Shown: positions 1 to 64,000 of the stretch, piece by piece
Layout of the letters: the number at the start of each line of letters is the position of its first letter
How positions within the stretch are numbered: position 1 is the first letter of the stretch
From: Methanohalophilus mahii DSM 5219
Lineage (GTDB): Archaea > Halobacteriota > Methanosarcinia > Methanosarcinales > Methanosarcinaceae
Direction of reading: 5' to 3'
Assembly: GCF_000025865.1 (NCBI RefSeq)
Contig: NC_014002.1
Location: 1,240,001 to 1,304,000, forward strand
Length of the DNA stretch: 64,000 nt
The notes under the pieces: generated by a model
What the model was told of the DNA's origin: nothing
What the model saw: the letters and a program-made list of their open reading frames with translations, nothing else
Databases searched by the model: none
Position numbers and translations under genes: made by a program

Positions 1-1
1 T

Positions 2-1264
2 GCTCTTGATATTTTGGAGATCGATAGAGCTGTGCAGATTGCAAAGGAAGCAGTCAAGGGAGGTATCGACTGGATTGAGATCGGAACCCCTCTGATAAAG
101 AGTGAGGGAATGGACGCCATTCGTACTCTAAGGAAAAACTTTCCCGAACACACCATCGTGGCAGATATGAAGATTGCAGATACCGGCAGCCTGGAAGTTG
201 AAATGGCTGCAAAAGCCGGTGCAGATATCGTTATGGTTATGGCAACAGCCGACGACTCAACGATTAAGGATGCACTGCTGGCCGCACAAAAATATGGAGT
301 TCGACTCATGGCAGATCTAATTAGCACCCCAAAACCTGTTCAAAGGGCTGTGGAATTAGACAGGATAGGCGTGGACATCATCAATATTCACATGGGGATA
401 GACCAGCAGATGACCGGAAAAACACCGGTAGATCTTGTTTTTGAAGTTGCCTCCAAAACCAGGGCTGATATTGCTGTAGCAGGTGGACTGGATGAGCAGA
501 CTGCAGCCCGTTCTGTAGAAGCAGGTGCTGACATTGTCATTGTGGGTGGTAATATAATTCGTTCTGATAATGTAACGGAAGCCTCCAAAAAAATTCGCCG
601 TAGTGTAGATAATCCACAATTAAAACAGGCAAAAACGCCCGATATGGACGAAGAAATACACAAATTATTCATGGAAACTTCCACACCTAATATTTCAGAT
701 GCCATGCATCGACAGGGTGCCATGAAAAACATCAAACCAATGCTAAATGATACCAAAATGGTCGGACCAGCTATAACGGTGCAGACATTTGAAGGGGACT
801 GGGCAAAAACAGTGGAAGCGATAGATGAAGCAAAGGAGGGGGATGTTATTGTGATCTACAACGCAAGTCCACATATAGCACCCTGGGGAGGGCTGGCAAC
901 TCTGAGCAGCCTCAACCGGGGAATTGCAGGGATTGTAATCGATGGTGCGGTAAGAGATATAGAGGAGATACGCAAAATAGGGCTTCCGGTATTTGCCACT
1001 TCCAATGTACCAAACGCAGGCGATCCTAAGGGTTTTGGGGAAGTTAATGCGCTGATTAACTGTGGCGGGCAAAAGGTCAAACCCGGCGATTACATCATCG
1101 GTGATGATAACGGGGTTGTTGTAGTACCTGCAGAAAGAGCATACGAGATTGCAAGGCGAGCAAAGGAAGTCCAAAAAACCGAAGAAAGATTATTTGATGA
1201 AATCCGTAGAGGAAGGACGCTTTCCGAAATTATTAAACTCAAAAAATGGGAGAAGCAAAAATGA
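2..1264 (+). CDS. 3-hexulose-6-phosphate synthase / RraA-like fusion (5' partial)
   Basis: The reading frame is open to the left edge, so the true start lies outside the window. The first ~205 residues are an orotidine-decarboxylase-fold 3-hexulose-6-phosphate synthase: DMKIADTG carries the catalytic Asp-Lys-x-x-Asp pattern, and AVAGGLD and GGNIIRS are phosphate-binding loops. In archaea this enzyme works in the ribulose monophosphate route, linking formaldehyde, ribulose 5-phosphate and pentose supply. The C-terminal half (~215-400) is an RraA/demethylmenaquinone-methyltransferase-like domain with DGAVRD; related proteins are class II aldolases, and its role in this fusion is not established. 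The gene overlaps the next by the ATGA junction, suggesting co-translation. Confidence 0.9.
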
Positions 1265-2028
1265 TAGTTATTGCCAAGATACTGCTATGCCTGGGATTTC
1301 TGTCCTATGCCTCCTACAGGGATATAAAGGAGCGCAGGGTAGGCAACAGGGTATGGGTAATTATGCTGGCAGTCTTTTCCCCTTTTATAATTTATGAGCT
1401 TGCAACTTCATCCAGTCTGGTTACATATCTTATACAAATGGCTATCTCCTTTGGTCTAATTTTTGTTTTTTCCTACGTCCTGTTCTATCTGGGAGCATTC
1501 GGTGGTGCAGATGCCAAATTGTTGATGGTGATATCCATTGTCTTTCCTTTCTATCCGGCATTTACTATGGGAGGGACCTATTTCCCCACAGAAGGTGTTC
1601 CGATCATGAACTTTTTTACTTTTACAGTATTTGGTAATTCAATACTCCTGACAATAATAGTGCCCCTGGGCCTTTTTATCTATAACCTGAGCCGGCCTGA
1701 CGTTAAAACCACCCTCAAAAAACCCTATTTTATGTTTATAGGCTACAGGGCACCTATCGGAGGACTTGAAGGCAGGCATGTAAAGCTAATGCAGCAACAC
1801 GAAAAAGATGAAAATGGCAACGTTCAGACCTATTTCAGGAGAAGTGGAAAAGAAATAGACAGGGAAACCCTTGAAGAACTCAGGGATTATTCAAAGAAGG
1901 AAATTATCGACAATAAAGTATGGGTTACCCCGGGTTTGCCTTTTATAGTCCCGATAACCGCCGGCTTTTTAACAGCTGTATTTTACGGCGACCTTATCTT
2001 CAAACTCACTTTATACTTCATGGCCTGA
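1261..2028 (+). CDS. A24-type prepilin/preflagellin peptidase
   Basis: Membrane aspartyl protease that trims class III signal peptides of archaeal pilins or archaellins. The two expected catalytic aspartates are visible, one in [12 protein letters not shown] near the N-terminus and one in GGADAKL, set among several hydrophobic helices. A hydrophilic insert of ~70 residues, rich in Lys and Glu, lies between helices in the C-terminal half, and a final helix ends the protein. The ATG at 1261 overlaps the upstream stop (ATGA) and has GGGAG just upstream; an upstream in-frame ATG at 1246 is less likely. No pilin genes are nearby, so the substrate cannot be told from context. Confidence 0.85.
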
Positions 2029-2039
2029 AAAACAAACCT

Positions 2040-3839
2040 TCAACAAAAGCTTTTGATCTCTGACAAAAATGCGTCACCGTATTTTTCCATTTTACATTTC
2101 CCGACTCCTGTTATGGTGAGCATCTGGTTTGCAGTTTGGGGTTTGCTGGAGGCCATCTGCTTTAAACTGGTATCCGCAAAGACAATGTAGGGTGGCACAT
2201 TATCCCTTTTTGCAAATTGCAACCTGAGTCTGCGCAGTTTTTCAAATAACTTCGCATATTCACAATCAACAGGAGATGACTTCGAAGAAGCCTTGCTCTG
2301 TCCAGATATTTTTTTTGTCGTATTTGTTGCAGCAGATGATTGAGGTATAATTACGTTAGCACCATCATTGAGAACCGCACGACTTTTCTTATTTAACTTT
2401 AAAACCGGATATCTTCCACCCTTCACTTCCAGAAATCCCAGGGAAGAGAGCCGATGGGAAAGGTCTTTCCAGTAATCTTGCGGATTGTGGGAACCATTAC
2501 CATGACAATGGAGTCGATGATGGCCACTTGACACAATTTTTTTAGCCTTTGACCCTGCAATTACCGATGCAACATGTGTTGCCCCGAATTTCTGGTTCAA
2601 CTCTTTTATGCACTTAAAAATTATTAATGCATCTTCTGTAACATCCACCTGCTGTGGCGGGTTAAGACAAACGTCACAATAGTCACAATCACTTTCGGCA
2701 GATTCTCCGAAGTATTCGAGTAAGATTTTCCTTCTGCAGGTGACTGATTCACAGTAATCCATCATGTGGCGTAACTTGGAAAGGGCAATTTCACGTTCTT
2801 TTTTAGAAGACATCTGTTCAATGAAATATTGCTGTTTATACCAGTCCCCTCTTTTGAAAAAGAGGATACAATCACATGGTTGCCCGTCCCTGCCACCCCT
2901 TCCGGTTTGCTGATAGTAACTTTCCAGATCCGCAGGCAGGTCATAATGCATGACAAAACGTACATTGGACTTATCGATACCCATACCAAAGGCAACTGTT
3001 GCCACTACTACCCTGATAGTACCATCCAGGAACTTTTCCTGGGCACGGTGTCTCAGTTCATCTGACATCCCTGCATGATAGAATGCGGCATTGACTCCTA
3101 ATTTTTTCAGCCTGCCAGCAAGTCCCTCTACGGATTTTCGTGTCTGGCAGTAGATGATTCCACAGGATTCAGGATGAGAGCGCAGGTATGATGTGATTTG
3201 TTGATCTGCATTCTCCCCGGATTTAACCTCATAATAAAGGTTGGACCGATTAAAACTTGCTACATACTTCTCAGACCTGACCATATTGAGTTGTTTTGTT
3301 ATATCACGGGCAACTGCAGGGGTAGCAGTAGCTGTGAGTGCTATTAAAGGAACATTTGGAAAACCAGAGCGCAAGGCACCTAATTTCCTGTATTCAGGTC
3401 TGAAATCATGCCCCCACTGGGATATACAATGTGCTTCATCAACGGCAAAAAGATTTACATTTACTTTTGCAAGCAATTTTAGAGTAGATGGCATGGCCAG
3501 TCTTTCGGGGGCCACATAGAGAAGATCGAGTTTCCCTCTTATTAGAGAATCCTTAACGTGGCTCATTTCAGAATTATCAAGTGTACTGTTCATATAGGCA
3601 GCGGCAATACCATGTGAAAGCAACCTGTCGACCTGATCTTTCATAAGGGATATCAAGGGGGACACAACAACGGTAACACCCTCCATAAGCAGGGAAGGTA
3701 ACTGGTAACACAAAGATTTGCCACCCCCGGTTGGCATCAATACAAATACATCCTTTTTATTCAGGACATCCTGGATAATATTTTCCTGCAGGGGTCGAAA
3801 TGTGTCATAACCGAAATAGTCGTAGAGGGTTTGCCGCAT
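2040..3839 (-). CDS. recQ: RecQ-type ATP-dependent DNA helicase
   Basis: SF2 3'-5' helicase for DNA repair and recombination. Walker A is [13 protein letters not shown] near residue 37, Walker B is [17 protein letters not shown] with the RecQ-specific aromatic-rich loop, and motif VI is [13 protein letters not shown] cysteine cluster around residue 365-395 ([18 protein letters not shown] and CDYCDVC) is the RecQ zinc-binding module, followed by the winged-helix region. The last ~80 residues match an HRDC domain with its helix-hairpin-like [15 protein letters not shown]. At 599 residues it is full length for a RecQ with one HRDC. It is convergent with the prepilin peptidase gene. Confidence 0.95.
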
Positions 3840-3927
3840 GCTACATAGATTGCGCTGAATGCATATAAAGCTGTAAATAGTGGATTGAAAGTATTATGTG
3901 TAAAATTTACCGACCGGAAAACATATC

Positions 3928-3935
3928 TATATAAA
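3928..3935 (+). promoter_or_regulatory. TATA box for guaAb operon
   Basis: TATATAAA lies 82-89 bases upstream of the guaAb ATG in the gap between divergent recQ and guaAb. Placement implies a 5' leader of roughly 55-60 bases. This is a pattern call only. Confidence 0.5.
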
Positions 3936-4016
3936 TTAAAAATTGCATCGGTACGATTAAGTTATACAAATCCCTAGTAAGCACAAATAATCATAAACCA
4001 TATGGAGTTTCCTTTC

Positions 4017-4931
4017 ATGGTAAAAACCGAAAAATTCATTCCAAAAGCAATCGAAAAAATAAAAGCCAAAGCGCAGGGCAAGACTATCATCGCCCTTTCG
4101 GGAGGTGTTGACAGTTCCGTATGTGCAGTCCTTGCACACCGTGCAATTGGTGATAATCTGATACCGATCTATATAGACACGGGCCTCATGAGAAAAGGTG
4201 AAACCGAACGAATAAAGGAAATATTCGGTGACATGAATCTCCAAATCATCGATGCAAAGGATCGTTTCCTTGATAATCTGGTGGGAATCAAGGACCCGGA
4301 AGAAAAAAGAAAAGCTGTCGGTGAGACTTTCATTCGTGTCTTTGAAGAAGAAGCAATCTATGTTGAGGCAGAATGTTTGATCCAGGGAACCATATACCCG
4401 GATAAGATTGAATCCGATGGTGGTATCAAGTCCCACCACAATGTAGGCGGACTGCCCGAACACATCAAATTTAAACATATCATAGAACCCATTGATGACC
4501 TCTACAAGGACGAGGTAAGGGAGGTCGCCCATGCACTCGATCTGCCAGAAGAGATCTGTGAAAGAATGCCTTTCCCGGGCCCGGGCCTTTCAGTAAGGAT
4601 AATCGGGGAAGTGACAAGAGAAAAGGTCGATGTTGTCAGGGAAGCAAATGCTATCGTGGAAGAAGAACTGCTTGAACAGTTCTGCCCATGGCAGACATTC
4701 GCAGCAGTTCTGGGCAAAGGGACCGGCGTAAAAGGCGATCTCAGGGTACACGGCTGGATCGTTGCAGTGCGCGCAGTAGGTTCAAGAGACGGTATGACCG
4801 CAGAGGCCATGGAATTACCCTGGGATACGCTCAGAAAAATCAGCTCACGCATAACCGGGGAAATCCCGACAGCAGCAAGAGTTGTCTACGACATAACACC
4901 AAAACCACCTGCTACAATCGAGTTCGAATGA
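4017..4931 (+). CDS. guaAb: GMP synthase, ATP-pyrophosphatase subunit B
   Basis: Converts XMP to GMP using ammonia from a separate glutaminase subunit (the archaeal two-subunit arrangement). The PP-loop [19 protein letters not shown] is at the N-terminus, QGTIYPD and KSHHNVGG are classical GuaA motifs, and [16 protein letters not shown] opens the dimerisation domain. The ATG at 4017 is preferred over one at 4002 because GGAG at 4004-4007 sits at proper spacing to 4017 and the upstream ATG overlaps that site. The stop overlaps the next gene's ATG (ATGA), so the two are translationally coupled. The glutaminase subunit is not in the window. Confidence 0.95.
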
Positions 4932-5968
4932 ATCTTAATGACAGGATACTGGAAATTAGACAGCGGCAACGCATTAAAAAGGCTCCAAATAATGAGCCTG
5001 CTGCTGTCTGGACAGGCAGAGATCTTCTTCAAGGAGAAGTAACAGATACCCTTACCCTTATTTTCAAGACCAGTGGATGCTGGTGGGGAATAAAAGGAGG
5101 GTGTACCATGTGTGGTTTTGTTTACGACAGGGCCTCCACACCCCCCTCACCCGAAGAACTTGTGCAGCAGTACGAAAAAGCACTTGAACGTTCTTCCGGA
5201 TTACAGGAATTCATAGTCAAAATATTTACATCAGGCAGTTTTCTGGATGAAAAGGAAATTGATGCAACCGTCCGAAAACAGATACTGAACAAGCTGGAAG
5301 CAGACAAAAGAATCAAGAAAGTAATTGTAGAAACCCGGCCTGAATTTGTAACAAAGGATACACTTACTTCCTGCACAGAAGTGCTCAAAAACACAGGTTT
5401 CGAAATAGCTATTGGTCTTGAGACAAGCAATGATGTAATACGCAAACGTTCGATAAATAAGGGTTTTACCTATGCGAGTTTTTCCCGTGCGACACATCTT
5501 GCTCATAAAAAAGATGTTACTGTTAAGGCATATCTGCTCCTCAAACCACCCTTTTTGTCAGAAACCGATGGACTGGAAGATATTATCGCTACGATAGATG
5601 ATATTGCCGACCTGACTGACACAGTCTCCATAAACCTGTGCAATGTCCAGAGAGGAACTTTTGTGGAACGCCTTTGGGAAAGAAACCAATACAGACCGCC
5701 CTGGCTATGGAGTATTGTCAGGATACTCACCGAATCCAAAAAGAATCACCCCGATCTTGTGATCACATCCGATCCCGTCGGAGCCGGTTCAAAGCGTGGA
5801 CCTCATAACTGCAGGGAATGCAGCCACATGGTTGCCGATGCGATCAGGGATTATTCCCTTACGCAGGATATTACGATATTGGAAAATCTCAACTGTGATT
5901 GCAAGGAAGAATGGGAAACGGTACTGGAACTTGATGGGTTAACCTTTGGCTGCCCCATCAAATCCTGA
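4928..5968 (+). CDS. Archaeosine biosynthesis radical SAM enzyme RaSEA
   Basis: Elp3-like radical SAM protein of the archaeal family shown to complete archaeosine (G+15) in tRNA, acting on the lysine adduct made by ArcS. The cluster-binding cysteines are in [15 protein letters not shown], an unusual C-x7-C-x2-C spacing typical of this family rather than C-x3-C-x2-C. Further features are the [14 protein letters not shown] strand and a C-terminal cysteine pair in [11 protein letters not shown] 4928 overlaps the guaAb stop. Assignment rests on family resemblance from memory; a neighbouring tRNA-modification partner is not seen. Length (346 aa) suits the family. Confidence 0.85.
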
Positions 5969-5972
5969 AAAC

Positions 5973-6860
5973 TTAGAATACCATAGTGCCTATTCCTCCA
6001 TCTGTAAACAATTCCAGAAGGATGGAATGGGGCACACTTCCATTTATTATATGCACCCTTTCTACACCGTTTTTCACACTTGTGGATGCACTGCGCATTT
6101 TGGGGATCATACCGCCACCAATAATTCCCTCATCAATCAGATCCTCAACCTGAGGTGCAAGTACCCGTGAAATCCTTGTAGTAGTGTCTGAAGGATCCCT
6201 CATAAGTCCTGCTACATCTGTCATTAGGATGAGTTTCTTGGCCTGCAGTGATTTGGCAATATCTCCGGCAACCGTATCTGCATTGATATTCAGGGCATTG
6301 CCCTCATTATCCACAGCAATCGGAGATATCACAGGAATGTAGCCCTGATCTGTCACTATATGGATCAATTCCGGATTGATTATCTCGGTTTCTCCAACCC
6401 ACCCCAGATCCACACTATGCTCGATATCCTCTATCATAACCCTCTGGGCAGGTTTTTTGCGCGCCATTATCATTTTCCCGTCTTTACCGGAAAGACCCAC
6501 ACCTTTTGCACCGTGCTGGCCAATCAGGGACACAATTTTCGTATTGATACTACCTACAAGGACCATACGGGCAATTTCCACAGTCTCATCATCGGTAATG
6601 CGCAAGCCGCCTACAAATTCAGGTTTTTTGCCCATCTGCTCCATTTTTTCAGTGATTTCAGGTCCACCGCCATGTACGATGACCGGATGTATACCCACAA
6701 ATCTGAGAAGCACAATATCCTCAACAATTGCACTCATTATTTCGGGATCTACCATTGCGTGCCCTCCAACTTTTATCACCATAAAAGAATCATAAAATTC
6801 ACGAATGTAGGGAAGGGCTTCAATCAATATGTTTTCCTTCTTATAGTGGCCTTCTGACAT
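5973..6860 (-). CDS. argB: Acetylglutamate kinase
   Basis: Phosphorylates N-acetylglutamate in arginine biosynthesis. MVIKVGGHAMVD is the nucleotide-binding glycine/lysine segment, VIVHGGGPEI the substrate loop, NINADTVAGDIA the conserved Asn-Ala-Asp motif, and LILMTDVAGL with GGGMIPKM complete the amino-acid-kinase signature. The ATG at 6860 (MSEGHYKK) is preferred; the longer reading from a TTG at 6881 adds seven unrelated residues. No other arg genes are adjacent; it is convergent with the RaSEA gene at a 4-base gap. Confidence 0.95.
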   Translation of the reverse strand: MSEGHYKKENILIEALPYIREFYDSFMVIKVGGHAMVDPEIMSAIVEDIVLLRFVGIHPVIVHGGGPEITEKMEQMGKKPEFVGGLRITDDETVEIARMVLVGSINTKIVSLIGQHGAKGVGLSGKDGKMIMARKKPAQRVMIEDIEHSVDLGWVGETEIINPELIHIVTDQGYIPVISPIAVDNEGNALNINADTVAGDIAKSLQAKKLILMTDVAGLMRDPSDTTTRISRVLAPQVEDLIDEGIIGGGMIPKMRSASTSVKNGVERVHIINGSVPHSILLELFTDGGIGTMVF

Positions 6861-6965
6861 AAAGGCTACATAGGAAAACAATGCTTTAAACTTTTTGTAA
6901 AGAAAAATAGGTAAACAAGGGGATATCCCCTTATATGAGTATAATAAAAAAATAATCAGAAATAA

Positions 6966-7268
6966 TCAGACTTGCTCAAGTTTGATTATGCCTGGTTTTT
7001 CTTTTTTAACAAAAGGCTTGTTGATTTTGTCAGGCATCCAGTCTGGTTTGTTCTTGGGAGCATCAACTTCCTGTTTCCATCCATGGAAAATATGGACTTT
7101 CTTGGTTCCCCTTTCACGGAGCATGATTTTTTCAGGTTTTTTCTTGGTGCCTTTACCACGGTTTGCAACTTTAAGAGCTGCTTGCCTTGGTTGCTTTCCT
7201 GTAAATACCCCATGTTCGTTTCCTTTCTCATCCCTTAATACAAAATTTCTCGGTTCTGACTTAGACAT
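6966..7268 (-). CDS. Non-histone chromosomal protein MC1
   Basis: Small basic DNA-bending protein characteristic of Methanosarcinales and haloarchaea. The 100-residue product shows the family core: RNFVLRDEKGNEHGVFTGKQ, PRQAALKVANRG, IMLRERGTKKVHIFHGW and a basic C-terminal tail with PDWMPDKINKPFV. Lys/Arg content is very high. The start has a strong AAGGTGATAAA ribosome site immediately upstream, and a TATA element lies ~50 bases upstream. A single-copy strongly expressed monocistronic gene is the likely arrangement. Confidence 0.95.
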   Translation of the reverse strand: MSKSEPRNFVLRDEKGNEHGVFTGKQPRQAALKVANRGKGTKKKPEKIMLRERGTKKVHIFHGWKQEVDAPKNKPDWMPDKINKPFVKKEKPGIIKLEQV

Positions 7269-7316
7269 TTTATCACCTTGTCCACCGTTACCGGTTATTG
7301 ATTAGTTGTAATGTTG

Positions 7317-7328
7317 TTATATATATAA
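7317..7328 (-). promoter_or_regulatory. TATA box for MC1
   Basis: TTATATATATAA on the minus strand, about 50-60 bases before the MC1 ATG, suits a start site giving a short leader of roughly 30 bases. The remaining divergent gap up to mptA is AT-rich; I see no other clear signal in it apart from GAGG before the mptA start. Confidence 0.6.
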
Positions 7329-7515
7329 TTAACTTTTAATGTTGCCTTTTGCTAATGATTTAATCCAAAATCGACCAAAAGAGTTAATGCATAGTAATAA
7401 TCACATACAATAAATTCGCCAACAAAACATTTACATGCGATGAATAAAGTCTCAATTATAGTTTTAAAATACCCCCACCAATTCATTTTACTTTACCCAT
7501 TTTGAGGTCATTTAT

Positions 7516-8469
7516 ATGGAACTCCCAGTATTAGAGCTACCAGATGTTCAGGCAAATAAACCAAAAGTACCGATCAACCTTACCAGAGTCGGGGTAACCG
7601 ATGTGAAAAAACTGGTAGAGATCAAGAGAAAAGATAAAAGACCAATCGTCCTTATATCTACTTTTGATATTTTTGTTGATCTGCCCTCTGACAGAAAAGG
7701 TGCAAACCTTTCACGTAATTTTGAAGCTATAGATGAGGTTCTAGAAAAGGCAGTCAATATGCCCGTCTATGAGATAGAAGAACTTTGCGGCGATGTTGCA
7801 CAGAACCTTCTCACAAGACATGAATATGCAACTCAGGCAGAAGTGATAATGAAAAGTGAGTATGTGATCAAACGTGAATCACCTGTGAAAAAAATACAAT
7901 GTCAGGAAGTTGTCGACATATTCGCAGAATCCATCGCAACCCGTGATGAAGAAAACAACATCGAAGTCAAGAAACTTATTGGTTCAGAAGTTGTAGGAAT
8001 GACCGCATGCCCCTGTGCACAGGAAATTATGCAGGATAAGGCCATGAAAGAACTTACAGAACTTGGAGTGGATGAGAAGACCGTATCCCTTTTCCTCAAA
8101 AGAATGCCAATGCCCACCCACAACCAGCGCGGCAGAGGTATCATTTCTATCCAGACAAATTGTGACGTCGAAGTGTCCCTGGAAAAAATAATAAAGATTA
8201 TCGAAACATCCATGAGTTCAAATGTATTCGAATTACTGAAGCGCCAAGACGAAGCTTTTGTGGTAGAAACCGCTCACAGAAATCCAAAATTCGTGGAAGA
8301 CTGTGTGAGAACAATGGCAAAGAAAATTGTAGAAACGTTCTCTCACCTACCCGATGATGCTATCGTAACTATTAAACAGATAAATGAAGAAAGCATACAC
8401 AGGCATAATGCATTTGCAGAAAGGGTTGCGGATTTCAGAGATCTTAAAGATGAGATTGCAAATAGTTAA
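7516..8469 (+). CDS. mptA: GTP cyclohydrolase MptA
   Basis: Fe(II)-dependent GTP cyclohydrolase that makes 7,8-dihydroneopterin 2',3'-cyclic phosphate, the first step of tetrahydromethanopterin synthesis in methanogens. The FolE2-family signature is present: [38 protein letters not shown], and the metal-site region [12 protein letters not shown]. Later [14 protein letters not shown] and HRHNAFAER are also family-conserved. At 317 residues it is normal length. ATG at 7516 is preceded by TGAGGTCATTTAT. DUF2098 gene follows 15 bases downstream, likely in the same transcript. Confidence 0.95.
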
Positions 8470-8483
8470 AGAAGGCAATATAA

Positions 8484-8795
8484 ATGGAACCTATAGAAAC
8501 ATCTGACATCGATGGACATCCTCTTGAAATAGGCATGGTGGTGAGATACCTCAATACCGGAACCCTGGGAGAGATCATCGATATAAAGGAAGATGATGAA
8601 GGCACATGGGGCCTGCTGGATACCACAGACCTTTACTACAGGGTCGATACGTTGAAAGTATCAGGTGAAAAGGTAGGAAAAAGGGGAGAAAAAGAATACA
8701 GTGCAAGCGATGTCAAGGATTACCTGCTCAGCCAGGACGAGGAAACTTCTTCAGGAAATCTGGAGAATGTATATCAGTCCACCGGTGGAGGCTGA
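8484..8795 (+). CDS. DUF2098 family protein
   Basis: A 103-residue acidic protein of the small archaeal DUF2098 family. The conserved part, GMVVRYLNTGTLGEIIDI followed by WGLLDTTDLYYRVDTL, suggests a compact SH3-like beta barrel; the last ~35 residues are charged and probably flexible. Function is unknown. It follows mptA closely in several methanogens as far as I recall, and here the spacing is 15 bases, which suggests a shared transcript but does not prove a role in pterin synthesis. It ends tail to tail with the next gene with no gap. Confidence 0.75.
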   Translation: MEPIETSDIDGHPLEIGMVVRYLNTGTLGEIIDIKEDDEGTWGLLDTTDLYYRVDTLKVSGEKVGKRGEKEYSASDVKDYLLSQDEETSSGNLENVYQSTGGG

Positions 8796-9737
8796 TTACA
8801 ATAAACCTTCTTTCTCAAGCAACGTAAGGGAGCGCATCCATTCACCCCGGGGCTCCCTTGAGGTACCTACCACAAGCCTTTTTTTATGTCCCAGTTCCTC
8901 AACCACCCCCCTTGCCTCTATTCGTTCTCCTGCTAATGCCTGACCCGAATAGGTGTGCGTATATGAAAGGATATGATCGATCTCTTCATGATCAATTTTA
9001 TACAATGCCGGATTATCAAAAGCAAATGTTGCATCTGTAACAGTGGCTTTTATTTGAATATGCTCGGTATCTTCCCCCCTTTCCAGGGGCTGATGTATCT
9101 GATCCCAATCTCTTGTGAAAAGGAGATCAAAATAAGTACCATCCACCATTCCACGATTTCCTTTTCTTAATTCATGCAGAAAGAATTCGTCATATGATAT
9201 TTCAGGAGAGCGTTTTCTGTAAATACGTTGCCACATATTCTCATCGATTGCCTCAATACGGGAGTCCAATGATTTTGCTCTTTTTATGGTATCACGTGCC
9301 TTAAACCAGGCAGGCCCGTAAACCACAAAATCAATATCAGACATTTCATTTTGTAAACCAGGAAGGATTGAACCGGTAACTCCCTGTTTGCTCATAGGTA
9401 TGCCGGCATCAAAAAGAACCTTAACAATTGTTTTGATTCGTTCATCCGAGTCAACTACTTCAGGCAGTCGGTCTATAGGGCTGAGAATTTCTGAAACTCT
9501 TTCCTGTGGGATTATATGTACATCCGCTATCCAATCCGGGTGGTGCTTGCGCATGTAATCAAAAGAATCTTCGAAATCGTATTTACTGTACTTGATCCCC
9601 TTTGCAAAACGGTTCCCCGCCTCATCCGGAGCATACCTTAGTATTCCCCTTACACCGGCGGGGTGGAAATAATCGACTACCGAAAATAAACAGTCTTCAT
9701 CCGTGCGTACAAAATCCCTTAATCTGGTCCTGAGCAT
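8796..9737 (-). CDS. Nucleotidyltransferase-fold protein (COG1665-like)
   Basis: Predicted archaeal nucleotidyltransferase of unknown substrate. The central GVTGSILPGLQNEMSDIDFVVYG segment resembles the Pol-beta superfamily pattern (GS...G...SDID) with two acidic residues placed for metal binding. N-terminal FHPAGVRGILRYAPDEAGN is another conserved stretch. The C-terminal third is likely a substrate domain: KIDHEEIDHILSYTHTY and GERIEARGVVEE. The family assignment is from pattern memory; no RNA or nucleotide substrate can be read out. ATG at 9737 is the only sensible start. Confidence 0.7.
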   Translation of the reverse strand: MLRTRLRDFVRTDEDCLFSVVDYFHPAGVRGILRYAPDEAGNRFAKGIKYSKYDFEDSFDYMRKHHPDWIADVHIIPQERVSEILSPIDRLPEVVDSDERIKTIVKVLFDAGIPMSKQGVTGSILPGLQNEMSDIDFVVYGPAWFKARDTIKRAKSLDSRIEAIDENMWQRIYRKRSPEISYDEFFLHELRKGNRGMVDGTYFDLLFTRDWDQIHQPLERGEDTEHIQIKATVTDATFAFDNPALYKIDHEEIDHILSYTHTYSGQALAGERIEARGVVEELGHKKRLVVGTSREPRGEWMRSLTLLEKEGLL

Positions 9738-9785
9738 CCATAGCCTTCCTTTATTAAATGCAAGAGTGCAATCATGATAGATAAA

Positions 9786-10259
9786 TTACAAGTATCTGAG
9801 CAAGGCAATTTCATTGCAATCCGGGAATTTGGGACATTTTATGCAACCTACCCATACCTTATGGGGTAGTGAGGATTTTTCAACTTTTGAAAACCCCTGT
9901 CTTTCAAAAAATTCCGGCACATAAGTAAGAGTAAATGCTCTTTTCACCCCGATATTTTTGCCTTCTTCTATACTGGCATCCAGTAGCATCGAGCCAATGC
10001 CCATTCCAGTGCGTTCGGGTTTAACAGCAAAAGACAAGATCTCTGCCAGATCTTCCCATACAACCTGAAGAGCACAGCAACCAACCACTTCACCATTTTC
10101 CTCATAAACATAAAAATTCCTTATGTTTTCATACAGTTCACCCACAGAGCGGGGTAACATAACCTCTTTTTTTGCATAGCTGTTTATGAGGTCTTTCATG
10201 GGAGTTACATCCTCAATTACAGCCTTACGAATTAAGCCCGGTAACTGTTTATGAATAAT
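9786..10259 (-). CDS. GNAT N-acetyltransferase, start codon non-canonical
   Basis: GNAT-fold acetyltransferase, closest in feel to short N-acetylglutamate-synthase-type enzymes: IRKAVIEDV strand 1, VVGCCALQVVWEDLAEI, then the acetyl-CoA loop VKPERTGMGIGSMLLDA, and C-terminal FFERQGFSKVEKSSLPHKVW. A cysteine pair, CIKCPKFPDC, sits near the end, as in the NAGS-like subgroup. No ATG, GTG or TTG lies near the family N-terminus. A perfect GGAGG at 10265-10269 is followed after five bases by ATT ATT, so initiation at ATT (10259) is possible; a TTG at 10301 without a clear ribosome site is the alternative. Arginine synthesis is a plausible pathway, not shown. Confidence 0.75.
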   Translation of the reverse strand: MIHKQLPGLIRKAVIEDVTPMKDLINSYAKKEVMLPRSVGELYENIRNFYVYEENGEVVGCCALQVVWEDLAEILSFAVKPERTGMGIGSMLLDASIEEGKNIGVKRAFTLTYVPEFFERQGFSKVEKSSLPHKVWVGCIKCPKFPDCNEIALLRYL

Positions 10260-10408
10260 AAATTCCTCCGAAATAATAGCATGGATGATACGAATGAACA
10301 AAAAGATAAATAAAAATATCGAGTCAAAATTGTAATGACCCTGTCTGTAAGATGCAAGTGACAGGGATAAAAAATATAAAAATTACAAACAATTTTATAG
10401 AATTATAA

Positions 10409-10684
10409 TCACTCTTCAGAATCAATTTCCTTATACATTGAGATACCAGTACTTTTCATGTCACCTTCAAGTAACTCAACATCTTCCATTTCAAGGAATT
10501 TAATTGCCACATCTGACAGAGTTTTCCTGTAGGATGAAGGCAATTGCAGAGCTTTTAAGCCCTTACACCTGGTGATAATCTGCATAATATCCGTATTGCT
10601 CGGCCTGAAAGAAAGATGTACAACTTCTTCATCTTCTTTAAGCGTTTCAATCTCATATTTGGAATTCAACATCCTTATTCTCAT
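10409..10684 (-). CDS. DUF1699 family protein
   Basis: A 91-residue protein matching the DUF1699 family known mainly from Methanosarcina-type archaea: MRIRMLNSKYEIETL, VVHLSFRPSNTDIMQII, GLKALQLPSSYRKTLS and acidic C-terminal part. The shape suggests a leucine-rich-like alpha/beta fold but no catalytic residues are evident. The ATG at 10684 has GAGGTGAGTTG directly upstream, so a longer reading starting at 10765 is rejected. Function unknown; it is flanked by tRNA-Arg upstream and the GNAT gene downstream on the same strand, without tight spacing. Confidence 0.75.
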   Translation of the reverse strand: MRIRMLNSKYEIETLKEDEEVVHLSFRPSNTDIMQIITRCKGLKALQLPSSYRKTLSDVAIKFLEMEDVELLEGDMKSTGISMYKEIDSEE

Positions 10685-10852
10685 CAACTCACCTCTATGA
10701 ATTAATCGATATTGCACAAATACATATAGTATTCTTTGTATAACAATATATAATTCGTACTTCATAGTATTTAATTACAATAGAGAATAGAAGAATTTAC
10801 AAACTCAAGTATAAAAAGAAATACACAATAATTAATTACATAATTATAAAAT

Positions 10853-10931
10853 GGCGGGCGTGAAGGGAGTTGAACCCCTGACTTACAGCTTAGGAGGCTG
10901 CCGCCATATCCTGGCTAGGCCACACGCCCGC
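10853..10931 (-). tRNA. tRNA-Arg (CCT)
   Basis: On the minus strand the acceptor strands GCGGGCG and CGCCCGC pair perfectly, the anticodon arm GCAGC-CTCCTAA-GCTGT carries CCT, and the T arm has GGGGTTCAACTCCC. Anticodon CCU reads AGG (arginine). CCA is not encoded. No intron is visible. Confidence 0.95.
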
Positions 10932-11001
10932 TTCCGACACATCCTGAATGTAAAAACAATCATTTATACTTATTGGTAAAATCAAATCCCGAAAAATTCT
11001 T

Positions 11002-11394
11002 TCAGTCAAATTTGCTGGTATATGGTTTAATATCAATTACAGGAGTACCATCTATAGCGTCAAGACCTTCCACTTCCAGGGTTAATCCGTCTACCGAAAG
11101 CAAGTTTACGGTTGTTATCCCTATACCATTTGGCCGATGTGGACTGCGGGTGGCAAATAGCCCCACCAATTTACCATCGGTTCGACGTTTTTGCTTTAAT
11201 TTATAGCCATGACTTTTGTCAAAATGAAACAATATCTGGATTTTGTTAAATTCTTTAATCCCTTCCAATGCTTCTGCAAAATCGGGATAGATTTCAATAA
11301 AGGAAATTGATGAATACATTTTTTCATCAAATACAGGTTCTTTAAAGGTACTTTTCACATAACCAACAGATTCCGGATAACATGTATTTTTCAT
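11002..11394 (-). CDS. trmO: tRNA (N6-threonylcarbamoyladenosine37-N6)-methyltransferase TrmO
   Basis: SAM-dependent methyltransferase of the UPF0066/TrmO beta-barrel family that adds a methyl group to t6A37 of tRNA. Signature segments are SVGYVKST at the start, KSHGYKLKQKRR, GLFATRSPHRPNGIGITTVNL (the SAM-binding core) and LDAIDGTPVIDIKPY. ATG at 11394 begins MKNTCYPE; the longer reading to 11439 has no better ribosome site. Archaeal members lack the C-terminal extension of bacterial enzymes, and the 130-residue length fits this. Confidence 0.85.
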   Translation of the reverse strand: MKNTCYPESVGYVKSTFKEPVFDEKMYSSISFIEIYPDFAEALEGIKEFNKIQILFHFDKSHGYKLKQKRRTDGKLVGLFATRSPHRPNGIGITTVNLLSVDGLTLEVEGLDAIDGTPVIDIKPYTSKFD

Positions 11395-11472
11395 GTAGTA
11401 ATCATACCTATTATTAAATAAAAATATGATGGGAAACACTTATTGTGATTTGCCTACAAAATTTACGGCTGC

Positions 11473-11655
11473 TTAATCCATCAACAAAAGAGCCTTATTT
11501 GGACAATGAGAAACACATTGCCCGCAAGCATTACACTTTTGCATGTCTATTTGAACGCGTCCGGCACTACAGAAAATTGCATTCTCACCACAAATAGATA
11601 TACATTTTCTACAGCCTTTGCATCCAAATACGGCTACATGTGACCCATAAACCAT
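11473..11655 (-). CDS. 2[4Fe-4S] ferredoxin
   Basis: A 60-residue bacterial-type ferredoxin. Two cluster motifs are seen: CKGCRKCISIC near residue 12 and CNACGQCVSHCP near residue 41. The first lacks the usual proline after its fourth cysteine (CG instead of CP), which may affect potential. It is divergent from a radical SAM gene 79 bases away, so a role as its electron donor is possible but only inferred. Confidence 0.85.
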   Translation of the reverse strand: MVYGSHVAVFGCKGCRKCISICGENAIFCSAGRVQIDMQKCNACGQCVSHCPNKALLLMD

Positions 11656-11734
11656 GAAATGTTGTCTGATTTCATATTAGTTAATCCTGATGGTTTAAGA
11701 AAAAGTTATATACTGAAATATTCATGCAAAAGCA

Positions 11735-12781
11735 ATGGCAAATATCCAGCAAGCAGAAGCAGGCTCTTTTTACAGTTATCTTTCAACCGGTTGCAAAATG
11801 TGCCGCGAAGGTGCAAAAATGGTATTGTACGTAACCGGTCGTTGCGGTAAGAATTGTTTCTATTGTCCGCTATCAGAAGAGAGAAGAATCGATACCGTAT
11901 ATGCCAATGAAAAAAAAGTTCAATGCGACGATGAAGTAATAGAAGAAAGCATGCGTATGCAGGCCATGGGAGCAGGAATTACTGGTGGTGAACCACTCCT
12001 TGAAATAAAAAGGGTCTTGTATTACATCCATCTACTGAAAAGCACTTTCGGAAAAAAATACCATATTCATCTCTATACTGCCTTACCCGTAGATGAAAAA
12101 ACAATTGATAATCTTGTTGAAGCAGGACTGGATGAGATACGTTTCCACCCCCCTCTGCAGGAATGGGGAAATATTGAAAAAAGTAAATTTAAAACAGCAA
12201 TCATCAATTGTAAACAATCAGGACTTGAAACCGGAATAGAAGTGCCTGCAATAGAAGGTATTGGAAAGTTTGTTGATTTGTGTAATACCGTTGACTGTTT
12301 CATCAATTTCAATGAACTGGAATTTACAGAAACAAATTACGGGCAATTACATCGCAGAGGATACAAATTAAAAGATGATATTTCAAATGCTGTAGCAGGA
12401 TCACGAGATAGCGCAGTAAAAATCCTAAAAAGTTTTAAAAGGGCCCATTTCTGTTCATCTGCTTACAAAGATGCCATCCAGCTAAGGAAACGTCTTATCA
12501 GGATTGCGGAAAATACATCTCGCCCATTTGATGAAATAACCGATGATGGTACGATCATATTTGGAATAATACATACCAAAAATACTGCTAAAATACTTGA
12601 GCAATTGCAGGAATTTGAAGTTCCTGAAGAAATGTATGAAATAAAGGAAAATATTATTGAGATCGCATCCTGGATACTTGAAGATATTGCAGATGATATC
12701 AGGGATGTCAGTGACAAACTTGAAATTATTGAAAGATATCCTACCTCAGACGGTCTGATTGTAGAAAGCATGCCGGTTTGA
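11735..12781 (+). CDS. Radical SAM protein (COG2108-like)
   Basis: Archaeal radical SAM protein related to pyruvate formate-lyase activating enzymes; substrate unknown. The cluster motif is CGKNCFYCPLS near residue 37, preceded by another cysteine pair, GCKMCREGAK, and followed by GAGITGGEPLLE, the glycine-rich SAM-binding strand. DEIRFHPPLQEWGN and ETGIEVPAIEGIG are the following barrel strands, and a C-terminal accessory domain of ~100 residues contains an acidic coiled region. The divergent ferredoxin may reduce it. The chosen ATG follows a promoter-like ATATACTG; there is no strong ribosome site. Confidence 0.8.
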   Translation: MANIQQAEAGSFYSYLSTGCKMCREGAKMVLYVTGRCGKNCFYCPLSEERRIDTVYANEKKVQCDDEVIEESMRMQAMGAGITGGEPLLEIKRVLYYIHLLKSTFGKKYHIHLYTALPVDEKTIDNLVEAGLDEIRFHPPLQEWGNIEKSKFKTAIINCKQSGLETGIEVPAIEGIGKFVDLCNTVDCFINFNELEFTETNYGQLHRRGYKLKDDISNAVAGSRDSAVKILKSFKRAHFCSSAYKDAIQLRKRLIRIAENTSRPFDEITDDGTIIFGIIHTKNTAKILEQLQEFEVPEEMYEIKENIIEIASWILEDIADDIRDVSDKLEIIERYPTSDGLIVESMPV

Positions 12782-12989
12782 AATGCAAAGGTGTCATGAA
12801 ACTATAAAATAAAACAATATGTTTTTATGTTAAAATGAAGTATAAAAGGCAGTTCAAGTCTTAAAAGAAGGCAGATAGTATCCTGCATCAGAAAATAAAA
12901 GGTCTTGCGATTGTTTCTTTTAAGGGATACATATTACAAGTTAGCATAAATATATATGCAAAAATAACATAGTTTAGATAGAGGTGTTC

Positions 12990-13295
12990 GTGCTGGAAAC
13001 CATAGAAAACCGGGTAAGATCAAGGCTGATAAAATATCTTGGCCGGGATGACACAGGGATACGCAAAGTGGTCCTTAAATTGTTCCTTGACGGCGGGAAA
13101 TATACCACCAATGATATCTATAAATTCCTTCACGAAAAGGATTTTGATATAAGTTACAGGGGAGTTTCAGCTATGGTTGGGCTCATGAATACACGCCTGG
13201 GAATCCTGAGCATTGATGTAACCGGCGATCACAATATCTATTTATTAAAAAATGATTACAGGGATATCGTGCGTTCAGTACTTGACAATTATTAA
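12990..13295 (+). CDS. DUF2551 family protein
   Basis: Small archaeal protein of unknown function. The sequence reads as a winged-helix: RSRLIKYLGRDDTGIRKVVLKLFLDGG, then YTTNDIYKFLHEKDFDISYRGVSAMVG, a recognition-like helix, and GILSIDVTGDHNIYLLKNDY as a beta wing. The GTG at 12990 is preferred to one at 12984 because GAGG at 12981-12984 is spaced for it. An upstream AT-rich TATA-like stretch lies near 12946-12956. A DNA-binding role is inferred from shape only. Confidence 0.7.
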   Translation: MLETIENRVRSRLIKYLGRDDTGIRKVVLKLFLDGGKYTTNDIYKFLHEKDFDISYRGVSAMVGLMNTRLGILSIDVTGDHNIYLLKNDYRDIVRSVLDNY

Positions 13296-13318
13296 CATCA
13301 CCTGTAGCTCTGATAATA

Positions 13319-14206
13319 ATGTGGCGGATATTACCTGAACTGTTGTATAAAGGATATGAGTTTTTTCTGGAAAAAGATATTCGTAATTCTAAATTGCCAC
13401 AGCATATTGCTATTATAATGGATGGAAACCGCAGATACGCCAAAAAACTTGGTAAATTTACCTCATACGGCCATACCCGGGGAGCCGATATTACTGAAAA
13501 AGTCATTGAATGGTCCTATGAAAACGGCATTAAGGAACTAACAATATATGCTTTTTCGACTGAAAATTTCAGCAGGAAAAAAGATGAGAAGAAAAGCATA
13601 CTAAAACTTATAGGAACCAGACTTGAAGAAATGTGTGTTGATGAAAGGACACATAAAAGACGTCTGAAGGTACGTATAATAGGAGACAGAGACCTTTTAC
13701 CCGGGGACCTCTTGCAGAGTATTGATAAAGTTGAGATGGCAACAAAGGATTATGACAGTCTAAAACTTAACATTGCAATTGCTTATGGCGGGAGACAGGA
13801 TATCATACAGGCTATACGTGAAGTTGCCAGAAAGGTCAAAGTCGGGGATATCAAAACGGGCGAAATAACTGAAAAAACCATATCCAGACACCTCTATCCG
13901 GAAGAAAATTCACCTGTATCAAATGTTGATCTCATAATCCGCACAGGAGGAAATGAAAGGGTTTCGAATTTCCTTCCCTGGCAGGCATGTGGAAATGAAT
14001 GTGCAGCCTATTTCTGCGCTCCCTACTGGCCGGATTTCAGGAAAATCGATTTCCTTCGATCCATCCGTACATACCAGCAGAGACAGGAGGAAAGAAGCAG
14101 AACACTTTCAAACAGGACACTGCATTTTATCCATGATATAGAGAGAAAACTGGATGTAAGAGATGTTGATTCTCAAACAAAAAAAATACCTGAAAAAAAT
14201 AGCTAA
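13319..14206 (+). CDS. uppS: cis-Polyprenyl diphosphate synthase
   Basis: Condenses isopentenyl diphosphate into long cis-polyprenyl diphosphate, the lipid carrier for archaeal N-glycosylation. Signature segments: HIAIIMDGNRRYAKKLG with catalytic Asp, GHTRGADITEKVIEWS, LTIYAFSTENFSR, NIAIAYGGRQDIIQA and near the end DLIIRTGGNERVSNFLPWQ plus YFCAPYWPDF. The N-terminal ~30 residues before the core are an archaeal extension. Length of 295 residues is normal. It starts 23 bases after the DUF2551 gene, so one transcript is likely. Confidence 0.93.
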   Translation: MWRILPELLYKGYEFFLEKDIRNSKLPQHIAIIMDGNRRYAKKLGKFTSYGHTRGADITEKVIEWSYENGIKELTIYAFSTENFSRKKDEKKSILKLIGTRLEEMCVDERTHKRRLKVRIIGDRDLLPGDLLQSIDKVEMATKDYDSLKLNIAIAYGGRQDIIQAIREVARKVKVGDIKTGEITEKTISRHLYPEENSPVSNVDLIIRTGGNERVSNFLPWQACGNECAAYFCAPYWPDFRKIDFLRSIRTYQQRQEERSRTLSNRTLHFIHDIERKLDVRDVDSQTKKIPEKNS

Positions 14207-14217
14207 AATTCATAAAA

Positions 14218-14272
14218 GGCCGGTATCATCAGAAACCATGACGGGAGGGTAATGAAAACCGGCCAGCCTTTT
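14218..14272. terminator. Possible bidirectional terminator hairpin
   Basis: GGCCGGT (14218-14224) pairs with ACCGGCC (14258-14264), followed by AGCCTTTTTATT. It lies between convergent uppS and the 24-codon minus-strand gene, so it could end both transcripts. The 33-base loop is long, which makes the call moderate. Confidence 0.4.
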
Positions 14273-14277
14273 TATTG

Positions 14278-14352
14278 TTAATTGTTTCTAAAGTGGTCCA
14301 GTTTTTCATAGCGTTTTGTTCTCTCTATAAGTCCTTTGAAGAATTCATCCAT
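14278..14352 (-). CDS. 24-residue small protein with consensus ribosome site
   Basis: A short minus-strand frame of 24 codons, MDEFFKGLIERTKRYEKL plus DHFRNN, followed by TAA. GAGGTGATC ends five bases before the ATG and is an exact match to the archaeal 16S anti-Shine-Dalgarno complement. Further upstream on the same strand AGTTTATATTC can serve as a TATA box at suitable distance. The peptide should form one amphipathic basic helix. I recognise no family. The unusually good translation signals are the reason to call it a gene. Confidence 0.6.
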   Translation of the reverse strand: MDEFFKGLIERTKRYEKLDHFRNN

Positions 14353-14507
14353 ACTGATCACCTCAATAAGAAATAAGAATATAAACTATTTTAAGGACCT
14401 CCAAGCAAGGTGAAAGTAATATAGAAGATTAAAAAAACCACTCATCAGACAATATTTATTTATTCTTCCGGATAGGTTATGAAAATACCTGGTGTATGGA
14501 GTTGAAA

Positions 14508-15518
14508 ATGAAGCCTGTTGACATTTATGGGAATGTATTTTACAATGAGGATTGCATTACAGGAGCTGCAACTCATATACCTGATGAGTCGGTAGATCTG
14601 ATTATTACCGATCCTCCATATGGGATAAAAGGGGACAAATTACATCAGCATTACAATAGAGATGAAAATTTCGTAGTTGATGGATACGTAGAAATCCCGG
14701 AAGCCAAATATGCAGATTTCAGTCTGGCCTGGATAAAAGAAGCAGAAAGAATTCTAAAACCCGGTGGCTCCATATACATTGTTTCCGGATACACAAATCT
14801 CTATCATATCCTCCATGCCCTGTACCAGACAAATCTGGAAGAGATCAATCACATAATATGGAAATACAATTTTGGTGTTTATACAAAAACAAAATACGTA
14901 TCCTCCCATTATCATATTTTATATTACCAAAAGGCCGGCAAAAGTCGCACCTTTAATCTGGAATCAAGATACGGAACCTGTGAAAAAACAGAAGATGGTA
15001 GATCTCTGAATTACAGGGACAGGGAAGATGTCTGGATAATTAACAGGGAGTACAAACCCGGCAAGGTTAAAAATAAAAATGAACTGCCCCACAAACTCCT
15101 GAAGAAAATTATTCAATACAGTAGTAATGAAGGCGACCTAGTTTGTGACATGTTCCTGGGTGGTTTCTCAACTCCAACTGTTGCAATCGGCCTTAATAGG
15201 CGTTGCACCGGTTTTGAAATATCAGAGACGATGTTTAGGGCAAAAACCCGGGAAATTGACCAGAGCAATGTCATTAAACCAGGATTTATGGTCCCGGAAT
15301 TACGCGAACCTGTCATCAAGAATCTGGAAAACCAGGGAAGACCCTGGACTTCAAAGGAAGAAGATTACCTGCTTACGAGGTACAGGGAATTACGTCAAAG
15401 TGGACAAAACAAAAAAGATACCATAGAGATAATTGGAGAGGAATTGGGCAGAGGTAGATGGAGCATCGAGAAAGCAATTAAAAAAATTAGCAAAAAAGAT
15501 GATAACAGGCAATCATAA
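14508..15518 (+). CDS. DNA methyltransferase (N4/N6 amino-type), solitary
   Basis: Site-specific amino-methyltransferase of the beta-class order: catalytic motif IV DLIITDPPYGIKGD precedes the SAM-binding motif I region DMFLGGFSTPTVAIGLNRRCTGFEIS. A central PPY-linked stretch, WKYNFGVYTKTKYVSSHYHI, fits the target recognition part. The last ~50 residues (PWTSKEEDYLLTRYRELRQS) look like a SANT/Myb-type helical domain fused at the C-terminus, which is unusual. ATG at 14508 follows GGAG at 14498-14501. No restriction endonuclease is adjacent, so it appears to be an orphan enzyme. Confidence 0.85.
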   Translation: MKPVDIYGNVFYNEDCITGAATHIPDESVDLIITDPPYGIKGDKLHQHYNRDENFVVDGYVEIPEAKYADFSLAWIKEAERILKPGGSIYIVSGYTNLYHILHALYQTNLEEINHIIWKYNFGVYTKTKYVSSHYHILYYQKAGKSRTFNLESRYGTCEKTEDGRSLNYRDREDVWIINREYKPGKVKNKNELPHKLLKKIIQYSSNEGDLVCDMFLGGFSTPTVAIGLNRRCTGFEISETMFRAKTREIDQSNVIKPGFMVPELREPVIKNLENQGRPWTSKEEDYLLTRYRELRQSGQNKKDTIEIIGEELGRGRWSIEKAIKKISKKDDNRQS

Positions 15519-15547
15519 TCGAACCAATTAACAGGAACTAACCCAGA

Positions 15548-16519
15548 TTACAATTTAATTCCTGTGGTATAATTAATTGTTTTTGATGTGGGAAACACAA
15601 ACGAAAACACACTATTTTTTAGCAGAAACGAATCCAGATTTGTACCATCTTTAAAAATATCGCTTAGAAAAATGGTCCTGCGAACACCTTTTATTTCGAT
15701 GAATTTACGCGGGAAGGCAGGGATGTCCCAACCTGTAATATGTTCTATCAGTTCAAACATCGCAAGGATACAGGCTCTTTCATATTCAGTAGATGTCCAC
15801 TGGCATTGATAACCGGAAAGACCCAGATGATAAGAACTAACCTGTCCCTTTGAGGTATTCAAACCTGTTTTTTTAAGGAGAGGGAACAGCCATTCGGATA
15901 ATAAATATTCAAACTTATACGTATCAATTAAGTCGAAAGAATCCATAAATGCCTGGGATCTGAAAAAATTCATCACCCATTCATGAACATTCGATCTGAA
16001 TCTGTGACGCTGTCCATTTACATAAGAGGAATCTGCAAGCCATACAAGGCTTCTGGTCTTTGCATCCATGCCAGACTCAGATTCAAACAACCAGAGAAGA
16101 AAGTGGATAGTACTTAAGGGGTATTTCCTCCTGTAACTTTGAAGATAGATCCCCCTTAAAAGGTTCGGATTCAGTGAGCTTAAATGACCTTCAAGGCAGT
16201 CCTTACAGCTAGATCCTATTATGTGATGTCCAATGGAGAAAATGCATGGATGATATATATCCAGATCCACAGCAATATATTTTCCTTCAAGCAACTTATT
16301 GTGGAAATGCTCCACGGTAGCTGAAAAACTTAATGTTTTATAGTCATAAACACCAACTATGTCCCATCCAAATTTTGTTTTAAGTAAAGAGGCACTCAGA
16401 AGAGAATCAAGGTCATTGCCAATAATCATACCCTCAATGTTCTGTGGATTACAGAATGGATAAAAATTTCTAACAATAGTCGAAGGAACATTGCACTCCC
16501 TATCCCTCAAAACAGACAT
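15548..16519 (-). CDS. Uncharacterised protein with DHH-like N-terminus
   Basis: 323 residues; I do not recognise the family firmly. The N-terminal part, GMIIGNDLDSLLSASLLKTK followed by YIAVDLDIYHP and SIGHHI, recalls the strand order of DHH phosphoesterases (Asp-x-Asp, then Asp and His-His), but the spacing is altered. A CKDC pair follows near residue 130. The C-terminal half is helical and rich in aromatic residues. GGAGATTGAA precedes the ATG. The next upstream gene on the same strand also has a CKDC motif, so they may work together. Confidence 0.6.
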   Translation of the reverse strand: MSVLRDRECNVPSTIVRNFYPFCNPQNIEGMIIGNDLDSLLSASLLKTKFGWDIVGVYDYKTLSFSATVEHFHNKLLEGKYIAVDLDIYHPCIFSIGHHIIGSSCKDCLEGHLSSLNPNLLRGIYLQSYRRKYPLSTIHFLLWLFESESGMDAKTRSLVWLADSSYVNGQRHRFRSNVHEWVMNFFRSQAFMDSFDLIDTYKFEYLLSEWLFPLLKKTGLNTSKGQVSSYHLGLSGYQCQWTSTEYERACILAMFELIEHITGWDIPAFPRKFIEIKGVRRTIFLSDIFKDGTNLDSFLLKNSVFSFVFPTSKTINYTTGIKL

Positions 16520-16672
16520 TTCAATCTCCTTTTACATCATATAAATCTAAAACTTACGCCCATAAATAAACCAATTTTCGATTATTGAATGTATAAAATG
16601 AGATCTAGCATTAATACTTTATTAATTTATTGCCGATTATAGAGGTTTATGCAAAAAAAGATGAAATCAGAG

Positions 16673-17296
16673 TTAAAAAATACAAACTTCAGCGAGTTCG
16701 CAATATTCCATATTTGCACAAAAATCCGGTTTTAAATCCAGACCTAACAGGAAAGTTCCCATAGAGTTGTTCGATCCAATACCCATCCTGAATTTGATAT
16801 AGGAATCACTTAACCTTGAGGGTAATGCAACCATAGCTTCTGAAACAGAGAGGACATTCTCAACTTCAGGGAAAGGTTTTGCCTGAATTAACATTTCAAG
16901 TTCTAAATCCGGTGATTTCAGGCGCTTGAAAATGTCATTATAGAACACTATGTTACCCATCACACAGCAATCCTTGCATTTTTCGAGTCGTGCAAGCTCC
17001 AGCGGGTCACTGATATCTTCACCCACAATTTCATCCCCGTATATGAGTTTCAGATTATTTTCTGGCCAGTCGTATTCCTCATTTGTAAGGAAAGAAACAA
17101 GAATTTGTGAACCCAGTGTTTTTTTAATACCGGTATTATTTTTAATTCCAAGACTGCCGGAGGAATTCTTTTCATCAGAAGACTCAAGCCCAAAAATATG
17201 AGACCTGTCCGCCTGATTGAGTAAAAGAATTTCTTCGATACCTTTTTTTGACCTTAGTGTATTCTCTATTTTACACCAACTATTCTTTATTGAAAT
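16673..17296 (-). CDS. Unknown cysteine-containing protein lacking a normal start codon
   Basis: The frame from 16673 is open back to a TGA near 17334, and its composition looks coding throughout (GIEEILLLNQADRSH, then GSQILVSFLTNEEYDWPE, then DPLELARLEKCKDCCVMGN). The only canonical start inside is a GTG at 17026, which would remove a well-formed N-terminal half. Upstream, AGGGGGAT at 17304-17310 is placed for an ATT at 17296. Either ATT initiation, a mutated start, or a sequence error explains this. C-terminal cysteines (FCANMEYCELAEVC) could bind metal. Function unknown. Confidence 0.5.
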   Translation of the reverse strand: MSIKNSWCKIENTLRSKKGIEEILLLNQADRSHIFGLESSDEKNSSGSLGIKNNTGIKKTLGSQILVSFLTNEEYDWPENNLKLIYGDEIVGEDISDPLELARLEKCKDCCVMGNIVFYNDIFKRLKSPDLELEMLIQAKPFPEVENVLSVSEAMVALPSRLSDSYIKFRMGIGSNNSMGTFLLGLDLKPDFCANMEYCELAEVCIF

Positions 17297-17554
17297 GAAT
17301 TTATCCCCCTTTGAATATGGAGTTTTATTTAATCAACTAAATTTGTAATAACTCAATTCTATTTAACTATTGTGCAAAAAGCAAAACTATCAAATTCACA
17401 TCAAAAGGCAAAAGAGTGTTTTAATTGACCTGCAGTAAATCTTAAACTTCTTAAAATTAGCAAATATCAAGAGCGTCGATGTAATATCATGAGGTCATAA
17501 AAATCAAGAAAGGCAAATAAGCAAATGATTTTTGAACTTTAAAAAGAATTTTGG

Positions 17555-17639
17555 TGCGAGGGAAGGGATTCGAACCCTCGAACTCCTACGAGACTAGGCC
17601 CTCAACCTAGCGCCTTTGGCCTGGCTGGGCAACCCTCGC
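17555..17639 (-). tRNA. tRNA-Leu (GAG)
   Basis: Class II tRNA with long variable arm on the minus strand. Acceptor GCGAGGG pairs with CCCTCGC, the anticodon arm CTAGG-TTGAGGG-CCTAG carries GAG, and the T loop is GGGTTCGAATCCC. CCA is encoded directly after the discriminator A (17552-17554). Reads CUC/CUU leucine codons. Confidence 0.95.
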
Positions 17640-17774
17640 ACGCTGTTGTTTTTCGCCATAAATGGGCTAATACTATATATACGTTACTCATACCAATGTC
17701 GACCCATTTACAAATGGAATTTTTGCTTCTGTCATTAGACCCTATAAAAGGATAATAGGAAAGAGTATCTCCTA

Positions 17775-18575
17775 TTACAATTCACCCAGTATATTATCAA
17801 GGGTTGAAGCTTTCGTCCTGATTGTATTCACTGCATTTATAATTAACTCTTCTGCACTATACGAACCATCGGATTCAAGAGTGAAAATAAAAGATGTATT
17901 ATTCTCACTAACCGAGATTGCATCAATATCACAGGCAGCTACACACTGCTTGCAGAGAGAGCAATTCAAGAGTCTATCGTCCACAACTTCTGCAGATTCC
18001 TTACCAAGGGTCAGTATATCGCGAGGGCATGCCGAAACACATTTTTCGCAGAGATCACAACCCTCTATCTCGATCACGGGCACATTTTTATAGCCACAGG
18101 CAACTCCTGCCTGCCATTTAGCGTGGTCGTGACCATAACCCATTTTTGCAATACCTTCAAGGACAAGTTGTTGTCCGCCTTTAAGCTTAACAACCGCGAT
18201 ATTGGAGTCAGCAGCTTTTATTTTAGGATCTGCGGATACAAGGTCCCCTGAATAAACAGTCTTATCCTCATCCATTGGTGCTTCCACACTTAACGTGAGG
18301 GAAACTGTACAGGCCGGACAACCTTCTTCACATGAACACTCTTCATGAGGAGTGAACTCATTGAAAATTGTTACAAGAGGCACCAAAGCCAGCCTCAAAG
18401 CTATCTGTTCATCATAAAGGACTGAAGTATTGTTGTAAATATTGACTTCATCGATTGCGAGAGTTGGGACATCAGCAAGCATAGCCCGCCTCAATCCGTT
18501 CGCAAAAGCTGCATCCACATCTGACAAAATAAATCTGGCAGATCTATCAGACAGCTCAAGTATATCGATATCCAT
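17775..18575 (-). CDS. rpoD: DNA-directed RNA polymerase subunit D with two [4Fe-4S] motifs
   Basis: Archaeal homologue of bacterial alpha/eukaryotic Rpb3, the assembly platform with subunit L. N-terminal DRSARFILSDVDAAFANGLRRAMLADVPTLA-type dimerisation elements and an insertion with zinc-like cysteines (ECSCEEGCPAC) are seen. The ferredoxin-like domain has two complete cluster motifs, CDLCEKCVSACP and CSLCKQCVAAC. Two clusters are typical of Methanosarcina-type polymerases, where the domain affects assembly in an oxygen-sensitive way. Last gene of the rps13-rps4-rps11 operon; ATG preceded by GAGGTTCCCGAAA. Confidence 0.95.
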   Translation of the reverse strand: MDIDILELSDRSARFILSDVDAAFANGLRRAMLADVPTLAIDEVNIYNNTSVLYDEQIALRLALVPLVTIFNEFTPHEECSCEEGCPACTVSLTLSVEAPMDEDKTVYSGDLVSADPKIKAADSNIAVVKLKGGQQLVLEGIAKMGYGHDHAKWQAGVACGYKNVPVIEIEGCDLCEKCVSACPRDILTLGKESAEVVDDRLLNCSLCKQCVAACDIDAISVSENNTSFIFTLESDGSYSAEELIINAVNTIRTKASTLDNILGEL

Positions 18576-18625
18576 TTTCGGGAACCTCGTGAAATTACAA
18601 ACCTGTCATATGTTTTACACTGTAA

Positions 18626-19009
<384 letters not shown>

Positions 19010-19020
19010 TCAAACCTCCT

Positions 19021-19575
19021 TCATTCCTCCACAAGGGAAGATGCAATCTGAGCTGGTCTCTCCGGGTGTGACTCGGTTGTCATAGGTGATGTTCCATAGT
19101 AATCAATCATCATCTCATCCTGTTTTGATACCAGCATACCAGGAACGGTCAACTTCTTACCATCAATTGCAATATGACCATGGGTAATAAACTGTCTTGC
19201 CTGCTTGGGAGTTCTGGCCAAACCAAGTCTGTGGACAAGGGTCTGAAGCCTTCTTTCAAGGATAACTTCTGTATTTAATGCCAGAATATCATCGATTTCG
19301 GCATCGCCTTTGATCATGGAATAACGAATCAGTCTTGATAGAATCTGGTCTGCTTCAGTCTTTGCGTGACCGGTAAGTTCTGCTTCTGCAGAATCAGCAA
19401 GTAATCTACGGGCATCTGCCCTGTATCGTCTGAGAATACTATCTGCTTTCCAGAGTTCTTTTTTATTCCTGAGGCCGTATTTTTTAATCAGGTCAACCTC
19501 ATTTGCCATACGGGAAGCTTGCCAGGGATGCTTCGGGGTGTCATAACTTTTTCTTTTCTTTCCGGGATAAACCAT
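19021..19575 (-). CDS. rps4: Small ribosomal subunit protein uS4
   Basis: Early-binding 16S rRNA protein. The archaeal N-terminus [16 protein letters not shown] and the S4 RNA-binding domain ([33 protein letters not shown]) are clear. The acidic C-terminal tail of ~30 residues is seen in halophilic or salt-adapted methanogens. AAGGTGATTTGAT-like sequence lies before the ATG at 19575. It lies 12 bases after the uS13 stop. Confidence 0.98.
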
Positions 19576-19587
19576 ATCAAATCACCT

Positions 19588-20034
19588 TCATCTTGTTTTG
19601 CTGACACCTATTGTGGATCCACCGCGTCCTGCGGATTTGGTTCTCTGTCCACGTACCTTCAAACCTCTTTCATGGCGTATACCACGATAGGCACGAATCT
19701 TTTTGAGGTCGTTCAAATCTTCCCTTATAGTCAGGTCAATATCCTGTCCAAGAATGTGTTTATTTTCACCTGTCAACAAATCCTTTTGCCTATTAAGCAT
19801 CCACACAGGAAGGTGGTTTTCAAATGTCTCGATAGCTTCATTAAGCCTGGCAATACCCTCATCAGAAAGATAACCAATGGTTTCTGATGGATCTACTTCT
19901 GCACTTTCTGCAATGAGTCTTGCAGTCCTTCTGCCAATCCCCTTGATACCGGTGAGTGCATAAAGGACCTTCTGCTTACCCTGCAAGTCAGTGTTCATTA
20001 TACGTACAAGATGTCTTATTTCTTCGTCTGCCAT
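19588..20034 (-). CDS. rps13: Small ribosomal subunit protein uS13
   Basis: Head protein of the 30S subunit contacting the 50S and P-site t[38 protein letters not shown] (helix-turn-helix-like), and [18 protein letters not shown] near the C-terminus define it. The start is ATG 20034 (MADEE), with AAGGAGGTTTATA upstream; a longer frame to 20094 is rejected. First gene of the ribosomal operon. Confidence 0.97.
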
Positions 20035-20158
20035 TATAAACCTCCTTAAGGACACATTCTTGCGTCCCGTAGCCCTGGAACTAAGGTCCAGCACTGCCCT
20101 TTTACAGGCTGTGTAAAAACCTATGATACAGACTTACTCGGCCCACTATGACTTTCTC

Positions 20159-20166
20159 TTATATAA
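20159..20166 (-). promoter_or_regulatory. TATA box of the rps13-rps4-rps11-rpoD operon
   Basis: TTATATAA on the minus strand ~130 bases before the uS13 ATG implies a ~100-base leader. The leader contains a small hairpin, CTGGA...TCCAG (around 20075-20091), a possible site for autogenous control by a ribosomal protein; the latter is inference. Confidence 0.5.
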
Positions 20167-20523
20167 TGTTAATGTCTGAAATAATATCAGGATAAAGACC
20201 AGGCCGATTAGACATTATTTATGCCAATACCTTCCACATAAAAATAAGTTGTGATAAAAACCGACATAGACACCAAAAACATAGGAACTTACCGACGAAA
20301 ACCGAAAAATGCTTGATGAAAATGTTGCCTGCATTATACATAAAGGAATGTTCCGGCGCCAGGAACTCGTACAATTGATTAATGATCTCAAGAATGCAGA
20401 AAATTAATTTGCCAGATTTGCAGAATTCAGGATGAACTGAAAACTCCAGGATATCTGTAGGATTGGCATTATAATCGGTAATACCAAATAGGACATACCA
20501 GATACCATAATACGGTGATCGAT
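20167..20523. other. Intergenic stretch with one doubtful 32-codon frame
   Basis: Between the ribosomal operon promoter and the DJ-1 gene. A plus-strand frame beginning ATG 20309 encodes MLDENVACIIHKGMFRRQEL and 12 more residues; it looks protein-like (perhaps the tail of a lost gene) but lacks a ribosome site. No repeat or RNA gene is seen. The DJ-1 promoter should lie near the AT-rich GGCATTATAATCGG around 20465. Confidence 0.3.
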
Positions 20524-21051
20524 ATGGATAATAAAAAGAAAATACTAATGGTAATCGCCCAGGAAAATTTCCGTGACGAAGAATTCCTTCAACCCAGAGA
20601 GATCTTTGAAAATGCAGGATTTGATATAACCGTTGCAACAAACCAAAAGAAAGTTGCCAGAGGGATGCTTGGAGGTAAAGTTAAACCTGACACAACAATT
20701 TCCTCTGAAAAGGCAAATAGCTATGATGCCATCGTTATTTCAGGAGGCGGAGGTGCAAAACAATACCTCTGGGATAACAAAGAACTTCACGGAATTGTCC
20801 AGGATGCCTACAATCAGGACAAATTGATTGCTGCTATCTGTATATCACCGGTAGTTCTGGCAAAAGCAGGGATACTGAAGGGTAAAAAGAGTACCGTATT
20901 CAACGATCCCGAAAGTGTAAAACAGATCAAAAAGGGAGGAGCGGAATATCAGGACAAAGATGTTATCATAGATGGCAATATAATTACTGCCAGAGACCCA
21001 AAAGTTGCTAGCTCATTCGGCAAAAGTGTCCTGGAATTCCTGAAAAAATAA
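20524..21051 (+). CDS. DJ-1/PfpI family protein
   Basis: Class I glutamine-amidotransferase-like alpha/beta protein. KKILMVIAQENFRDEEFLQP is strand 1 with the conserved Glu, DAIVISGGGGAKQYLW the glycine-rich nucleophile-elbow preceding strand, and LIAAICISPVVLAKAGIL carries the nucleophilic cysteine; the residue after it is Ile-Ser rather than the His-Gly of PfpI proteases, as in glyoxalase/chaperone-type members. DKDVIIDGNIITARDP completes the fold. GGTGATC at 20514-20520 precedes ATG 20524. Stress or deglycase-type function is inferred from family, not from neighbours. Confidence 0.88.
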   Translation: MDNKKKILMVIAQENFRDEEFLQPREIFENAGFDITVATNQKKVARGMLGGKVKPDTTISSEKANSYDAIVISGGGGAKQYLWDNKELHGIVQDAYNQDKLIAAICISPVVLAKAGILKGKKSTVFNDPESVKQIKKGGAEYQDKDVIIDGNIITARDPKVASSFGKSVLEFLKK

Positions 21052-21090
21052 TCTACCTTCTTTTTTTTTGATTATTAAAAAATAGAGAAA

Positions 21091-21175
21091 CGCTGAGGGG
21101 GAGATTCGAACTCCCGGGGCGCAGAGCACCACCGGTTTTCAAGACCGGCGCCGTGGGCCGCTTGGCTACCTCAGC
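21091..21175 (-). tRNA. tRNA-Ser (TGA)
   Basis: Class II tRNA on the minus strand. Acceptor GCTGAGG pairs with CCTCAGC, discriminator G, anticodon arm CCGGT-CTTGAAA-ACCGG carries TGA, long variable arm (TGGTGCTCTGCGCC), T arm GGGAGTTCGAATCTCCC. Reads UCA and related serine codons. Confidence 0.95.
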
Positions 21176-21238
21176 ATAATGAAAAACAATCACAAGCATC
21201 TGGTGAACAGCGCTTATGATATAAAAAATTGGCGAAGA

Positions 21239-21964
21239 TTACTCCTCACCTGATTCATTATCTTCGCTTTCTGATTCTGTCTCTTCTGCAGGTGCAGGGG
21301 ATTCTACCGGATAGGTTTCTACAAATTTGACTTTTTCCATTCCGATGTTTTCGATAATTTCAGAAGCAATCCTGTTCTTTGACATAAGCCAGCGCTGATT
21401 GAAGCTCAGTGCAACAGGAATATTGATAATGGCGGTTTTATCCTCAACCTCAACTTCTATTTCAGGCACTCCTGTGTAAAGGGAAAGCAGACCATTGATT
21501 TTGTCAATGTCTCCTTCGAGTTTCTCATCGATGGTGTATTCATAGGTTACTTCCTTGCCTGCAAGAGGATGATTGAAGTCAACGCGTGCACGTCTTCCGA
21601 TGACCTTGGTGACCACACCACGTTTTCCTTCAATTTCTACACCCATTCCAGGAGTTGCTTTACGGTCCTCGAACTTATTCAGGGAAATGGTCTCAACCTG
21701 CTTGGGGTCATGTTCCCCAAATCCTTTCTCAGGAGGAATGACAAGTTCTCCCTTGTATCCAACATCCTTGCCAACAAAATCCTCGTCAAGTCCTTTTATG
21801 GTATGACCGGCACCTACAACTACCACATCACCGCCATAAACTCCACGTGGATTAAATATCTGGTTTTCCTTGGCCAGTTCCTCATCGGTAGTGTCAAAAA
21901 TCAGACCGCCTTCGAATTTACCAGTATATGATACTTTTATGAAATCTCCATTCTCGATTGCCAA
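21239..21964 (-). CDS. FKBP-type peptidyl-prolyl isomerase, long archaeal form
   Basis: Prolyl isomerase and chaperone. The FKBP core at the N-terminus (FIKVSYTGKFEGGLIFDTT, then GAGHTIKGLDEDFVGKDVG and GELVIPPEKGFGEHDPKQVE) carries the inserted-in-flap domain, as in SlyD-like proteins; HPLAGKEVTYEYTI closes the catalytic domain. A C-terminal domain of ~80 residues and an acidic tail (EETESESEDNESGEE) are typical of the ~26-kDa archaeal type. There is no ATG: initiation is at TTG, most likely 21964 (LAIENGDF) with GAGTTGAT upstream, alternatively TTG 21973. Confidence 0.88.
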   Translation of the reverse strand: MAIENGDFIKVSYTGKFEGGLIFDTTDEELAKENQIFNPRGVYGGDVVVVGAGHTIKGLDEDFVGKDVGYKGELVIPPEKGFGEHDPKQVETISLNKFEDRKATPGMGVEIEGKRGVVTKVIGRRARVDFNHPLAGKEVTYEYTIDEKLEGDIDKINGLLSLYTGVPEIEVEVEDKTAIINIPVALSFNQRWLMSKNRIASEIIENIGMEKVKFVETYPVESPAPAEETESESEDNESGEE

Positions 21965-22333
21965 TATAATCAACTCTGAATTTAACTTTTAATATGATAT
22001 GTTAAAGGTCTGTCCCGTATAGCATTCTGCCTTTATATAACTTTTTGGAAACTAGACGACAGGATAATCGGGAAACCGATCATATGAATCATTTTATGCA
22101 CGAATAGTGCAACAAAACATACTATATATATTTTACTCATAATGATGGCAAAAAGGACATACATTGAAAATAAAAATAATAAAAATATTATAATATCTAT
22201 GGACTTAATTTCTATACATTATTAAAAATATTACATATCGTCCCAAGCATATATAAGTTTATATATGTTTAAAAATTAGCACTCAATTACAATATAATTT
22301 TGCTAATTGAGGATGGAGAAGGGATGAATATTA
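21965..22333. promoter_or_regulatory. AT-rich promoter/leader region before histidine kinase
   Basis: Divergent gap. TATATAAG at 22250-22257 is a TATA candidate for the plus-strand kinase. Downstream are two overlapping inverted repeats: TTAGCA (22276-22281) with TGCTAA (22301-22306), and CTCAATTA (22282-22289) with TAATTGAG (22304-22311). They cannot pair at the same time, which could be a switch or simply an operator. Nothing else is recognisable. Confidence 0.35.
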
Positions 22334-23998
22334 ATGGTTACAGAAAAGCCCATACCGGGAAGCAGCAATTTAAAGTACCTTAAACCCAGGGAAAAGTACA
22401 AAGACACTAATATTTCCACAGTTGCAACAAGTTTCGAAGAAATAATCGATAAAAGCCCCATGATTGTATTTTTTTGGGACGGGGACCAGCGTACCGAGAC
22501 AAATTATGTATCTGAGAGAGTAACTGTTTTTGGATACAGCCCTGAAGATTTCCTGGATGGGAGAATGACATATAAAGAATTAATTCATCCCGAAGATCGC
22601 AGCTTTGTCCAGAATGAGTTTGAGAGGTTCCGGAATAATTCTTCAAACCAATTTACCTGTGAATATCGTATAGTAGATTCTTCAGGCAGTATAAAATGGA
22701 TTTCAGAGATTACATTCCCCTGCAGATGTGATGATAATCTGGAATACCATGGGATTTTGCTTGATGTAACAGACCGTAAAATATCCGAGCGGGCCATTCT
22801 GGAAAAGGAACGTGATATATCCATCCTCTATTCAGCATCTGCTCTTGCATCAGAATCTCTTGATGTGGATGATCTCCTTGATGAAATGCTAATGGAAATG
22901 GGAGATCTTCTTGATATTACTGCTGGCGGGGTATACATAATAAATCCTGAAGAAAAAGAGGCAGTATTGCGTGCCTATATAGGCCCCGCTGGAGAATATC
23001 CTGAAAGCATTCACTATTGTGCAATAGAAAACATGTTTGATAATTCTGCAGGTCCTGCATCAGGTCCCTTTGTTGCAGAAGATACTTTCCACTACCAGGG
23101 ACAAATGCAGCGTAAGAAGTATCTTTTATTCCGCCTCTATTCCAGGGAAAAAGTAATGGGTTTTATCCAGCTTTCTATTCCTCTAAATCATGAGGTCAGC
23201 GAAAAAAGCCTGCAAGTATTGGAGCATGTAGGCAAACACATAGGGATTGCAATTGAAAATGCCCAGCTTTTTGAGATGACACAGCGAGCCTATGAAGACC
23301 TTAAACATCTGGATAAACTAAAGAGTGAATTCCTCGCCAATCTGACCCATGAGCTGAAAACACCCCTGATATCTATAAAAGGATTCAGTGATCTGCTCGA
23401 TAAGGGACGACTGGGGGAATTAAACGAAGACCAGAAAAAAGCAAATCTGGCAGTTGTCCGTAATGCAGACCGTCTCAAAAGGCTAATTGACTCCCTGCTT
23501 TACATGAGTATGGAAAAAGAGGGCAAATACCAGTATCAATTCGAAGAGCTTGATGTTGGCGAAATCATAACAGATGCCATGGATAAAATGAAAGTCCACA
23601 CAGAAGGAAAAGATGTCGATATAGGCATTGATATTCAAAATAAATCCTACCTTACCTGTGGTGACAGGGACAGGCTAACAAACGTATTCCTGAATATACT
23701 GGACAATGCATCAAAATTCACAAAGGGTTCCGGTAGAATAAAAATTACCCTGAAAGAGGAAGAAGAATACATACGTATAAAGATAAAAGATAACGGTATA
23801 GGCATACCAAAAGAAAAAATTCCGCGTATTTTTGACATGTTTTACCAAATCGATGGCTCCACAACTCGCATCTACAATGGTGTTGGCATGGGACTCTACA
23901 TATGCAAAAAGGTAATTGATATACATAATGGAAGTATATGGGCAAGGAGTATGGAAGGATTGGGTACCACAGTTCATGTGAAGTTACCCAAAATCTGA
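22334..23998 (+). CDS. Soluble PAS-GAF sensor histidine kinase
   Basis: 554-residue cytoplasmic sensor kinase. PAS domain ~30-150 (FGYSPEDFLDGRMTYKELIHPED, then EYRIVDSSGSIKWI), GAF-type domain ~160-315, HisKA ~325-390 with the phosphoacceptor in FLANLTHELKTPL, and HATPase ~430-554 with NILDNASKFTKG, DNGIGIPKEKIPRIFDMFYQ and GVGMGLYICKKVID. No membrane segment is seen. No response regulator is adjacent, which is usual in Methanosarcina-type genomes. It is convergent with the second kinase (9-base gap). Signal unknown. Confidence 0.92.
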   Translation: MVTEKPIPGSSNLKYLKPREKYKDTNISTVATSFEEIIDKSPMIVFFWDGDQRTETNYVSERVTVFGYSPEDFLDGRMTYKELIHPEDRSFVQNEFERFRNNSSNQFTCEYRIVDSSGSIKWISEITFPCRCDDNLEYHGILLDVTDRKISERAILEKERDISILYSASALASESLDVDDLLDEMLMEMGDLLDITAGGVYIINPEEKEAVLRAYIGPAGEYPESIHYCAIENMFDNSAGPASGPFVAEDTFHYQGQMQRKKYLLFRLYSREKVMGFIQLSIPLNHEVSEKSLQVLEHVGKHIGIAIENAQLFEMTQRAYEDLKHLDKLKSEFLANLTHELKTPLISIKGFSDLLDKGRLGELNEDQKKANLAVVRNADRLKRLIDSLLYMSMEKEGKYQYQFEELDVGEIITDAMDKMKVHTEGKDVDIGIDIQNKSYLTCGDRDRLTNVFLNILDNASKFTKGSGRIKITLKEEEEYIRIKIKDNGIGIPKEKIPRIFDMFYQIDGSTTRIYNGVGMGLYICKKVIDIHNGSIWARSMEGLGTTVHVKLPKI

Positions 23999-24007
23999 AC
24001 TTGTATT

Positions 24008-26821
24008 TTATTCAGAGTATTTTTTTACATATACCCAGAAAACACTACCCTTGCCTCCAGGGTTATCTTCCACCCCAACACTTCCACCATGCAACTCGAC
24101 AATTCTTTTTACAATTGCAAGGCCAAGACCTGTTCCCTTTATGCTTCCTTTTTGTGCCCTGCTAAACCTGTTGAATATGTAAGGTTTGTCATCATCAGCA
24201 ATCCCAAACCCCTTATCCTTAATCATTACTTTAAATGAATCGTCCTTTTCCTGTACACCTACATGAATTGAACTTTCCGGCGGGCTATATTTGATTGCAT
24301 TTGAAAGCAGATTGATAAAAACCTCCTTGATTACAGGATTTGCCTGTACGGGATATGGTTGTTGCAGATCGTATGTTATACCCATATTTTCATTTTCAGC
24401 CAGAGGAGTCATCTCTGAAATGCAGGAAGTTAGAACTCTACCAAGATCCATCTTTTGCAGTTCAAGGGTTTCAGTGGATTCAAGTTTGGACAGGTAAGCT
24501 GTGTTTTCGATCATATCGATCAATCGTTCTGTGTTATCCCTGATTCTTGATAGGAAATGAATCTTTTTTTCTTCCTTTTCATTCTTAATGAGTATGTCTG
24601 TGAAACCTTTTACGATATTTGCAGGATTTAAAAGATCATGGCGCATTATATCGGTAAAAAGATCCTTCATTTCATTGGATTTCTCCAATTGGCCTGCATA
24701 ATCCTTAAGGGCGATTTCAGCCTGTTTTCTTCGTGTAATGTCCTGTGCAGTAAAGATTACCTTTTTGGGAGAATCTTTCAAGCCCAGTGGCTGGGAATTG
24801 AACTGTATGCAGATGTGCTTTTTATTGCACAACCAGTGCAATTCTGTGGAAAATTGTTTTTCAAGAATACTTACCCCTAAATCTTTATCAATATAATTCG
24901 AAGATCCTTCAGTAAATATGGAAAAGAGAGACTTACCAACGATTTTTTCTCTCGGAATACCAGTAAGTTCGGTCATACCCTTATTGAGATCGATCAATTC
25001 CAGATCTTTATTAAGCACACCGATACCTATAGGAGCATTGTCATAGAGGGCAGATACCCAGGAATTGGCAGTTTGGAGTTCGGAGGTACGTTGGTCCACA
25101 AGTTCCTCCAGATTTTTGCGATAACTTTCCAGTTCCAGTTCGTATTTTTTACGTTCGGTAATATCTCTGACTATGCTGAGCATGATATTATTTTCTTTAT
25201 CAAGCATAGAAGAACTGATCTCAACATCAATGATTGAATTATTCATATGTTTCATTTTCGATTCAAAACGTGTGGAGCCTTCATTAAATGTGCTCTGGAC
25301 TGCCGATTTTAACTGTGCTACATATCTAGATTCCTGAGGATAAAGATCAGCAATTTTCATCGATAACATATCAGAATGGGAACAGCCAATTATTTTGCAG
25401 GCACTTCTATTAGCATCTATTATAGCACCCTCAGAAGAGTGGATAAAGATAGCATCGTTTGACCTGTCAAAAAGAGAACGGTAAAGATGCATTGTATTAT
25501 CAAGCATCATATAGGTTTTACCACGTTCCTTTGCATTGAATATGGAATCAAACAATATCCTGAGGAGATCATCACTATAAGGTGGCCAATGTTTGTTTTT
25601 TGTGGCCGAAACTACACCGATAAATCCTACTAACTGATTTTCGACATGTACAGGCATAATCTGAGCCGATTCAAAATCCAATGTTGTCAGGAGGCCTTTC
25701 AGATATTTTTCAGAATCTGGAATGTCCCCTATAGAATTTACGGAATATATCTCATTTTTCTGGAATTTCTCAATTAGAGTCGGGAATTGGGCAGTTGACA
25801 GTGAATTTAATTTATCCATTGCCAATTCACATCTTTCTTTTACATGTGATGCAGAAGTATAATGTGTCAGATGCATGTTACTTCCGCTATGGTTTAGTTC
25901 ATATATGAAAATTGAATCTGCATCAAGAATTCCCATAATCTTTTCCAGAATTGGTTCAATGAGCAGATCAATATCTTCAAAAAAAGGATCGACGAACTGA
26001 TTACATGCCCTTGCAAGAAAACGAAACGCTTCGGACTGTTCCTGAGAATGGAGTTCCGCCTCTTTTCTCCGGTTTATTTCACGGACTATACCATTAATTC
26101 CCATAAAATTTCCCATTTCATCATATATTGGATCAATATGATTCTGGAACCAATGTAGTTCTTGATTGTCATTCTGAATACGTATCTGTGCTTTAAGAGG
26201 CAAGTGATCCACTGATGTGATATTATTGAATATATTCAACCATTCCTCCATATCATCCGCATAGATATAATCTGTGAACGGCCTGAAAATCATTTGATCC
26301 GGATGCAAACCGTATTCCTGAACCTTGGGTGAAATATAGACAATATTTCCTTCGCTGTTGAGGGAATATGGAATTTCATTCGTACTGCCCAGAAGGAAAT
26401 CATAATCATACCGGGCTCGTTTCAATTCGATTTCTTTATCAATAAATATAGATAAAATCTTTGCAATGAAATCAAGTTTTTGTTTTTCATCAGAATTGAA
26501 AGGTGAGTAATTATTTTTCAATGAAAGGTTATTATAAAATAACTCAATACATAACTCATGGCCTTCCTCTTCATTTTTGGATATACTTGAAGAGGATATT
26601 TGATGTTTACCCTGCTTAAAATCAGGAGACATATAAGAATAAGGACCAAGAATTATTCTTGCAGATGCCTTCTCCGGATACCGAAGAATTTGAGGAAGTA
26701 CTTTTGTAAGTTCTTCCATTTTTTGGTCAAATGATATATCCTTTGCCAGGATTTCATAGAACATATTGTCAAATAATGAATTGTGTACGCCAGTACCCAT
26801 TAACACCATACCAACTCCCAT
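24008..26821 (-). CDS. Multi-PAS/GAF sensor histidine kinase
   Basis: 937-residue soluble kinase. The first ~130 residues form an unassigned sensor domain (FDQKMEELTKVLPQILRYPE), followed by PAS (~140-265), GAF (~270-425), PAS (~440-565) and PAS (~590-705), then a HisKA with the variant H-box MRHDLLNPANIVKGF and HATPase with NLLSNAIKYSPPE, DKGFGIADDDKPYIFNRFSR and GTGLGLAIVKRIV. HDLLNP rather than HELKTP is a common archaeal kinase subtype. Three in-frame ATGs (codons 1, 5, 8) are possible; GGGAG favours codon 5. No partner regulator is nearby. Confidence 0.9.
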   Translation of the reverse strand: MGVGMVLMGTGVHNSLFDNMFYEILAKDISFDQKMEELTKVLPQILRYPEKASARIILGPYSYMSPDFKQGKHQISSSSISKNEEEGHELCIELFYNNLSLKNNYSPFNSDEKQKLDFIAKILSIFIDKEIELKRARYDYDFLLGSTNEIPYSLNSEGNIVYISPKVQEYGLHPDQMIFRPFTDYIYADDMEEWLNIFNNITSVDHLPLKAQIRIQNDNQELHWFQNHIDPIYDEMGNFMGINGIVREINRRKEAELHSQEQSEAFRFLARACNQFVDPFFEDIDLLIEPILEKIMGILDADSIFIYELNHSGSNMHLTHYTSASHVKERCELAMDKLNSLSTAQFPTLIEKFQKNEIYSVNSIGDIPDSEKYLKGLLTTLDFESAQIMPVHVENQLVGFIGVVSATKNKHWPPYSDDLLRILFDSIFNAKERGKTYMMLDNTMHLYRSLFDRSNDAIFIHSSEGAIIDANRSACKIIGCSHSDMLSMKIADLYPQESRYVAQLKSAVQSTFNEGSTRFESKMKHMNNSIIDVEISSSMLDKENNIMLSIVRDITERKKYELELESYRKNLEELVDQRTSELQTANSWVSALYDNAPIGIGVLNKDLELIDLNKGMTELTGIPREKIVGKSLFSIFTEGSSNYIDKDLGVSILEKQFSTELHWLCNKKHICIQFNSQPLGLKDSPKKVIFTAQDITRRKQAEIALKDYAGQLEKSNEMKDLFTDIMRHDLLNPANIVKGFTDILIKNEKEEKKIHFLSRIRDNTERLIDMIENTAYLSKLESTETLELQKMDLGRVLTSCISEMTPLAENENMGITYDLQQPYPVQANPVIKEVFINLLSNAIKYSPPESSIHVGVQEKDDSFKVMIKDKGFGIADDDKPYIFNRFSRAQKGSIKGTGLGLAIVKRIVELHGGSVGVEDNPGGKGSVFWVYVKKYSE

Positions 26822-26898
26822 TTGCCATATATTTCACCAAATATAATAACTCTTTGATTCACAAAAACAAAAAAGACTTACATCCAATAACCAGAAGT

Positions 26899-26906
26899 AA
26901 TATATA
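26899..26906 (+). promoter_or_regulatory. TATA-like element before homocysteine operon
   Basis: AATATATA about 45 bases before the ATG at 26950; the leader would be short, with GAGG near 26938. Confidence 0.4.
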
Positions 26907-26949
26907 GATACTCTAATATTACCAATTGATATTGACTGAGGTAGATTTC

Positions 26950-28452
26950 ATGGTAGAAAAATCCATAGAGGAGATTAACAGGAAAATAAATGAGGGTAAT
27001 GTAAATGTTGTGACAGCTGAGGAAATGGTAGGTATAGTAGGAGAGGTGGGTGCAAAAGAGGCTGCTAAGGAAGTTGACGTAGTTACCACTGGTACATTTG
27101 GAGCAATGTGTTCCTCTGGCGTGTGGCTCAATTTCGGACATCCCGAACCACCAATGAAAATGAACAAGGTTTTTTTAAATGGCGTGGAAGCCTACTCGGG
27201 CGTAGCTGCAGTAGATGCCTTTATCGGAGCAGGACAACTATCCGAAACTGAAGGTTTTGATTATGGTGGGGCCCATGTAATTGAGGATCTGATACGCGGT
27301 AAATCCATTGATCTTCATGCCACATCTTATGGCACCGATTGTTATCCCAGAAAAACGCTTGACACTACACTTAACATATATGACCTGAACCAGGCAATTA
27401 TGATCAACCCCCGTAACGGGTATCAGAAGTACAATGTTGCTACTAACGGGATTAACAGAACAATTTACACATATATGGGATCGTTACTTCCCAATTATGG
27501 AAACGTCACCTATTCAGGTGCCGGAGTGCTTTCACCATTATCCAATGATCCTGATTACCAGACAATAGGAGTTGGCACGCCAATATTCCTTGGTGGGACA
27601 AAGGGACATATAATTGGAGAAGGAACACAGCACAGCCCTGAAACTAATTTTGGTACATTGATGCTTAGAGGTGACCTGAAAGATATGAGTGCCGATTATA
27701 TTCGTGCGGCGAATTTCCACGAATACGGCACTTCCCTTTACGTTGGAATGGGCGTACCTATCCCTATACTGAATGAACAACTTGCACAATCAACGGCAGT
27801 TACAGATAAAGATGTGGTGACAAACGTACTGGATTACGGAGTTCCAAGTAGGGACAGACCTGTTATCAGAAAGGTCAATTATGAAGAACTACGCTCCGGT
27901 AGTATCGAAATAAACGGCAAAGATACACCCACCTCCTCTATGTCAAGTTTCAAAAAATCACGTGAGATTGCAGAGGAACTAAAAAAGTGGGTCTCAGCCG
28001 GAGAATTTTTTGTAAACAGCCCATCGCAGAGACTTCCTGCAAAAGCCACATGTAAACCGATGAGACAAACAACAAGGAACCCACTTGTACAGGATATTAT
28101 GGCCAGGGATGTAGTAATCATTGATGAAAACGCAACCTTCCATGAAGCAGCTAAAATGATTATGGAAAATACTTTTAGCCATTTGCCTGTTGTTTCAGAT
28201 GATGGAAAACTGGCAGGTATCGTGACTGCATGGGATATATCCAAAGCTGTTGCTGAAACGGGATGTAATTATGTGAAAGATATCATGACAAAAAGGGTTC
28301 TCACCTCCAATGCCACTGACCCCATAGATATTGCAGCACGCAATCTTGACATGAAGGAAGTATCAGCAATGCCTGTAATCGATAATGACAGATATGTAAT
28401 CGGTATAATCACGAGTAATGATATCAGCAAACTGTTTGCAAGGAGGCGTTGA
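26950..28452 (+). CDS. L-aspartate semialdehyde sulfurtransferase (DUF39-CBS)
   Basis: Catalytic subunit of the methanogen homocysteine route, which builds homocysteine from aspartate semialdehyde and a protein persulfide, with no acetylhomoserine intermediate. DUF39/COG1900 domain spans ~1-370: conserved cysteines occur in FGAMCSSGVWLNFGHPEPP, SYGTDCYPRK and PAKATCKPMRQT. Two C-terminal CBS domains (~385-500: MARDVVIIDENATFHEAAKM, then MTKRVLTSNATDPIDIAARN) likely sense adenosyl ligands. The architecture equals M. acetivorans MA1821. ATG 26950 has TGAGGTAGATTTC upstream. Followed at once by its ferredoxin partner. Confidence 0.92.
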   Translation: MVEKSIEEINRKINEGNVNVVTAEEMVGIVGEVGAKEAAKEVDVVTTGTFGAMCSSGVWLNFGHPEPPMKMNKVFLNGVEAYSGVAAVDAFIGAGQLSETEGFDYGGAHVIEDLIRGKSIDLHATSYGTDCYPRKTLDTTLNIYDLNQAIMINPRNGYQKYNVATNGINRTIYTYMGSLLPNYGNVTYSGAGVLSPLSNDPDYQTIGVGTPIFLGGTKGHIIGEGTQHSPETNFGTLMLRGDLKDMSADYIRAANFHEYGTSLYVGMGVPIPILNEQLAQSTAVTDKDVVTNVLDYGVPSRDRPVIRKVNYEELRSGSIEINGKDTPTSSMSSFKKSREIAEELKKWVSAGEFFVNSPSQRLPAKATCKPMRQTTRNPLVQDIMARDVVIIDENATFHEAAKMIMENTFSHLPVVSDDGKLAGIVTAWDISKAVAETGCNYVKDIMTKRVLTSNATDPIDIAARNLDMKEVSAMPVIDNDRYVIGIITSNDISKLFARRR

Positions 28453-28454
28453 GG

Positions 28455-28841
28455 ATGATGATAAAAATCAACATTTCGTCCAATGTCATCGGAGAGCCCA
28501 TACTTGCAGAATCAATAATTGAAACCAGAACCGCCCTGAACATCTCCCAGGCACATTTTGATTCCACCTACGGAGAGATAATTGCCGAGGTTGAAACTGA
28601 TGATTTCAAGGCTATAAGGCAAGCACTGGAATCAAAGGGTGCTAAAGTAACAGTGCTAGACCATCCGATCGTCAGGGATGAGGAAGATTGTGTAGAATGT
28701 GGAGCCTGCATATCGGTTTGTCCTTCACATGTGTTTTCCTTTGATGATGAATGGGGTATTGCCCAGGACATTGAAAAATGTATACAATGTGGCACCTGTA
28801 TCAAAATGTGCCCCCATCGTGCCCTGAGTCTTGAGAAATAA
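28455..28841 (+). CDS. NIL-domain ferredoxin partner of the sulfurtransferase
   Basis: Electron or sulfur carrier for the upstream DUF39 protein (the MA1822 type). N-terminal ~75 residues are a NIL ligand domain ([19 protein letters not shown]), and the C-terminus has two [4Fe-4S] motifs: [12 protein letters not shown] and [17 protein letters not shown] near 28442 precedes ATG 28455; an ATG three bases later is equally possible. Its start lies two bases after the upstream stop, so translation is coupled. Confidence 0.92.
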
Positions 28842-28855
28842 TTATCTTGCAAAGC

Positions 28856-29569
28856 ATGAAAGAATATTACCGCCTCAAGGAAACGATAGTGAGCATCCAT
28901 GCAAATGATGCCAGTCATGTAAAAGCAGCCAAAAAAGCTATTGTATTCCACAGATCATTGCTTGAAAATTATATTCGAAGGGACCCCTATTTCCAGATTA
29001 CACTTGAACCCCATTCATGCTACGAAGATGCTCCCGAAGTAGTCAGAAGAATGATCGATGCTTCAAATACAATGGATCTTGGTCCTATGAGTGCTGTGGC
29101 CGGAACTATTGCATCACTTGCTGTTGAAGCAATGGTAGAAGCAGGGGCAAGTTTTGCAATGGTTGACAATGGTGGAGACATAGCCTATATAACAGACCGA
29201 CAGATTGTGGTGGGCATATATGCAGGAGAATCCGCCGCAAAGGATGTTGGTTTTGTGCTTGAACCGGTTGACAGTGTGGCCGGCATATGTACTTCATCGG
29301 GTACTGTTGGTCCATCGATCAGTTTTGGAATGGCAGATGCTGCAGTTGTTTTTTCCGAAAATGTATCCCTTGCTGACTCTGCTGCAACCGCTCTTTCAAA
29401 TGCAACCGATACAGGCAAGAAGGCAGTGGAAAAAGCATTTAAAGTTTTAGACGGGATAAAGGGTATAGATGGTGCCCTTGTTGTTCAGGGTAAATATATT
29501 GGCATGCGGGGAAATATACCCGACCTTAGAAGAGCCAGTGTAGATTTCGATTGTATCACAAAAGGGTGA
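28856..29569 (+). CDS. UPF0280 protein, proposed sulfur-relay partner
   Basis: COG2122 family protein. In M. acetivorans the homologue MA1715 is needed, with the DUF39 and NIL-ferredoxin proteins, for sulfide-dependent homocysteine formation. Here it is the third gene of the same apparent operon, which supports that link. Segments: [18 protein letters not shown], a FMN/ApbE-like [15 protein letters not shown]-type core (here [17 protein letters not shown]), [32 protein letters not shown]. The fold resembles ApbE-type flavin transferases. ATG 28856 chosen; a TTG nine bases upstream is possible. No clear ribosome site. Confidence 0.85.
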
Positions 29570-29584
29570 TATAAATAGATACCC

Positions 29585-29607
29585 TTATATACAACTATTT
29601 ATAAATA
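29585..29607 (+). promoter_or_regulatory. Tandem TATA elements ahead of the ftsZ leader
   Basis: TTATATAC (29585-29592) and TTTATAAATA (29598-29607) are two candidate TATA boxes. The second would put the transcript start near 29630, giving ftsZ a leader of about 290 bases. Confidence 0.5.
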
Positions 29608-29629
29608 ATAAATCAGACGAACGTAAGAA

Positions 29630-29921
29630 TTCAGTCAGATCAAAAGTGGATGCTTGGCCACTGAAAATCGGACTTGATTCAAGCAAATGTCGAACGCCTG
29701 AGGGCTACCATAAATGAAAGATGCAGTTCAGGTTTCCAAACAACAATTGGTCCTGATCGATCCATATGTAGCTTCGGCAGGACTCCCATCCGTAATTGAA
29801 ATCTACGGGTGGCCATGAGAGAATTAATCGGAGATGGAGGTAAAAGGTTCTTCGCATACCGGGGATTCTGGATACCCTGTCATTACTTAGAAGGCCGTAA
29901 CATCGCGAATCATCAGAGGGG
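29630..29921 (+). ncRNA. Candidate structured leader RNA upstream of ftsZ
   Basis: Approximate boundaries. Strong local pairing is seen: CCATCCGTA (29786-29794) with TACGGGTGG (29804-29812), nine base pairs with one G-U and a nine-base loop; CAGG-ttt-CCAA-acaacaa-TTGG-t-CCTG (29729-29755); and a long-range TGGCCAC (29655-29661) with GTGGCCA (29809-29815). The SRP, RNase P and rRNA signatures are absent. The same interval can instead be read as three linked small ORFs (separate entry). I recognise no known RNA family. Confidence 0.35.
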
Positions 29922-29925
29922 ATGA
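29646..29925 (+). other. Chain of three ATGA-overlapping mini-ORFs leading into ftsZ
   Basis: GTG 29646 to TGA 29717 (23 codons), ATG 29714 to TGA 29818 (34 codons, [20 protein letters not shown]...), ATG 29815 to TGA 29925 (36 codons, [18 protein letters not shown]...), then ftsZ ATG at 29922. Every junction is the ATGA overlap used for translational coupling. None of the peptides is recognised, and ribosome sites for the first are lacking, so this may be chance in an RNA region. Confidence 0.3.
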
Positions 29926-31088
29926 ATGTGCAATCAATAGTGCAAGATGCATTGAAACTATCAGAGCAGGAAAGAGAGTATCGCCAGAATTTTGAAGATG
30001 AAGAAGATTTTGAATTCGGACTTCCCAGGATAACCATCGTTGGTTGTGGGGGTGCCGGAAACAACACCATTAACCGTCTGTATAATATCGGTATAGAAGG
30101 TGCCGAAACTATTGCAATAAATACGGACAAACAACATCTTGATCATATCCGTGCTGACAAGAAGATCCTTGTGGGTAAAACCTTAACTCGTGGGCTTGGT
30201 GCAGGTGGCTTCCCGGAAGTCGGTGCCAAAGCAGCAGACCTTGCCCGCGGAACCCTTGAAGAGGTATTTAAGGAAAGTGACCTTGTTTTTGTAACTGCAG
30301 GTATGGGGGGAGGTACCGGTACCGGTGTAGCCCCTGTTGTGGCTGACATAGCAAAAGAACAGGGAGCAATTGTAGTAGGTATGGTTTCCAGTCCTTTCAG
30401 GGTAGAAAGGGCCCGTGCTGTGAAAGCTGAAGAGGGAATCGAGGATTTCCGTCGTGCAGCAGATACGGTTATTGTACTTGACAACAACAGGCTTCTCAAC
30501 TATGTACCAAACCTTCCTATAGAGCAGGCTTTTTCAGTAATGGATCAGCTAATAGCTGAAACCGTAAAGGGTATCACTGAAACGATTACACAGCCATCTC
30601 TTATCAATCTGGACTACGCAGACATCCGTGCCATTATGGGATGTGGTGGCGTGGCTGTAATGCTTGTCGGGGAAAGTAAGAATCAGGACAAGAGTGAAGA
30701 TGTAGTCCGGGCAGCTTTGAATCACCCACTTCTCGATGTCGATTATCGTGGTGCCACAGGTAGTCTTGTACACATTACCGGAGGACCGGATCTAAGCCTC
30801 AAGGAAGCTGAAGAAGTTGCAGCATCCCTCACATATGAATTATCCTCAAATGCAAATGTAATCTGGGGAGCCAGAATTCGCGATGACTATGAAGGAAAGA
30901 TTCGTGTAATGGCCATCATGACCGGAGTGCAGTCAGCACAGGTACTCGGACCTCAATATCAGGCCGATATTGTAGAAAAGAATACCGAATCACGTTATAC
31001 CAAAGTTCCAAACGGGGGCCGTCAGGTAGTTGAACCTATGAATCGCTCTTCTGATAATGGCGGTTCTATCATAGACATAATTAACTAA
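29922..31088 (+). CDS. ftsZ: Cell division protein FtsZ
   Basis: Tubulin-like GTPase that forms the division ring. GTP-binding [15 protein letters not shown], the tubulin signature [18 protein letters not shown], and the T7-loop region [11 protein letters not shown] are all intact. The N-terminus has a ~35-residue acidic linker ([18 protein letters not shown]). The C-terminal tail after residue ~360 is short and variable. ATG 29922 overlaps the stop of the preceding mini-ORF; GTG 29928 is an alternative with better spacing from GAGGGG. A strong terminator follows directly, so the gene ends its transcript. Confidence 0.97.
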
Positions 31089-31135
31089 ATCTGTAAAGAT
31101 GCCTGAAAGGCATCTTTCACAGATACTTATTTTTA
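31089..31135 (+). terminator. Hairpin plus T-run terminator after ftsZ
   Basis: ATCTGT-AAAGATGCCT-gaa-AGGCATCTTT-c-ACAGAT forms a 10-bp stem with a 3-base loop, extended by a further 6 bp across one bulge, then ACTTATTTTTAAT. It begins at the ftsZ stop codon. Confidence 0.8.
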
Positions 31136-31157
31136 ATATCCAACCGATTCTTCTCCC

Positions 31158-32636
31158 ATGAAAATTCTTGTAGCTACAGGTCACCTGGCGGAAAATACAG
31201 TCCGTAATGCAGTTGGTTCTGATACAGGTGTACTGATTGTTGATACTGACGTAGCTGCTTTCATTACTCCACATAGGTTAATTCATTCCTATGAAGACCA
31301 TAATTTCAAACCAGGACAATTTGATATGGTTCTTGTTCCCGGACTTGTCCCGGGCGATTTCACAGAAGTGGCAAACAAAATTGGCTGTCCTGTCTATTTA
31401 GGTCCAAAACACGCCTATGATCTGGGTTATGCAATACGGTTTGCAGAAGATGTGCAATTTTCAAATAAAGTCCCTGCATGTGAATTACTTAAAGATATAC
31501 GTCAACAGGAAGCGTACGAGAAACTGAATCAGATGGAAAAGAGTGCTTTTGCTCCTTTAATACTCAATGATAAGAAAATTGGGGGCAATTCTCAAATGAA
31601 GGTCATGGGCGAAATCGTTGATGCGGGAAATATGGATTGTAACCATCTTCAGAGTAAAGTGGCAGAATTCACCCGTAAAGGGGTTGATATAATAGATCTG
31701 GGCATGGCCATAGATACACCCGCTGAAAACGTCCATGAAGCCATTCTCAATGCAAGAAAAGTGACCGTACTACCACTAAGTGTGGATACACTGGACCCTG
31801 CCCATATTCGTAGTGCAATTGAAGCCGGTATTGATATGGTCCTCAGTCTCAATGATACAAATATTGATGAGCTGGGAGAAGAGATCGCTGCAAAGGGTTG
31901 TGCTGTTGTGATTATCCCTGACAGTGGCAACAAATATGATACATTGATGCAGAATATCGAACGAGCAAAGGAGTTGGGAATTGAAAATATAATTGCAGAT
32001 CCTGTACTTGATCCAATTGGTCATGGATTTACATCTTCTGTAGAAAGGTATAGAAGATTCCGTGATGCTTACCCTGATATACCTCTATTCTTTGGAGCCG
32101 GTAATGTTACTGAACTTATGGATGCTGATTCTATAGGTATAAATGCAACCCTGTGCGGAATAGCACATGAGGTCGGCGCAGCCATTCTTTTCACACCCGA
32201 ATACAGTGATAAGACCCAGGGTTCCATTACCGAACTTAAAACCGCCTCTTCGATGATGAAACTGGCAGAGGAAAGGCACAGTTCCCCAAAAGACCTGGGA
32301 ATTGACATGTTCATAATCAAGGAAAAACGAAAGCGACCGGACATCGATATGCCCGATGACGCAACCAATGCAAAAAGAAGCGCCAACTGGCAACTTGATC
32401 CAGCCGGAGCATTCCATATAGGAATTACTCACAGAAATGGTGGAAAAGGGTACATAGTCGCAGAACATTCACAGGAAACTATCATCGGTAAAAATGCTGC
32501 AGAAATCCTGGACATGATAATAAACAAAGGACTTGTCACAAGTTTTGAACATGCCGGTTATCTTGGAAGGGAACTGGAAAAAGCTGAAATTGCGATTGAA
32601 TTTGACAGGAGTTATGTACAGGATGATGATTTTTAA
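31158..32636 (+). CDS. Dihydropteroate synthase-like protein (TIGR00284 type)
   Basis: Archaeal protein with a C-terminal TIM barrel related to dihydropteroate synthase: VMGEIVDAGNMDCNHLQSKVA, VDIIDLGMAIDT, VLPLSVDTLDPAHIRSAIEAG, IIPDSGNKYDTLMQNIERA, and NIIADPVLDPIGHGFTSSVERY. The N-terminal ~130 residues are a separate alpha/beta domain (KILVATGHLAENTVRNAV). Methanogens make the pterin-arylamine bond of tetrahydromethanopterin by another enzyme type, so the reaction here is uncertain; a pterin or C1-related substrate is inference. A ~90-residue C-terminal extension follows the barrel. It stands 69 bases after ftsZ, beyond the terminator. Confidence 0.8.
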   Translation: MKILVATGHLAENTVRNAVGSDTGVLIVDTDVAAFITPHRLIHSYEDHNFKPGQFDMVLVPGLVPGDFTEVANKIGCPVYLGPKHAYDLGYAIRFAEDVQFSNKVPACELLKDIRQQEAYEKLNQMEKSAFAPLILNDKKIGGNSQMKVMGEIVDAGNMDCNHLQSKVAEFTRKGVDIIDLGMAIDTPAENVHEAILNARKVTVLPLSVDTLDPAHIRSAIEAGIDMVLSLNDTNIDELGEEIAAKGCAVVIIPDSGNKYDTLMQNIERAKELGIENIIADPVLDPIGHGFTSSVERYRRFRDAYPDIPLFFGAGNVTELMDADSIGINATLCGIAHEVGAAILFTPEYSDKTQGSITELKTASSMMKLAEERHSSPKDLGIDMFIIKEKRKRPDIDMPDDATNAKRSANWQLDPAGAFHIGITHRNGGKGYIVAEHSQETIIGKNAAEILDMIINKGLVTSFEHAGYLGRELEKAEIAIEFDRSYVQDDDF

Positions 32637-32647
32637 CAGGTGATCTC

Positions 32648-33100
32648 ATGAAACTCGATGCAAAAGATAAAAAGGAAATTGCTGACATATTGGCCGGGAA
32701 ATACTTTTCGCAGAATGAATGGAAGTGGGTGAACCTTGCAAAGGATATGCCCAAAATCCAGAAAGCCTATGAGGAGATTCAGGAACAATATGATTCTTAC
32801 CCCTACATGAGTAAGGATTGGTATGTAGAAAATTCTTCTACGAAAAGCCTGCACATGTGCAGTCGCTGGGATGAGCTCAGGGACATGGTTGATTTTTTGA
32901 ATGCTTATGCAGAACAATTTGATTTTTTGGTTGGAGCAAACCGCAAGATGCTGTGCATAAGTTCTACTGAGGAATTAAGCGACAGGCAAAAAACAGCTAT
33001 CTCCGAAGCCAGAAAACTCAGGTATACTGTTTTTGTATTCACTGCAAGAGTTCCCGATGATATGGAATTCGAGCTATCCCAGATTGGTGGCGGCATGTGA
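32648..33100 (+). CDS. Uncharacterised archaeal protein, 150 aa
   Basis: Not recognised with confidence (possibly a DUF5788-type methanogen protein). The N-terminal half is helical and charged with several tryptophans (KYFSQNEWKWVNLAKDMPKI); the C-terminal half alternates strand and helix (YTVFVFTARVPDDMEFEL), giving a small alpha/beta look. AGGTGATCTC precedes the ATG, a strong ribosome site, and it starts 11 bases after the pterin-type gene, so the two likely share a transcript. No cysteine metal site or catalytic motif is obvious. Confidence 0.7.
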   Translation: MKLDAKDKKEIADILAGKYFSQNEWKWVNLAKDMPKIQKAYEEIQEQYDSYPYMSKDWYVENSSTKSLHMCSRWDELRDMVDFLNAYAEQFDFLVGANRKMLCISSTEELSDRQKTAISEARKLRYTVFVFTARVPDDMEFELSQIGGGM

Positions 33101-33145
33101 TTGATGAAATAGGTTTATAAGCAATACCAAAGTAGCAATTGTTCC

Positions 33146-34336
33146 ATGCATCCTGATGAATTATATGATGTAGTAGTTGTCGGAGCCGGCCCGGCAGGCA
33201 GCACAGCTGCAATGTATGCCGCACAGGGAGGTGCATCCGTTTTACTTGTGGACAGGAAAAAAGACATCGGTGTACCCCTCCAATGCGGAGGGTTCATGCC
33301 CCATGCCGATACCCTGCAGGAACTTGTCCCCGATGCACACCTTCCTCATACATTGCTTGATTATCCGAAAAGTTGTGTACATGCTACCAGCAATTACCAG
33401 CGTTTTATCGCACCCGACGGCTACTCAAAGGGCTTTGAAGTAGAGGCTGATTCACTTGACAGGAGAAGGTTTGACAGACACCTGGCATCCCGCGCAGCTG
33501 AGGAAGGTGCCGAATTTATGGTTGGGACCAATGTAACAGATGTTAGTGGAAATACAATTAAAGTGGATGGGGTCTTTGGCCCATCGACAATCATGGGCAA
33601 AGTCCTGATAGGTGCGGACGGTCCAAATTCTATTGTTGCAAAAGCCCATGGTATGACAAGGGAACATGATCCTATGGGCATAGGAACGGCTTTTGAATAT
33701 GAACTTGCAAACACCAAAGCGGACAGGGATGCCGTAGAGATGTATTTCGGGAAGGACTATGTGCCCGGTGGCTATGCCTGGATAATTTCACAGGGTGGAA
33801 ATACAGCAAATATCGGCGTGGGAATCCGGGAAGTCCTTTTTGAAAAGAATATGTGTGCCCGCGATTATCTGGAAAATTTCATGTACAAGCACCCCATTGC
33901 CGCTGATAAATTGCAGGATGCAAGGATACTTTCCGTGGTTTCCGGAGTAGTACCGGTAGGGGGAGCTCCGGAAAAAACGGTCTCAAACAATGTAATGCTT
34001 GCCGGCGATGCTGCAGGTCAGTTGATCGCTACCAATGGGGGCGGAATCCCCACGGCGATGATTGGGGGAAAACTGGCAGGAGAAACCGCTGTAGAATATC
34101 TGGCAGGTAAATGTGAGCTATCCGTTTATGAAAGGATATGGAGAGAACAAATGGGACTGGAGATAAAAACTGCTGTTTATATACGGAAAATGATGGACAA
34201 TCTGATGCGATCCGACAGATTGATGTCAAAGGCCATACGAACGATCTCACCACAACACATGAAAGCAATCCAGTGTGGCAAGCTTCCTGAACCTGTGAAG
34301 AAAACACTCACAAAGCTGAATTTCGGATTGGGTTAA
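33146..34336 (+). CDS. Digeranylgeranylglycerophospholipid reductase
   Basis: Flavoprotein that saturates the isoprenoid chains of archaeal membrane lipids. FAD-binding YDVVVVGAGPAGSTAAMYAAQ at the N-terminus, the family-typical VPLQCGGFMPHAD segment, GADGPNSIVAKAHGM, and NVMLAGDAAGQLIATNGGGI as the second FAD motif are visible. Length 396 suits geranylgeranyl reductases of this family. Electron donor is usually a ferredoxin; none is adjacent. Followed after two bases by the next gene. Confidence 0.93.
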   Translation: MHPDELYDVVVVGAGPAGSTAAMYAAQGGASVLLVDRKKDIGVPLQCGGFMPHADTLQELVPDAHLPHTLLDYPKSCVHATSNYQRFIAPDGYSKGFEVEADSLDRRRFDRHLASRAAEEGAEFMVGTNVTDVSGNTIKVDGVFGPSTIMGKVLIGADGPNSIVAKAHGMTREHDPMGIGTAFEYELANTKADRDAVEMYFGKDYVPGGYAWIISQGGNTANIGVGIREVLFEKNMCARDYLENFMYKHPIAADKLQDARILSVVSGVVPVGGAPEKTVSNNVMLAGDAAGQLIATNGGGIPTAMIGGKLAGETAVEYLAGKCELSVYERIWREQMGLEIKTAVYIRKMMDNLMRSDRLMSKAIRTISPQHMKAIQCGKLPEPVKKTLTKLNFGLG

Positions 34337-34338
34337 GC

Positions 34339-34686
34339 ATGGATATTTTTGTGTATGGCACTCTTAAAAATGGATTCTCCAATCATCATATAATCAAGGA
34401 TTCTGTATTTATTGGAAAAGGTACTACTGCTGATCAATATTGCATGTTCGATCTGGGTAGTTTTCCAGCTGTTGTGGACGCTGATAATTGTTGCAATATT
34501 ACTGGAGAAGTGTATTGTATTGACGGAGATATATTGAATAGCCTTGATATACTTGAAGGCAAGTTCTTTACAAGAAAAAAAGTAAAACTGGAAAGCAACA
34601 GAGAAGTCTGGATGTATTTTCTTGATTCTTCTGCATGTAATACTTCTAAATTTCCCCTAATTCACGATGGAGTTTGGAATGAATGA
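34339..34686 (+). CDS. Gamma-glutamylcyclotransferase-fold protein
   Basis: AIG2/GGCT-type small barrel. The YGTL signature is at the very N-terminus (MDIFVYGTLKNGFSNHHII), and the catalytic glutamate candidate is in SLDILEGKFF. At 115 residues it is typical for this family, which releases 5-oxoproline from gamma-glutamyl amines. A substrate in a methanogen is not evident. The stop overlaps the next ATG (ATGA), so it is co-translated with the radical SAM gene. Confidence 0.8.
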   Translation: MDIFVYGTLKNGFSNHHIIKDSVFIGKGTTADQYCMFDLGSFPAVVDADNCCNITGEVYCIDGDILNSLDILEGKFFTRKKVKLESNREVWMYFLDSSACNTSKFPLIHDGVWNE

Positions 34687-35282
34687 AAACTGATAAACCC
34701 TCAATATGTTATGAGGCCCATGGTAACCTGTACCTGAACATAACCAATCAATGCAGTGCAGACTGTTATTTTTGTATCCGCAATCAGGGAGAAGGATTGT
34801 ATGGATATAATCTGTGGCTTAAAAAAGACCCTTCCGAAAATGAGATAATCACCGAACTGGAAAAGTATGATCTGAAAAAATATAAAGAGATAGTTTTCAC
34901 AGGATTCGGAGAACCAACAGCCCGTTTTGATGTATTGCTTGCTGTCACACGCTGGTTAAAGGAAAGAGGAGCATATGTTAGACTGGATACCAATGGACAC
35001 GGCCAACTTATAAATCCTGATATCAATGTGGTTGATTTGCTTGTGGATGCCGGGTTGGATGCAGTATCAGTCAGCCTCAATGCAGAATCCGCAGACGTTT
35101 ATGACAGGATTTGCAAGCCATTCTACCAGAACGCTTATAGTGCCATGCTTGAATTTGCGGAAGAATCAAAGCAAGCAGGCCTTCATGTACGTTTCAGTGT
35201 GGTAGATGTTCCTGAAATTGATACTGAGAAATGCAGCCAGATCGCCAGGGACATGGGTGTGGATTTGCGCATAAGGGGCTAA
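34683..35282 (+). CDS. TatD-linked type radical SAM protein
   Basis: Short radical SAM protein (199 aa). CSADCYFCIRNQ is the C-x3-C-x2-C cluster motif, VFTGFGEPTARFD the SAM-binding strand, and YVRLDTNGHGQL and VSVSLNAESADVYDRICKP continue the barrel. It resembles the TIGR04038 family, often found next to TatD-type nucleases; no TatD is here. Reaction unknown. It overlaps the preceding GGCT-like gene by ATGA. Confidence 0.8.
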   Translation: MKTDKPSICYEAHGNLYLNITNQCSADCYFCIRNQGEGLYGYNLWLKKDPSENEIITELEKYDLKKYKEIVFTGFGEPTARFDVLLAVTRWLKERGAYVRLDTNGHGQLINPDINVVDLLVDAGLDAVSVSLNAESADVYDRICKPFYQNAYSAMLEFAEESKQAGLHVRFSVVDVPEIDTEKCSQIARDMGVDLRIRG

Positions 35283-35295
35283 CAATTACATATTT

Positions 35296-35919
35296 TCAGA
35301 TGTATTTTAACAAGGGATCTCTTTTAGCAGAATGAATGCGCTTCCTCAAAATAGAATTTAAGGCCTGCAAATCTCCTTTTTTAGCACTTATCGGGGCTAC
35401 CCTGTCGATCCACTGCCTCCAGGGAGGAAAGAGACCCAATCTTTCAATAATATCATCAAGGACCCTGTCCTGATCCTTATCCTTTATTTTATCCATTTTA
35501 TTTACGACTATCAGGGGTTCAAGATCCATTTCCGTGAAAAAATCGAATATTTCTATATCAATAGGAAGTTCCCCCCTTTGATCCCAGCGGTCCACAACTT
35601 CAACAAAGGAACCTGCATCAACTACTATGGCAGCGATGTTAATCCGCTGCTTCCCCTCTTCTATATAACGTACGATCTTATCCTTCACGATATCCTGTTT
35701 GCGCTCTTTTACACCATTCATAAATCCAAAGCCAGGAAGATCGGTCATTACTAATTCCCCTTTCTTCACATGAGTGGGTTTCAGGGTGACACCAGGTCTT
35801 TTGCCAACCTTCACTTTACTTCCGGAAAGGGCTTTTACAATAGAGGATTTACCTACATTGGAGCGACCGGCAAATACAATTTCAAAATCATTGTTTTTGG
35901 GAACTGCAGTATTATTCAT
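35296..35919 (-). CDS. engB: EngB-type GTP-binding protein
   Basis: TrmE-Era-family GTPase, in bacteria a 50S assembly factor. G1 GRSNVGKSSIVKAL, G2 region RPGVTLKPT, G3 DLPGFGFMNG, G4 NKMDKI and G5 SAKKGD are all seen. The archaeal role is likely ribosomal but untested. The ATG overlaps the stop of the upstream DHH gene (4 bases), so they are co-translated. Confidence 0.92.
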   Translation of the reverse strand: MNNTAVPKNNDFEIVFAGRSNVGKSSIVKALSGSKVKVGKRPGVTLKPTHVKKGELVMTDLPGFGFMNGVKERKQDIVKDKIVRYIEEGKQRINIAAIVVDAGSFVEVVDRWDQRGELPIDIEIFDFFTEMDLEPLIVVNKMDKIKDKDQDRVLDDIIERLGLFPPWRQWIDRVAPISAKKGDLQALNSILRKRIHSAKRDPLLKYI

Positions 35920-36893
35920 AAATCCTCCTTCTCTGTTTCAGCCACCGTCACTCTCCGGTCAAATTCCTGAAGGAATGCATCAAGTTTTTCTTCTGGAATA
36001 CGGGCCCCAGCAGCCACTGGATGCCCGCCACCACTACCTCCGTATTGGGGTGCAATATCTCGCAAAAGGAGGTTGATATCCACACTGCTGTTACGGGAGC
36101 GCAAACTCAGGTCATAAGAAGCTTTATTTTTCCTGTGTTCGGCTGCAATCCCTATTCCTTTTCTTCCATAAGAGGCTGCATAAATTGCGGATTTGGATAG
36201 GTAGCCCTCGGGATCGAGCACATAAGCTACCGAATGAAGGGGATGGACCAATTCCTTTACACGTATTCTCAAATCTTCCTCAATTCTTGACGCTTTCTTT
36301 GCATAGGGAATGAGATTGGGTATTTCAGAAGGAATCAGGTCATTGGAAAGGGGGTTAATGATTTCTCTTTTGAAATCATAGTTCCTGCCAACATATTGCA
36401 ATGCCTGGATCAATGTTCCTGCCTGGAAATAGAGACTCCTTTTGTCCCAATCCCTTGTCCATTTCTTAATTGCAGGAGTATTATCCCTGTAATCACCTAT
36501 TGCACCATACACCGCAATCCTGCGGATATCCCTTTCCAGAAGAGATTTGAAAGCCTTGTATGTAAGTTCTGCGGCACATGTGTTCAGGTCATGGTAAAAC
36601 CACGGTTCATCCCAGCACATCCTAGGAAGAGGATGGTGATCAATGTAGGTGACATTTGCACGACTGGCAATATCATTGATTTTATTGTAGAGATTTACGC
36701 ATGAGCGTTCATCCACGGCTATATCGCAGATAATGATATTATCATAATCTTCAGCCATATCGAGCCTATTATACAGACTCACCGGACTGGTAAAATAGAT
36801 CCTAGCATCAGGATATGCACTTTTGGCAATGGCTCCCGAACATACCCCATCCGAATCACCATGTGTGAATATAATTGTATCAGTTTTTTCCAT
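35916..36893 (-). CDS. DHH/DHHA1 phosphoesterase (RecJ-like)
   Basis: Predicted single-strand exonuclease or nanoRNase. FTHGDSDGVCSGAIA is motif I, IICDIAVDE motif II, TYIDHHPLP the DHH motif; the C-terminal DHHA1 domain has YGGSGGGHPVAAGARIP for substrate binding. Archaeal members of this group include GINS-associated nucleases and oligonucleotide-degrading enzymes; which applies here cannot be said. It forms a two-gene unit with engB. Confidence 0.88.
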   Translation of the reverse strand: MEKTDTIIFTHGDSDGVCSGAIAKSAYPDARIYFTSPVSLYNRLDMAEDYDNIIICDIAVDERSCVNLYNKINDIASRANVTYIDHHPLPRMCWDEPWFYHDLNTCAAELTYKAFKSLLERDIRRIAVYGAIGDYRDNTPAIKKWTRDWDKRSLYFQAGTLIQALQYVGRNYDFKREIINPLSNDLIPSEIPNLIPYAKKASRIEEDLRIRVKELVHPLHSVAYVLDPEGYLSKSAIYAASYGRKGIGIAAEHRKNKASYDLSLRSRNSSVDINLLLRDIAPQYGGSGGGHPVAAGARIPEEKLDAFLQEFDRRVTVAETEKEDL

Positions 36894-36917
36894 GTCTATT
36901 CATATCAATATCACTAA

Positions 36918-37292
36918 AATTATTAAAAATTGAGGGAATCATATATGATTTCCATTGTTACATTCACAAAATCTTTTACTGACCTCACCGAACCAAAGAG
37001 AGAGGTGTTATTTGCTCCATCAGAGGATTCGTTTTCCGTTTTAACCGATGTATTCATTTCAACAGGCTCTTTTGGGTTTTCTTTTTCGTCAGCTTCATTA
37101 AAGGCGGCAAGGGGATGAGAATATTTCCCGATGATACAGATCCACTGTAACCGGAAGAGTCTGAAAGTGATGCGAAACTTGAGGGAGTATCAGGTTTTCT
37201 TTTTTCTCAACCGTCAAAGAACTATCTATAGTAAATGACTGATTCGGGTATAGGACAAAATAATGTGAGGTTGGACTTCATATTATTCCTTT
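36918..37292 (-). pseudogene. Frameshifted remnant of a surface-protein-like gene
   Basis: Minus-strand reading gives coherent but frame-switching pieces: HYFVLYPNQSFTIDSSLTVE, then (one frame over) SFASLSDSSGYSGSVSSGNI, then LAAFNEADEKENPKEPVEMN and SLFGSVRSVKDFVNVTMEII to a TAA near 36918. No single frame has a start and all three pieces. The Ser/Gly-rich and Asn/Glu-rich character fits an exported archaeal protein, like its intact upstream neighbour. I read this as a decayed gene, but sequence errors would give the same picture. Confidence 0.45.
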
Positions 37293-37294
37293 AA

Positions 37295-38902
37295 TTACCG
37301 CTTTATTCCAAATACATATATTCCTGCCAATACGAAAATTGCCATCAATGCACCGAATCCAGGTTGGACTTTGTTGTTTTCATTATTTTCACCTGAACCG
37401 GAGCCGCCATTTGATTCGTCATCACTGAATATATTATTATCCTCCTCATCACCGGATGTTTGTGAATCTGCCTTGTTTGACGTATCATTTGCTGTATCCC
37501 GAGTTGAAGTGTCGGTGACATTAAATTGCAGGGTATTGGAGACCCTTTCTCCTTTGTAATTTTCCATATCAATAAAAGACGCTTTTACAGCAGGTACTGT
37601 GAAATTACCATCATTTTCTGCACGAACAATATAATTGTAACTTTTTGATTCACCTTTTGGAATAACCTGATCCAGACTGGTTTCTCCACTCACGAAGGTA
37701 ACATCTTCAGGTATTTCAGATACGGCATTCACACTGGCATCCCTGTTACCTTTGTTGCTCACTTTTACAGAAATCTTTACTTCATCTGATGGCCGAACTG
37801 TTAGACTATCCGTGCTCTGCGTAACTGATATTACCGGGCCGTTTATTTCAATTTCTGGTTCGTTCGATTCATACTCATATGTTTTCCCGTTAGGTGCTTT
37901 GAAAGAAGCAATTGTAGCAGGTGCTTTGAATTCTCCTGACTTTGTAGGTTTCAGTGAATATTCAAAAAGCTTAATTGTTTCTCCGGCTTCAAGAGAAATT
38001 TCTTTTTTTAGATTAAGATCATCAAGTAATTCCATATGATCGAATAACTCATCCACTACTACAATGTCACTCACATCGTAAATTCCATTATTGCGTATTG
38101 AAACTGAAACACGGGCTGTTTTATCCATATATATTTTTTCAGGCATGGATTTGGTTATCATTAACTCAACCTTAGGAGCGATTGTTACAGTCTCAATCTC
38201 CTCACTTTCATGCATGTCGCCGTTGATATCATATCCATCTACTGTAGAAACAATGTCTAAATCCGTTTCCTCCCACAGATGAGGAACCTTTAGAGTTAAT
38301 TTGTATTCCTCTGTAGTCTCATCGGCCTCAAGCGAAGATATGGTTTCTGTAAGATCGCCGCCAACAACATCCATTCCTGCCGGATCAACATTAAGCTGAA
38401 TATCCTCAGCTTTGGCTGAACCACCATTTTTGATTTTCAATGTGACTTCCATTTCGGTTTCAGAAGTTATACGTGGGTCATATTCATCCCGACCTGTTTC
38501 GATACTAATGTCAAACTCAGGTTCGCCCCTTTGATCTACCTGAATTTTAGCGATGGGATCTTCCATGTTTCCAGTCCACTCATCAATATTGACCTCAACT
38601 TGTTTTACATGGACCCGGATGTCTTTTCCTTCTTCAGTATCCCTGTATTCAAGATTATCGCCAACAAGCAATGCTCCATGTTTCACGGTTTGGCCATTTT
38701 TCGATATGCTGATATAGACATGTTCATCCTTTTGGAAATCCTCGGCAGTAATAGTATAACCATTATCCTCCACAGAATCTCCCCAATGAAGGGTTGCGGA
38801 ATCGATACTTGTGTCCCACTCGACATCATCAAGTGTGTAAGCAGATGCTGTGGCGGCCATAGCACATATTAACAGGAGGGATAAGAAAAGTCTTGAATAC
38901 AT
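37295..38902 (-). CDS. PGF-CTERM surface protein with CARDB/S-layer-like repeats
   Basis: Exported protein of 535 residues. Signal peptide LFLSLLLICAMAATASAYTL at the start; the C-terminus has a Ser/Asp/Asn-rich stretch, then PGFGALMAIFVLAGIYVFGI and a basic end, the PGF-CTERM signal recognised by archaeosortase A, which removes it and attaches a lipid anchor. Between these lie at least three Ig-like/CARDB-type units with the pattern of 'conjugated' archaeal S-layer-associated COG1361 proteins (EVTLKIKNGGSAKAEDIQLN, VSVSIRNNGIYDVSDIVVVD, KISVKVSNKGNRDASVNAVS). Probable cell-envelope structural or adhesion role. Confidence 0.85.
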   Translation of the reverse strand: MYSRLFLSLLLICAMAATASAYTLDDVEWDTSIDSATLHWGDSVEDNGYTITAEDFQKDEHVYISISKNGQTVKHGALLVGDNLEYRDTEEGKDIRVHVKQVEVNIDEWTGNMEDPIAKIQVDQRGEPEFDISIETGRDEYDPRITSETEMEVTLKIKNGGSAKAEDIQLNVDPAGMDVVGGDLTETISSLEADETTEEYKLTLKVPHLWEETDLDIVSTVDGYDINGDMHESEEIETVTIAPKVELMITKSMPEKIYMDKTARVSVSIRNNGIYDVSDIVVVDELFDHMELLDDLNLKKEISLEAGETIKLFEYSLKPTKSGEFKAPATIASFKAPNGKTYEYESNEPEIEINGPVISVTQSTDSLTVRPSDEVKISVKVSNKGNRDASVNAVSEIPEDVTFVSGETSLDQVIPKGESKSYNYIVRAENDGNFTVPAVKASFIDMENYKGERVSNTLQFNVTDTSTRDTANDTSNKADSQTSGDEEDNNIFSDDESNGGSGSGENNENNKVQPGFGALMAIFVLAGIYVFGIKR

Positions 38903-39054
38903 GGATATACCTCTTTATTGGCGGGAATGTATATAAGACAGATTATATTTACTTTGCGTATTGATTTAATGTACCACTAGTCATATAGTTATCCCAATTA
39001 TGTGGGAAAAAAGGTTTATAAGCATGCAACATCCTCTCTAAATGAGACTTTTAT

Positions 39055-39072
39055 ATGAGTCAGATTACTCAT
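39055..39072. promoter_or_regulatory. Inverted repeat before the UPF0182 gene
   Basis: ATGAGT-cagatt-ACTCAT, perfect 6-bp arms with a 6-base spacer, ending 10 bases before the start at 39083 and overlapping the ribosome site region. It could be an operator or an RNA hairpin hiding GAGG. Confidence 0.35.
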
Positions 39073-39082
39073 GAGGTTTATT

Positions 39083-41848
39083 ATGAAAGATATGAAAATT
39101 CTATTCCTGTTAATTCTGGCATTATTTTTGGGGATTGGTCCCCTTGTAGGAATTTACACGGATTACCTATGGTTTGACATGATAGGATATACATCCGTAT
39201 TTACAACTATTTTACAATGGAAATTACTTGCAATAATTCCCGGTTTTATAATTGCATTCTTATTCCTTTATATAAATGCGAAATTTGCAGGAGACTCGAT
39301 TGATAAGATCCTTGCAGAGAAGAATATTACATCAGAAAAAGTGGATTCCCAGATAATTCTGGTAGCAATTGCGGCCGTATCATTTATCTTTGGTCTCATA
39401 TTCAGTGGTAACTGGAAAACTATACTACTTTATTTTAATAGTACATCATTTGGATTAGAAGATCCCATTCTTATGAATGACATTGGTTTTTACGTATTCC
39501 AGCTACCTTTCCTTCATATGATAAGAGGTGTATTCCTCGGCCTGACAATCCTTTCTCTGATACTTGTACTGGCTCTTTATTTTTACAGGCTTGAGCCCTT
39601 ATTCAGCTCCGATAGAGTTGAAATAGAAGATTCTGAAGAACCTTATTTTTTGAATCAGTCAATTGATTTAAAAGATATTATGGATAAATTGCCTACTAAA
39701 GTTCTTGTACACCTTTCTGCAATACTTGCATTTCTATTTGCATTAATTGCTTTTGGATTTTTCCTTGAAAGGTATGAAATATTATTCTCCCAGCAGGGAG
39801 TTGTCGCAGGCGCCGGGTATACCGATGTCAATGTTAGTTTGCCGATTTTCACCATCTTGACTGTATTGTCAGTACTGACTTCAATTGCTTTACTGGCCAA
39901 TGTAAAGTTGAAAAATATAAAAATACCTGTTGTAGCTGTAGCCCTTATAGCACTCTTTATAGTGGCCAGTTCTTTTGTACCCGGAGTTTATCAGCAATTC
40001 AAGGTAGAACCTACTGAAATCCAGCTTGAAGAGCCCTACCTGAAATACAATATCGATTATACTAGAGCTGCGTACGGACTTTCTGACGTTGAAGAACGGC
40101 CGTTCGAAGCAAATATGAATTTGACTTCATCAGAGCTGGAAGACAATTCAGAAGTAATTGATAACATAAGGATATGGGACCGGCGGGCCCTGGAGCAGAC
40201 CTACAAACAGCTTCAGCAGATCCGAACCTATTATACTTTTAATGATGTTGATACAGACCGCTATCATACTGAAGACGGATACAAGCAGTATATGGTATCT
40301 GCCAGGGAAATGGATACCTTTCAAATGGCTCCAGAATCCAAAACATGGGTCAATGAAAAATTGGTATATACTCATGGTTATGGAATGGTAATGAATCCTG
40401 TCAGTACAAAGACCGAAGATGGTAGACCTGAATTTGTCTTACAGGATATTCCACCAAAGGGAGAATTTGAAGTTGATAATCCACGGATGTATTATGGGGA
40501 AATCAACAGGAATTACAAAATTGTGAATACTGGAAGGGATGAATTTGATTATCCAATGCAGGGGCAGAATGCATTTACACAATATGAAGGTGAAAGTGGA
40601 ATACTACTGGATTCATTTATAAAACAGCTGATATTCGCATTTACCTTTAGTGATCCGAATTTTATCCTGAGCCAGTATATCGATGATGAATCCCGGCTGA
40701 TGTATCGCCAACAGATCGTTGAAAGGACACAAGAAATAGCACCGTTCCTTGAATATGACAATGACCCGTATCCGGTAATCCACGAAGGACAGATCTACTG
40801 GATAATAGATGCTTACACTACGGCTAACAAGTATCCTTATTCTGAAACCTATTATGGAGTTCAGTTTAACGGTATCAATTACATCAGTAATTCAGTTAAA
40901 GTTGTTGTAGATGCCTATGATGGAACGGTTGATTTCTATATGATAGAGGATGAACCGGTTGTGAATACCTACTCAAAGATTTTCCCGGATTTGTTTAAGT
41001 CATTTGATGAAATGCCAGAAGGCCTGCAAGAACATATTCGCTATCCCAAGAATTTGTTTAGGGTCCAGATGGACTTATATGAAAATTACCACATGGAATC
41101 TGCAGAGGAATTCTACAATAAAGAGGATGCCTGGGAAATACCCAGGGAAGTTTACAGGGGAAACAGCATTGAAATGGAACCCTATTACATGATCACCAAA
41201 TTACCCGATAATGGTGGATTGGAATATGTGTTGCTGCAACCATTTACACCCCGTGGCAGGGAGAACATGATTGCCTGGATTGCAGCCAGATGTGATAAGC
41301 CAAACTATGGACAACTCAAGCATTACGAATTGCCAAAGGGAGAACTTGTCTATGGACCTACACAAATAGAGTCCAGAATCGATCAGGACCCTGATATTTC
41401 TCAGCAACTGACCCTCTGGGGTCAAAGCGGTTCCAATGTGATCAGAGGAAACCTGCTTGTAGTTCCAATCGGTAACTCGATATTGTATGTGGAACCCCTG
41501 TTCATCAGTGCCGAACAATCTGAAATTCCGGAGCTCAGAAGAGTTATTGCTTCTTCTGGACAAAGGGTTGTCATGGGAGAGGACCTGAAAGAATCCCTCC
41601 AAATGCTGGTTGAAGGCCGTGTTGACAGGGAAGAAGGAACCTACCAGCCAGAAATAACCCAAACCTCCCAGGAGCTTGCACAACAGGCATTGGACCATTA
41701 CAATCAAGCTCAGGAATATCTGAAAGAAGGCAATTGGACTGGTTACGGGGAAGAAATAGATCAGATGGAAGATGTGCTAAACCAGCTTTATGATCTAAAC
41801 CAGCTTTCCCAGAGTCTGGATGAAGACAATTCCACCGCAGCAGAATAA
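39083..41848 (+). CDS. UPF0182 family membrane protein
   Basis: Large membrane protein of the UPF0182/COG1615 family, function unknown. The N-terminal ~320 residues carry about seven hydrophobic helices (FLLILALFLGIGPLVGIY; LLAIIPGFIIAFLFLYINA; ILVAIAAVSFIFGLIF; others), the remainder is an extracytoplasmic domain with conserved WDRRALEQTYKQLQQIRTYY and YVLLQPFTPRGRENMIAW. The C-terminal tail is acidic and helical. ATG 39083 has GAGG six bases upstream; an ATG at 39071 overlaps that site. It is monocistronic and ends with a terminator. Confidence 0.88.
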   Translation: MKDMKILFLLILALFLGIGPLVGIYTDYLWFDMIGYTSVFTTILQWKLLAIIPGFIIAFLFLYINAKFAGDSIDKILAEKNITSEKVDSQIILVAIAAVSFIFGLIFSGNWKTILLYFNSTSFGLEDPILMNDIGFYVFQLPFLHMIRGVFLGLTILSLILVLALYFYRLEPLFSSDRVEIEDSEEPYFLNQSIDLKDIMDKLPTKVLVHLSAILAFLFALIAFGFFLERYEILFSQQGVVAGAGYTDVNVSLPIFTILTVLSVLTSIALLANVKLKNIKIPVVAVALIALFIVASSFVPGVYQQFKVEPTEIQLEEPYLKYNIDYTRAAYGLSDVEERPFEANMNLTSSELEDNSEVIDNIRIWDRRALEQTYKQLQQIRTYYTFNDVDTDRYHTEDGYKQYMVSAREMDTFQMAPESKTWVNEKLVYTHGYGMVMNPVSTKTEDGRPEFVLQDIPPKGEFEVDNPRMYYGEINRNYKIVNTGRDEFDYPMQGQNAFTQYEGESGILLDSFIKQLIFAFTFSDPNFILSQYIDDESRLMYRQQIVERTQEIAPFLEYDNDPYPVIHEGQIYWIIDAYTTANKYPYSETYYGVQFNGINYISNSVKVVVDAYDGTVDFYMIEDEPVVNTYSKIFPDLFKSFDEMPEGLQEHIRYPKNLFRVQMDLYENYHMESAEEFYNKEDAWEIPREVYRGNSIEMEPYYMITKLPDNGGLEYVLLQPFTPRGRENMIAWIAARCDKPNYGQLKHYELPKGELVYGPTQIESRIDQDPDISQQLTLWGQSGSNVIRGNLLVVPIGNSILYVEPLFISAEQSEIPELRRVIASSGQRVVMGEDLKESLQMLVEGRVDREEGTYQPEITQTSQELAQQALDHYNQAQEYLKEGNWTGYGEEIDQMEDVLNQLYDLNQLSQSLDEDNSTAAE

Positions 41849-41880
41849 AAGGAGGGACATCTTATTTCCAGATAGATTAT

Positions 41881-41913
41881 GCAGCCTATAACAAGGCTGC
41901 TTAGCTTTTTTTT
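41881..41913 (+). terminator. Hairpin plus T-run terminator after UPF0182 gene
   Basis: GCAGCCT (41881-41887) pairs with AGGCTGC (41894-41900) across a six-base loop, followed by TTAGC and eight T residues. Confidence 0.8.
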
Positions 41914-41942
41914 AAGTATGTGAGGTTGATGCACATCGATAA

Positions 41943-41952
41943 TTATATATAA
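41943..41952 (+). promoter_or_regulatory. TATA box of the formylmethanofuran dehydrogenase operon
   Basis: TTATATATAA, 76-85 bases before the fmdE ATG, with the leader ending in GAGG at 42015-42018. Confidence 0.6.
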
Positions 41953-42027
41953 TTTTCATCGCTATGTTCTTTAGGCATCCGGAAGCTTATAAGCATCTCA
42001 CTGGCCTTCTTTATTAGAGGTTTTTAT

Positions 42028-42633
42028 ATGGAAACTATGGATGAGATCCTAGAAAAGATAAAAGTGGAAAATCCAGAACTATTTTCACAGGTTGAAAAGG
42101 TCGTTCCATTCCACGGTTTTTTGAGCAGTGGTGCTTTAATAGGGATCCACATGCTAAATATTGCAAAAAGAATACTTGATGTGAAGGAAGGGGAAAGGAT
42201 ATACACCCTAAGTGAAACGTATAATTGTATACCGGACCCTTTTCAGATACTAGAAGGTTCCACTACAGGCAATAAACGTTTGAGGGTTCACGATACAGGT
42301 AAAATGGCTGTGACTGTGAACAAACAAGCTCCATCGGGAATTGCTTCTATTAAGGGAGTAAGGATATATCTCGACCCGGAGAAGACTAAAAATTACCCTA
42401 AATTACATGCCTGGTATATGAACACAAAGAAACTTCGCCACGAAGAAGTTGTTCCTGTGCTTCTTGAAGCCGGTGAGAATGTCTATTCCTACGAAATGGT
42501 GGATATAGATGTACCGGTAAAAAAGAAAAAGACAATAAAATTATGCCAGAAATGTAATGAAAGTTTTATTCAAAGAAACAATGAAGTTCTTTGTGATGCA
42601 TGTAACGATAGCCAAACGGAGACTACAATATGA
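42028..42633 (+). CDS. fmdE: Formylmethanofuran dehydrogenase subunit E
   Basis: FmdE-family protein. The conserved N-terminal HGFLSSGALIGIHMLNIAKR resembles the Cys/His metal region of the family but has Phe/Leu-Ser-Ser where other members carry H-x-C, and SETYNCIPDPFQILEGSTTGN follows. KMAVTVNKQ comes next, and a C-terminal zinc ribbon reads CQKCNESF...CDACN. Role in the complex is not settled; in Methanosarcina it heads the fmd operon. GAGG lies nine bases before ATG. The stop overlaps the next gene's ATG. Confidence 0.88.
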   Translation: METMDEILEKIKVENPELFSQVEKVVPFHGFLSSGALIGIHMLNIAKRILDVKEGERIYTLSETYNCIPDPFQILEGSTTGNKRLRVHDTGKMAVTVNKQAPSGIASIKGVRIYLDPEKTKNYPKLHAWYMNTKKLRHEEVVPVLLEAGENVYSYEMVDIDVPVKKKKTIKLCQKCNESFIQRNNEVLCDACNDSQTETTI

Positions 42634-43655
42634 ATGAAACAGTGATATCGACAAAGGACAACAAACAGGTGGTATACATTCCTGAGAAGTGTATCGGCTG
42701 TGGAACTTGTGTCATGGTGTGTCCAAAAGAGACACTGGTCATCGGTTCAGTCGGACCGGTTGCCAGAGGACTCATCGACAAAGAGTTCCTGGAGATCAGA
42801 CCGAATACATGTATAACATGTGGAATGTGTTCCAAAGTTTGTCCTACAGGCGCTCTTGAAATGAGAGAAGACGGAAAGCCAGTAGAGGAAAAAACCTACC
42901 TAATAAATGCTATAAAACCAACCACTGTCAATGATGATTGTGTACACTGCGGACTTTGCGAACAGGTATGTCCACAGGGTTGCATTGAAGTGGACCAGTG
43001 GCTCTCCAACGATAATGCAGCAAAAGTTGATGGTCAAACAACAATCGACCAGGAATGCTGTGTACACTGCGGATGGTGTGAATCAGTTTGTCCGGTTGAT
43101 GCCATCGAAGTAGAGAAACCATTTGAAGGAACCTGGTTCAGGGATGAGGATGTCTGTCAGGCATGCCGCACCTGTGTTGATGTATGCCCCTGCAATGCAT
43201 TATTCAATCCAGATTGGGAAGCCGGGGAACGTGTTGACAAAGTAGCCCAGAGGCCTGATGCATGTATCTATTGTGGAGCATGTGCAGTTTCCTGTCCTGT
43301 ACAGGCAATTGATGTCAGGAAAACTGCAATTGCAGCTGAAATGGAAAAGAAGAAAGTATTCGAGAAAAAACTCCTCGACAAACCTTCCGTCAAGCCAACA
43401 CTCACTTCCAAACTTGTCACCGATGAATATGACTGTCTTGGCTGCGGAAACTGTGTAATTGTCTGTCCTGTAAACGCTTATGCAAACAAGGAACTTGCTG
43501 CAGGGCACCTCAATAACATGGATGAAAAAGCATTGCTGGAAGTCGAGAACGGAGCAGTTAATGTAGTTGATCAGGACGTTTGTGGCTCCTGTGGCGCATG
43601 TGCCATGATCTGCCCGACAAACGCTATATGGCTGGAGAAAAGAGAGGTGGAATAA
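42630..43655 (+). CDS. fmdF: Formylmethanofuran dehydrogenase polyferredoxin subunit F
   Basis: Electron wire of the CO2-reducing complex. Eight [4Fe-4S] motifs can be counted: CIGCGTCVMVCP, CITCGMCSKVCP, CVHCGLCEQVCP, CVHCGWCESVCP, CQACRTCVDVCP, CIYCGACAVSCP, CLGCGNCVIVCP and CGSCGACAMICP. This is the FwdF-type, passing electrons between the FmdB active site and ferredoxin. 341 residues, normal. Overlaps fmdE by four bases and leaves one base before fmdA. Confidence 0.95.
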   Translation: MNETVISTKDNKQVVYIPEKCIGCGTCVMVCPKETLVIGSVGPVARGLIDKEFLEIRPNTCITCGMCSKVCPTGALEMREDGKPVEEKTYLINAIKPTTVNDDCVHCGLCEQVCPQGCIEVDQWLSNDNAAKVDGQTTIDQECCVHCGWCESVCPVDAIEVEKPFEGTWFRDEDVCQACRTCVDVCPCNALFNPDWEAGERVDKVAQRPDACIYCGACAVSCPVQAIDVRKTAIAAEMEKKKVFEKKLLDKPSVKPTLTSKLVTDEYDCLGCGNCVIVCPVNAYANKELAAGHLNNMDEKALLEVENGAVNVVDQDVCGSCGACAMICPTNAIWLEKREVE

Positions 43656-43656
43656 T

Positions 43657-45414
43657 ATGGCAGCTACTATTGCAATAAAAAATGGACATGTTTTTGATCC
43701 CCTCAATGAGATAAATGGGGATATCATGGACATCTATATCAAGGACGGAAAAGTCGTCCCTGAATTATCTGATGCGGAAATGAAAAACGCAAAGGTCGTT
43801 GATGCCACTGGTAAAACTGTAATGCCAGGTGGTGTGGATTCACACACCCATATTGCGGGTGCCAAAGTAAACTCCGGTCGTCTGATGCGGCCAGAGGACA
43901 GTTACAAGTGGAATCGTCCAAAGACCTCAATAACCCATGGCGGTACCGGGGAAACAGTACCTTCAGTATATCTTGAAGGGTATGAGTATGCCCAGATGGG
44001 ATATACCACAGCTTTTGAAGCTGCGGTCCCGCCTCTGGAAGCACGTCACACCCATGAAGAGATGCATTCCATCCCAATGCTTGACATGGGAGGATACCTT
44101 GTTCTTGGTAACAACTGGTTCATGATGCGCTATCTCAAGGAAGGTGACATTAACAAAGCTGCTGCTTATGTAGCCTGGATGATGAGGACACACAAGACCT
44201 ATGGTATAAAATGTGTCAACCCTGCCGGTGTGGAGAACTGGGGATGGGGTAAAAATGTAGAATCCCTGGATGAGACCAACATCCACTTTGAAATTACACC
44301 CAGGGAAATTATCGAAGGACTTACCGAAGTCAATGAAATGCTCGGCCTTCCTATGCCAGTACACCTGCACGCCAACAACCTGGGTCACCCGGGATGTTAT
44401 GAAACTACAAAAGAATCCCTTACCATTCCAGCAAAAGTCAAACCCAATCAGGATATGGGAGTCGAATGGGCGGAAACCAAGATCGATCCTACAAAGGATA
44501 AATCCATCTACCTGACTCACTTGCAATTCAATGCCTTTGGCGGAACATCCTGGAGAGACTTTGAATCAGGTGTAAAGGATATTACAGATTATGTTAACAG
44601 TCAGGACCATGTGGTAATTGACAGTGGTAGCGTACCTTTCGGGGAAGCCACATGTATGACCGGTGACGGTCCGTCTATCCATGACATTGCAGTCCTTACA
44701 GGCAGTAAATGGTCCAACTGTGATGTAGAGCTTGAATGTGGTTCCGGTGTATGTCCGTTCACATATCTCAAGAGCAATCCTGTACACAGTGTCCAGTGGG
44801 CAATGGGACTTGAATCCCTGCTTCTGATCGATGATCCATGGAAGACCATCATGACAACCGATAATCCAAACGGTGGACCATTCACCAAATATCCGAATGT
44901 CATGACCTGGTTGATGTCAGAGGCTTACAGGAATGAAACGTTCAGCGAAGTCCACAAATGGGCAAATGACAGAAGTACACTCGGCGGTGTCAGCCGTGAA
45001 CTGTCTCTCTATGACATTGCAACCATTACCCGTGCCACTCCTGCAAAGACCAATGGAATGGCACACAGGAAAGGAAGTCTTGCTGTTGGGGCAGATGGTG
45101 ATGTAACCATTTATGATATCGATCCAACCAGATTGGACGTTACAGCCAACTACAATGATCTGCTCACCAAATTCAGGTATGCAGATTATACCATCAAGGG
45201 CGGGGAAATCGCGGCCCATAACGGCGAGATAATGTCGATTCCTGAAAGAAGGACCTACTACAGTGACATAAAGGTCGATGCAAACGAGGAAAAGAAGATG
45301 CTTGAGGACGTGAAGGATTGGTTCAGGTACTACACCCTTGGTTTCGAGAACTATCCAACACCTGAGAAATACCTCGTCAACCCAACCCCCATCAATGTAA
45401 ACATGGAGAAGTGA
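43657..45414 (+). CDS. fmdA: Formylmethanofuran dehydrogenase subunit A
   Basis: Amidohydrolase-fold subunit which condenses formate and methanofuran at a binuclear metal centre fed by a tunnel from FmdB. The first metal ligands are in GGVDSHTHIAGAKV; further histidines in MPVHLHANNLGHPG and YLTHLQFNAFG, and the carboxylated lysine candidate is in THKTYGIKCVNPAG. C-terminal GADGDVTIYDIDP closes the amidohydrolase barrel. GAGGTGGAATA precedes the ATG. Operon spacing to neighbours is 1 and 4 bases. Confidence 0.95.
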   Translation: MAATIAIKNGHVFDPLNEINGDIMDIYIKDGKVVPELSDAEMKNAKVVDATGKTVMPGGVDSHTHIAGAKVNSGRLMRPEDSYKWNRPKTSITHGGTGETVPSVYLEGYEYAQMGYTTAFEAAVPPLEARHTHEEMHSIPMLDMGGYLVLGNNWFMMRYLKEGDINKAAAYVAWMMRTHKTYGIKCVNPAGVENWGWGKNVESLDETNIHFEITPREIIEGLTEVNEMLGLPMPVHLHANNLGHPGCYETTKESLTIPAKVKPNQDMGVEWAETKIDPTKDKSIYLTHLQFNAFGGTSWRDFESGVKDITDYVNSQDHVVIDSGSVPFGEATCMTGDGPSIHDIAVLTGSKWSNCDVELECGSGVCPFTYLKSNPVHSVQWAMGLESLLLIDDPWKTIMTTDNPNGGPFTKYPNVMTWLMSEAYRNETFSEVHKWANDRSTLGGVSRELSLYDIATITRATPAKTNGMAHRKGSLAVGADGDVTIYDIDPTRLDVTANYNDLLTKFRYADYTIKGGEIAAHNGEIMSIPERRTYYSDIKVDANEEKKMLEDVKDWFRYYTLGFENYPTPEKYLVNPTPINVNMEK

Positions 45415-45418
45415 TGTC

Positions 45419-46228
45419 ATGACAGAGGTAGTACTTACACCAAACACTGAAATTGATATTAAGATCGAAGCCGATGTAATCAAACCAGACGAGTTTGCAG
45501 GCAAGAGCAAAGAAGAAATTGAGCAGTTGATAGTCTGGCAGGGTCCGGACCAGTTGCCCTTGAAGAATTTCTTTGATGTGGAAGGTCAGGGCGGAAGTTC
45601 TGCTGAAGAAACTTCCATTCTGATAAAAGGCGATGTGTCCCGTGTGAAAATGATCGGTGCTGAAATGACCGCCGGCAAAATCACTATTCAGGGAACCACC
45701 GGCATGAAAGTCGCAGCTGAGATGAAAGGCGGCGAAATTGTCGTGGAAGGAGATGCAGATTCATGGGCAGGAACCGAAATGAAAGGTGGTTTGCTCCATA
45801 TTAAGGGCAACACAGTCGATCATCTGGGATGTGCCTACCGCGGCAGCTGGAAAGGAATGAGCGGCGGACGTATCGTTGTTGACGGAAATGTCCAGAGCCA
45901 GGTGGGAGGAGGCATTACAGGTGGTGAAATCATCATAAACGGTAATGCTGAAAACTTCTGCGGTATACGCCAGTCCGGTGGCCTCATTGTCATCAAAGGA
46001 AATGCTATACGTGCAATTGGTGCCGAAATGAGCGGCGGGACAATTGTGGTCGAAGGCCATATTGCCAATTTCACTCCCGGTATGCAGTATGAAGATGAGC
46101 AATATGATCTCTGTTTTGAGGATATCGAATGTGGTGGAGCATTTAAAAAATTCACAGGTGACTTTGCCATATCCAAAAAACCAAAAGGGGTCCTGTATGC
46201 TGGCAAGGAAGCAAACCTGGAGCTCTGA
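45419..46228 (+). CDS. fmdC: Formylmethanofuran dehydrogenase subunit C
   Basis: Beta-helix scaffold subunit like the GltB C-terminal domain. The repeated GG-x(4)-G-x(3)-G pattern is obvious: MKGGEIVVEGDADSWAG, MKGGLLHIKGNTVDHLG, MSGGRIVVDGNVQSQVG, ITGGEIIINGNAENFCG, QSGGLIVIKGNAIRAIG, MSGGTIVVEGHIANF. The N-terminal ~50 residues make the contact region with A and B. Follows fmdA by four bases. Confidence 0.95.
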   Translation: MTEVVLTPNTEIDIKIEADVIKPDEFAGKSKEEIEQLIVWQGPDQLPLKNFFDVEGQGGSSAEETSILIKGDVSRVKMIGAEMTAGKITIQGTTGMKVAAEMKGGEIVVEGDADSWAGTEMKGGLLHIKGNTVDHLGCAYRGSWKGMSGGRIVVDGNVQSQVGGGITGGEIIINGNAENFCGIRQSGGLIVIKGNAIRAIGAEMSGGTIVVEGHIANFTPGMQYEDEQYDLCFEDIECGGAFKKFTGDFAISKKPKGVLYAGKEANLEL

Positions 46229-46237
46229 GGTGATATC

Positions 46238-46627
46238 ATGAAAGCATTACTAAATACCGGAAGTACAATTTATGAAGGACAATTTGCCAAGGGTGGCGAA
46301 AAATATTCCGAAGGTTACATGAAGGAATGTGCCCTGTGCTGGATTTCTCCTTTGGACTTTGAGGAACTTGGATGTCCGGAAAAGGTGAAGGTAACCAGCA
46401 TGGATGGCAAACATACAGTAGCTGTATACACAAGATGCACTGACAGAGTTATGTGTGGCAATGTATTCATGCCCCGTGCCATCTGGTCCAACGTGGTAAT
46501 TGACCCGCACACCTTCTCCACAGGATCACCTCTTTACAAAGGCAGTCCTGTTGATATAGAACCCACTGACGAGGAGGTTCTCACAGCTGAGGATATTGTA
46601 TTGAAAGTATATGCAGGAGGTAAGTGA
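46238..46627 (+). CDS. fmdD: Formylmethanofuran dehydrogenase subunit D
   Basis: Molybdopterin dinucleotide-binding domain that completes the catalytic centre with FmdB; in formate dehydrogenases it is the C-terminal part of one chain. Sequence: ECALCWISPLDFEELGCPE, VKVTSMDGKHTVAVYTR, MPRAIWSNVVIDPHTFSTGSP, VDIEPTDEEVLTAEDIV. 129 residues is the standard size. AGGTGATATC precedes the ATG. It stops one base before fmdB. Confidence 0.93.
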   Translation: MKALLNTGSTIYEGQFAKGGEKYSEGYMKECALCWISPLDFEELGCPEKVKVTSMDGKHTVAVYTRCTDRVMCGNVFMPRAIWSNVVIDPHTFSTGSPLYKGSPVDIEPTDEEVLTAEDIVLKVYAGGK

Positions 46628-46628
46628 A

Positions 46629-47936
46629 ATGTTCAAGAACATATTCTGTCCCGTCTGTGGTGCTTCTTGTGATGATGTGCAGGTGGAACTGAAAGATAAC
46701 AGCATCACTGTCAAGAACGCATGTAAGATGGGGAATGCAAAGTTCCAGGAGATCGTGAGTGATCACCGTATAAGGAAACCCATGATCAAAAAGGATGGGA
46801 AATTCGTGGAAGTTAGCTGGGAGGAAGCCCTGACAAAGGCCGCAGAAATCCTCGCTGCTTCAAAGAAACCCATGCTCTTTATGGGAAGTGAAACCTCCTG
46901 TGAGGCCCAGGAAGTAGGTCTGCATATAGGCGAATATCTTGGTGGAACAGTAGACTCCAATGCAACAATATGCCACGGGCCGACGGTTATGGGTATCCAG
47001 GAAGCAGGATGTGCTGCTGCCACAGCAGGTACCAAAAAGAACCGCAGTGACGTGAACATCTACTGGGGTACCAACCCGCTGGAATCCATGCCCAGGCATA
47101 TGTCCAAATACGGTATTTTCCCCAGAGGATACTGGACCAAGAGGGGACGTTTCGACAGGAAAGTTATTACTGTGGATCCAAGAAGGACACCGACAGCCGA
47201 TGCTTCAGACCTTCATGTCCAGCTCAATCCCAACAGTGATTATGAACTGTTCAATGCTCTTTTGACAATCCTTAACGGTAAAGAGCCTCACCACTCCGTT
47301 GAAAAGGTCACCGGTGTGCCTATATCCGTTATGGAAGAAATGGTGGACATGATCCTCGATGCCAACTTTGCCAGTTTCTCTGTTGGTCTGGGTGTCAGTT
47401 CATCATACGGAAAACACCGCAACATCGAAATGGCACTTAACGTCATAAAAGAGTTGAACAACAACCACGGTACTAAAGCCAGTATCGGTGCACTTCGTGG
47501 TCACTGCAATGTTGCAGGATTTAACATGGTTGCATCCTATCTCTACGGTTATCCGTTTGCCCTTGATTTTACACGGGGCTATCCCAGGTACAACCCTGGT
47601 GAAACAAGCTGTGTGGATATTCTCAGGGAAAAGGATACTGATGCAGCAATGGTTGTAGGTGCCGATCTTATAGCACATACTCCGGCAGACTGTGCATCCT
47701 ACCTTACAGAAATTCCAATGGTATGCATAGACATTGCTCCAGGCCCAACACCAACCGCAGCTGACGTAATACTGCCCGGCGTAATTGATGCCATGGAATG
47801 TGACGGTACATTCTACAGACTGGACAATGTGTCCGTTTACTTCAAGCCCTTCACATCCTCTCCCTTTGACTTCACAGAAAGCAATGAGGACACCCTCAAG
47901 CAGCTCTTTGCGAAGGTAAAGGAAATGAAGAGCTAA
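46629..47936 (+). CDS. fmdB: Formylmethanofuran dehydrogenase catalytic subunit B
   Basis: Formate-dehydrogenase-like subunit with one [4Fe-4S] cluster and the Mo- or W-bispterin. The cluster cysteines are in FCPVCGASCDD and NACKMGN; the metal-ligand cysteine is in NATICHGPTVMG (cysteine, not selenocysteine). GHCNVAGFNMVASYLYGY and VVGADLIAHTPADCASYL bind pterin. Mo versus W use cannot be decided from sequence; the fmdEFACDB order and adjacent modD suggest Mo. ATG 46629 is set by GGAGGTAAGTGA upstream, rejecting a longer start at 46611. Confidence 0.94.
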   Translation: MFKNIFCPVCGASCDDVQVELKDNSITVKNACKMGNAKFQEIVSDHRIRKPMIKKDGKFVEVSWEEALTKAAEILAASKKPMLFMGSETSCEAQEVGLHIGEYLGGTVDSNATICHGPTVMGIQEAGCAAATAGTKKNRSDVNIYWGTNPLESMPRHMSKYGIFPRGYWTKRGRFDRKVITVDPRRTPTADASDLHVQLNPNSDYELFNALLTILNGKEPHHSVEKVTGVPISVMEEMVDMILDANFASFSVGLGVSSSYGKHRNIEMALNVIKELNNNHGTKASIGALRGHCNVAGFNMVASYLYGYPFALDFTRGYPRYNPGETSCVDILREKDTDAAMVVGADLIAHTPADCASYLTEIPMVCIDIAPGPTPTAADVILPGVIDAMECDGTFYRLDNVSVYFKPFTSSPFDFTESNEDTLKQLFAKVKEMKS

Positions 47937-47938
47937 GT

Positions 47939-48778
47939 ATGAATGAAAAAGATTGGCACTTCGATAATAAACCGGATACTGAGATTACGTGGAAAGAGGA
48001 GGAGCGGGATGATACCGCTCCTTACATTCCCATAAAATGTATCGAAGTAAAAGGCGAAGCTTCCCCTGAAGAAATCTATGTGGATGTTGTGATTGAGGAA
48101 AATTATGAAGTTTTCCTGAATGGCAACTTCATATCCTCTTTTTTGGCAAGTCCCAGGGAACTCAAGGAAATGGCCGCTGGCCATCTCATATGTGAAGGGC
48201 ACATTGAAAATATTGACCAGATTATTTCAATTGATGTTCACGAAAAAAAATTATTATGTAAAACAAAATCACCATCAGAGGATAAAGATGTTATCATCTC
48301 TTCCTATTTATGTGACTGTGCACTATGGAAGATGCATCAGCTTACAAAAAACAAAGCCATCCCGAACCCGAATATGAGGGTCAGAAAAAAAATCCTGTTC
48401 GATCTAATAGACTACATTTTTGAAGAGGGCAAAATATGGAGGCGTACCGGTGGTGCCCATTCGACTGTAATCGCAACCTCGCAAGGAGAAATACTCACAT
48501 TTTGTGAGGATGTTAGCCGGGCATCAGCAGTTGATAAAGCAATCGGTAAAGCTGCACTGGATGGTGTGAAACTTAATAATTGTATTATGGCGACTTCAGG
48601 ACGGTTGTCTGTTACAATGGTAGGAAAAGGCGTCAATGCCAGAATTCCCCTTATGGTGAGTAAAGCCGCACCAATGGATCAGGGAATCAGGCTTGCAAGG
48701 CAAAATAATATGACACTCGTGGGATTTGCACGCAGGCCCAATCTTTACATCTATTCCAACCCTGAGCGCTTAATCTGA
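47939..48778 (+). CDS. fdhD: FdhD-type sulfurtransferase for the Mo/W cofactor
   Basis: Transfers sulfur to the bispterin metal so that formate-dehydrogenase-type enzymes become active. FdhD features: LASPRELKEMAAGHLICEGHI, the cysteine motif CDCALW (variant CxC rather than CxxC), RRTGGAHSTVIAT, CEDVSRASAVDKAIGKA and MVSKAAPMDQGIRLA. Its start is two bases after fmdB, so its probable client here is FmdB rather than a formate dehydrogenase. That pairing is inference from context. Confidence 0.92.
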   Translation: MNEKDWHFDNKPDTEITWKEEERDDTAPYIPIKCIEVKGEASPEEIYVDVVIEENYEVFLNGNFISSFLASPRELKEMAAGHLICEGHIENIDQIISIDVHEKKLLCKTKSPSEDKDVIISSYLCDCALWKMHQLTKNKAIPNPNMRVRKKILFDLIDYIFEEGKIWRRTGGAHSTVIATSQGEILTFCEDVSRASAVDKAIGKAALDGVKLNNCIMATSGRLSVTMVGKGVNARIPLMVSKAAPMDQGIRLARQNNMTLVGFARRPNLYIYSNPERLI

Positions 48779-48781
48779 TAT

Positions 48782-49555
48782 TTACTGAACAAAGGATATT
48801 TTTGTGCCACAGTTTCTGTGAAGGTGTTTTGTCCCGCCAGCCTGACTAACTACTCTTAGCATTGTTGGTGCATCATCAATTTTTGTACCCATTACAGCAG
48901 TAAATCCCTCTTCAAAGAAAGGTTCCGGGTACAGGGGCGTAGTAGGTCCAAGCAGTATCGTGTTAGATGCCTGACTCACTGATTCCAGCAGAGGGTCAAG
49001 GGAGTTGTTCAAAAGAGTGGTACCTGTGATTATAGCAACATCGGATGATGCTATCGTTTCTTTTAGTTCTTCCTCAGGTACAATAGTTATCCTTTCATCT
49101 TTTATTGGCCTTTTTTCCGCCACATAAAGGGTTGAGGCTTTTTTTAATATAGCGGGAATCATAGGGGCAAAATGACCTACCATTGCTACCCTGTCATTAT
49201 TTTTTATAATATCCAAGACACTGGTATCTGATGATTCGTAGGAAGAAATCTCTTCCCCGGTCTTTTTAATGAAAGCATTGAGTGCACTGGCCGCAACTGT
49301 ACGTTTTAGGGAATTGGATGATTTACCCATCTCCAGAACCTGTGGCAGAGGGTTATTATGCATTGTACCTGCGGATGAAAGGGTTTCACAGTGGGCTGAT
49401 TGAGGAATCTGGGTTGCAGCAACACCCCCGTGGGTACCAATTCTGGCACCACTGTAAACCACTCCCAGAGTAATTTCATCCACAATATTTCCAGGGAAAG
49501 TATCAGCATATTCTTTACCCAGCCTGTCAATCAATCTGATTAGTAGATCACTCAT
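48782..49555 (-). CDS. DUF364/COG2014 Rossmann-like protein
   Basis: Putative heavy-metal-chelate protein. The N-terminal domain (LGVVYSGARIGTHGGVAATQ) is the DUF4213-like part; the C-terminal DUF364 domain is Rossmann-like (VAMVGHFAPMIPAILKKAST, then DVAIITGTTLLNNSLDPLLE, and ILLGPTTPLYPEPFF). A C-terminal His/Cys stretch, GTKHLHRNCG, could bind metal. In other genomes such proteins occur near metal or molybdate genes. Here the ATG lies 10 bases after modD, with GAGGTGGTCCA as ribosome site, so a link with molybdenum handling is suggested. Confidence 0.8.
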   Translation of the reverse strand: MSDLLIRLIDRLGKEYADTFPGNIVDEITLGVVYSGARIGTHGGVAATQIPQSAHCETLSSAGTMHNNPLPQVLEMGKSSNSLKRTVAASALNAFIKKTGEEISSYESSDTSVLDIIKNNDRVAMVGHFAPMIPAILKKASTLYVAEKRPIKDERITIVPEEELKETIASSDVAIITGTTLLNNSLDPLLESVSQASNTILLGPTTPLYPEPFFEEGFTAVMGTKIDDAPTMLRVVSQAGGTKHLHRNCGTKISFVQ

Positions 49556-49564
49556 TGGACCACC

Positions 49565-50356
49565 TCAAGTTCTTTCAATTCTGGTAGTCAGATCAAGAGG
49601 TTGGGCATAATAAGGTGCAGTGGAGACAATTATATCCACATAAGGGGCATATTGTGGAATTTCATCCGATTTTATGCCACCCACAGCAATCTCAAGACCA
49701 GGATTTATTTTTTTAAGTTTGATAACAATCGTGGCCATCTCTTCGGGGGAATAATGGTCAAGCAACAGGACATCTGCAATTCCAGCATATTTGAGCGCTT
49801 CGTCATTATCACGTGGTTCTATTTCTATCTTTTTAACTGCCCTGAGAGTCTCAAAAGAATCCGCTACATCCAGATGGTTCTGGGTCACAAGAATGGAATC
49901 ACTCAAAGAATTGCGGTGGTGTGTTCCTCCTGCTACCTTTACTGCCTTTAATTCATATTTTCTGAATCCGGGATGGGTTTTGCGACTTGTTGCAATCATT
50001 ATATCGGGATTTTCTTTTCTTGCAGCCTCTACGAAATTATGGGTCCGTGCTGCAATCGCACATACTATTGAAAGGAAAGTCTGGGAGATACGCCAGAGTT
50101 TGAACAACGTTCTTAAGTCTCCTTGTGCGGAGAATATTACAGCTCCTCCTTCGAAATATTCACCGTTCTCAACCCTGTAGGTCACATCCAGTCCTTTATT
50201 CCTGTAAAATTGTTCCAGATCATCGGCACATGCACCAATTCCCTCATCCCGCGACAGGATATTCAGGGTACCTTCACCATTTATCTGAAGCAGTTCTGTG
50301 GTTTCATCTCCGTAAGGACAGTCTTCCAGCAAGTAATGTTCAAAATTCTCTATCAT
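49565..50356 (-). CDS. modD: ModD-type phosphoribosyltransferase-like protein
   Basis: Quinolinate phosphoribosyltransferase fold, of the ModD branch found with molybdate genes. TSRKTHPGFRKYELKAVKVA, GGTHHRNSLSDSILVTQNHL and IEIEPRDNDEALKYAG match the substrate and PRPP-binding residues; NPGLEIAVGGIKSDEI is the C-terminal barrel. A true NadC is the alternative; the fmd-fdhD neighbours and operon partner favour ModD. Function of ModD is not biochemically settled. Start ATG 50356. Confidence 0.75.
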   Translation of the reverse strand: MIENFEHYLLEDCPYGDETTELLQINGEGTLNILSRDEGIGACADDLEQFYRNKGLDVTYRVENGEYFEGGAVIFSAQGDLRTLFKLWRISQTFLSIVCAIAARTHNFVEAARKENPDIMIATSRKTHPGFRKYELKAVKVAGGTHHRNSLSDSILVTQNHLDVADSFETLRAVKKIEIEPRDNDEALKYAGIADVLLLDHYSPEEMATIVIKLKKINPGLEIAVGGIKSDEIPQYAPYVDIIVSTAPYYAQPLDLTTRIERT

Positions 50357-50657
50357 ACTAAACCAACCTTTAATTTACACCAGTATTTCAAGTCCTAAGT
50401 GTATAAAAAAATTCCTGGAAAAAACCAATTTGCCAGTTGCATAGAATAACACTTTCCGAATAGACTTAAAGGATTGGAGACTACCGATAAATGCTGCATG
50501 CAACGATTTTTGAGAGAGGTAACATCTATTCGGCCAGTGTTTTTCCGACGAGACAATCGGCTATTTCCTATGCGTTATGTACATGCATACATATCAATAA
50601 AAAGCTATCGATCTAAAACCCGACAGTTTGATATTGTGATAAATTAATTTCAGGAAT
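50357..50657. other. Divergent intergenic region
   Basis: No convincing gene. A 41-codon plus-strand frame from 50491 has a poor ribosome site. CCGAATAG near 50457 and CTATTCGG near 50526 form an 8-bp inverted repeat with a long spacer, of unknown meaning. Promoters for modD and the Nif3-like gene must lie here. Confidence 0.3.
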
Positions 50658-51398
50658 ATGAATCTTTCAGAAATTGTAAGAAAATTGGAAATAATTGCAC
50701 CTCCCGAACTTGCAGAAGAATTTGATCAAGGCAGGATAGGACTGACACTTGATCTGAAAAATGAAGTTAATCAGATAGCTGTGGCCCTGGACCCTACCGA
50801 GTACACACTCAACCGGGCAGCAGATATAGGGGCAGATCTGCTCATTACACACCATACCTTATTATTCCATTCAATTAATTCAATCTCCTGCAAGCTGGCC
50901 ACAAAACTGAAGATTGCGCTGGATAACAATATTTCTCTCTATGCAATGCATACCAACTATGACCGCGCAGAAGGAGGAGTGAATGATATCCTTGCTGAAA
51001 AGCTGGGTCTTAAAAATGTTGAGAAACTGGACATGGGATGCATAGGAGAAATGGTTCCTGTCTCAAGGGATGTTTTCATCAACCACGTCTGCAAGTCCCT
51101 GAATACCCATGTACAGTATGTCGGTGAAAAAAAAATGATTTCCAAAGTTATGGTTTTCGGTGGAAGTGGCTTTAAAGGACCTTTCCTTGATATTGCTAAT
51201 TCTATGGGGGTAGATGCCTATGTGTCCTCTGAACTTAAACATGATATAATCCACAATTTTACGGATATGCTTCTGGTGGATGCCACCCATTATGCCACCG
51301 AAAATCCTGCAATGCAAGCCCTTGCAACCCGTCTGGAAAATGATCTGGGTGTCGACACCGAATTTATTGACCACAATCCCCTGATACGCACTTGCTGA
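50658..51398 (+). CDS. Nif3-like dinuclear metal protein
   Basis: NIF3/DUF34 family protein with a two-metal centre. Conserved segments: LVAPPELAEEFDQGRIGLTL-like N-terminus (here IIAPPELAEEFDQGRIGLTL), AADIGADLLITHHTLLFHS with the HH pair, YAMHTNYDRAEGGVNDILAE with His/Asp ligands, VYVSSELKHDII-like (AYVSSELKHDIIHNF) and VDATHYATENPAM. Sometimes annotated GTP cyclohydrolase I type 2, but that activity is doubtful. The same frame continues after the TGA into a conserved-looking 49-codon tail (next entry). Confidence 0.88.
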   Translation: MNLSEIVRKLEIIAPPELAEEFDQGRIGLTLDLKNEVNQIAVALDPTEYTLNRAADIGADLLITHHTLLFHSINSISCKLATKLKIALDNNISLYAMHTNYDRAEGGVNDILAEKLGLKNVEKLDMGCIGEMVPVSRDVFINHVCKSLNTHVQYVGEKKMISKVMVFGGSGFKGPFLDIANSMGVDAYVSSELKHDIIHNFTDMLLVDATHYATENPAMQALATRLENDLGVDTEFIDHNPLIRTC

Positions 51399-51407
51399 GG
51401 TGGGAAT

Positions 51408-51557
51408 ATAGATTCAGACGAAATATCGGATGATGAACTGGAAAAAATGCTTGCAGAATCATCCAGAAAAAGGGATCGCAAACACAGGGGATTTGGTGGA
51501 TACGAGCGCAATAAGATATACAGAGGTGCAGAGGTCAAAGATGAAAAGGAAGACTGA
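51408..51557 (+). CDS. Small charged protein downstream of Nif3-like gene, unusual start
   Basis: A 49-codon frame in the same phase as the Nif3-like gene, nine bases past its TGA. It reads DSDEISDDELEKMLAESSRK, then HRGFGGYERNKIYRGAEVKD, which looks like a real small protein. GAGGTGGGA lies directly upstream of an ATA at 51408; there is no ATG, GTG or TTG near, the first ATG being at 51444. ATA initiation, TGA readthrough or use of the internal ATG are the options. Function unknown. Confidence 0.45.
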   Translation: MDSDEISDDELEKMLAESSRKRDRKHRGFGGYERNKIYRGAEVKDEKED

Positions 51558-51558
51558 A

Positions 51559-52086
51559 TCAGGGATTTTCGATTACCTTTTTCCCGCGATCCATTGGTAC
51601 AACATGAAGTTGTGCATCCTTAAATTCACTCTCAAGGGGCTCATCTTCTGCGATCCTGTCCAGAGTAACGGCTACAGCAGCCACTTCAGAATGAGGCTGG
51701 TTACCTACCGCAACATTCCAGTCAGCCAGTTCATACACCTCAAAAGGGACTTTTTCCGCACCGACAACGATCATGAGTTTCTCGCATTCCCGTATGGATG
51801 GTACGGCATCTGGCAGATTGATACCATACATTGAAAGGTGGCAAACCTTTCCACCTTCTGATTTCCATTTTTTAATCTCGGTCTTCCATTTTACATCATT
51901 GCGGATATAAAATTCTCCTCCCCAGCGTTGGCACAGCTGGGTTACACTCCGGGTAATAGAGGGATCGTTACTTGCAAGGAGTATCCCTTCAGCACCGAAA
52001 GCCCTTGCTGTAAGGGCCACATGGGTTGTGATACGTTTATCTCTTTCCGGCCTGTGTCCCAGACGCAATATTACAATTCTTTTCAT
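51559..52086 (-). CDS. trm56: tRNA (cytidine-56 2'-O)-methyltransferase
   Basis: Archaeal SPOUT-class enzyme that methylates the ribose of C56 in the T loop. [26 protein letters not shown]-type N-terminus, [16 protein letters not shown], and the knot residues [37 protein letters not shown]-like segment (here [10 protein letters not shown]) identify it. 175 residues is usual. ATG 52086 has no ribosome site, so translation may be leaderless. Convergent with the small charged gene. Confidence 0.92.
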
Positions 52087-52128
52087 GGGCAAAAATAGGA
52101 AAAAGGGTATTAAAGCGTAATGGCCGCT

Positions 52129-53648
52129 TTACACTTCCTTAAATGACTGTACTCTTTCAAGTAGCATACCTTCAACCACTATAGGAGAATCTCTCTGGGC
52201 ATTCTGCAGAGCTGTTTCCAGTTTATTTTTCTTTTCTGCATGAATGATAAGAACCGGTTCGCCTTTTTGACCGGTTCGCCCTGTTTCTTATGAATCAGCA
52301 CACCGGCTCCCTTATCATTGGGTGCACCGGCAAGCCGTGCAATCTGTACCACTCTCTTATTTTTGAATTCAAGTACATATCCATTTGCAGGTGCGGTTAT
52401 CTCAGCTGTATGTTCACCGACAGTAATGTCCTTATAACTAACACTGGGGTCACCGCCCTGTACTTCTATGATTTCCCGGAATTTGGCAAGAGCTTTGCCA
52501 TTTTTAAGGGTTTCCATGGCAAGTTCATTGCCCTGACCACGGGCAGCCACCCCACCCATCTCAAGCAACATACCCGCAAGGACCATACTTTTCTCGATAA
52601 GGCTGTTTGGTCCTTCTCCGGTTTCAAGTACCTTAAGAGCCTCACGTACTTCAAGTGCGGGTCCAACAGTCCGACCAACCGGGGAAGCACCGTAGGTAAG
52701 GGCACAGTCAACATTCATGCCGAGTCGCTCACCCAGATTGATAAGATCACGAGCAAGTTTTCTACCTTGCTGCACGTTTGCGATTTTGGTGCCGGGGCCG
52801 GTGGGTATGTCAATAACCACATTATCAGCACCAACTGCTCCTTTTTTGGCCATAATGGATGCCAGCAGCTGGCAATGCGGATCAATTGACAACGGATATT
52901 CAACCTTGATAAGTTTGTCATCCGCAGGGGCAATATTGGTGGCGCCACCCCAGACCAGAACACCTCCAACCTTTTCGGTCATCTCTTTTACTTCTGTGGC
53001 AGAGAATTCCACTGGTGCCAGAACTTCCATAAGATCGGACGTGCCTCCTGCACCTGTAATTGCACGGGAACTTGTTTTTGGAATCAGTAGCCCGTTAGCT
53101 GCTACAATTGGTACTACCAGGAGGGAAATTTTGTTTCCGGGCACTCCTCCGATAGAATGCTTATCCATGATAGGACCCTTCGCAAATTCAAGTTTTTCTC
53201 CTGTATCTATCATCGCCCGGGTCAGCCATTCAGTTTCATCATCTGTCATATCATTGATATATGTGGATGTCAGGAAAGCGGCTAATTCGATTTCACTCAG
53301 GTTCTCTTCGACAATGTCCTTCACAAGGCCGTGTATTTCTTCCTGAGCGAGTCTTTCCCCATCCATATTCTTACGTATGATCCTTGCTGATTTGGGCCTC
53401 TCTGCGGGTTCAATCTCGACGATCTCGGTCCATTCCCTCTGTAATTTCTCTTTTATCTCATGGTACAGACCGATCATTCCCGGAGAAATCATATCCTCGG
53501 TAAAATCAACAATCGCAGTAACTGTAACATGTCCTGTAACCCGCACCCTGTCACCTTCATAGACACCAAGTTCCTTTGCATCTATGGAATTCAGAATAAC
53601 TTTGTATTTTCCGACTTTGACATCGATTGGCTGGACCTTAAGTTCCAT
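52129..53648 (-). CDS. AMP phosphorylase, frameshifted near the C-terminus
   Basis: Converts AMP and phosphate to adenine and ribose 1,5-bisphosphate in the archaeal nucleotide-to-RuBisCO pathway. N-terminal barrel (MELKVQPIDVKVGKYKVILN), helical and catalytic domains KHSIGGVPGNKISLLVVPIV and SSRAITGAGGTSDLME are intact. The frame breaks around 52262-52268: with one extra G in AAAAAGGCG, the expected end EPVLIIHAEKKNKLETALQN and VVEGMLLERVQSFKEV to TAA at 52129 is restored. As read, translation ends at 52179 with an unrelated tail. Mutation or sequencing error in a short direct-repeat region. Confidence 0.9.
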
Positions 53649-53742
53649 TTTTACACCTTATATGAGTTTTACACTATAACATCGGATAAACTTATTTAAG
53701 TTTTCGAGAAACCCGTTATTTCTATCAATCGATTTATTTCTA

Positions 53743-54321
53743 TCAGGGCCTGGAGATCTCATTCAGGTTCTCTTTTGCATTTTTCCTGATATTGCTGAAT
53801 AGATCATTGCCTTTTATATCAATTCCTACTATCAGGGGGCCGAATTCATCCATTTCCAGCTCCCATACCGCCTCTGGCATACCCAGGTCAAGCCAGTGGA
53901 CAGCATGCACATTTTTTATGGAAGCTGCCGCCAGGGCTGCGCAGCCGCCCGTATAGGCAAGATAGACGCATTTACCCCTGAAAGAATCGGCAATGTTGTC
54001 CATCCCTCCTTTGCCTATCAGTATCCTGACATTGTGTAGTTCAAGGAATTTTGGGGTCATTGCAGACATACGTGCACTTGTGGTAGGACCTGCAGCGACA
54101 ACTTCCCATTGTCCCGAATCATCTTTTTTCATGAGTGGCCCGCAGTGGTAGATTGCACCTCCTTCCAGAGAAAACGGCATCTCTTTGAGTGGAGTCTCAA
54201 GAATACGCTTGTGGGCTTCGTCCCTGGCTGTCAGGACTTTACCGGATAGATATACTATATCCCCTGTACGAAGGGTTTCTATATCTTCTGTTTTGAGCGG
54301 AGTCTTCAGATGATATTCCAC
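53743..54321 (-). CDS. fumB: Fumarate hydratase, beta subunit (class I)
   Basis: C-terminal-domain subunit of the oxygen-sensitive [4Fe-4S] fumarase that converts fumarate and malate. [53 protein letters not shown] and GKGGMD are class I beta signatures. It starts inside the end of the alpha gene (16-base overlap), indicating coupled translation. In methanogens it belongs to an incomplete TCA route for 2-oxoglutarate. Confidence 0.92.
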
Positions 54322-55160
54322 TGTCCGTCACCTCCGATAACGGCTGTTGCATGCCTGTTGGCCCAGCACTGGATATTGATTGCAACAGGGAGGGATGCAG
54401 TATGGCAATAGGCCTTATTGATGTGTACGGCCAGGGCTGTTGTGTCCCCTCCGGTACCCATGGGGCCCACACCTAAACGGTTGACCTTTTCCAGCATGTT
54501 TAGTTCCTGCTGGTCCATATTATCAACCCTTCCCAACAGGGCGGTCTTGGCGAGCAGGGCGGCCTTGTCGAAGGAACCACCGAGACCTATTCCCAGGATG
54601 ATAGGAGGACAGGGTTTACCGCCGGCATTCATGACAGTTTCCAGAACAAGTTGGTCAATGGAGTCTACTTCGGAAGGATTAAGCATTTTCAGTATGCTCA
54701 TGTTTTCCGACCCGGCGCCTTTTGGGACTGCGGTGATCCTTATTTTATCGGAATCATTAAAAGAATACTTTATGTCAGGCAATCCATTCCCGGTATTGTC
54801 CCCGCTGTTTTCACGTGTCAGGGGATGAACGACATTGGGGCGTAGGGGTACTTCCACTGTGGCCTTTCTGACCCCCTCAATAAGAGCTTGTTCAATGTCT
54901 GGAAGTAGAGATATTTTGCGGCCTATTTCCACGAAAAGAATGATAATTCCGGTATCCTGGCATATGGGCACAGAATGCCTGTGAGCAATCCCTATGTTTT
55001 TCAGTATTGCCTTTAAATGGGATTGTGCGACTTCACTGCTTTCCTCCTGTTCGGCTTTTTCAAGAGAGGCAACTACATCTTCCGTCAGGACAGTTTCGGC
55101 TTTTTGTATGGCCGATACTGTTGCCTGCACAATGTCTTCATGTTTTATTCCTGATTCCAA
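54306..55160 (-). CDS. fumA: Fumarate hydratase, alpha subunit (class I)
   Basis: Carries the [4Fe-4S] cluster. Cluster-ligand cysteines are in [38 protein letters not shown] and [29 protein letters not shown] is another conserved segment. 284 residues, full length for the separate-subunit form. No ribosome site stands out; GCAGGTGATC lies upstream of ATG 55160. Confidence 0.93.
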
Positions 55161-55223
55161 GCAAGATCACCTGCACTATAAAAATATAAGATGAATATAC
55201 ATCTTATATTTTTAAATCAACTA

Positions 55224-56279
55224 TCACATTCCTTCTTCAAACTGGAATTTGTGCCTGTTCATTTTCATTATCTTTACAAGTGATAACATTACAGGTACTT
55301 CGACCAGCACACCTACTACAGTTGCCAGTGTTGCTCCTGAAGTTGCACCAAAGAGTATTAATGTAGTGGCTACTGCCAGTTCAAAGAAGTTACTTGGTGC
55401 AATGAATGTAGAAGGTGCAGCTTCATAGAAGGGGATTTTCAGCTTTTTTGCACCATAATAGCTGATTGCAAATATAAAATATGTTTGTACTATGATAGGT
55501 ATAGCAATCAAGACAATATGGAAAGGATATTTGATTATCATTTCACCCTGAAGAGTAAAAATCAAAATCAAAGTTACAAGAAGTCCCGCGGGTGTAATCC
55601 ATTCTATTTTATTGATTAGATTATTCTCAAACCAGCTTAGGCCTTTGCTTTTAATGACATAATGTCTGGTTAACATTGCAAGGACAAGAGGAAGTGCTAC
55701 ATAGAATAATACAGAATAGAATATGGTCAGTACAGGTATTGGGAAGTCAGTGGTCTGGCCAACAAGAAACGCTCCTAAGGGAGCAAACAATATCAATATA
55801 ATCAAGTCATTTACAGAAACCTGAACAAGGGCGTAATTGATATTACCGTTTGCTAAATATGTCCATACCAGTACCATTGCGGTACAGGGTGCAAGTCCCA
55901 GTATAATCAAGCCCGCAATATATTCTGCTTGCAGATTGAGTGGTATAAGACCAGAGAAAAATATACTGATAAATATCCAGGCAATTATGGTCATTGTAAA
56001 TGGTTTGATTGCCCAGTTTACAAAAACTGTCAAATAGAGAGGTTTTTTATTTTCTTTTACTTTCAGTATTTCCTCAAAACTGATTTTTAACATGATAGGG
56101 TACATCATGACCAGCAGGACGATTGCAATTGGAATAGATACATTTGCAATTTCATATTGACCGATTGTATCTGCAAATTTGGGGAACAGGTAACCAACTG
56201 CAGTACCCAGTATAATACAGATGGCTACCCATATGGACAAATACTTGCTGAAAAAATCAAGTTCTCTTTCTTCTTCCAT
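55224..56279 (-). CDS. acr3: ACR3-type arsenite efflux transporter
   Basis: Ten-helix BASS-superfamily transporter exporting arsenite (or antimonite). ISLPIAIVLLVMMYPIMLKI-like helix (here VSIPIAIVLLVMMYPIMLKI), GLAPCTAMVLVWTYLANGN with the essential cysteine, and STFIAPSNFFELAVATTLIL are ACR3 features. It begins right behind the UspA gene; AGGTGA of the UspA stop region serves as ribosome site, ATG at 56279 preferred over GTG 56288. No arsenate reductase or ArsR is adjacent, so another anion or stress role is possible. Confidence 0.85.
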   Translation of the reverse strand: MEEERELDFFSKYLSIWVAICIILGTAVGYLFPKFADTIGQYEIANVSIPIAIVLLVMMYPIMLKISFEEILKVKENKKPLYLTVFVNWAIKPFTMTIIAWIFISIFFSGLIPLNLQAEYIAGLIILGLAPCTAMVLVWTYLANGNINYALVQVSVNDLIILILFAPLGAFLVGQTTDFPIPVLTIFYSVLFYVALPLVLAMLTRHYVIKSKGLSWFENNLINKIEWITPAGLLVTLILIFTLQGEMIIKYPFHIVLIAIPIIVQTYFIFAISYYGAKKLKIPFYEAAPSTFIAPSNFFELAVATTLILFGATSGATLATVVGVLVEVPVMLSLVKIMKMNRHKFQFEEGM

Positions 56280-56284
56280 TGTTT

Positions 56285-57139
56285 TCACCTGTTGTCTGCA
56301 GGAATAAGCAGTATCGGTTTAGCAGTGCTCCTGAGAAGGTTTTCGGCAGTACTTCCCAGAAGGATGTCCTTAAATGATTCGACCCCATGGGTTGTTATCA
56401 TTATCAAAGTAATATCCATTTCTTCTGCAATTTCATCCAATATTTTTGCAGGTTTGCCTTCCTTAACAACGTAATTGACTATCAAATTTTTCTTCAAATC
56501 ATTACCAATCTCATAGAGCTTCTCAAGACTTTCCCTTTTCTTATTTTCAAGTTGAGTCTTATTTTTTGCATTTTCAATTATATGTACAAGGACAACTTCT
56601 TGAATGATATCCTTCATTTGTCGGAGCATATCAAGTGTCTTATTTGAGTTATCCGAGAAATCTAACGGAACCATTACTTTTGAAAACTTTGCAGAGCATG
56701 TCTTGGCATATAGCTCTTCTTCACCCTTTTCGAGTTTATTGTATTTCTCAATAAGCAGAATCTTATCGGACCTTCGGGAAATATAGTTTGTAGTCCTGCC
56801 TGTAAGCCTTCCTTTTATGATTCCCGATGTGGTTGCACCTATAACAATACAATCTACGTTTTCTTCATCTGCAACTTTGATAATCGTTTTATTGACATCG
56901 CCTTCAGCAACATGTGTGATTGTCTCGATCCCCATTTCTTCCAGTAGTTGCTTGTATTCGGCAATTTTTCCCTCTGCATTTTCCTTGAACATAGGGGCAA
57001 GTCCCTGGGATTTAAAGATGTCCACAACATGCAACAATATGGCTTTCTTCAATCCTGCGTTTTTCAATTCTGCAATACAGGAGAGCAGTTTCTCGCTCTC
57101 GATCGTAAAATCCGTGGGTATAAGTATAGTTTGAATCAT
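56285..57139 (-). CDS. Tandem UspA-domain stress protein
   Basis: Two universal-stress domains in one chain. The first starts IQTILIPTDFTIESEKLLSC with DCIVIGATTSGIIKGRLTGRTTNYI as ATP-binding G-x2-G-x9-G; the second starts KVMVPLDFSDNSNKTLDMLR with ITLIMITTHGVESFKDILLGSTAENLLR. The second retains G-x-S-T. It is the upstream partner of ACR3 in a two-gene operon, so its role may be to modulate the transporter, which is inference. Confidence 0.88.
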   Translation of the reverse strand: MIQTILIPTDFTIESEKLLSCIAELKNAGLKKAILLHVVDIFKSQGLAPMFKENAEGKIAEYKQLLEEMGIETITHVAEGDVNKTIIKVADEENVDCIVIGATTSGIIKGRLTGRTTNYISRRSDKILLIEKYNKLEKGEEELYAKTCSAKFSKVMVPLDFSDNSNKTLDMLRQMKDIIQEVVLVHIIENAKNKTQLENKKRESLEKLYEIGNDLKKNLIVNYVVKEGKPAKILDEIAEEMDITLIMITTHGVESFKDILLGSTAENLLRSTAKPILLIPADNR

Positions 57140-57212
57140 GTTTTCCCCAAATATTATCTGCTTAATAAATAATTTTAATATGATTCCAGATAACTGTGCT
57201 TAAAATAATCAT

Positions 57213-57527
57213 TTATTTGAAGTCGATACTGACATTTCCTGATTTTTTTGCTAAAGACTCAGATAAAATCCCCATTTCCATCCTACACACATGCAATATT
57301 CCACAGGGCACAAGACAATTGGATGAACATTTCAATTCCTGTGCTTTTGAAATGACATAATTGTCCTTAATGTCAAGTGTCCGATCAATGGGTACTTCCA
57401 TATGTGACATCTTTTTTATTTTATCGCAATCCGTTTCGATGTCAATAATTATGTTTTTGCCTTCTTTTTTTCCAAAAACATTATGTTCAAATCCACATAT
57501 ACTTGAATTGATATGCACTTCACTCAT
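57213..57527 (-). CDS. Cysteine-rich small protein (DUF6951-like)
   Basis: 104 residues. I do not have a firm family, but similar proteins are annotated DUF6951. Cysteines occur in INSSICGFEHNVFGK, DIETDCDKIKK and LKCSSNCLVPCGILHVCRME, suggesting metal or persulfide binding. IDIETDCDKIKKMSHMEVPI recalls the Cys-proteins found beside DGC-type genes. ATG 57527 has GGGAG seven bases upstream. Divergent from the DGC gene and its cluster. Confidence 0.6.
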   Translation of the reverse strand: MSEVHINSSICGFEHNVFGKKEGKNIIIDIETDCDKIKKMSHMEVPIDRTLDIKDNYVISKAQELKCSSNCLVPCGILHVCRMEMGILSESLAKKSGNVSIDFK

Positions 57528-57794
57528 CCTGTATCTCCCTTGCGTGACAAACAACATTTCGAAAATTGCTAATTAAATGGTTGTTGTTTCTTGTATATAA
57601 GTGTTTCAACGATTTTTGAAATGCCAATTTATAAATAGGATTTTTACGTATATCTAAAGTGTTTCGTACAATCCATCAAGCAAATTTTTGTTTAAAATTC
57701 GTTGAGGGGAAAAAGACCCTGAATGTTTGTTGGATTGACCAATTCACTGTAGTTAAAGTGGCTAGATAAATATCAAAATCATGGAGAATGTATT
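57528..57794. promoter_or_regulatory. Divergent promoter region of the DGC/MtrA-like cluster
   Basis: TTGTATATAAGTG (near 57592) and AATTTATAAATAGG (near 57627) are TATA-like. A CACT...AGTG pair near 57750-57764 may be an operator. No gene seen. Confidence 0.35.
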
Positions 57795-58193
57795 ATGACA
57801 GAAGAACTGAAAATGGCAGAAGGGCCAACGTGTGCATGTGAAGCGGCGATTATTGGATTGTATGCATGTTCCGGTGGATCCAATGTAGGACAGATGGCAA
57901 ACAGGGCAGCTGTTGAACTTACCAAACAGGGAAGAGGTAAGATTATGTGCACCGTCGGAATTGGAGGCAATGTTTCTGGTATCATAAAAAGTGCCGAAGG
58001 TACAGATGAGATTATTGCTATTGATGGATGCCCCCTTCTTTGTGCAAGGAAGTCTCTGGAGCGTGCAGGGTTCACAGTAGGTAAGAACATAGTTATAACC
58101 GAACTCGGTATGAAAAAAGGAGGAAGTTTGGATCTGGAAGAAAATGATGTCAAAGAGATGATGACTAAAGTGGAAGCTGCACTGAGCAATTGA
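57795..58193 (+). CDS. DGC-domain putative zinc-binding protein
   Basis: COG4273/DGC family. Conserved cysteines are in GPTCACEAAIIGLYACSGGSN and EIIAIDGCPLLCARKSLERAG; the name-giving D-G-C is IDGCPLLC. SNVGQMANRAAVELTKQGRG and MCTVGIGGNVSGIIKSA complete the domain. Function unknown; related proteins occur with thioredoxin, arsenic and persulfide genes. Start ATG 57795 with AT-rich promoter. Followed by an MtrA-like gene after 28 bases. Confidence 0.8.
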   Translation: MTEELKMAEGPTCACEAAIIGLYACSGGSNVGQMANRAAVELTKQGRGKIMCTVGIGGNVSGIIKSAEGTDEIIAIDGCPLLCARKSLERAGFTVGKNIVITELGMKKGGSLDLEENDVKEMMTKVEAALSN

Positions 58194-58221
58194 AACCTAA
58201 ATAACCATAGAGGTGAATCTC

Positions 58222-58869
58222 ATGGCTACAAACAAATCAACTGATCCTAACAACTGGCCCATGGAAGAGGGCGATTATGTCATAGGAGACCCGGATTCTC
58301 CGGTTGCAGTTGTGACACTCACTTCTGACTATAGGAATATGGATTGCATCCATGACCCTTGTGAAGATGGAACACCGCAAGCAGAGGGGGTATTCACCCC
58401 TGGCTATAAAAAGCCCTGCTTGCAGAATTATGCAATATGTGGTACATGTTTTACTGAGAATTTTGGGATTCAAAAAGTAATTGCCAATATACTTTCTAAT
58501 CCAAAAATAAACTGTCTGATTGTCTGCGGCAAGGAAAGCAAGCACTTTGCAGGCCAGTCTATCATAGCGCTTGTGGAAAATGGGGTTTCAACTATGGCCG
58601 ATTATAAAAAGATAATCGGTTCAAAGGGTGTTATTCCTTATCTGGATGAGATCCCCATGACCGCAATTAATCACTTCTTAAAGGAAATTGAAGTTATAGA
58701 TCTTATAGACACCACAGACCCGGAAACTATTCAGAAGGTAATTGATTCCTGCAAACTTAAGGAAAGAAGTGAGGCCAAAAAATATCCAATACCACAAATC
58801 GACGAAAATAGCTGGAGGAAGTATGAAAATATGATTCAGAAAAACGTCATGTCTAAAATTAAGAAATAA
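58222..58869 (+). CDS. Soluble MtrA-like corrinoid protein
   Basis: Paralogue of the corrinoid subunit of methyl-tetrahydromethanopterin:CoM methyltransferase, without the C-terminal membrane anchor, thus resembling MtxA of Methanosarcina. NWPMEEGDYVIGDPDSPVAV is the conserved N-terminus; INCLIVCGKESKHFAGQSII contains the histidine expected as lower cobalt ligand. Cysteine-rich inserts (CIHDPCEDG, ICGTCF) are unlike MtrA and may bind a metal. AGAGGTGAATCTC precedes ATG 58222. No mtrH or mtxX neighbour is in the window. Confidence 0.8.
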   Translation: MATNKSTDPNNWPMEEGDYVIGDPDSPVAVVTLTSDYRNMDCIHDPCEDGTPQAEGVFTPGYKKPCLQNYAICGTCFTENFGIQKVIANILSNPKINCLIVCGKESKHFAGQSIIALVENGVSTMADYKKIIGSKGVIPYLDEIPMTAINHFLKEIEVIDLIDTTDPETIQKVIDSCKLKERSEAKKYPIPQIDENSWRKYENMIQKNVMSKIKK

Positions 58870-59007
58870 ACGAAAATTGCAGGGATTATACCTGGCAAAC
58901 AGGTAAATGAAGAGAAATAGAAGGTAAATTTTACAGTAAATTTGAAAGTTCGGGAATAATCTAAAGTCCTCATACAGGTGTTCAGATTTACCGGTTTGAC
59001 CAAATAT

Positions 59008-59814
59008 TTATAGATATTCCATTAAGGTCTGCAAATGCTCCAGATTAATGGCATATTTTTGTTCAAATAAAGGCCTACATTTATCCAGTGTTGTTTCATT
59101 ACCTGTCAATCGAATCGCAAAAGAATAGCAGCTTTGCTCACCACAAATACGACAATTCGTTCCTGGAAGATATTTATAGACTTCATTGTGATCTACTTGA
59201 ATTTTTTCTCCAAAGGTAGATTTTATTCCCGTTTCAATGGCATCGTTAATGTCTTTTTTCAAGTCTTCAAGTATTTTTTTAGCTTCTTCAATACTCGATA
59301 CCATTGTCATAGTTACATTTCCTGTGGAATATACAGTTATAATCTGGTTTTTCTTTTGAATAATCAATACACCAAGTTTTTCTGAATATCGGGCTCTTGG
59401 AAAAAGTGGCTCCAGTAACTCTAGTGCTCCCTCAAGTGGGGGTTTAAGTCGTGCAATTATTCGATATTTGCTTTTATCGGCTATGCAGGGGAGAAATTGC
59501 CTGACCTCCACAATATCTATGGGTTTACTTTTCGAAAGATCTTTCCTGGGACCAGTTGAAGTGTGTGTTTTTGACTCCAAAAAATGATTTCCAAAATCAG
59601 TCAGTTCAAACAATTTATCTTTTGCATCTACCAATCCTGCCTGCTGCAGGAGCTGCAAATGATAATCCAGCATCGCTGGACCTGTGATTTTTTGAATCTC
59701 TTCTTTGGATTTGCTGCCATCTTTCAGCAAACTCATTATTTTTCTTCTGGTAGCGTTTGACATGGCATTGCTCACCAGTTTCATCTCATCAGGGGATCCG
59801 GGCATAGTTATCAT
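59008..59814 (-). CDS. ArsR-like HTH protein with Fe-S domain
   Basis: N-terminal winged helix (NATRRKIMSLLKDGSKSKEE, DYHLQLLQQAGLVDAKDK) of the ArsR type. A middle ~70-190 region is a regulatory domain. The C-terminus, CRICGEQSCYSFAIRLTGNE and a further Cys in LDKCRPLF, is the PF04060 Fe-S motif found in corrinoid activation proteins and acetyl-CoA synthase complexes. Pairing with an MtrA-like gene suggests it senses corrinoid or redox state. Similar to Msr-type methanol regulators only in outline. Confidence 0.75.
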   Translation of the reverse strand: MITMPGSPDEMKLVSNAMSNATRRKIMSLLKDGSKSKEEIQKITGPAMLDYHLQLLQQAGLVDAKDKLFELTDFGNHFLESKTHTSTGPRKDLSKSKPIDIVEVRQFLPCIADKSKYRIIARLKPPLEGALELLEPLFPRARYSEKLGVLIIQKKNQIITVYSTGNVTMTMVSSIEEAKKILEDLKKDINDAIETGIKSTFGEKIQVDHNEVYKYLPGTNCRICGEQSCYSFAIRLTGNETTLDKCRPLFEQKYAINLEHLQTLMEYL

Positions 59815-60102
59815 CTAAATATTTATGTGATCATCATAGGGAAAGTTATGAAATTGGTAATTTATGGATGCCAATGTTTCGATAAGATTGAATTTTTTTA
59901 TGTTATCATTCATTCCGGGGATTCAAATATCCACATTAATTGGAACTGATTTGGTTTTTTCATTTGAGTTGGGTACTTTACTTCCACCGATATATTCGCA
60001 AATGCATATATATGAATGTTGTGATTTAACAGGCCTTATTCGAAAATCAGTGTATTTTTTGCTCTATAGAAATCCTCATTTGGATAATTATTGAAATTAA
60101 GC
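59815..60102. other. AT-rich stretch without a convincing gene
   Basis: A 76-codon plus-strand frame from 59864 has no ribosome site and low-complexity hydrophobic content; I do not call it. Otherwise only AT-rich spacer. Confidence 0.4.
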
Positions 60103-60472
60103 CTAAATACCACAAACAGTATAATAAGTCATATTAGATGGGATATTATTTTTTGTCAATTCTATAAATGAATATGCTCCTAAAACACTCATCGGCACAG
60201 CATCTAATATGAACAATCGAAAAGGTTTCCATTTAATTTGTCTGAACCTAAAAAAACTCTTGGTAGATTCCCCATCAACTGTATAATTGTCAGAACCAGG
60301 AATGCCATCGTTGTTCATATTGTCTTTGTCAATAGCGCAATAATAGCAATGTTCCGCCAAATCCTGCCACACATGGTATTGCAGCGGCGGCAAAGTAACC
60401 AACGAATGGTACTAAAAGAACAACCGGCCAAGCAATAAAATAACATCTTTCATCAATTGAATAGATGGCCAT
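60103..60472 (-). pseudogene. Small membrane-protein gene broken by a frameshift
   Basis: From ATG 60472 the minus strand reads YFIAWPVVLLVPFVGYFAAA, a good transmembrane segment, and stops within LLLLRY-TGA. One frame over, translation continues as AIDKDNMNNDGIPGSDNYTV, FRFRQIKWKPFRLFILDAVP and TKNNIPSNMTYYTVCGI to a TAG. Joined, they make ~120 residues. Gene decay or a single-base sequence error would explain this. Confidence 0.4.
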
Positions 60473-60508
60473 TTTATCGATCTTCCATTAAGACTCTGTA
60501 CTACTTTA

Positions 60509-61048
60509 TTAGCCAGATACTTTCTCAGTGGCCCTATCCATAACCCATTCGATGATAATTCCCATGAGACCAACGAATATAATTGTCAGTATCAATCTTG
60601 CCACCATGAATTCCAGTCCAAGGAATTGCAGCTCCACAAGTTCCTGGGGCATCTTGATGCATGCCCACGCTGAGAGAAAAACGACAATATTTGATATTCG
60701 GGCACCTTTGCTAAGCATTGCGGAAGCCATGGGAAAGGCGACGTAGAGGGGACCAGTCGGGAGGGAACCAAAAAACAGGGCTGTAAAGAAACCCCGCATT
60801 CCGGAACTGTGTCCAAGATGCTTGACCACCGCTTTGTCGGAAACGAAGACTGAGAACAGCCCCATGATCACCATCACAGCCGGCAATATGAGCATCATCT
60901 CGAGCAAGTAACTGGCAAAAACCGCGGTAACAGGGTCTCGTTTTTCGGGGTATGCAGAAAGTAAGGCAAATGTCAGCACCAATAAGGCCAGCAGAGATAT
61001 CACATCAAGAGGAATTCTTATTTTTTGCTTTTTATTTTCCTGTTTCAC
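60509..61048 (-). CDS. Permease half, ArsP/DUF318-like (second half)
   Basis: Membrane protein with ~5 helices (ISLLALLVLTFALLSAYPEK, MLILPAVMVIMGLFSVFVS, GFFTALFFGSLPTGPLYVAF, FMVARLILTIIFVGLMG). GSLPTGPLYVAFPMASAML is the type of motif seen in ArsP-like permeases. GTG 61048 overlaps the previous gene's stop, with GGGGGT upstream, so the longer ATG-less reading at 61090 is rejected. With the preceding gene it seems to make one transporter from two chains. Confidence 0.7.
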   Translation of the reverse strand: MKQENKKQKIRIPLDVISLLALLVLTFALLSAYPEKRDPVTAVFASYLLEMMLILPAVMVIMGLFSVFVSDKAVVKHLGHSSGMRGFFTALFFGSLPTGPLYVAFPMASAMLSKGARISNIVVFLSAWACIKMPQELVELQFLGLEFMVARLILTIIFVGLMGIIIEWVMDRATEKVSG

Positions 61049-61527
61049 AGTATAACCCCCATGATCAAAGCTATCATTATGGCAATGCAAAAACTGATCC
61101 CGTTCCTTAAAAGCGCCATCTTTCTGCCCATTTCCCTTATTTCAAGAGGTAGTGTGACCATGCCTACCATGGTGAGTGTTGTGATGAATACAGCGGCAAC
61201 GGTCACAGTGGCTCCTGCATCAAGCAGTGATGCTGTTAAGGGAAAGGATATCAGGGCAGGAATGTGCAGGAAGGAACCTATGACTGCTACTATCAGGACA
61301 CCATTGATACCGGACTGCTCGCCTATGAGCATTGATATCCGTGCAGGAGGTATGAATCCAAGCAACAATCCTATGAATACTATTATAGCAAGGATTGTCG
61401 GCATTATATGTATGAATGAGTTAGCGGCTTTGATGAGTGCCTCCTTTGTCCTCTCTCTGTCATGATGGTATGCATAGATCAGGCATATGAGTGCGAAAGC
61501 ATTGATGAATAAGGAGGTATCGATCAT
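61045..61527 (-). CDS. Permease half, ArsP/DUF318-like (first half)
   Basis: 160 residues, four to five helices: SLFINAFALICLIYAYHHDR, FIHIMPTILAIIVFIGLLLG, GVLIVAVIGSFLHIPALISF. GSFLHIPALISFPLTASLL resembles the paired motif GSLPTGPLYVAFPMASAM in the neighbour, so the two halves look like internal homologues. ATG 61527 has GTGATC upstream. Operon of PadR, cupin, then both halves. Confidence 0.7.
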   Translation of the reverse strand: MIDTSLFINAFALICLIYAYHHDRERTKEALIKAANSFIHIMPTILAIIVFIGLLLGFIPPARISMLIGEQSGINGVLIVAVIGSFLHIPALISFPLTASLLDAGATVTVAAVFITTLTMVGMVTLPLEIREMGRKMALLRNGISFCIAIMIALIMGVIL

Positions 61528-61531
61528 TAGA

Positions 61532-61843
61532 TCACATTTTTGATATCTGTATGCCAAGTATCGTCGCACCTTCTTCACTTTTCATAGAAAGGGTCGCAGG
61601 TCCTGTAACAAGGCACTTGCCTTCGCAAAGGTAATTTCTGACACCATCTACGGACACTTCTGCACTGCCCGCAACCACATAAAAAACAACATTTGATGCC
61701 ATCCTACATGGCAGGATCTCATCTCGGGGAGAGAGTCCGATCCTTCTTATCTTAAATTCATCTGCCTGGTATAGCAGGTTCGATTTTGTTCCCTCTGCAG
61801 GCTGCATTCCTTTCATTTCATCTATTACATCAAATATCTTCAC
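61532..61843 (-). CDS. Cupin-like protein
   Basis: A small beta-barrel protein. IRRIGLSPRDEILPCRMASN, VVFYVVAGSAEVSVDG and CLVTGPATLSMKSEEGATIL follow the cupin order, though the usual histidine metal ligands are replaced (PCRMASN), so it may not bind metal the normal way. GTG 61843 is set by AGAGGAGATAACC upstream, inside the end of the PadR gene. Function unknown; sits between regulator and permeases in one operon. Confidence 0.7.
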   Translation of the reverse strand: MKIFDVIDEMKGMQPAEGTKSNLLYQADEFKIRRIGLSPRDEILPCRMASNVVFYVVAGSAEVSVDGVRNYLCEGKCLVTGPATLSMKSEEGATILGIQISKM

Positions 61844-62222
61844 GGTTATCTCCTCTGAATTCCTGTTCATAGAATAAGAGAATCTTTTCCATCATCCTTT
61901 TCCGTTCCATGAGCATCTCAAGCCACTCCTTGAGATGTTTCCTTCCATCCCTGGTAACCTTATACATGCGCTTGTCAGGCCCTGTATCGCTTCTTTCCCA
62001 GAAGGATTCCAGCAGTCCCTCTTTTTCCATCCTGCGCAGGGTTGTATACATGGTACCTGATTTGATGATGTGCCTGCCTTCACTTAATTCCTCTATGGCT
62101 TTTACTATACCATAGCCATGAAGTGGCTCCTGGCATACTACCCGAAGGATAAGGAACTGGATCCATCTTCTTTCAGGATAATTGAGTTTGTTTTTGCAGT
62201 TGTGTCCGCCAGTTTCACACAT
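61830..62222 (-). CDS. PadR-family transcription regulator
   Basis: Winged-helix repressor. QFLILRVVCQEPLHGYGIVK, SGTMYTTLRRMEKEGLLES, and RMYKVTRDGRKHLKEWLEML are the core PadR segments, with a C-terminal helix rich in Met and Arg for dimerisation. The ATG at 62222 has no ribosome site and lies right after its TATA-like/palindrome region, so it is likely leaderless and autoregulated. It heads the cupin/permease operon. Confidence 0.88.
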   Translation of the reverse strand: MCETGGHNCKNKLNYPERRWIQFLILRVVCQEPLHGYGIVKAIEELSEGRHIIKSGTMYTTLRRMEKEGLLESFWERSDTGPDKRMYKVTRDGRKHLKEWLEMLMERKRMMEKILLFYEQEFRGDNREDI

Positions 62223-62233
62223 GCTTTTACTAT

Positions 62234-62246
62234 ATAACAATGTTAT
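62234..62246. promoter_or_regulatory. Palindromic operator candidate for PadR
   Basis: ATAACAATGTTAT is a perfect 6+1+6 palindrome directly upstream of the PadR start and between TATATA stretches, so a bound dimer would block the promoter. Confidence 0.5.
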
Positions 62247-62642
62247 CTATATATCGTTTATGGTGCTAAACTCTGCATTCCATAACCTTTCCTGTATTGA
62301 CCAACTGTTGGATGGCAAAACTACAATGGAAGTGCTTGGTCATCTCTTTGAAGAGGAGAATGCACAGATAAACTGCTGCAATTGAAGAAAGGATCATGCT
62401 TGCTGTTTTTCCGGTGAGAAAACACCTGATAGTTTTGACTTTAAATTCCAGCCACATACCAACAGGAAAATGATGGAAGACCTGACAACTCTGAGATTTG
62501 ATCACATATTTTTACGGCGTTAACAGTATATATTATGCCGATGACATATAATATAAGGTTAATTTATAATTGGCAAAATAAGGGAAAATGGTGAATGAAG
62601 CCAGATTGACTTATGCCTGAAAAGAAGAGGGGGGTAAAGAAA
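62247..62642. other. Intergenic region ahead of the cytochrome gene
   Basis: A plus-strand stretch, SCIDQLLDGKTTMEVLGHLF to a TGA near 62385, reads like the end of a protein but has no start of its own; it could be a gene remnant. AGTATATATTAT (62525-62537) is a TATA candidate for the cytochrome gene. Confidence 0.35.
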
Positions 62643-64000
62643 TTGAAAGTGAACAAAATTGGAATATTAGTATTATTAATCGTAATTGCTATAATAGCTA
62701 TAGCGGGTTGTGTCTCGGAAGAGCCAGAAACTGCTGATTCAAATGTTGAAACAGTTCAGGGGAAGATTGTGGATGTTAAAATGAATCCTGTGCCGGGTGC
62801 CCTCGTACAGGTGGAGGGACAAAATGTCGCCAATACCACGGCATCTGATGGGTCCTTCAAACTTACCAACGTCGAGGCCGGCTCAGTATATCTTTATGTA
62901 ACTGCACCATCTGAGAAGTATCTGGACGGTGAAACTCTTGAGTCAATCCCTGTAGATTCGGGATCGACGGTTTCTGATGTCACAATCACTCTTACGGGCA
63001 GGCCGAGCAACAATTCTACCCATGTTGGCATGGAGACATGCCAGATGTGCCATGGCAGGGTATGGTCCGACATGTTCGAAACTTTTGATGGCACAGGGGA
63101 TGCAGCGGCACATTCACGTTTTGTGGTTCAGGGCACCGACCAGATGATCTATCCCGACATGTGGCCCGAACCCGGTGACAAAGTGCTGCCCCGGGATCCC
63201 AATGGCGACCTTTTGATGGTGCAGGATCCGCAGGATGGTGAGGGCCTGGTGAACGTGGTTCTTTGCACACGTGATATTGAAGGAGAGCGGGAGTATCTGT
63301 TCAAATTCTATCCGGAAAGCGATACGAAGTTGACCGAGGATGATCTCGACTGCTCGGGGGCTGACGGGGACATATTCGCATGGAAGGATGAACAGGACAA
63401 CGGAACTTACGACCCAGAGGAGAATCCCATTTTCATCCCTGTGGCAGCCACCATCGGCGGCCAGGGGAACTGGGGCGAGGGTTGGCTGGATCCCAATCAT
63501 GAACAACCCGACCGTTATCCCAACTTCGGCGAAGGCAAACAACGTTACATGTGCCGGATGCAGGATGTGCCCTGGGTTCGCCAGTGGGCAAAAGATAACA
63601 ACGTGACCAACTGGCTTGAGGAGGACTACACAGACTACATATCCTATATGCCCGTGTACCTCATGCAGGACGGTACCCCTGCAGATAGCGATGCTCTGGC
63701 CCCCAACGATGTAGCTGCACCCAAGTTCTGGCAGAAGAGCCCCAACCACTGGGCCTATCCTGCAAACACCATGTCACGCAACTGTGCCGGATGTCATGCC
63801 ACAGGCGCAAAGATCGAGAAACAAGATTTCGACGATGCCCACGAACCGGGTGATACTAAACAGGTTGTCACGAACTTCGAGTTCAAAGACCTCGACATCA
63901 CATGTGAGACATGCCACGGCCCCGGCTCCGAACATGCGGAAAGCGGAGATAAAAACAAAATTATCTCACCACAGTATCTGACGGCCAAGGCGGGCAATGA
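62643..64000 (+). CDS. Multiheme cytochrome c lipoprotein (3' partial)
   Basis: The frame runs off the right edge. N-terminus KVNKIGILVLLIVIAIIAIA with GCVSEEPE is a lipoprotein signal and lipobox. Residues ~30-115 are a carboxypeptidase-regulatory-like domain (VQVEGQNVANTTASDGSFKL-type). Then CxxCH heme motifs: CQMCHG, CAGCHA and CETCHG, at least three. It is probably an outer-surface electron carrier, as in other methylotrophic methanogens. Start TTG 62643 is set by GAGGGGGG eight bases upstream; ATG 62613 is possible. Codon use is richer in G+C than most of the window. Confidence 0.85.
   Translation, partial: MKVNKIGILVLLIVIAIIAIAGCVSEEPETADSNVETVQGKIVDVKMNPVPGALVQVEGQNVANTTASDGSFKLTNVEAGSVYLYVTAPSEKYLDGETLESIPVDSGSTVSDVTITLTGRPSNNSTHVGMETCQMCHGRVWSDMFETFDGTGDAAAHSRFVVQGTDQMIYPDMWPEPGDKVLPRDPNGDLLMVQDPQDGEGLVNVVLCTRDIEGEREYLFKFYPESDTKLTEDDLDCSGADGDIFAWKDEQDNGTYDPEENPIFIPVAATIGGQGNWGEGWLDPNHEQPDRYPNFGEGKQRYMCRMQDVPWVRQWAKDNNVTNWLEEDYTDYISYMPVYLMQDGTPADSDALAPNDVAAPKFWQKSPNHWAYPANTMSRNCAGCHATGAKIEKQDFDDAHEPGDTKQVVTNFEFKDLDITCETCHGPGSEHAESGDKNKIISPQYLTAKAGN

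Follow-up and report, generated by a model that had tools for sequence, protein, structure and literature searches.

The bacterial LexA/SOS regulon includes the small effectors SulA, SidA and YneA. In archaea, LexA is absent according to a report on Halobacterium, in which the UV response comprises an approximately 7-fold induction of radA1 and a modest induction of the RPA genes, and no SOS-like coordinated response was reported (PMC1224876). In the Sulfolobales, the DNA damage response element (DDRE), the hexamer ANTTTC, is bound by Orc1-2, occupies positions -44 to -39 of the start site and precedes 214 genes (PMC5817253, PMC9738581, PMC10470591). The open-access literature searched describes no euryarchaeal regulon in which the damage response is coordinated through a common operator. 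Two very short proteins of M. mazei have been characterized, sP26 (23 aa), reported to bind glutamine synthetase, and MtrR (49 aa), reported to bind the Mtr complex (PMC11957540, PMC13370731).

The window, here the whole stretch of 64,000 nucleotides of Methanohalophilus mahii DNA that was analysed, contains a short gene with its flanking signals, all on the minus strand:

14278..14352, minus strand: micro-protein ORF of 24 residues, MDEFFKGLIERTKRYEKLDHFRNN-stop, recognized by translation, cross-genome conservation and codon statistics.
14356..14364, minus strand: Shine-Dalgarno site GAGGTGATC, able to pair with the M. mahii 16S 3' end.
14386..14395, minus strand: TATA-like element CTTAAAATAG, in the slot held by TTATATA/TTAATATA in the aligned promoters (153 sites).
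14401..14422, minus strand: upstream promoter box ATATTACTTTCACCTTGCTTGG, family consensus AWTACTTTCACNNNGCTTGG, with its exact core at 14418..14401 and a fixed spacing to the TATA element and the ATG.
14214..14272, minus strand: 3' hairpin with a GGCCGG stem and a pyrimidine-rich loop containing ACCCTCCCGTCA, recognized by its fold and by paired stems elsewhere.

With a probability of roughly 0.7, this locus encodes, as a gene standing by itself, a conserved 24-residue micro-protein that is helical and soluble, and it belongs to a gene set that shares a common, undescribed promoter box and most likely constitutes a regulon of the DNA-damage (SOS-like) type.

The gene is missing from the existing annotation of M. 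mahii, and its 24 residues fall below the usual annotation limit, as the first-pass annotation of this DNA had suggested. That annotation had also described a ribosome-binding site mirroring the 16S 3' end five bases before the ATG. GAGGTGATC is indeed the exact complement of GATCACCTC within GGCTGGATCACCTCCT, the M. mahii 16S 3' end, of which the genome carries 3 copies, in agreement with its 3 rRNA operons, but the spacer between GAGGTGATC and the ATG measures only 3 bases (AGT). The TATA-like box reported upstream is recovered as CTTAAAATAG at 14395..14386. The conserved promoter box lying 5' of this element had been overlooked and is found here; its presence suggests that the gene is induced rather than expressed constitutively. 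The micro-ORF and uppS are convergent, with the 3' hairpin between them, and the first-pass annotation had suggested looking for the peptide next to uppS or methyltransferase genes. The uppS neighbourhood is common only to some genera (Methanohalophilus g1, g3, g13), and elsewhere the gene has different neighbours; because this arrangement is not kept, a functional tie of the gene to its uppS or DNA methyltransferase neighbours is unlikely and was set aside.

Judged by its conservation across genomes, the 24-codon micro-ORF is a real protein-coding gene. Within the genus, all 24 residues are identical in five of eight genomes, and the remaining three show 78-96% identity. When the peptide is used as query, every genome of the genus and most of the family give a match, and reading frame, start and stop codons and Shine-Dalgarno site are conserved across both; the first-pass annotation had named a frame not conserved in close relatives as an observation that would refute the gene, and this test did not refute it. 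Matches read in context comprise 48 distinct peptides of 18-52 residues, one of which (L175) is a false match; the presence of a Shine-Dalgarno-like site in the genes of all 48 follows from the selection rule applied. A family profile built from 26 members, run against the 133 Methanosarcinales genomes with a completeness of 85% or more, matches 119 of them, among these 88 of the 90 Methanosarcinaceae, and in families f3 and f4 it finds no match except a marginal one in f3 (E 0.097). Substitutions are concentrated at third codon positions, where the entropy is 1.29 bits, compared with 0.79 at first and 0.43 at second positions. The pN/pS ratio is 0.30, compared with 0.83 +/- 0.16 in column-shuffled alignments (0/200 as low), a value that serves only as a guide because pS is near saturation. 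The kept reading frame and its signals, together with this purifying selection, bear out the original claim of a 24-residue gene; the high level of translation that was also claimed is a prediction from these signals.

Among the residues, M1, L8 and R11 are invariant or nearly so, and E16-Q17-F18-E19 is typical of the micro-proteins from the Methanosarcinaceae. The f2 relatives read MEDEFWSGIVKRA...RRSQFSRHF, and the f5 relatives MDLFWSGLARRAS...RRSQFS. Two f31 genomes outside the order encode MNEFWKELVERA...RRRSQF downstream of ATTACTTTCA, so that the micro-protein family may be older than the order. In family f9, the distant relatives are represented by a single plausible sequence, L326 (G240:C1:1172288, minus strand), a possible relative that reads MSEFWVNLVARAKFYEEMEKK... 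and has a TATA-like stretch preceded by CACTTTCGCACCACTCCCAAGGC; its own relatives are too few to judge, and its later E-value is inflated because L326 was in the query alignment. No relative of the micro-protein is encoded in phage records. Several copies of the gene occur in some genomes, five of them in G012 (L016, L027, L029, L030). In Methanosarcina genomes (L334, L335), the gene forms pairs approximately 0.5-3.5 kb apart, and the second copies that were read lack the box.

The micro-protein is charged and soluble-looking, without a transmembrane stretch. The longer Methanosarcina homologue, 47 residues reading MEEIF[KR]GLVERAQYYEQFESFRN..., is predicted by AlphaFold to form a single helix over residues 2-29 at modest confidence (pLDDT approximately 80 over the first 20 residues, mean 66), and may be contained in the published M. 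mazei Ribo-seq lists (PMC11456600). A strongly amphipathic helix was rejected, the hydrophobic moment being not above that of shuffled peptides, and a Pfam scan of three family members gave no match.

In alignments of the region upstream of the micro-gene, an almost invariant TACTTTCACNNNGCTTGG lies always 65-68 nt before the ATG. The exact box is present at 133 sites in 68 of 86 near-complete family genomes, and the reversed pattern at none. Across a phylum sample of 391 genomes, the box is confined to the order except for five scattered hits among approximately 300 genomes outside it, which is near chance, with one hit for the reversed control. Over 153 promoters the consensus is A-W-TACTTTCAC-NNN-GCTTGG, which is not palindromic, and TTATATA starts approximately 27 nt past the start of the box. 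This places the box directly upstream of BRE/TATA, a usual binding place of archaeal activators (PMC5817253), which points to activation. The box is rare, with about 1-10 sites per genome, and holds a fixed place in several promoters, in the manner of an operator. M. mahii has only two strong boxes, that of the micro-ORF and that of a small RNA at 2010740. A larger M. mahii regulon operating through degenerate boxes was rejected, sites with 1-3 mismatches being no commoner than in the control (60 versus 54 with three or fewer mismatches) and none lying at repair genes beyond chance. Use of the box by viruses was likewise set aside, the only matches being two near-identical IMG/VR contigs with no clear gene after the site. 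The open-access papers searched yielded no description of the box or the micro-protein.

Altogether 143 distinct box contexts were read, many of them kin by descent, so that the site counts overstate independence. The micro-ORF accounts for approximately 44 of the 143 and the conserved small RNA for approximately 35. The largest protein cluster behind the box is a radical-SAM protein (TIGR03916 rSAM_link_UDG, 'putative DNA modification/repair') with 19 sites, accompanied by RPA (11), RadA (4), tyrosine integrases (4) and RecQ (2), while DprA, RmuC (PF02646), a Bro-N/DinD-like protein (PF02498), DUF1016 and others are represented by one or two cases each. When the GCTTGC variant is allowed, the boxed genes also include RadA and Hef (genus g4) and Nre (family f5). 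RecQ is boxed in three families (f1, f2, f5), which favours a functional association over shared descent alone, as would be expected if selection had repeatedly placed repair genes under the box. The largest boxed set belongs to genus g4, which includes an ANME-3 assembly. Across the order the boxed target genes are mainly those of recombination and repair, but not so within M. mahii, and it is the micro-protein, followed by the small RNA, that recurs most constantly in the set, not the repair enzymes. The tyrosine integrase genes lie behind the box at L066, L079, L172 and L177, and the mobile elements of these archaea may thereby couple their movement to the same signal.

In several genera the same box drives the conserved small RNA, which is approximately 80 nt long and in M. 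mahii reads TCACGGATTCGATGGGCACACGCCTTTACAAGTTTCAAGGCTAGGTGCCATCGATCATCCCCTCAACCGTGA. Its loci include L061 (C1:2010740 onward, outside the window), L046, L071, L078, L080, L098, L114 and others. The stem-loop covaries, with double changes in 6/15 pairs, and Rfam holds no match for this RNA. A further element, GAGGGGATGAATGG, occurs 118 times in 57/86 family genomes versus 0 for the control; its M. mahii sites, L310 at 1501 and L282 at 1501 and 1535 (C1:459680, 471077, 471111), are outside the window. Most copies fall into one of two settings. In the first, the element is part of a structured RNA in the intergenic region that separates rtcB from a TGT_C2/PUA gene; in the second, it lies in a gene leader, where a similar second copy is often present, and the gene encodes a Q/P-rich protein whose C-terminus is winged-helix-like. 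Within GAGGGGATGAATGG, GAGGGGATGA is the exact complement of the small RNA segment TCATCCCCTC. The element is missing from Methanosarcina, and the small RNA is not found there either.

The hairpin that the first-pass annotation placed downstream of the gene folds over 14272..14214 at -21.8 kcal/mol, modestly better than shuffles in single-sequence folding (z -1.75, 12/200). Its stems are GGCCGG/CCGGCC, GGCTGTG/CACAGCC, GGCCGTAG/CTGCGGCC, CCTGCCGT/ACGGCAGG, CCGACCGC/GCGGTCGG and others according to genus, and since they change in sequence yet keep pairing, the hairpin is taken as real. A terminator whose loop has a regulatory function, or a regulatory RNA element, are possible roles; Rfam has no match near the locus. 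The preserved pairing, together with long, C-rich loops that recur across genera (CCTCC, ATCCC, CCCGTCA) and with the non-coding RNA carrying an exposed CAUCCCCUC that is driven by the other strong box of M. mahii, would also suit a conserved entity that is mainly RNA, namely a small regulatory RNA that works in trans through its 3' hairpin, with the ORF serving only as a stabilizer or leader. However, the peptide is under strong purifying selection, Methanosarcina and several relatives lack the hairpin yet have the peptide, in a longer form, and the M. mahii hairpin, considered as an antisense RNA against the GAGGGGATGAATGG elements, pairs with two candidate targets no better than shuffles, all of which makes a mainly RNA-based function quite unlikely. 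That the micro-ORF arose by chance and happens to carry good signals is scarcely conceivable: ORFs of 24 codons arise often, but conservation, the codon-position pattern and a promoter architecture fixed in more than 100 genomes already contradict it.

The box, for its part, could be a general strong-promoter element or an alternative TFB site serving mixed genes including small RNAs, given that its M. mahii copies precede no gene other than the micro-ORF and a small RNA, and that a few boxes elsewhere precede genes without a repair role or no assigned gene. Such an element would be commoner and functionally unselective, whereas each genome has only about 1-10 boxes, and those protein genes behind them that could be named belong mostly to recombination and repair or to mobile elements; this explanation is therefore unlikely. 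The sharing of one type of promoter box by a short peptide and a small RNA would also suit a type I-like pair induced by damage (compare TisB/istR and DinQ), in which the peptide would be the toxin or growth-arrest part and the co-regulated small RNA its controller. By inspection, AUCCCCUCAA of the small RNA pairs with UUGAGGUGAU of the ORF with one mismatch, although the predicted pairing is no better than that of shuffles (p 0.22). TisB and DinQ are membrane peptides, unlike the micro-protein, and Methanosarcina possesses the peptide but no boxed small RNA was found there, leaving the toxin reading very improbable.

An SOS-like regulon is instead proposed from the boxed content, which comprises a recombinase, a single-strand binding protein, repair helicases, DprA, RmuC, a DinD-like gene and integrases. 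From these sequence patterns we infer damage induction, activation rather than repression, and a regulatory role for the peptide. By analogy with the small SOS effectors of bacteria, the best guess is that the micro-protein acts as a damage-induced regulatory peptide of the checkpoint type. Upon damage or replication stress, a putative activator, or an activator-type general factor, would bind the box and recruit TFB/TBP. The short leader and perfect Shine-Dalgarno site would then allow fast, strong translation of the micro-protein, and the helical peptide would engage a partner in replication, recombination or cell division, restraining it during DNA repair. A broader and more tentative proposal, with somewhat less than even odds, is that the Methanosarcinales possess their own SOS-like damage regulon, with a bipartite box and a non-LexA activator, whose ancestral core consists of the 24-residue checkpoint peptide and a trans-acting small RNA, and into which radA, RPA and recQ were recruited lineage by lineage. 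The combination of a sharp, rare box before radA, RPA and recQ with a near-universal micro-protein makes the question testable in the genetically tractable Methanosarcina. The box offers a handle for isolating the regulator, and the micro-protein represents a new family, whose partner may act in replication, recombination or division.

Set against known systems, the boxed genes resemble the LexA/SOS regulon in that one operator-like sequence is shared by recombination and repair genes, by integrases and a DinD-like Bro-N gene, and by a short peptide encoded on its own, but the box is not palindromic and hence not LexA-like, and the promoter is archaeal. The micro-protein differs from the SOS effectors in lacking a membrane segment, and has no recognized relationship to SulA, SidA or YneA. 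It is comparable to sP26 and MtrR as a very short protein from the same archaeal family, the latter two being reported to bind an enzyme. MtrR was excluded as the same protein, being without aromatic residues and confined to Methanosarcina; sP26 (23 aa) was the other candidate considered. The radA and RPA genes boxed in the Methanosarcinales correspond to the radA1 and RPA genes induced in the euryarchaeon Halobacterium, where the available portion of the report describes no shared promoter element (PMC1224876). The nearest archaeal parallel is the ANTTTC/Orc1-2 system of the Sulfolobales. The Methanosarcinales box is longer (18-20 bp) and bipartite (TACTTTCAC...GCTTGG), and is found about 1-10 times per genome as opposed to before 214 genes. 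The upsE version of the DDRE, ACTTTC, is contained in TACTTTCAC, a six-base match that may be due to chance, and in the Methanosarcinales box it lies approximately 10 bp, or about one helical turn, further from the TATA element. Both elements are non-palindromic and sit directly upstream of BRE/TATA, and the promoters carrying the DDRE are damage-inducible.
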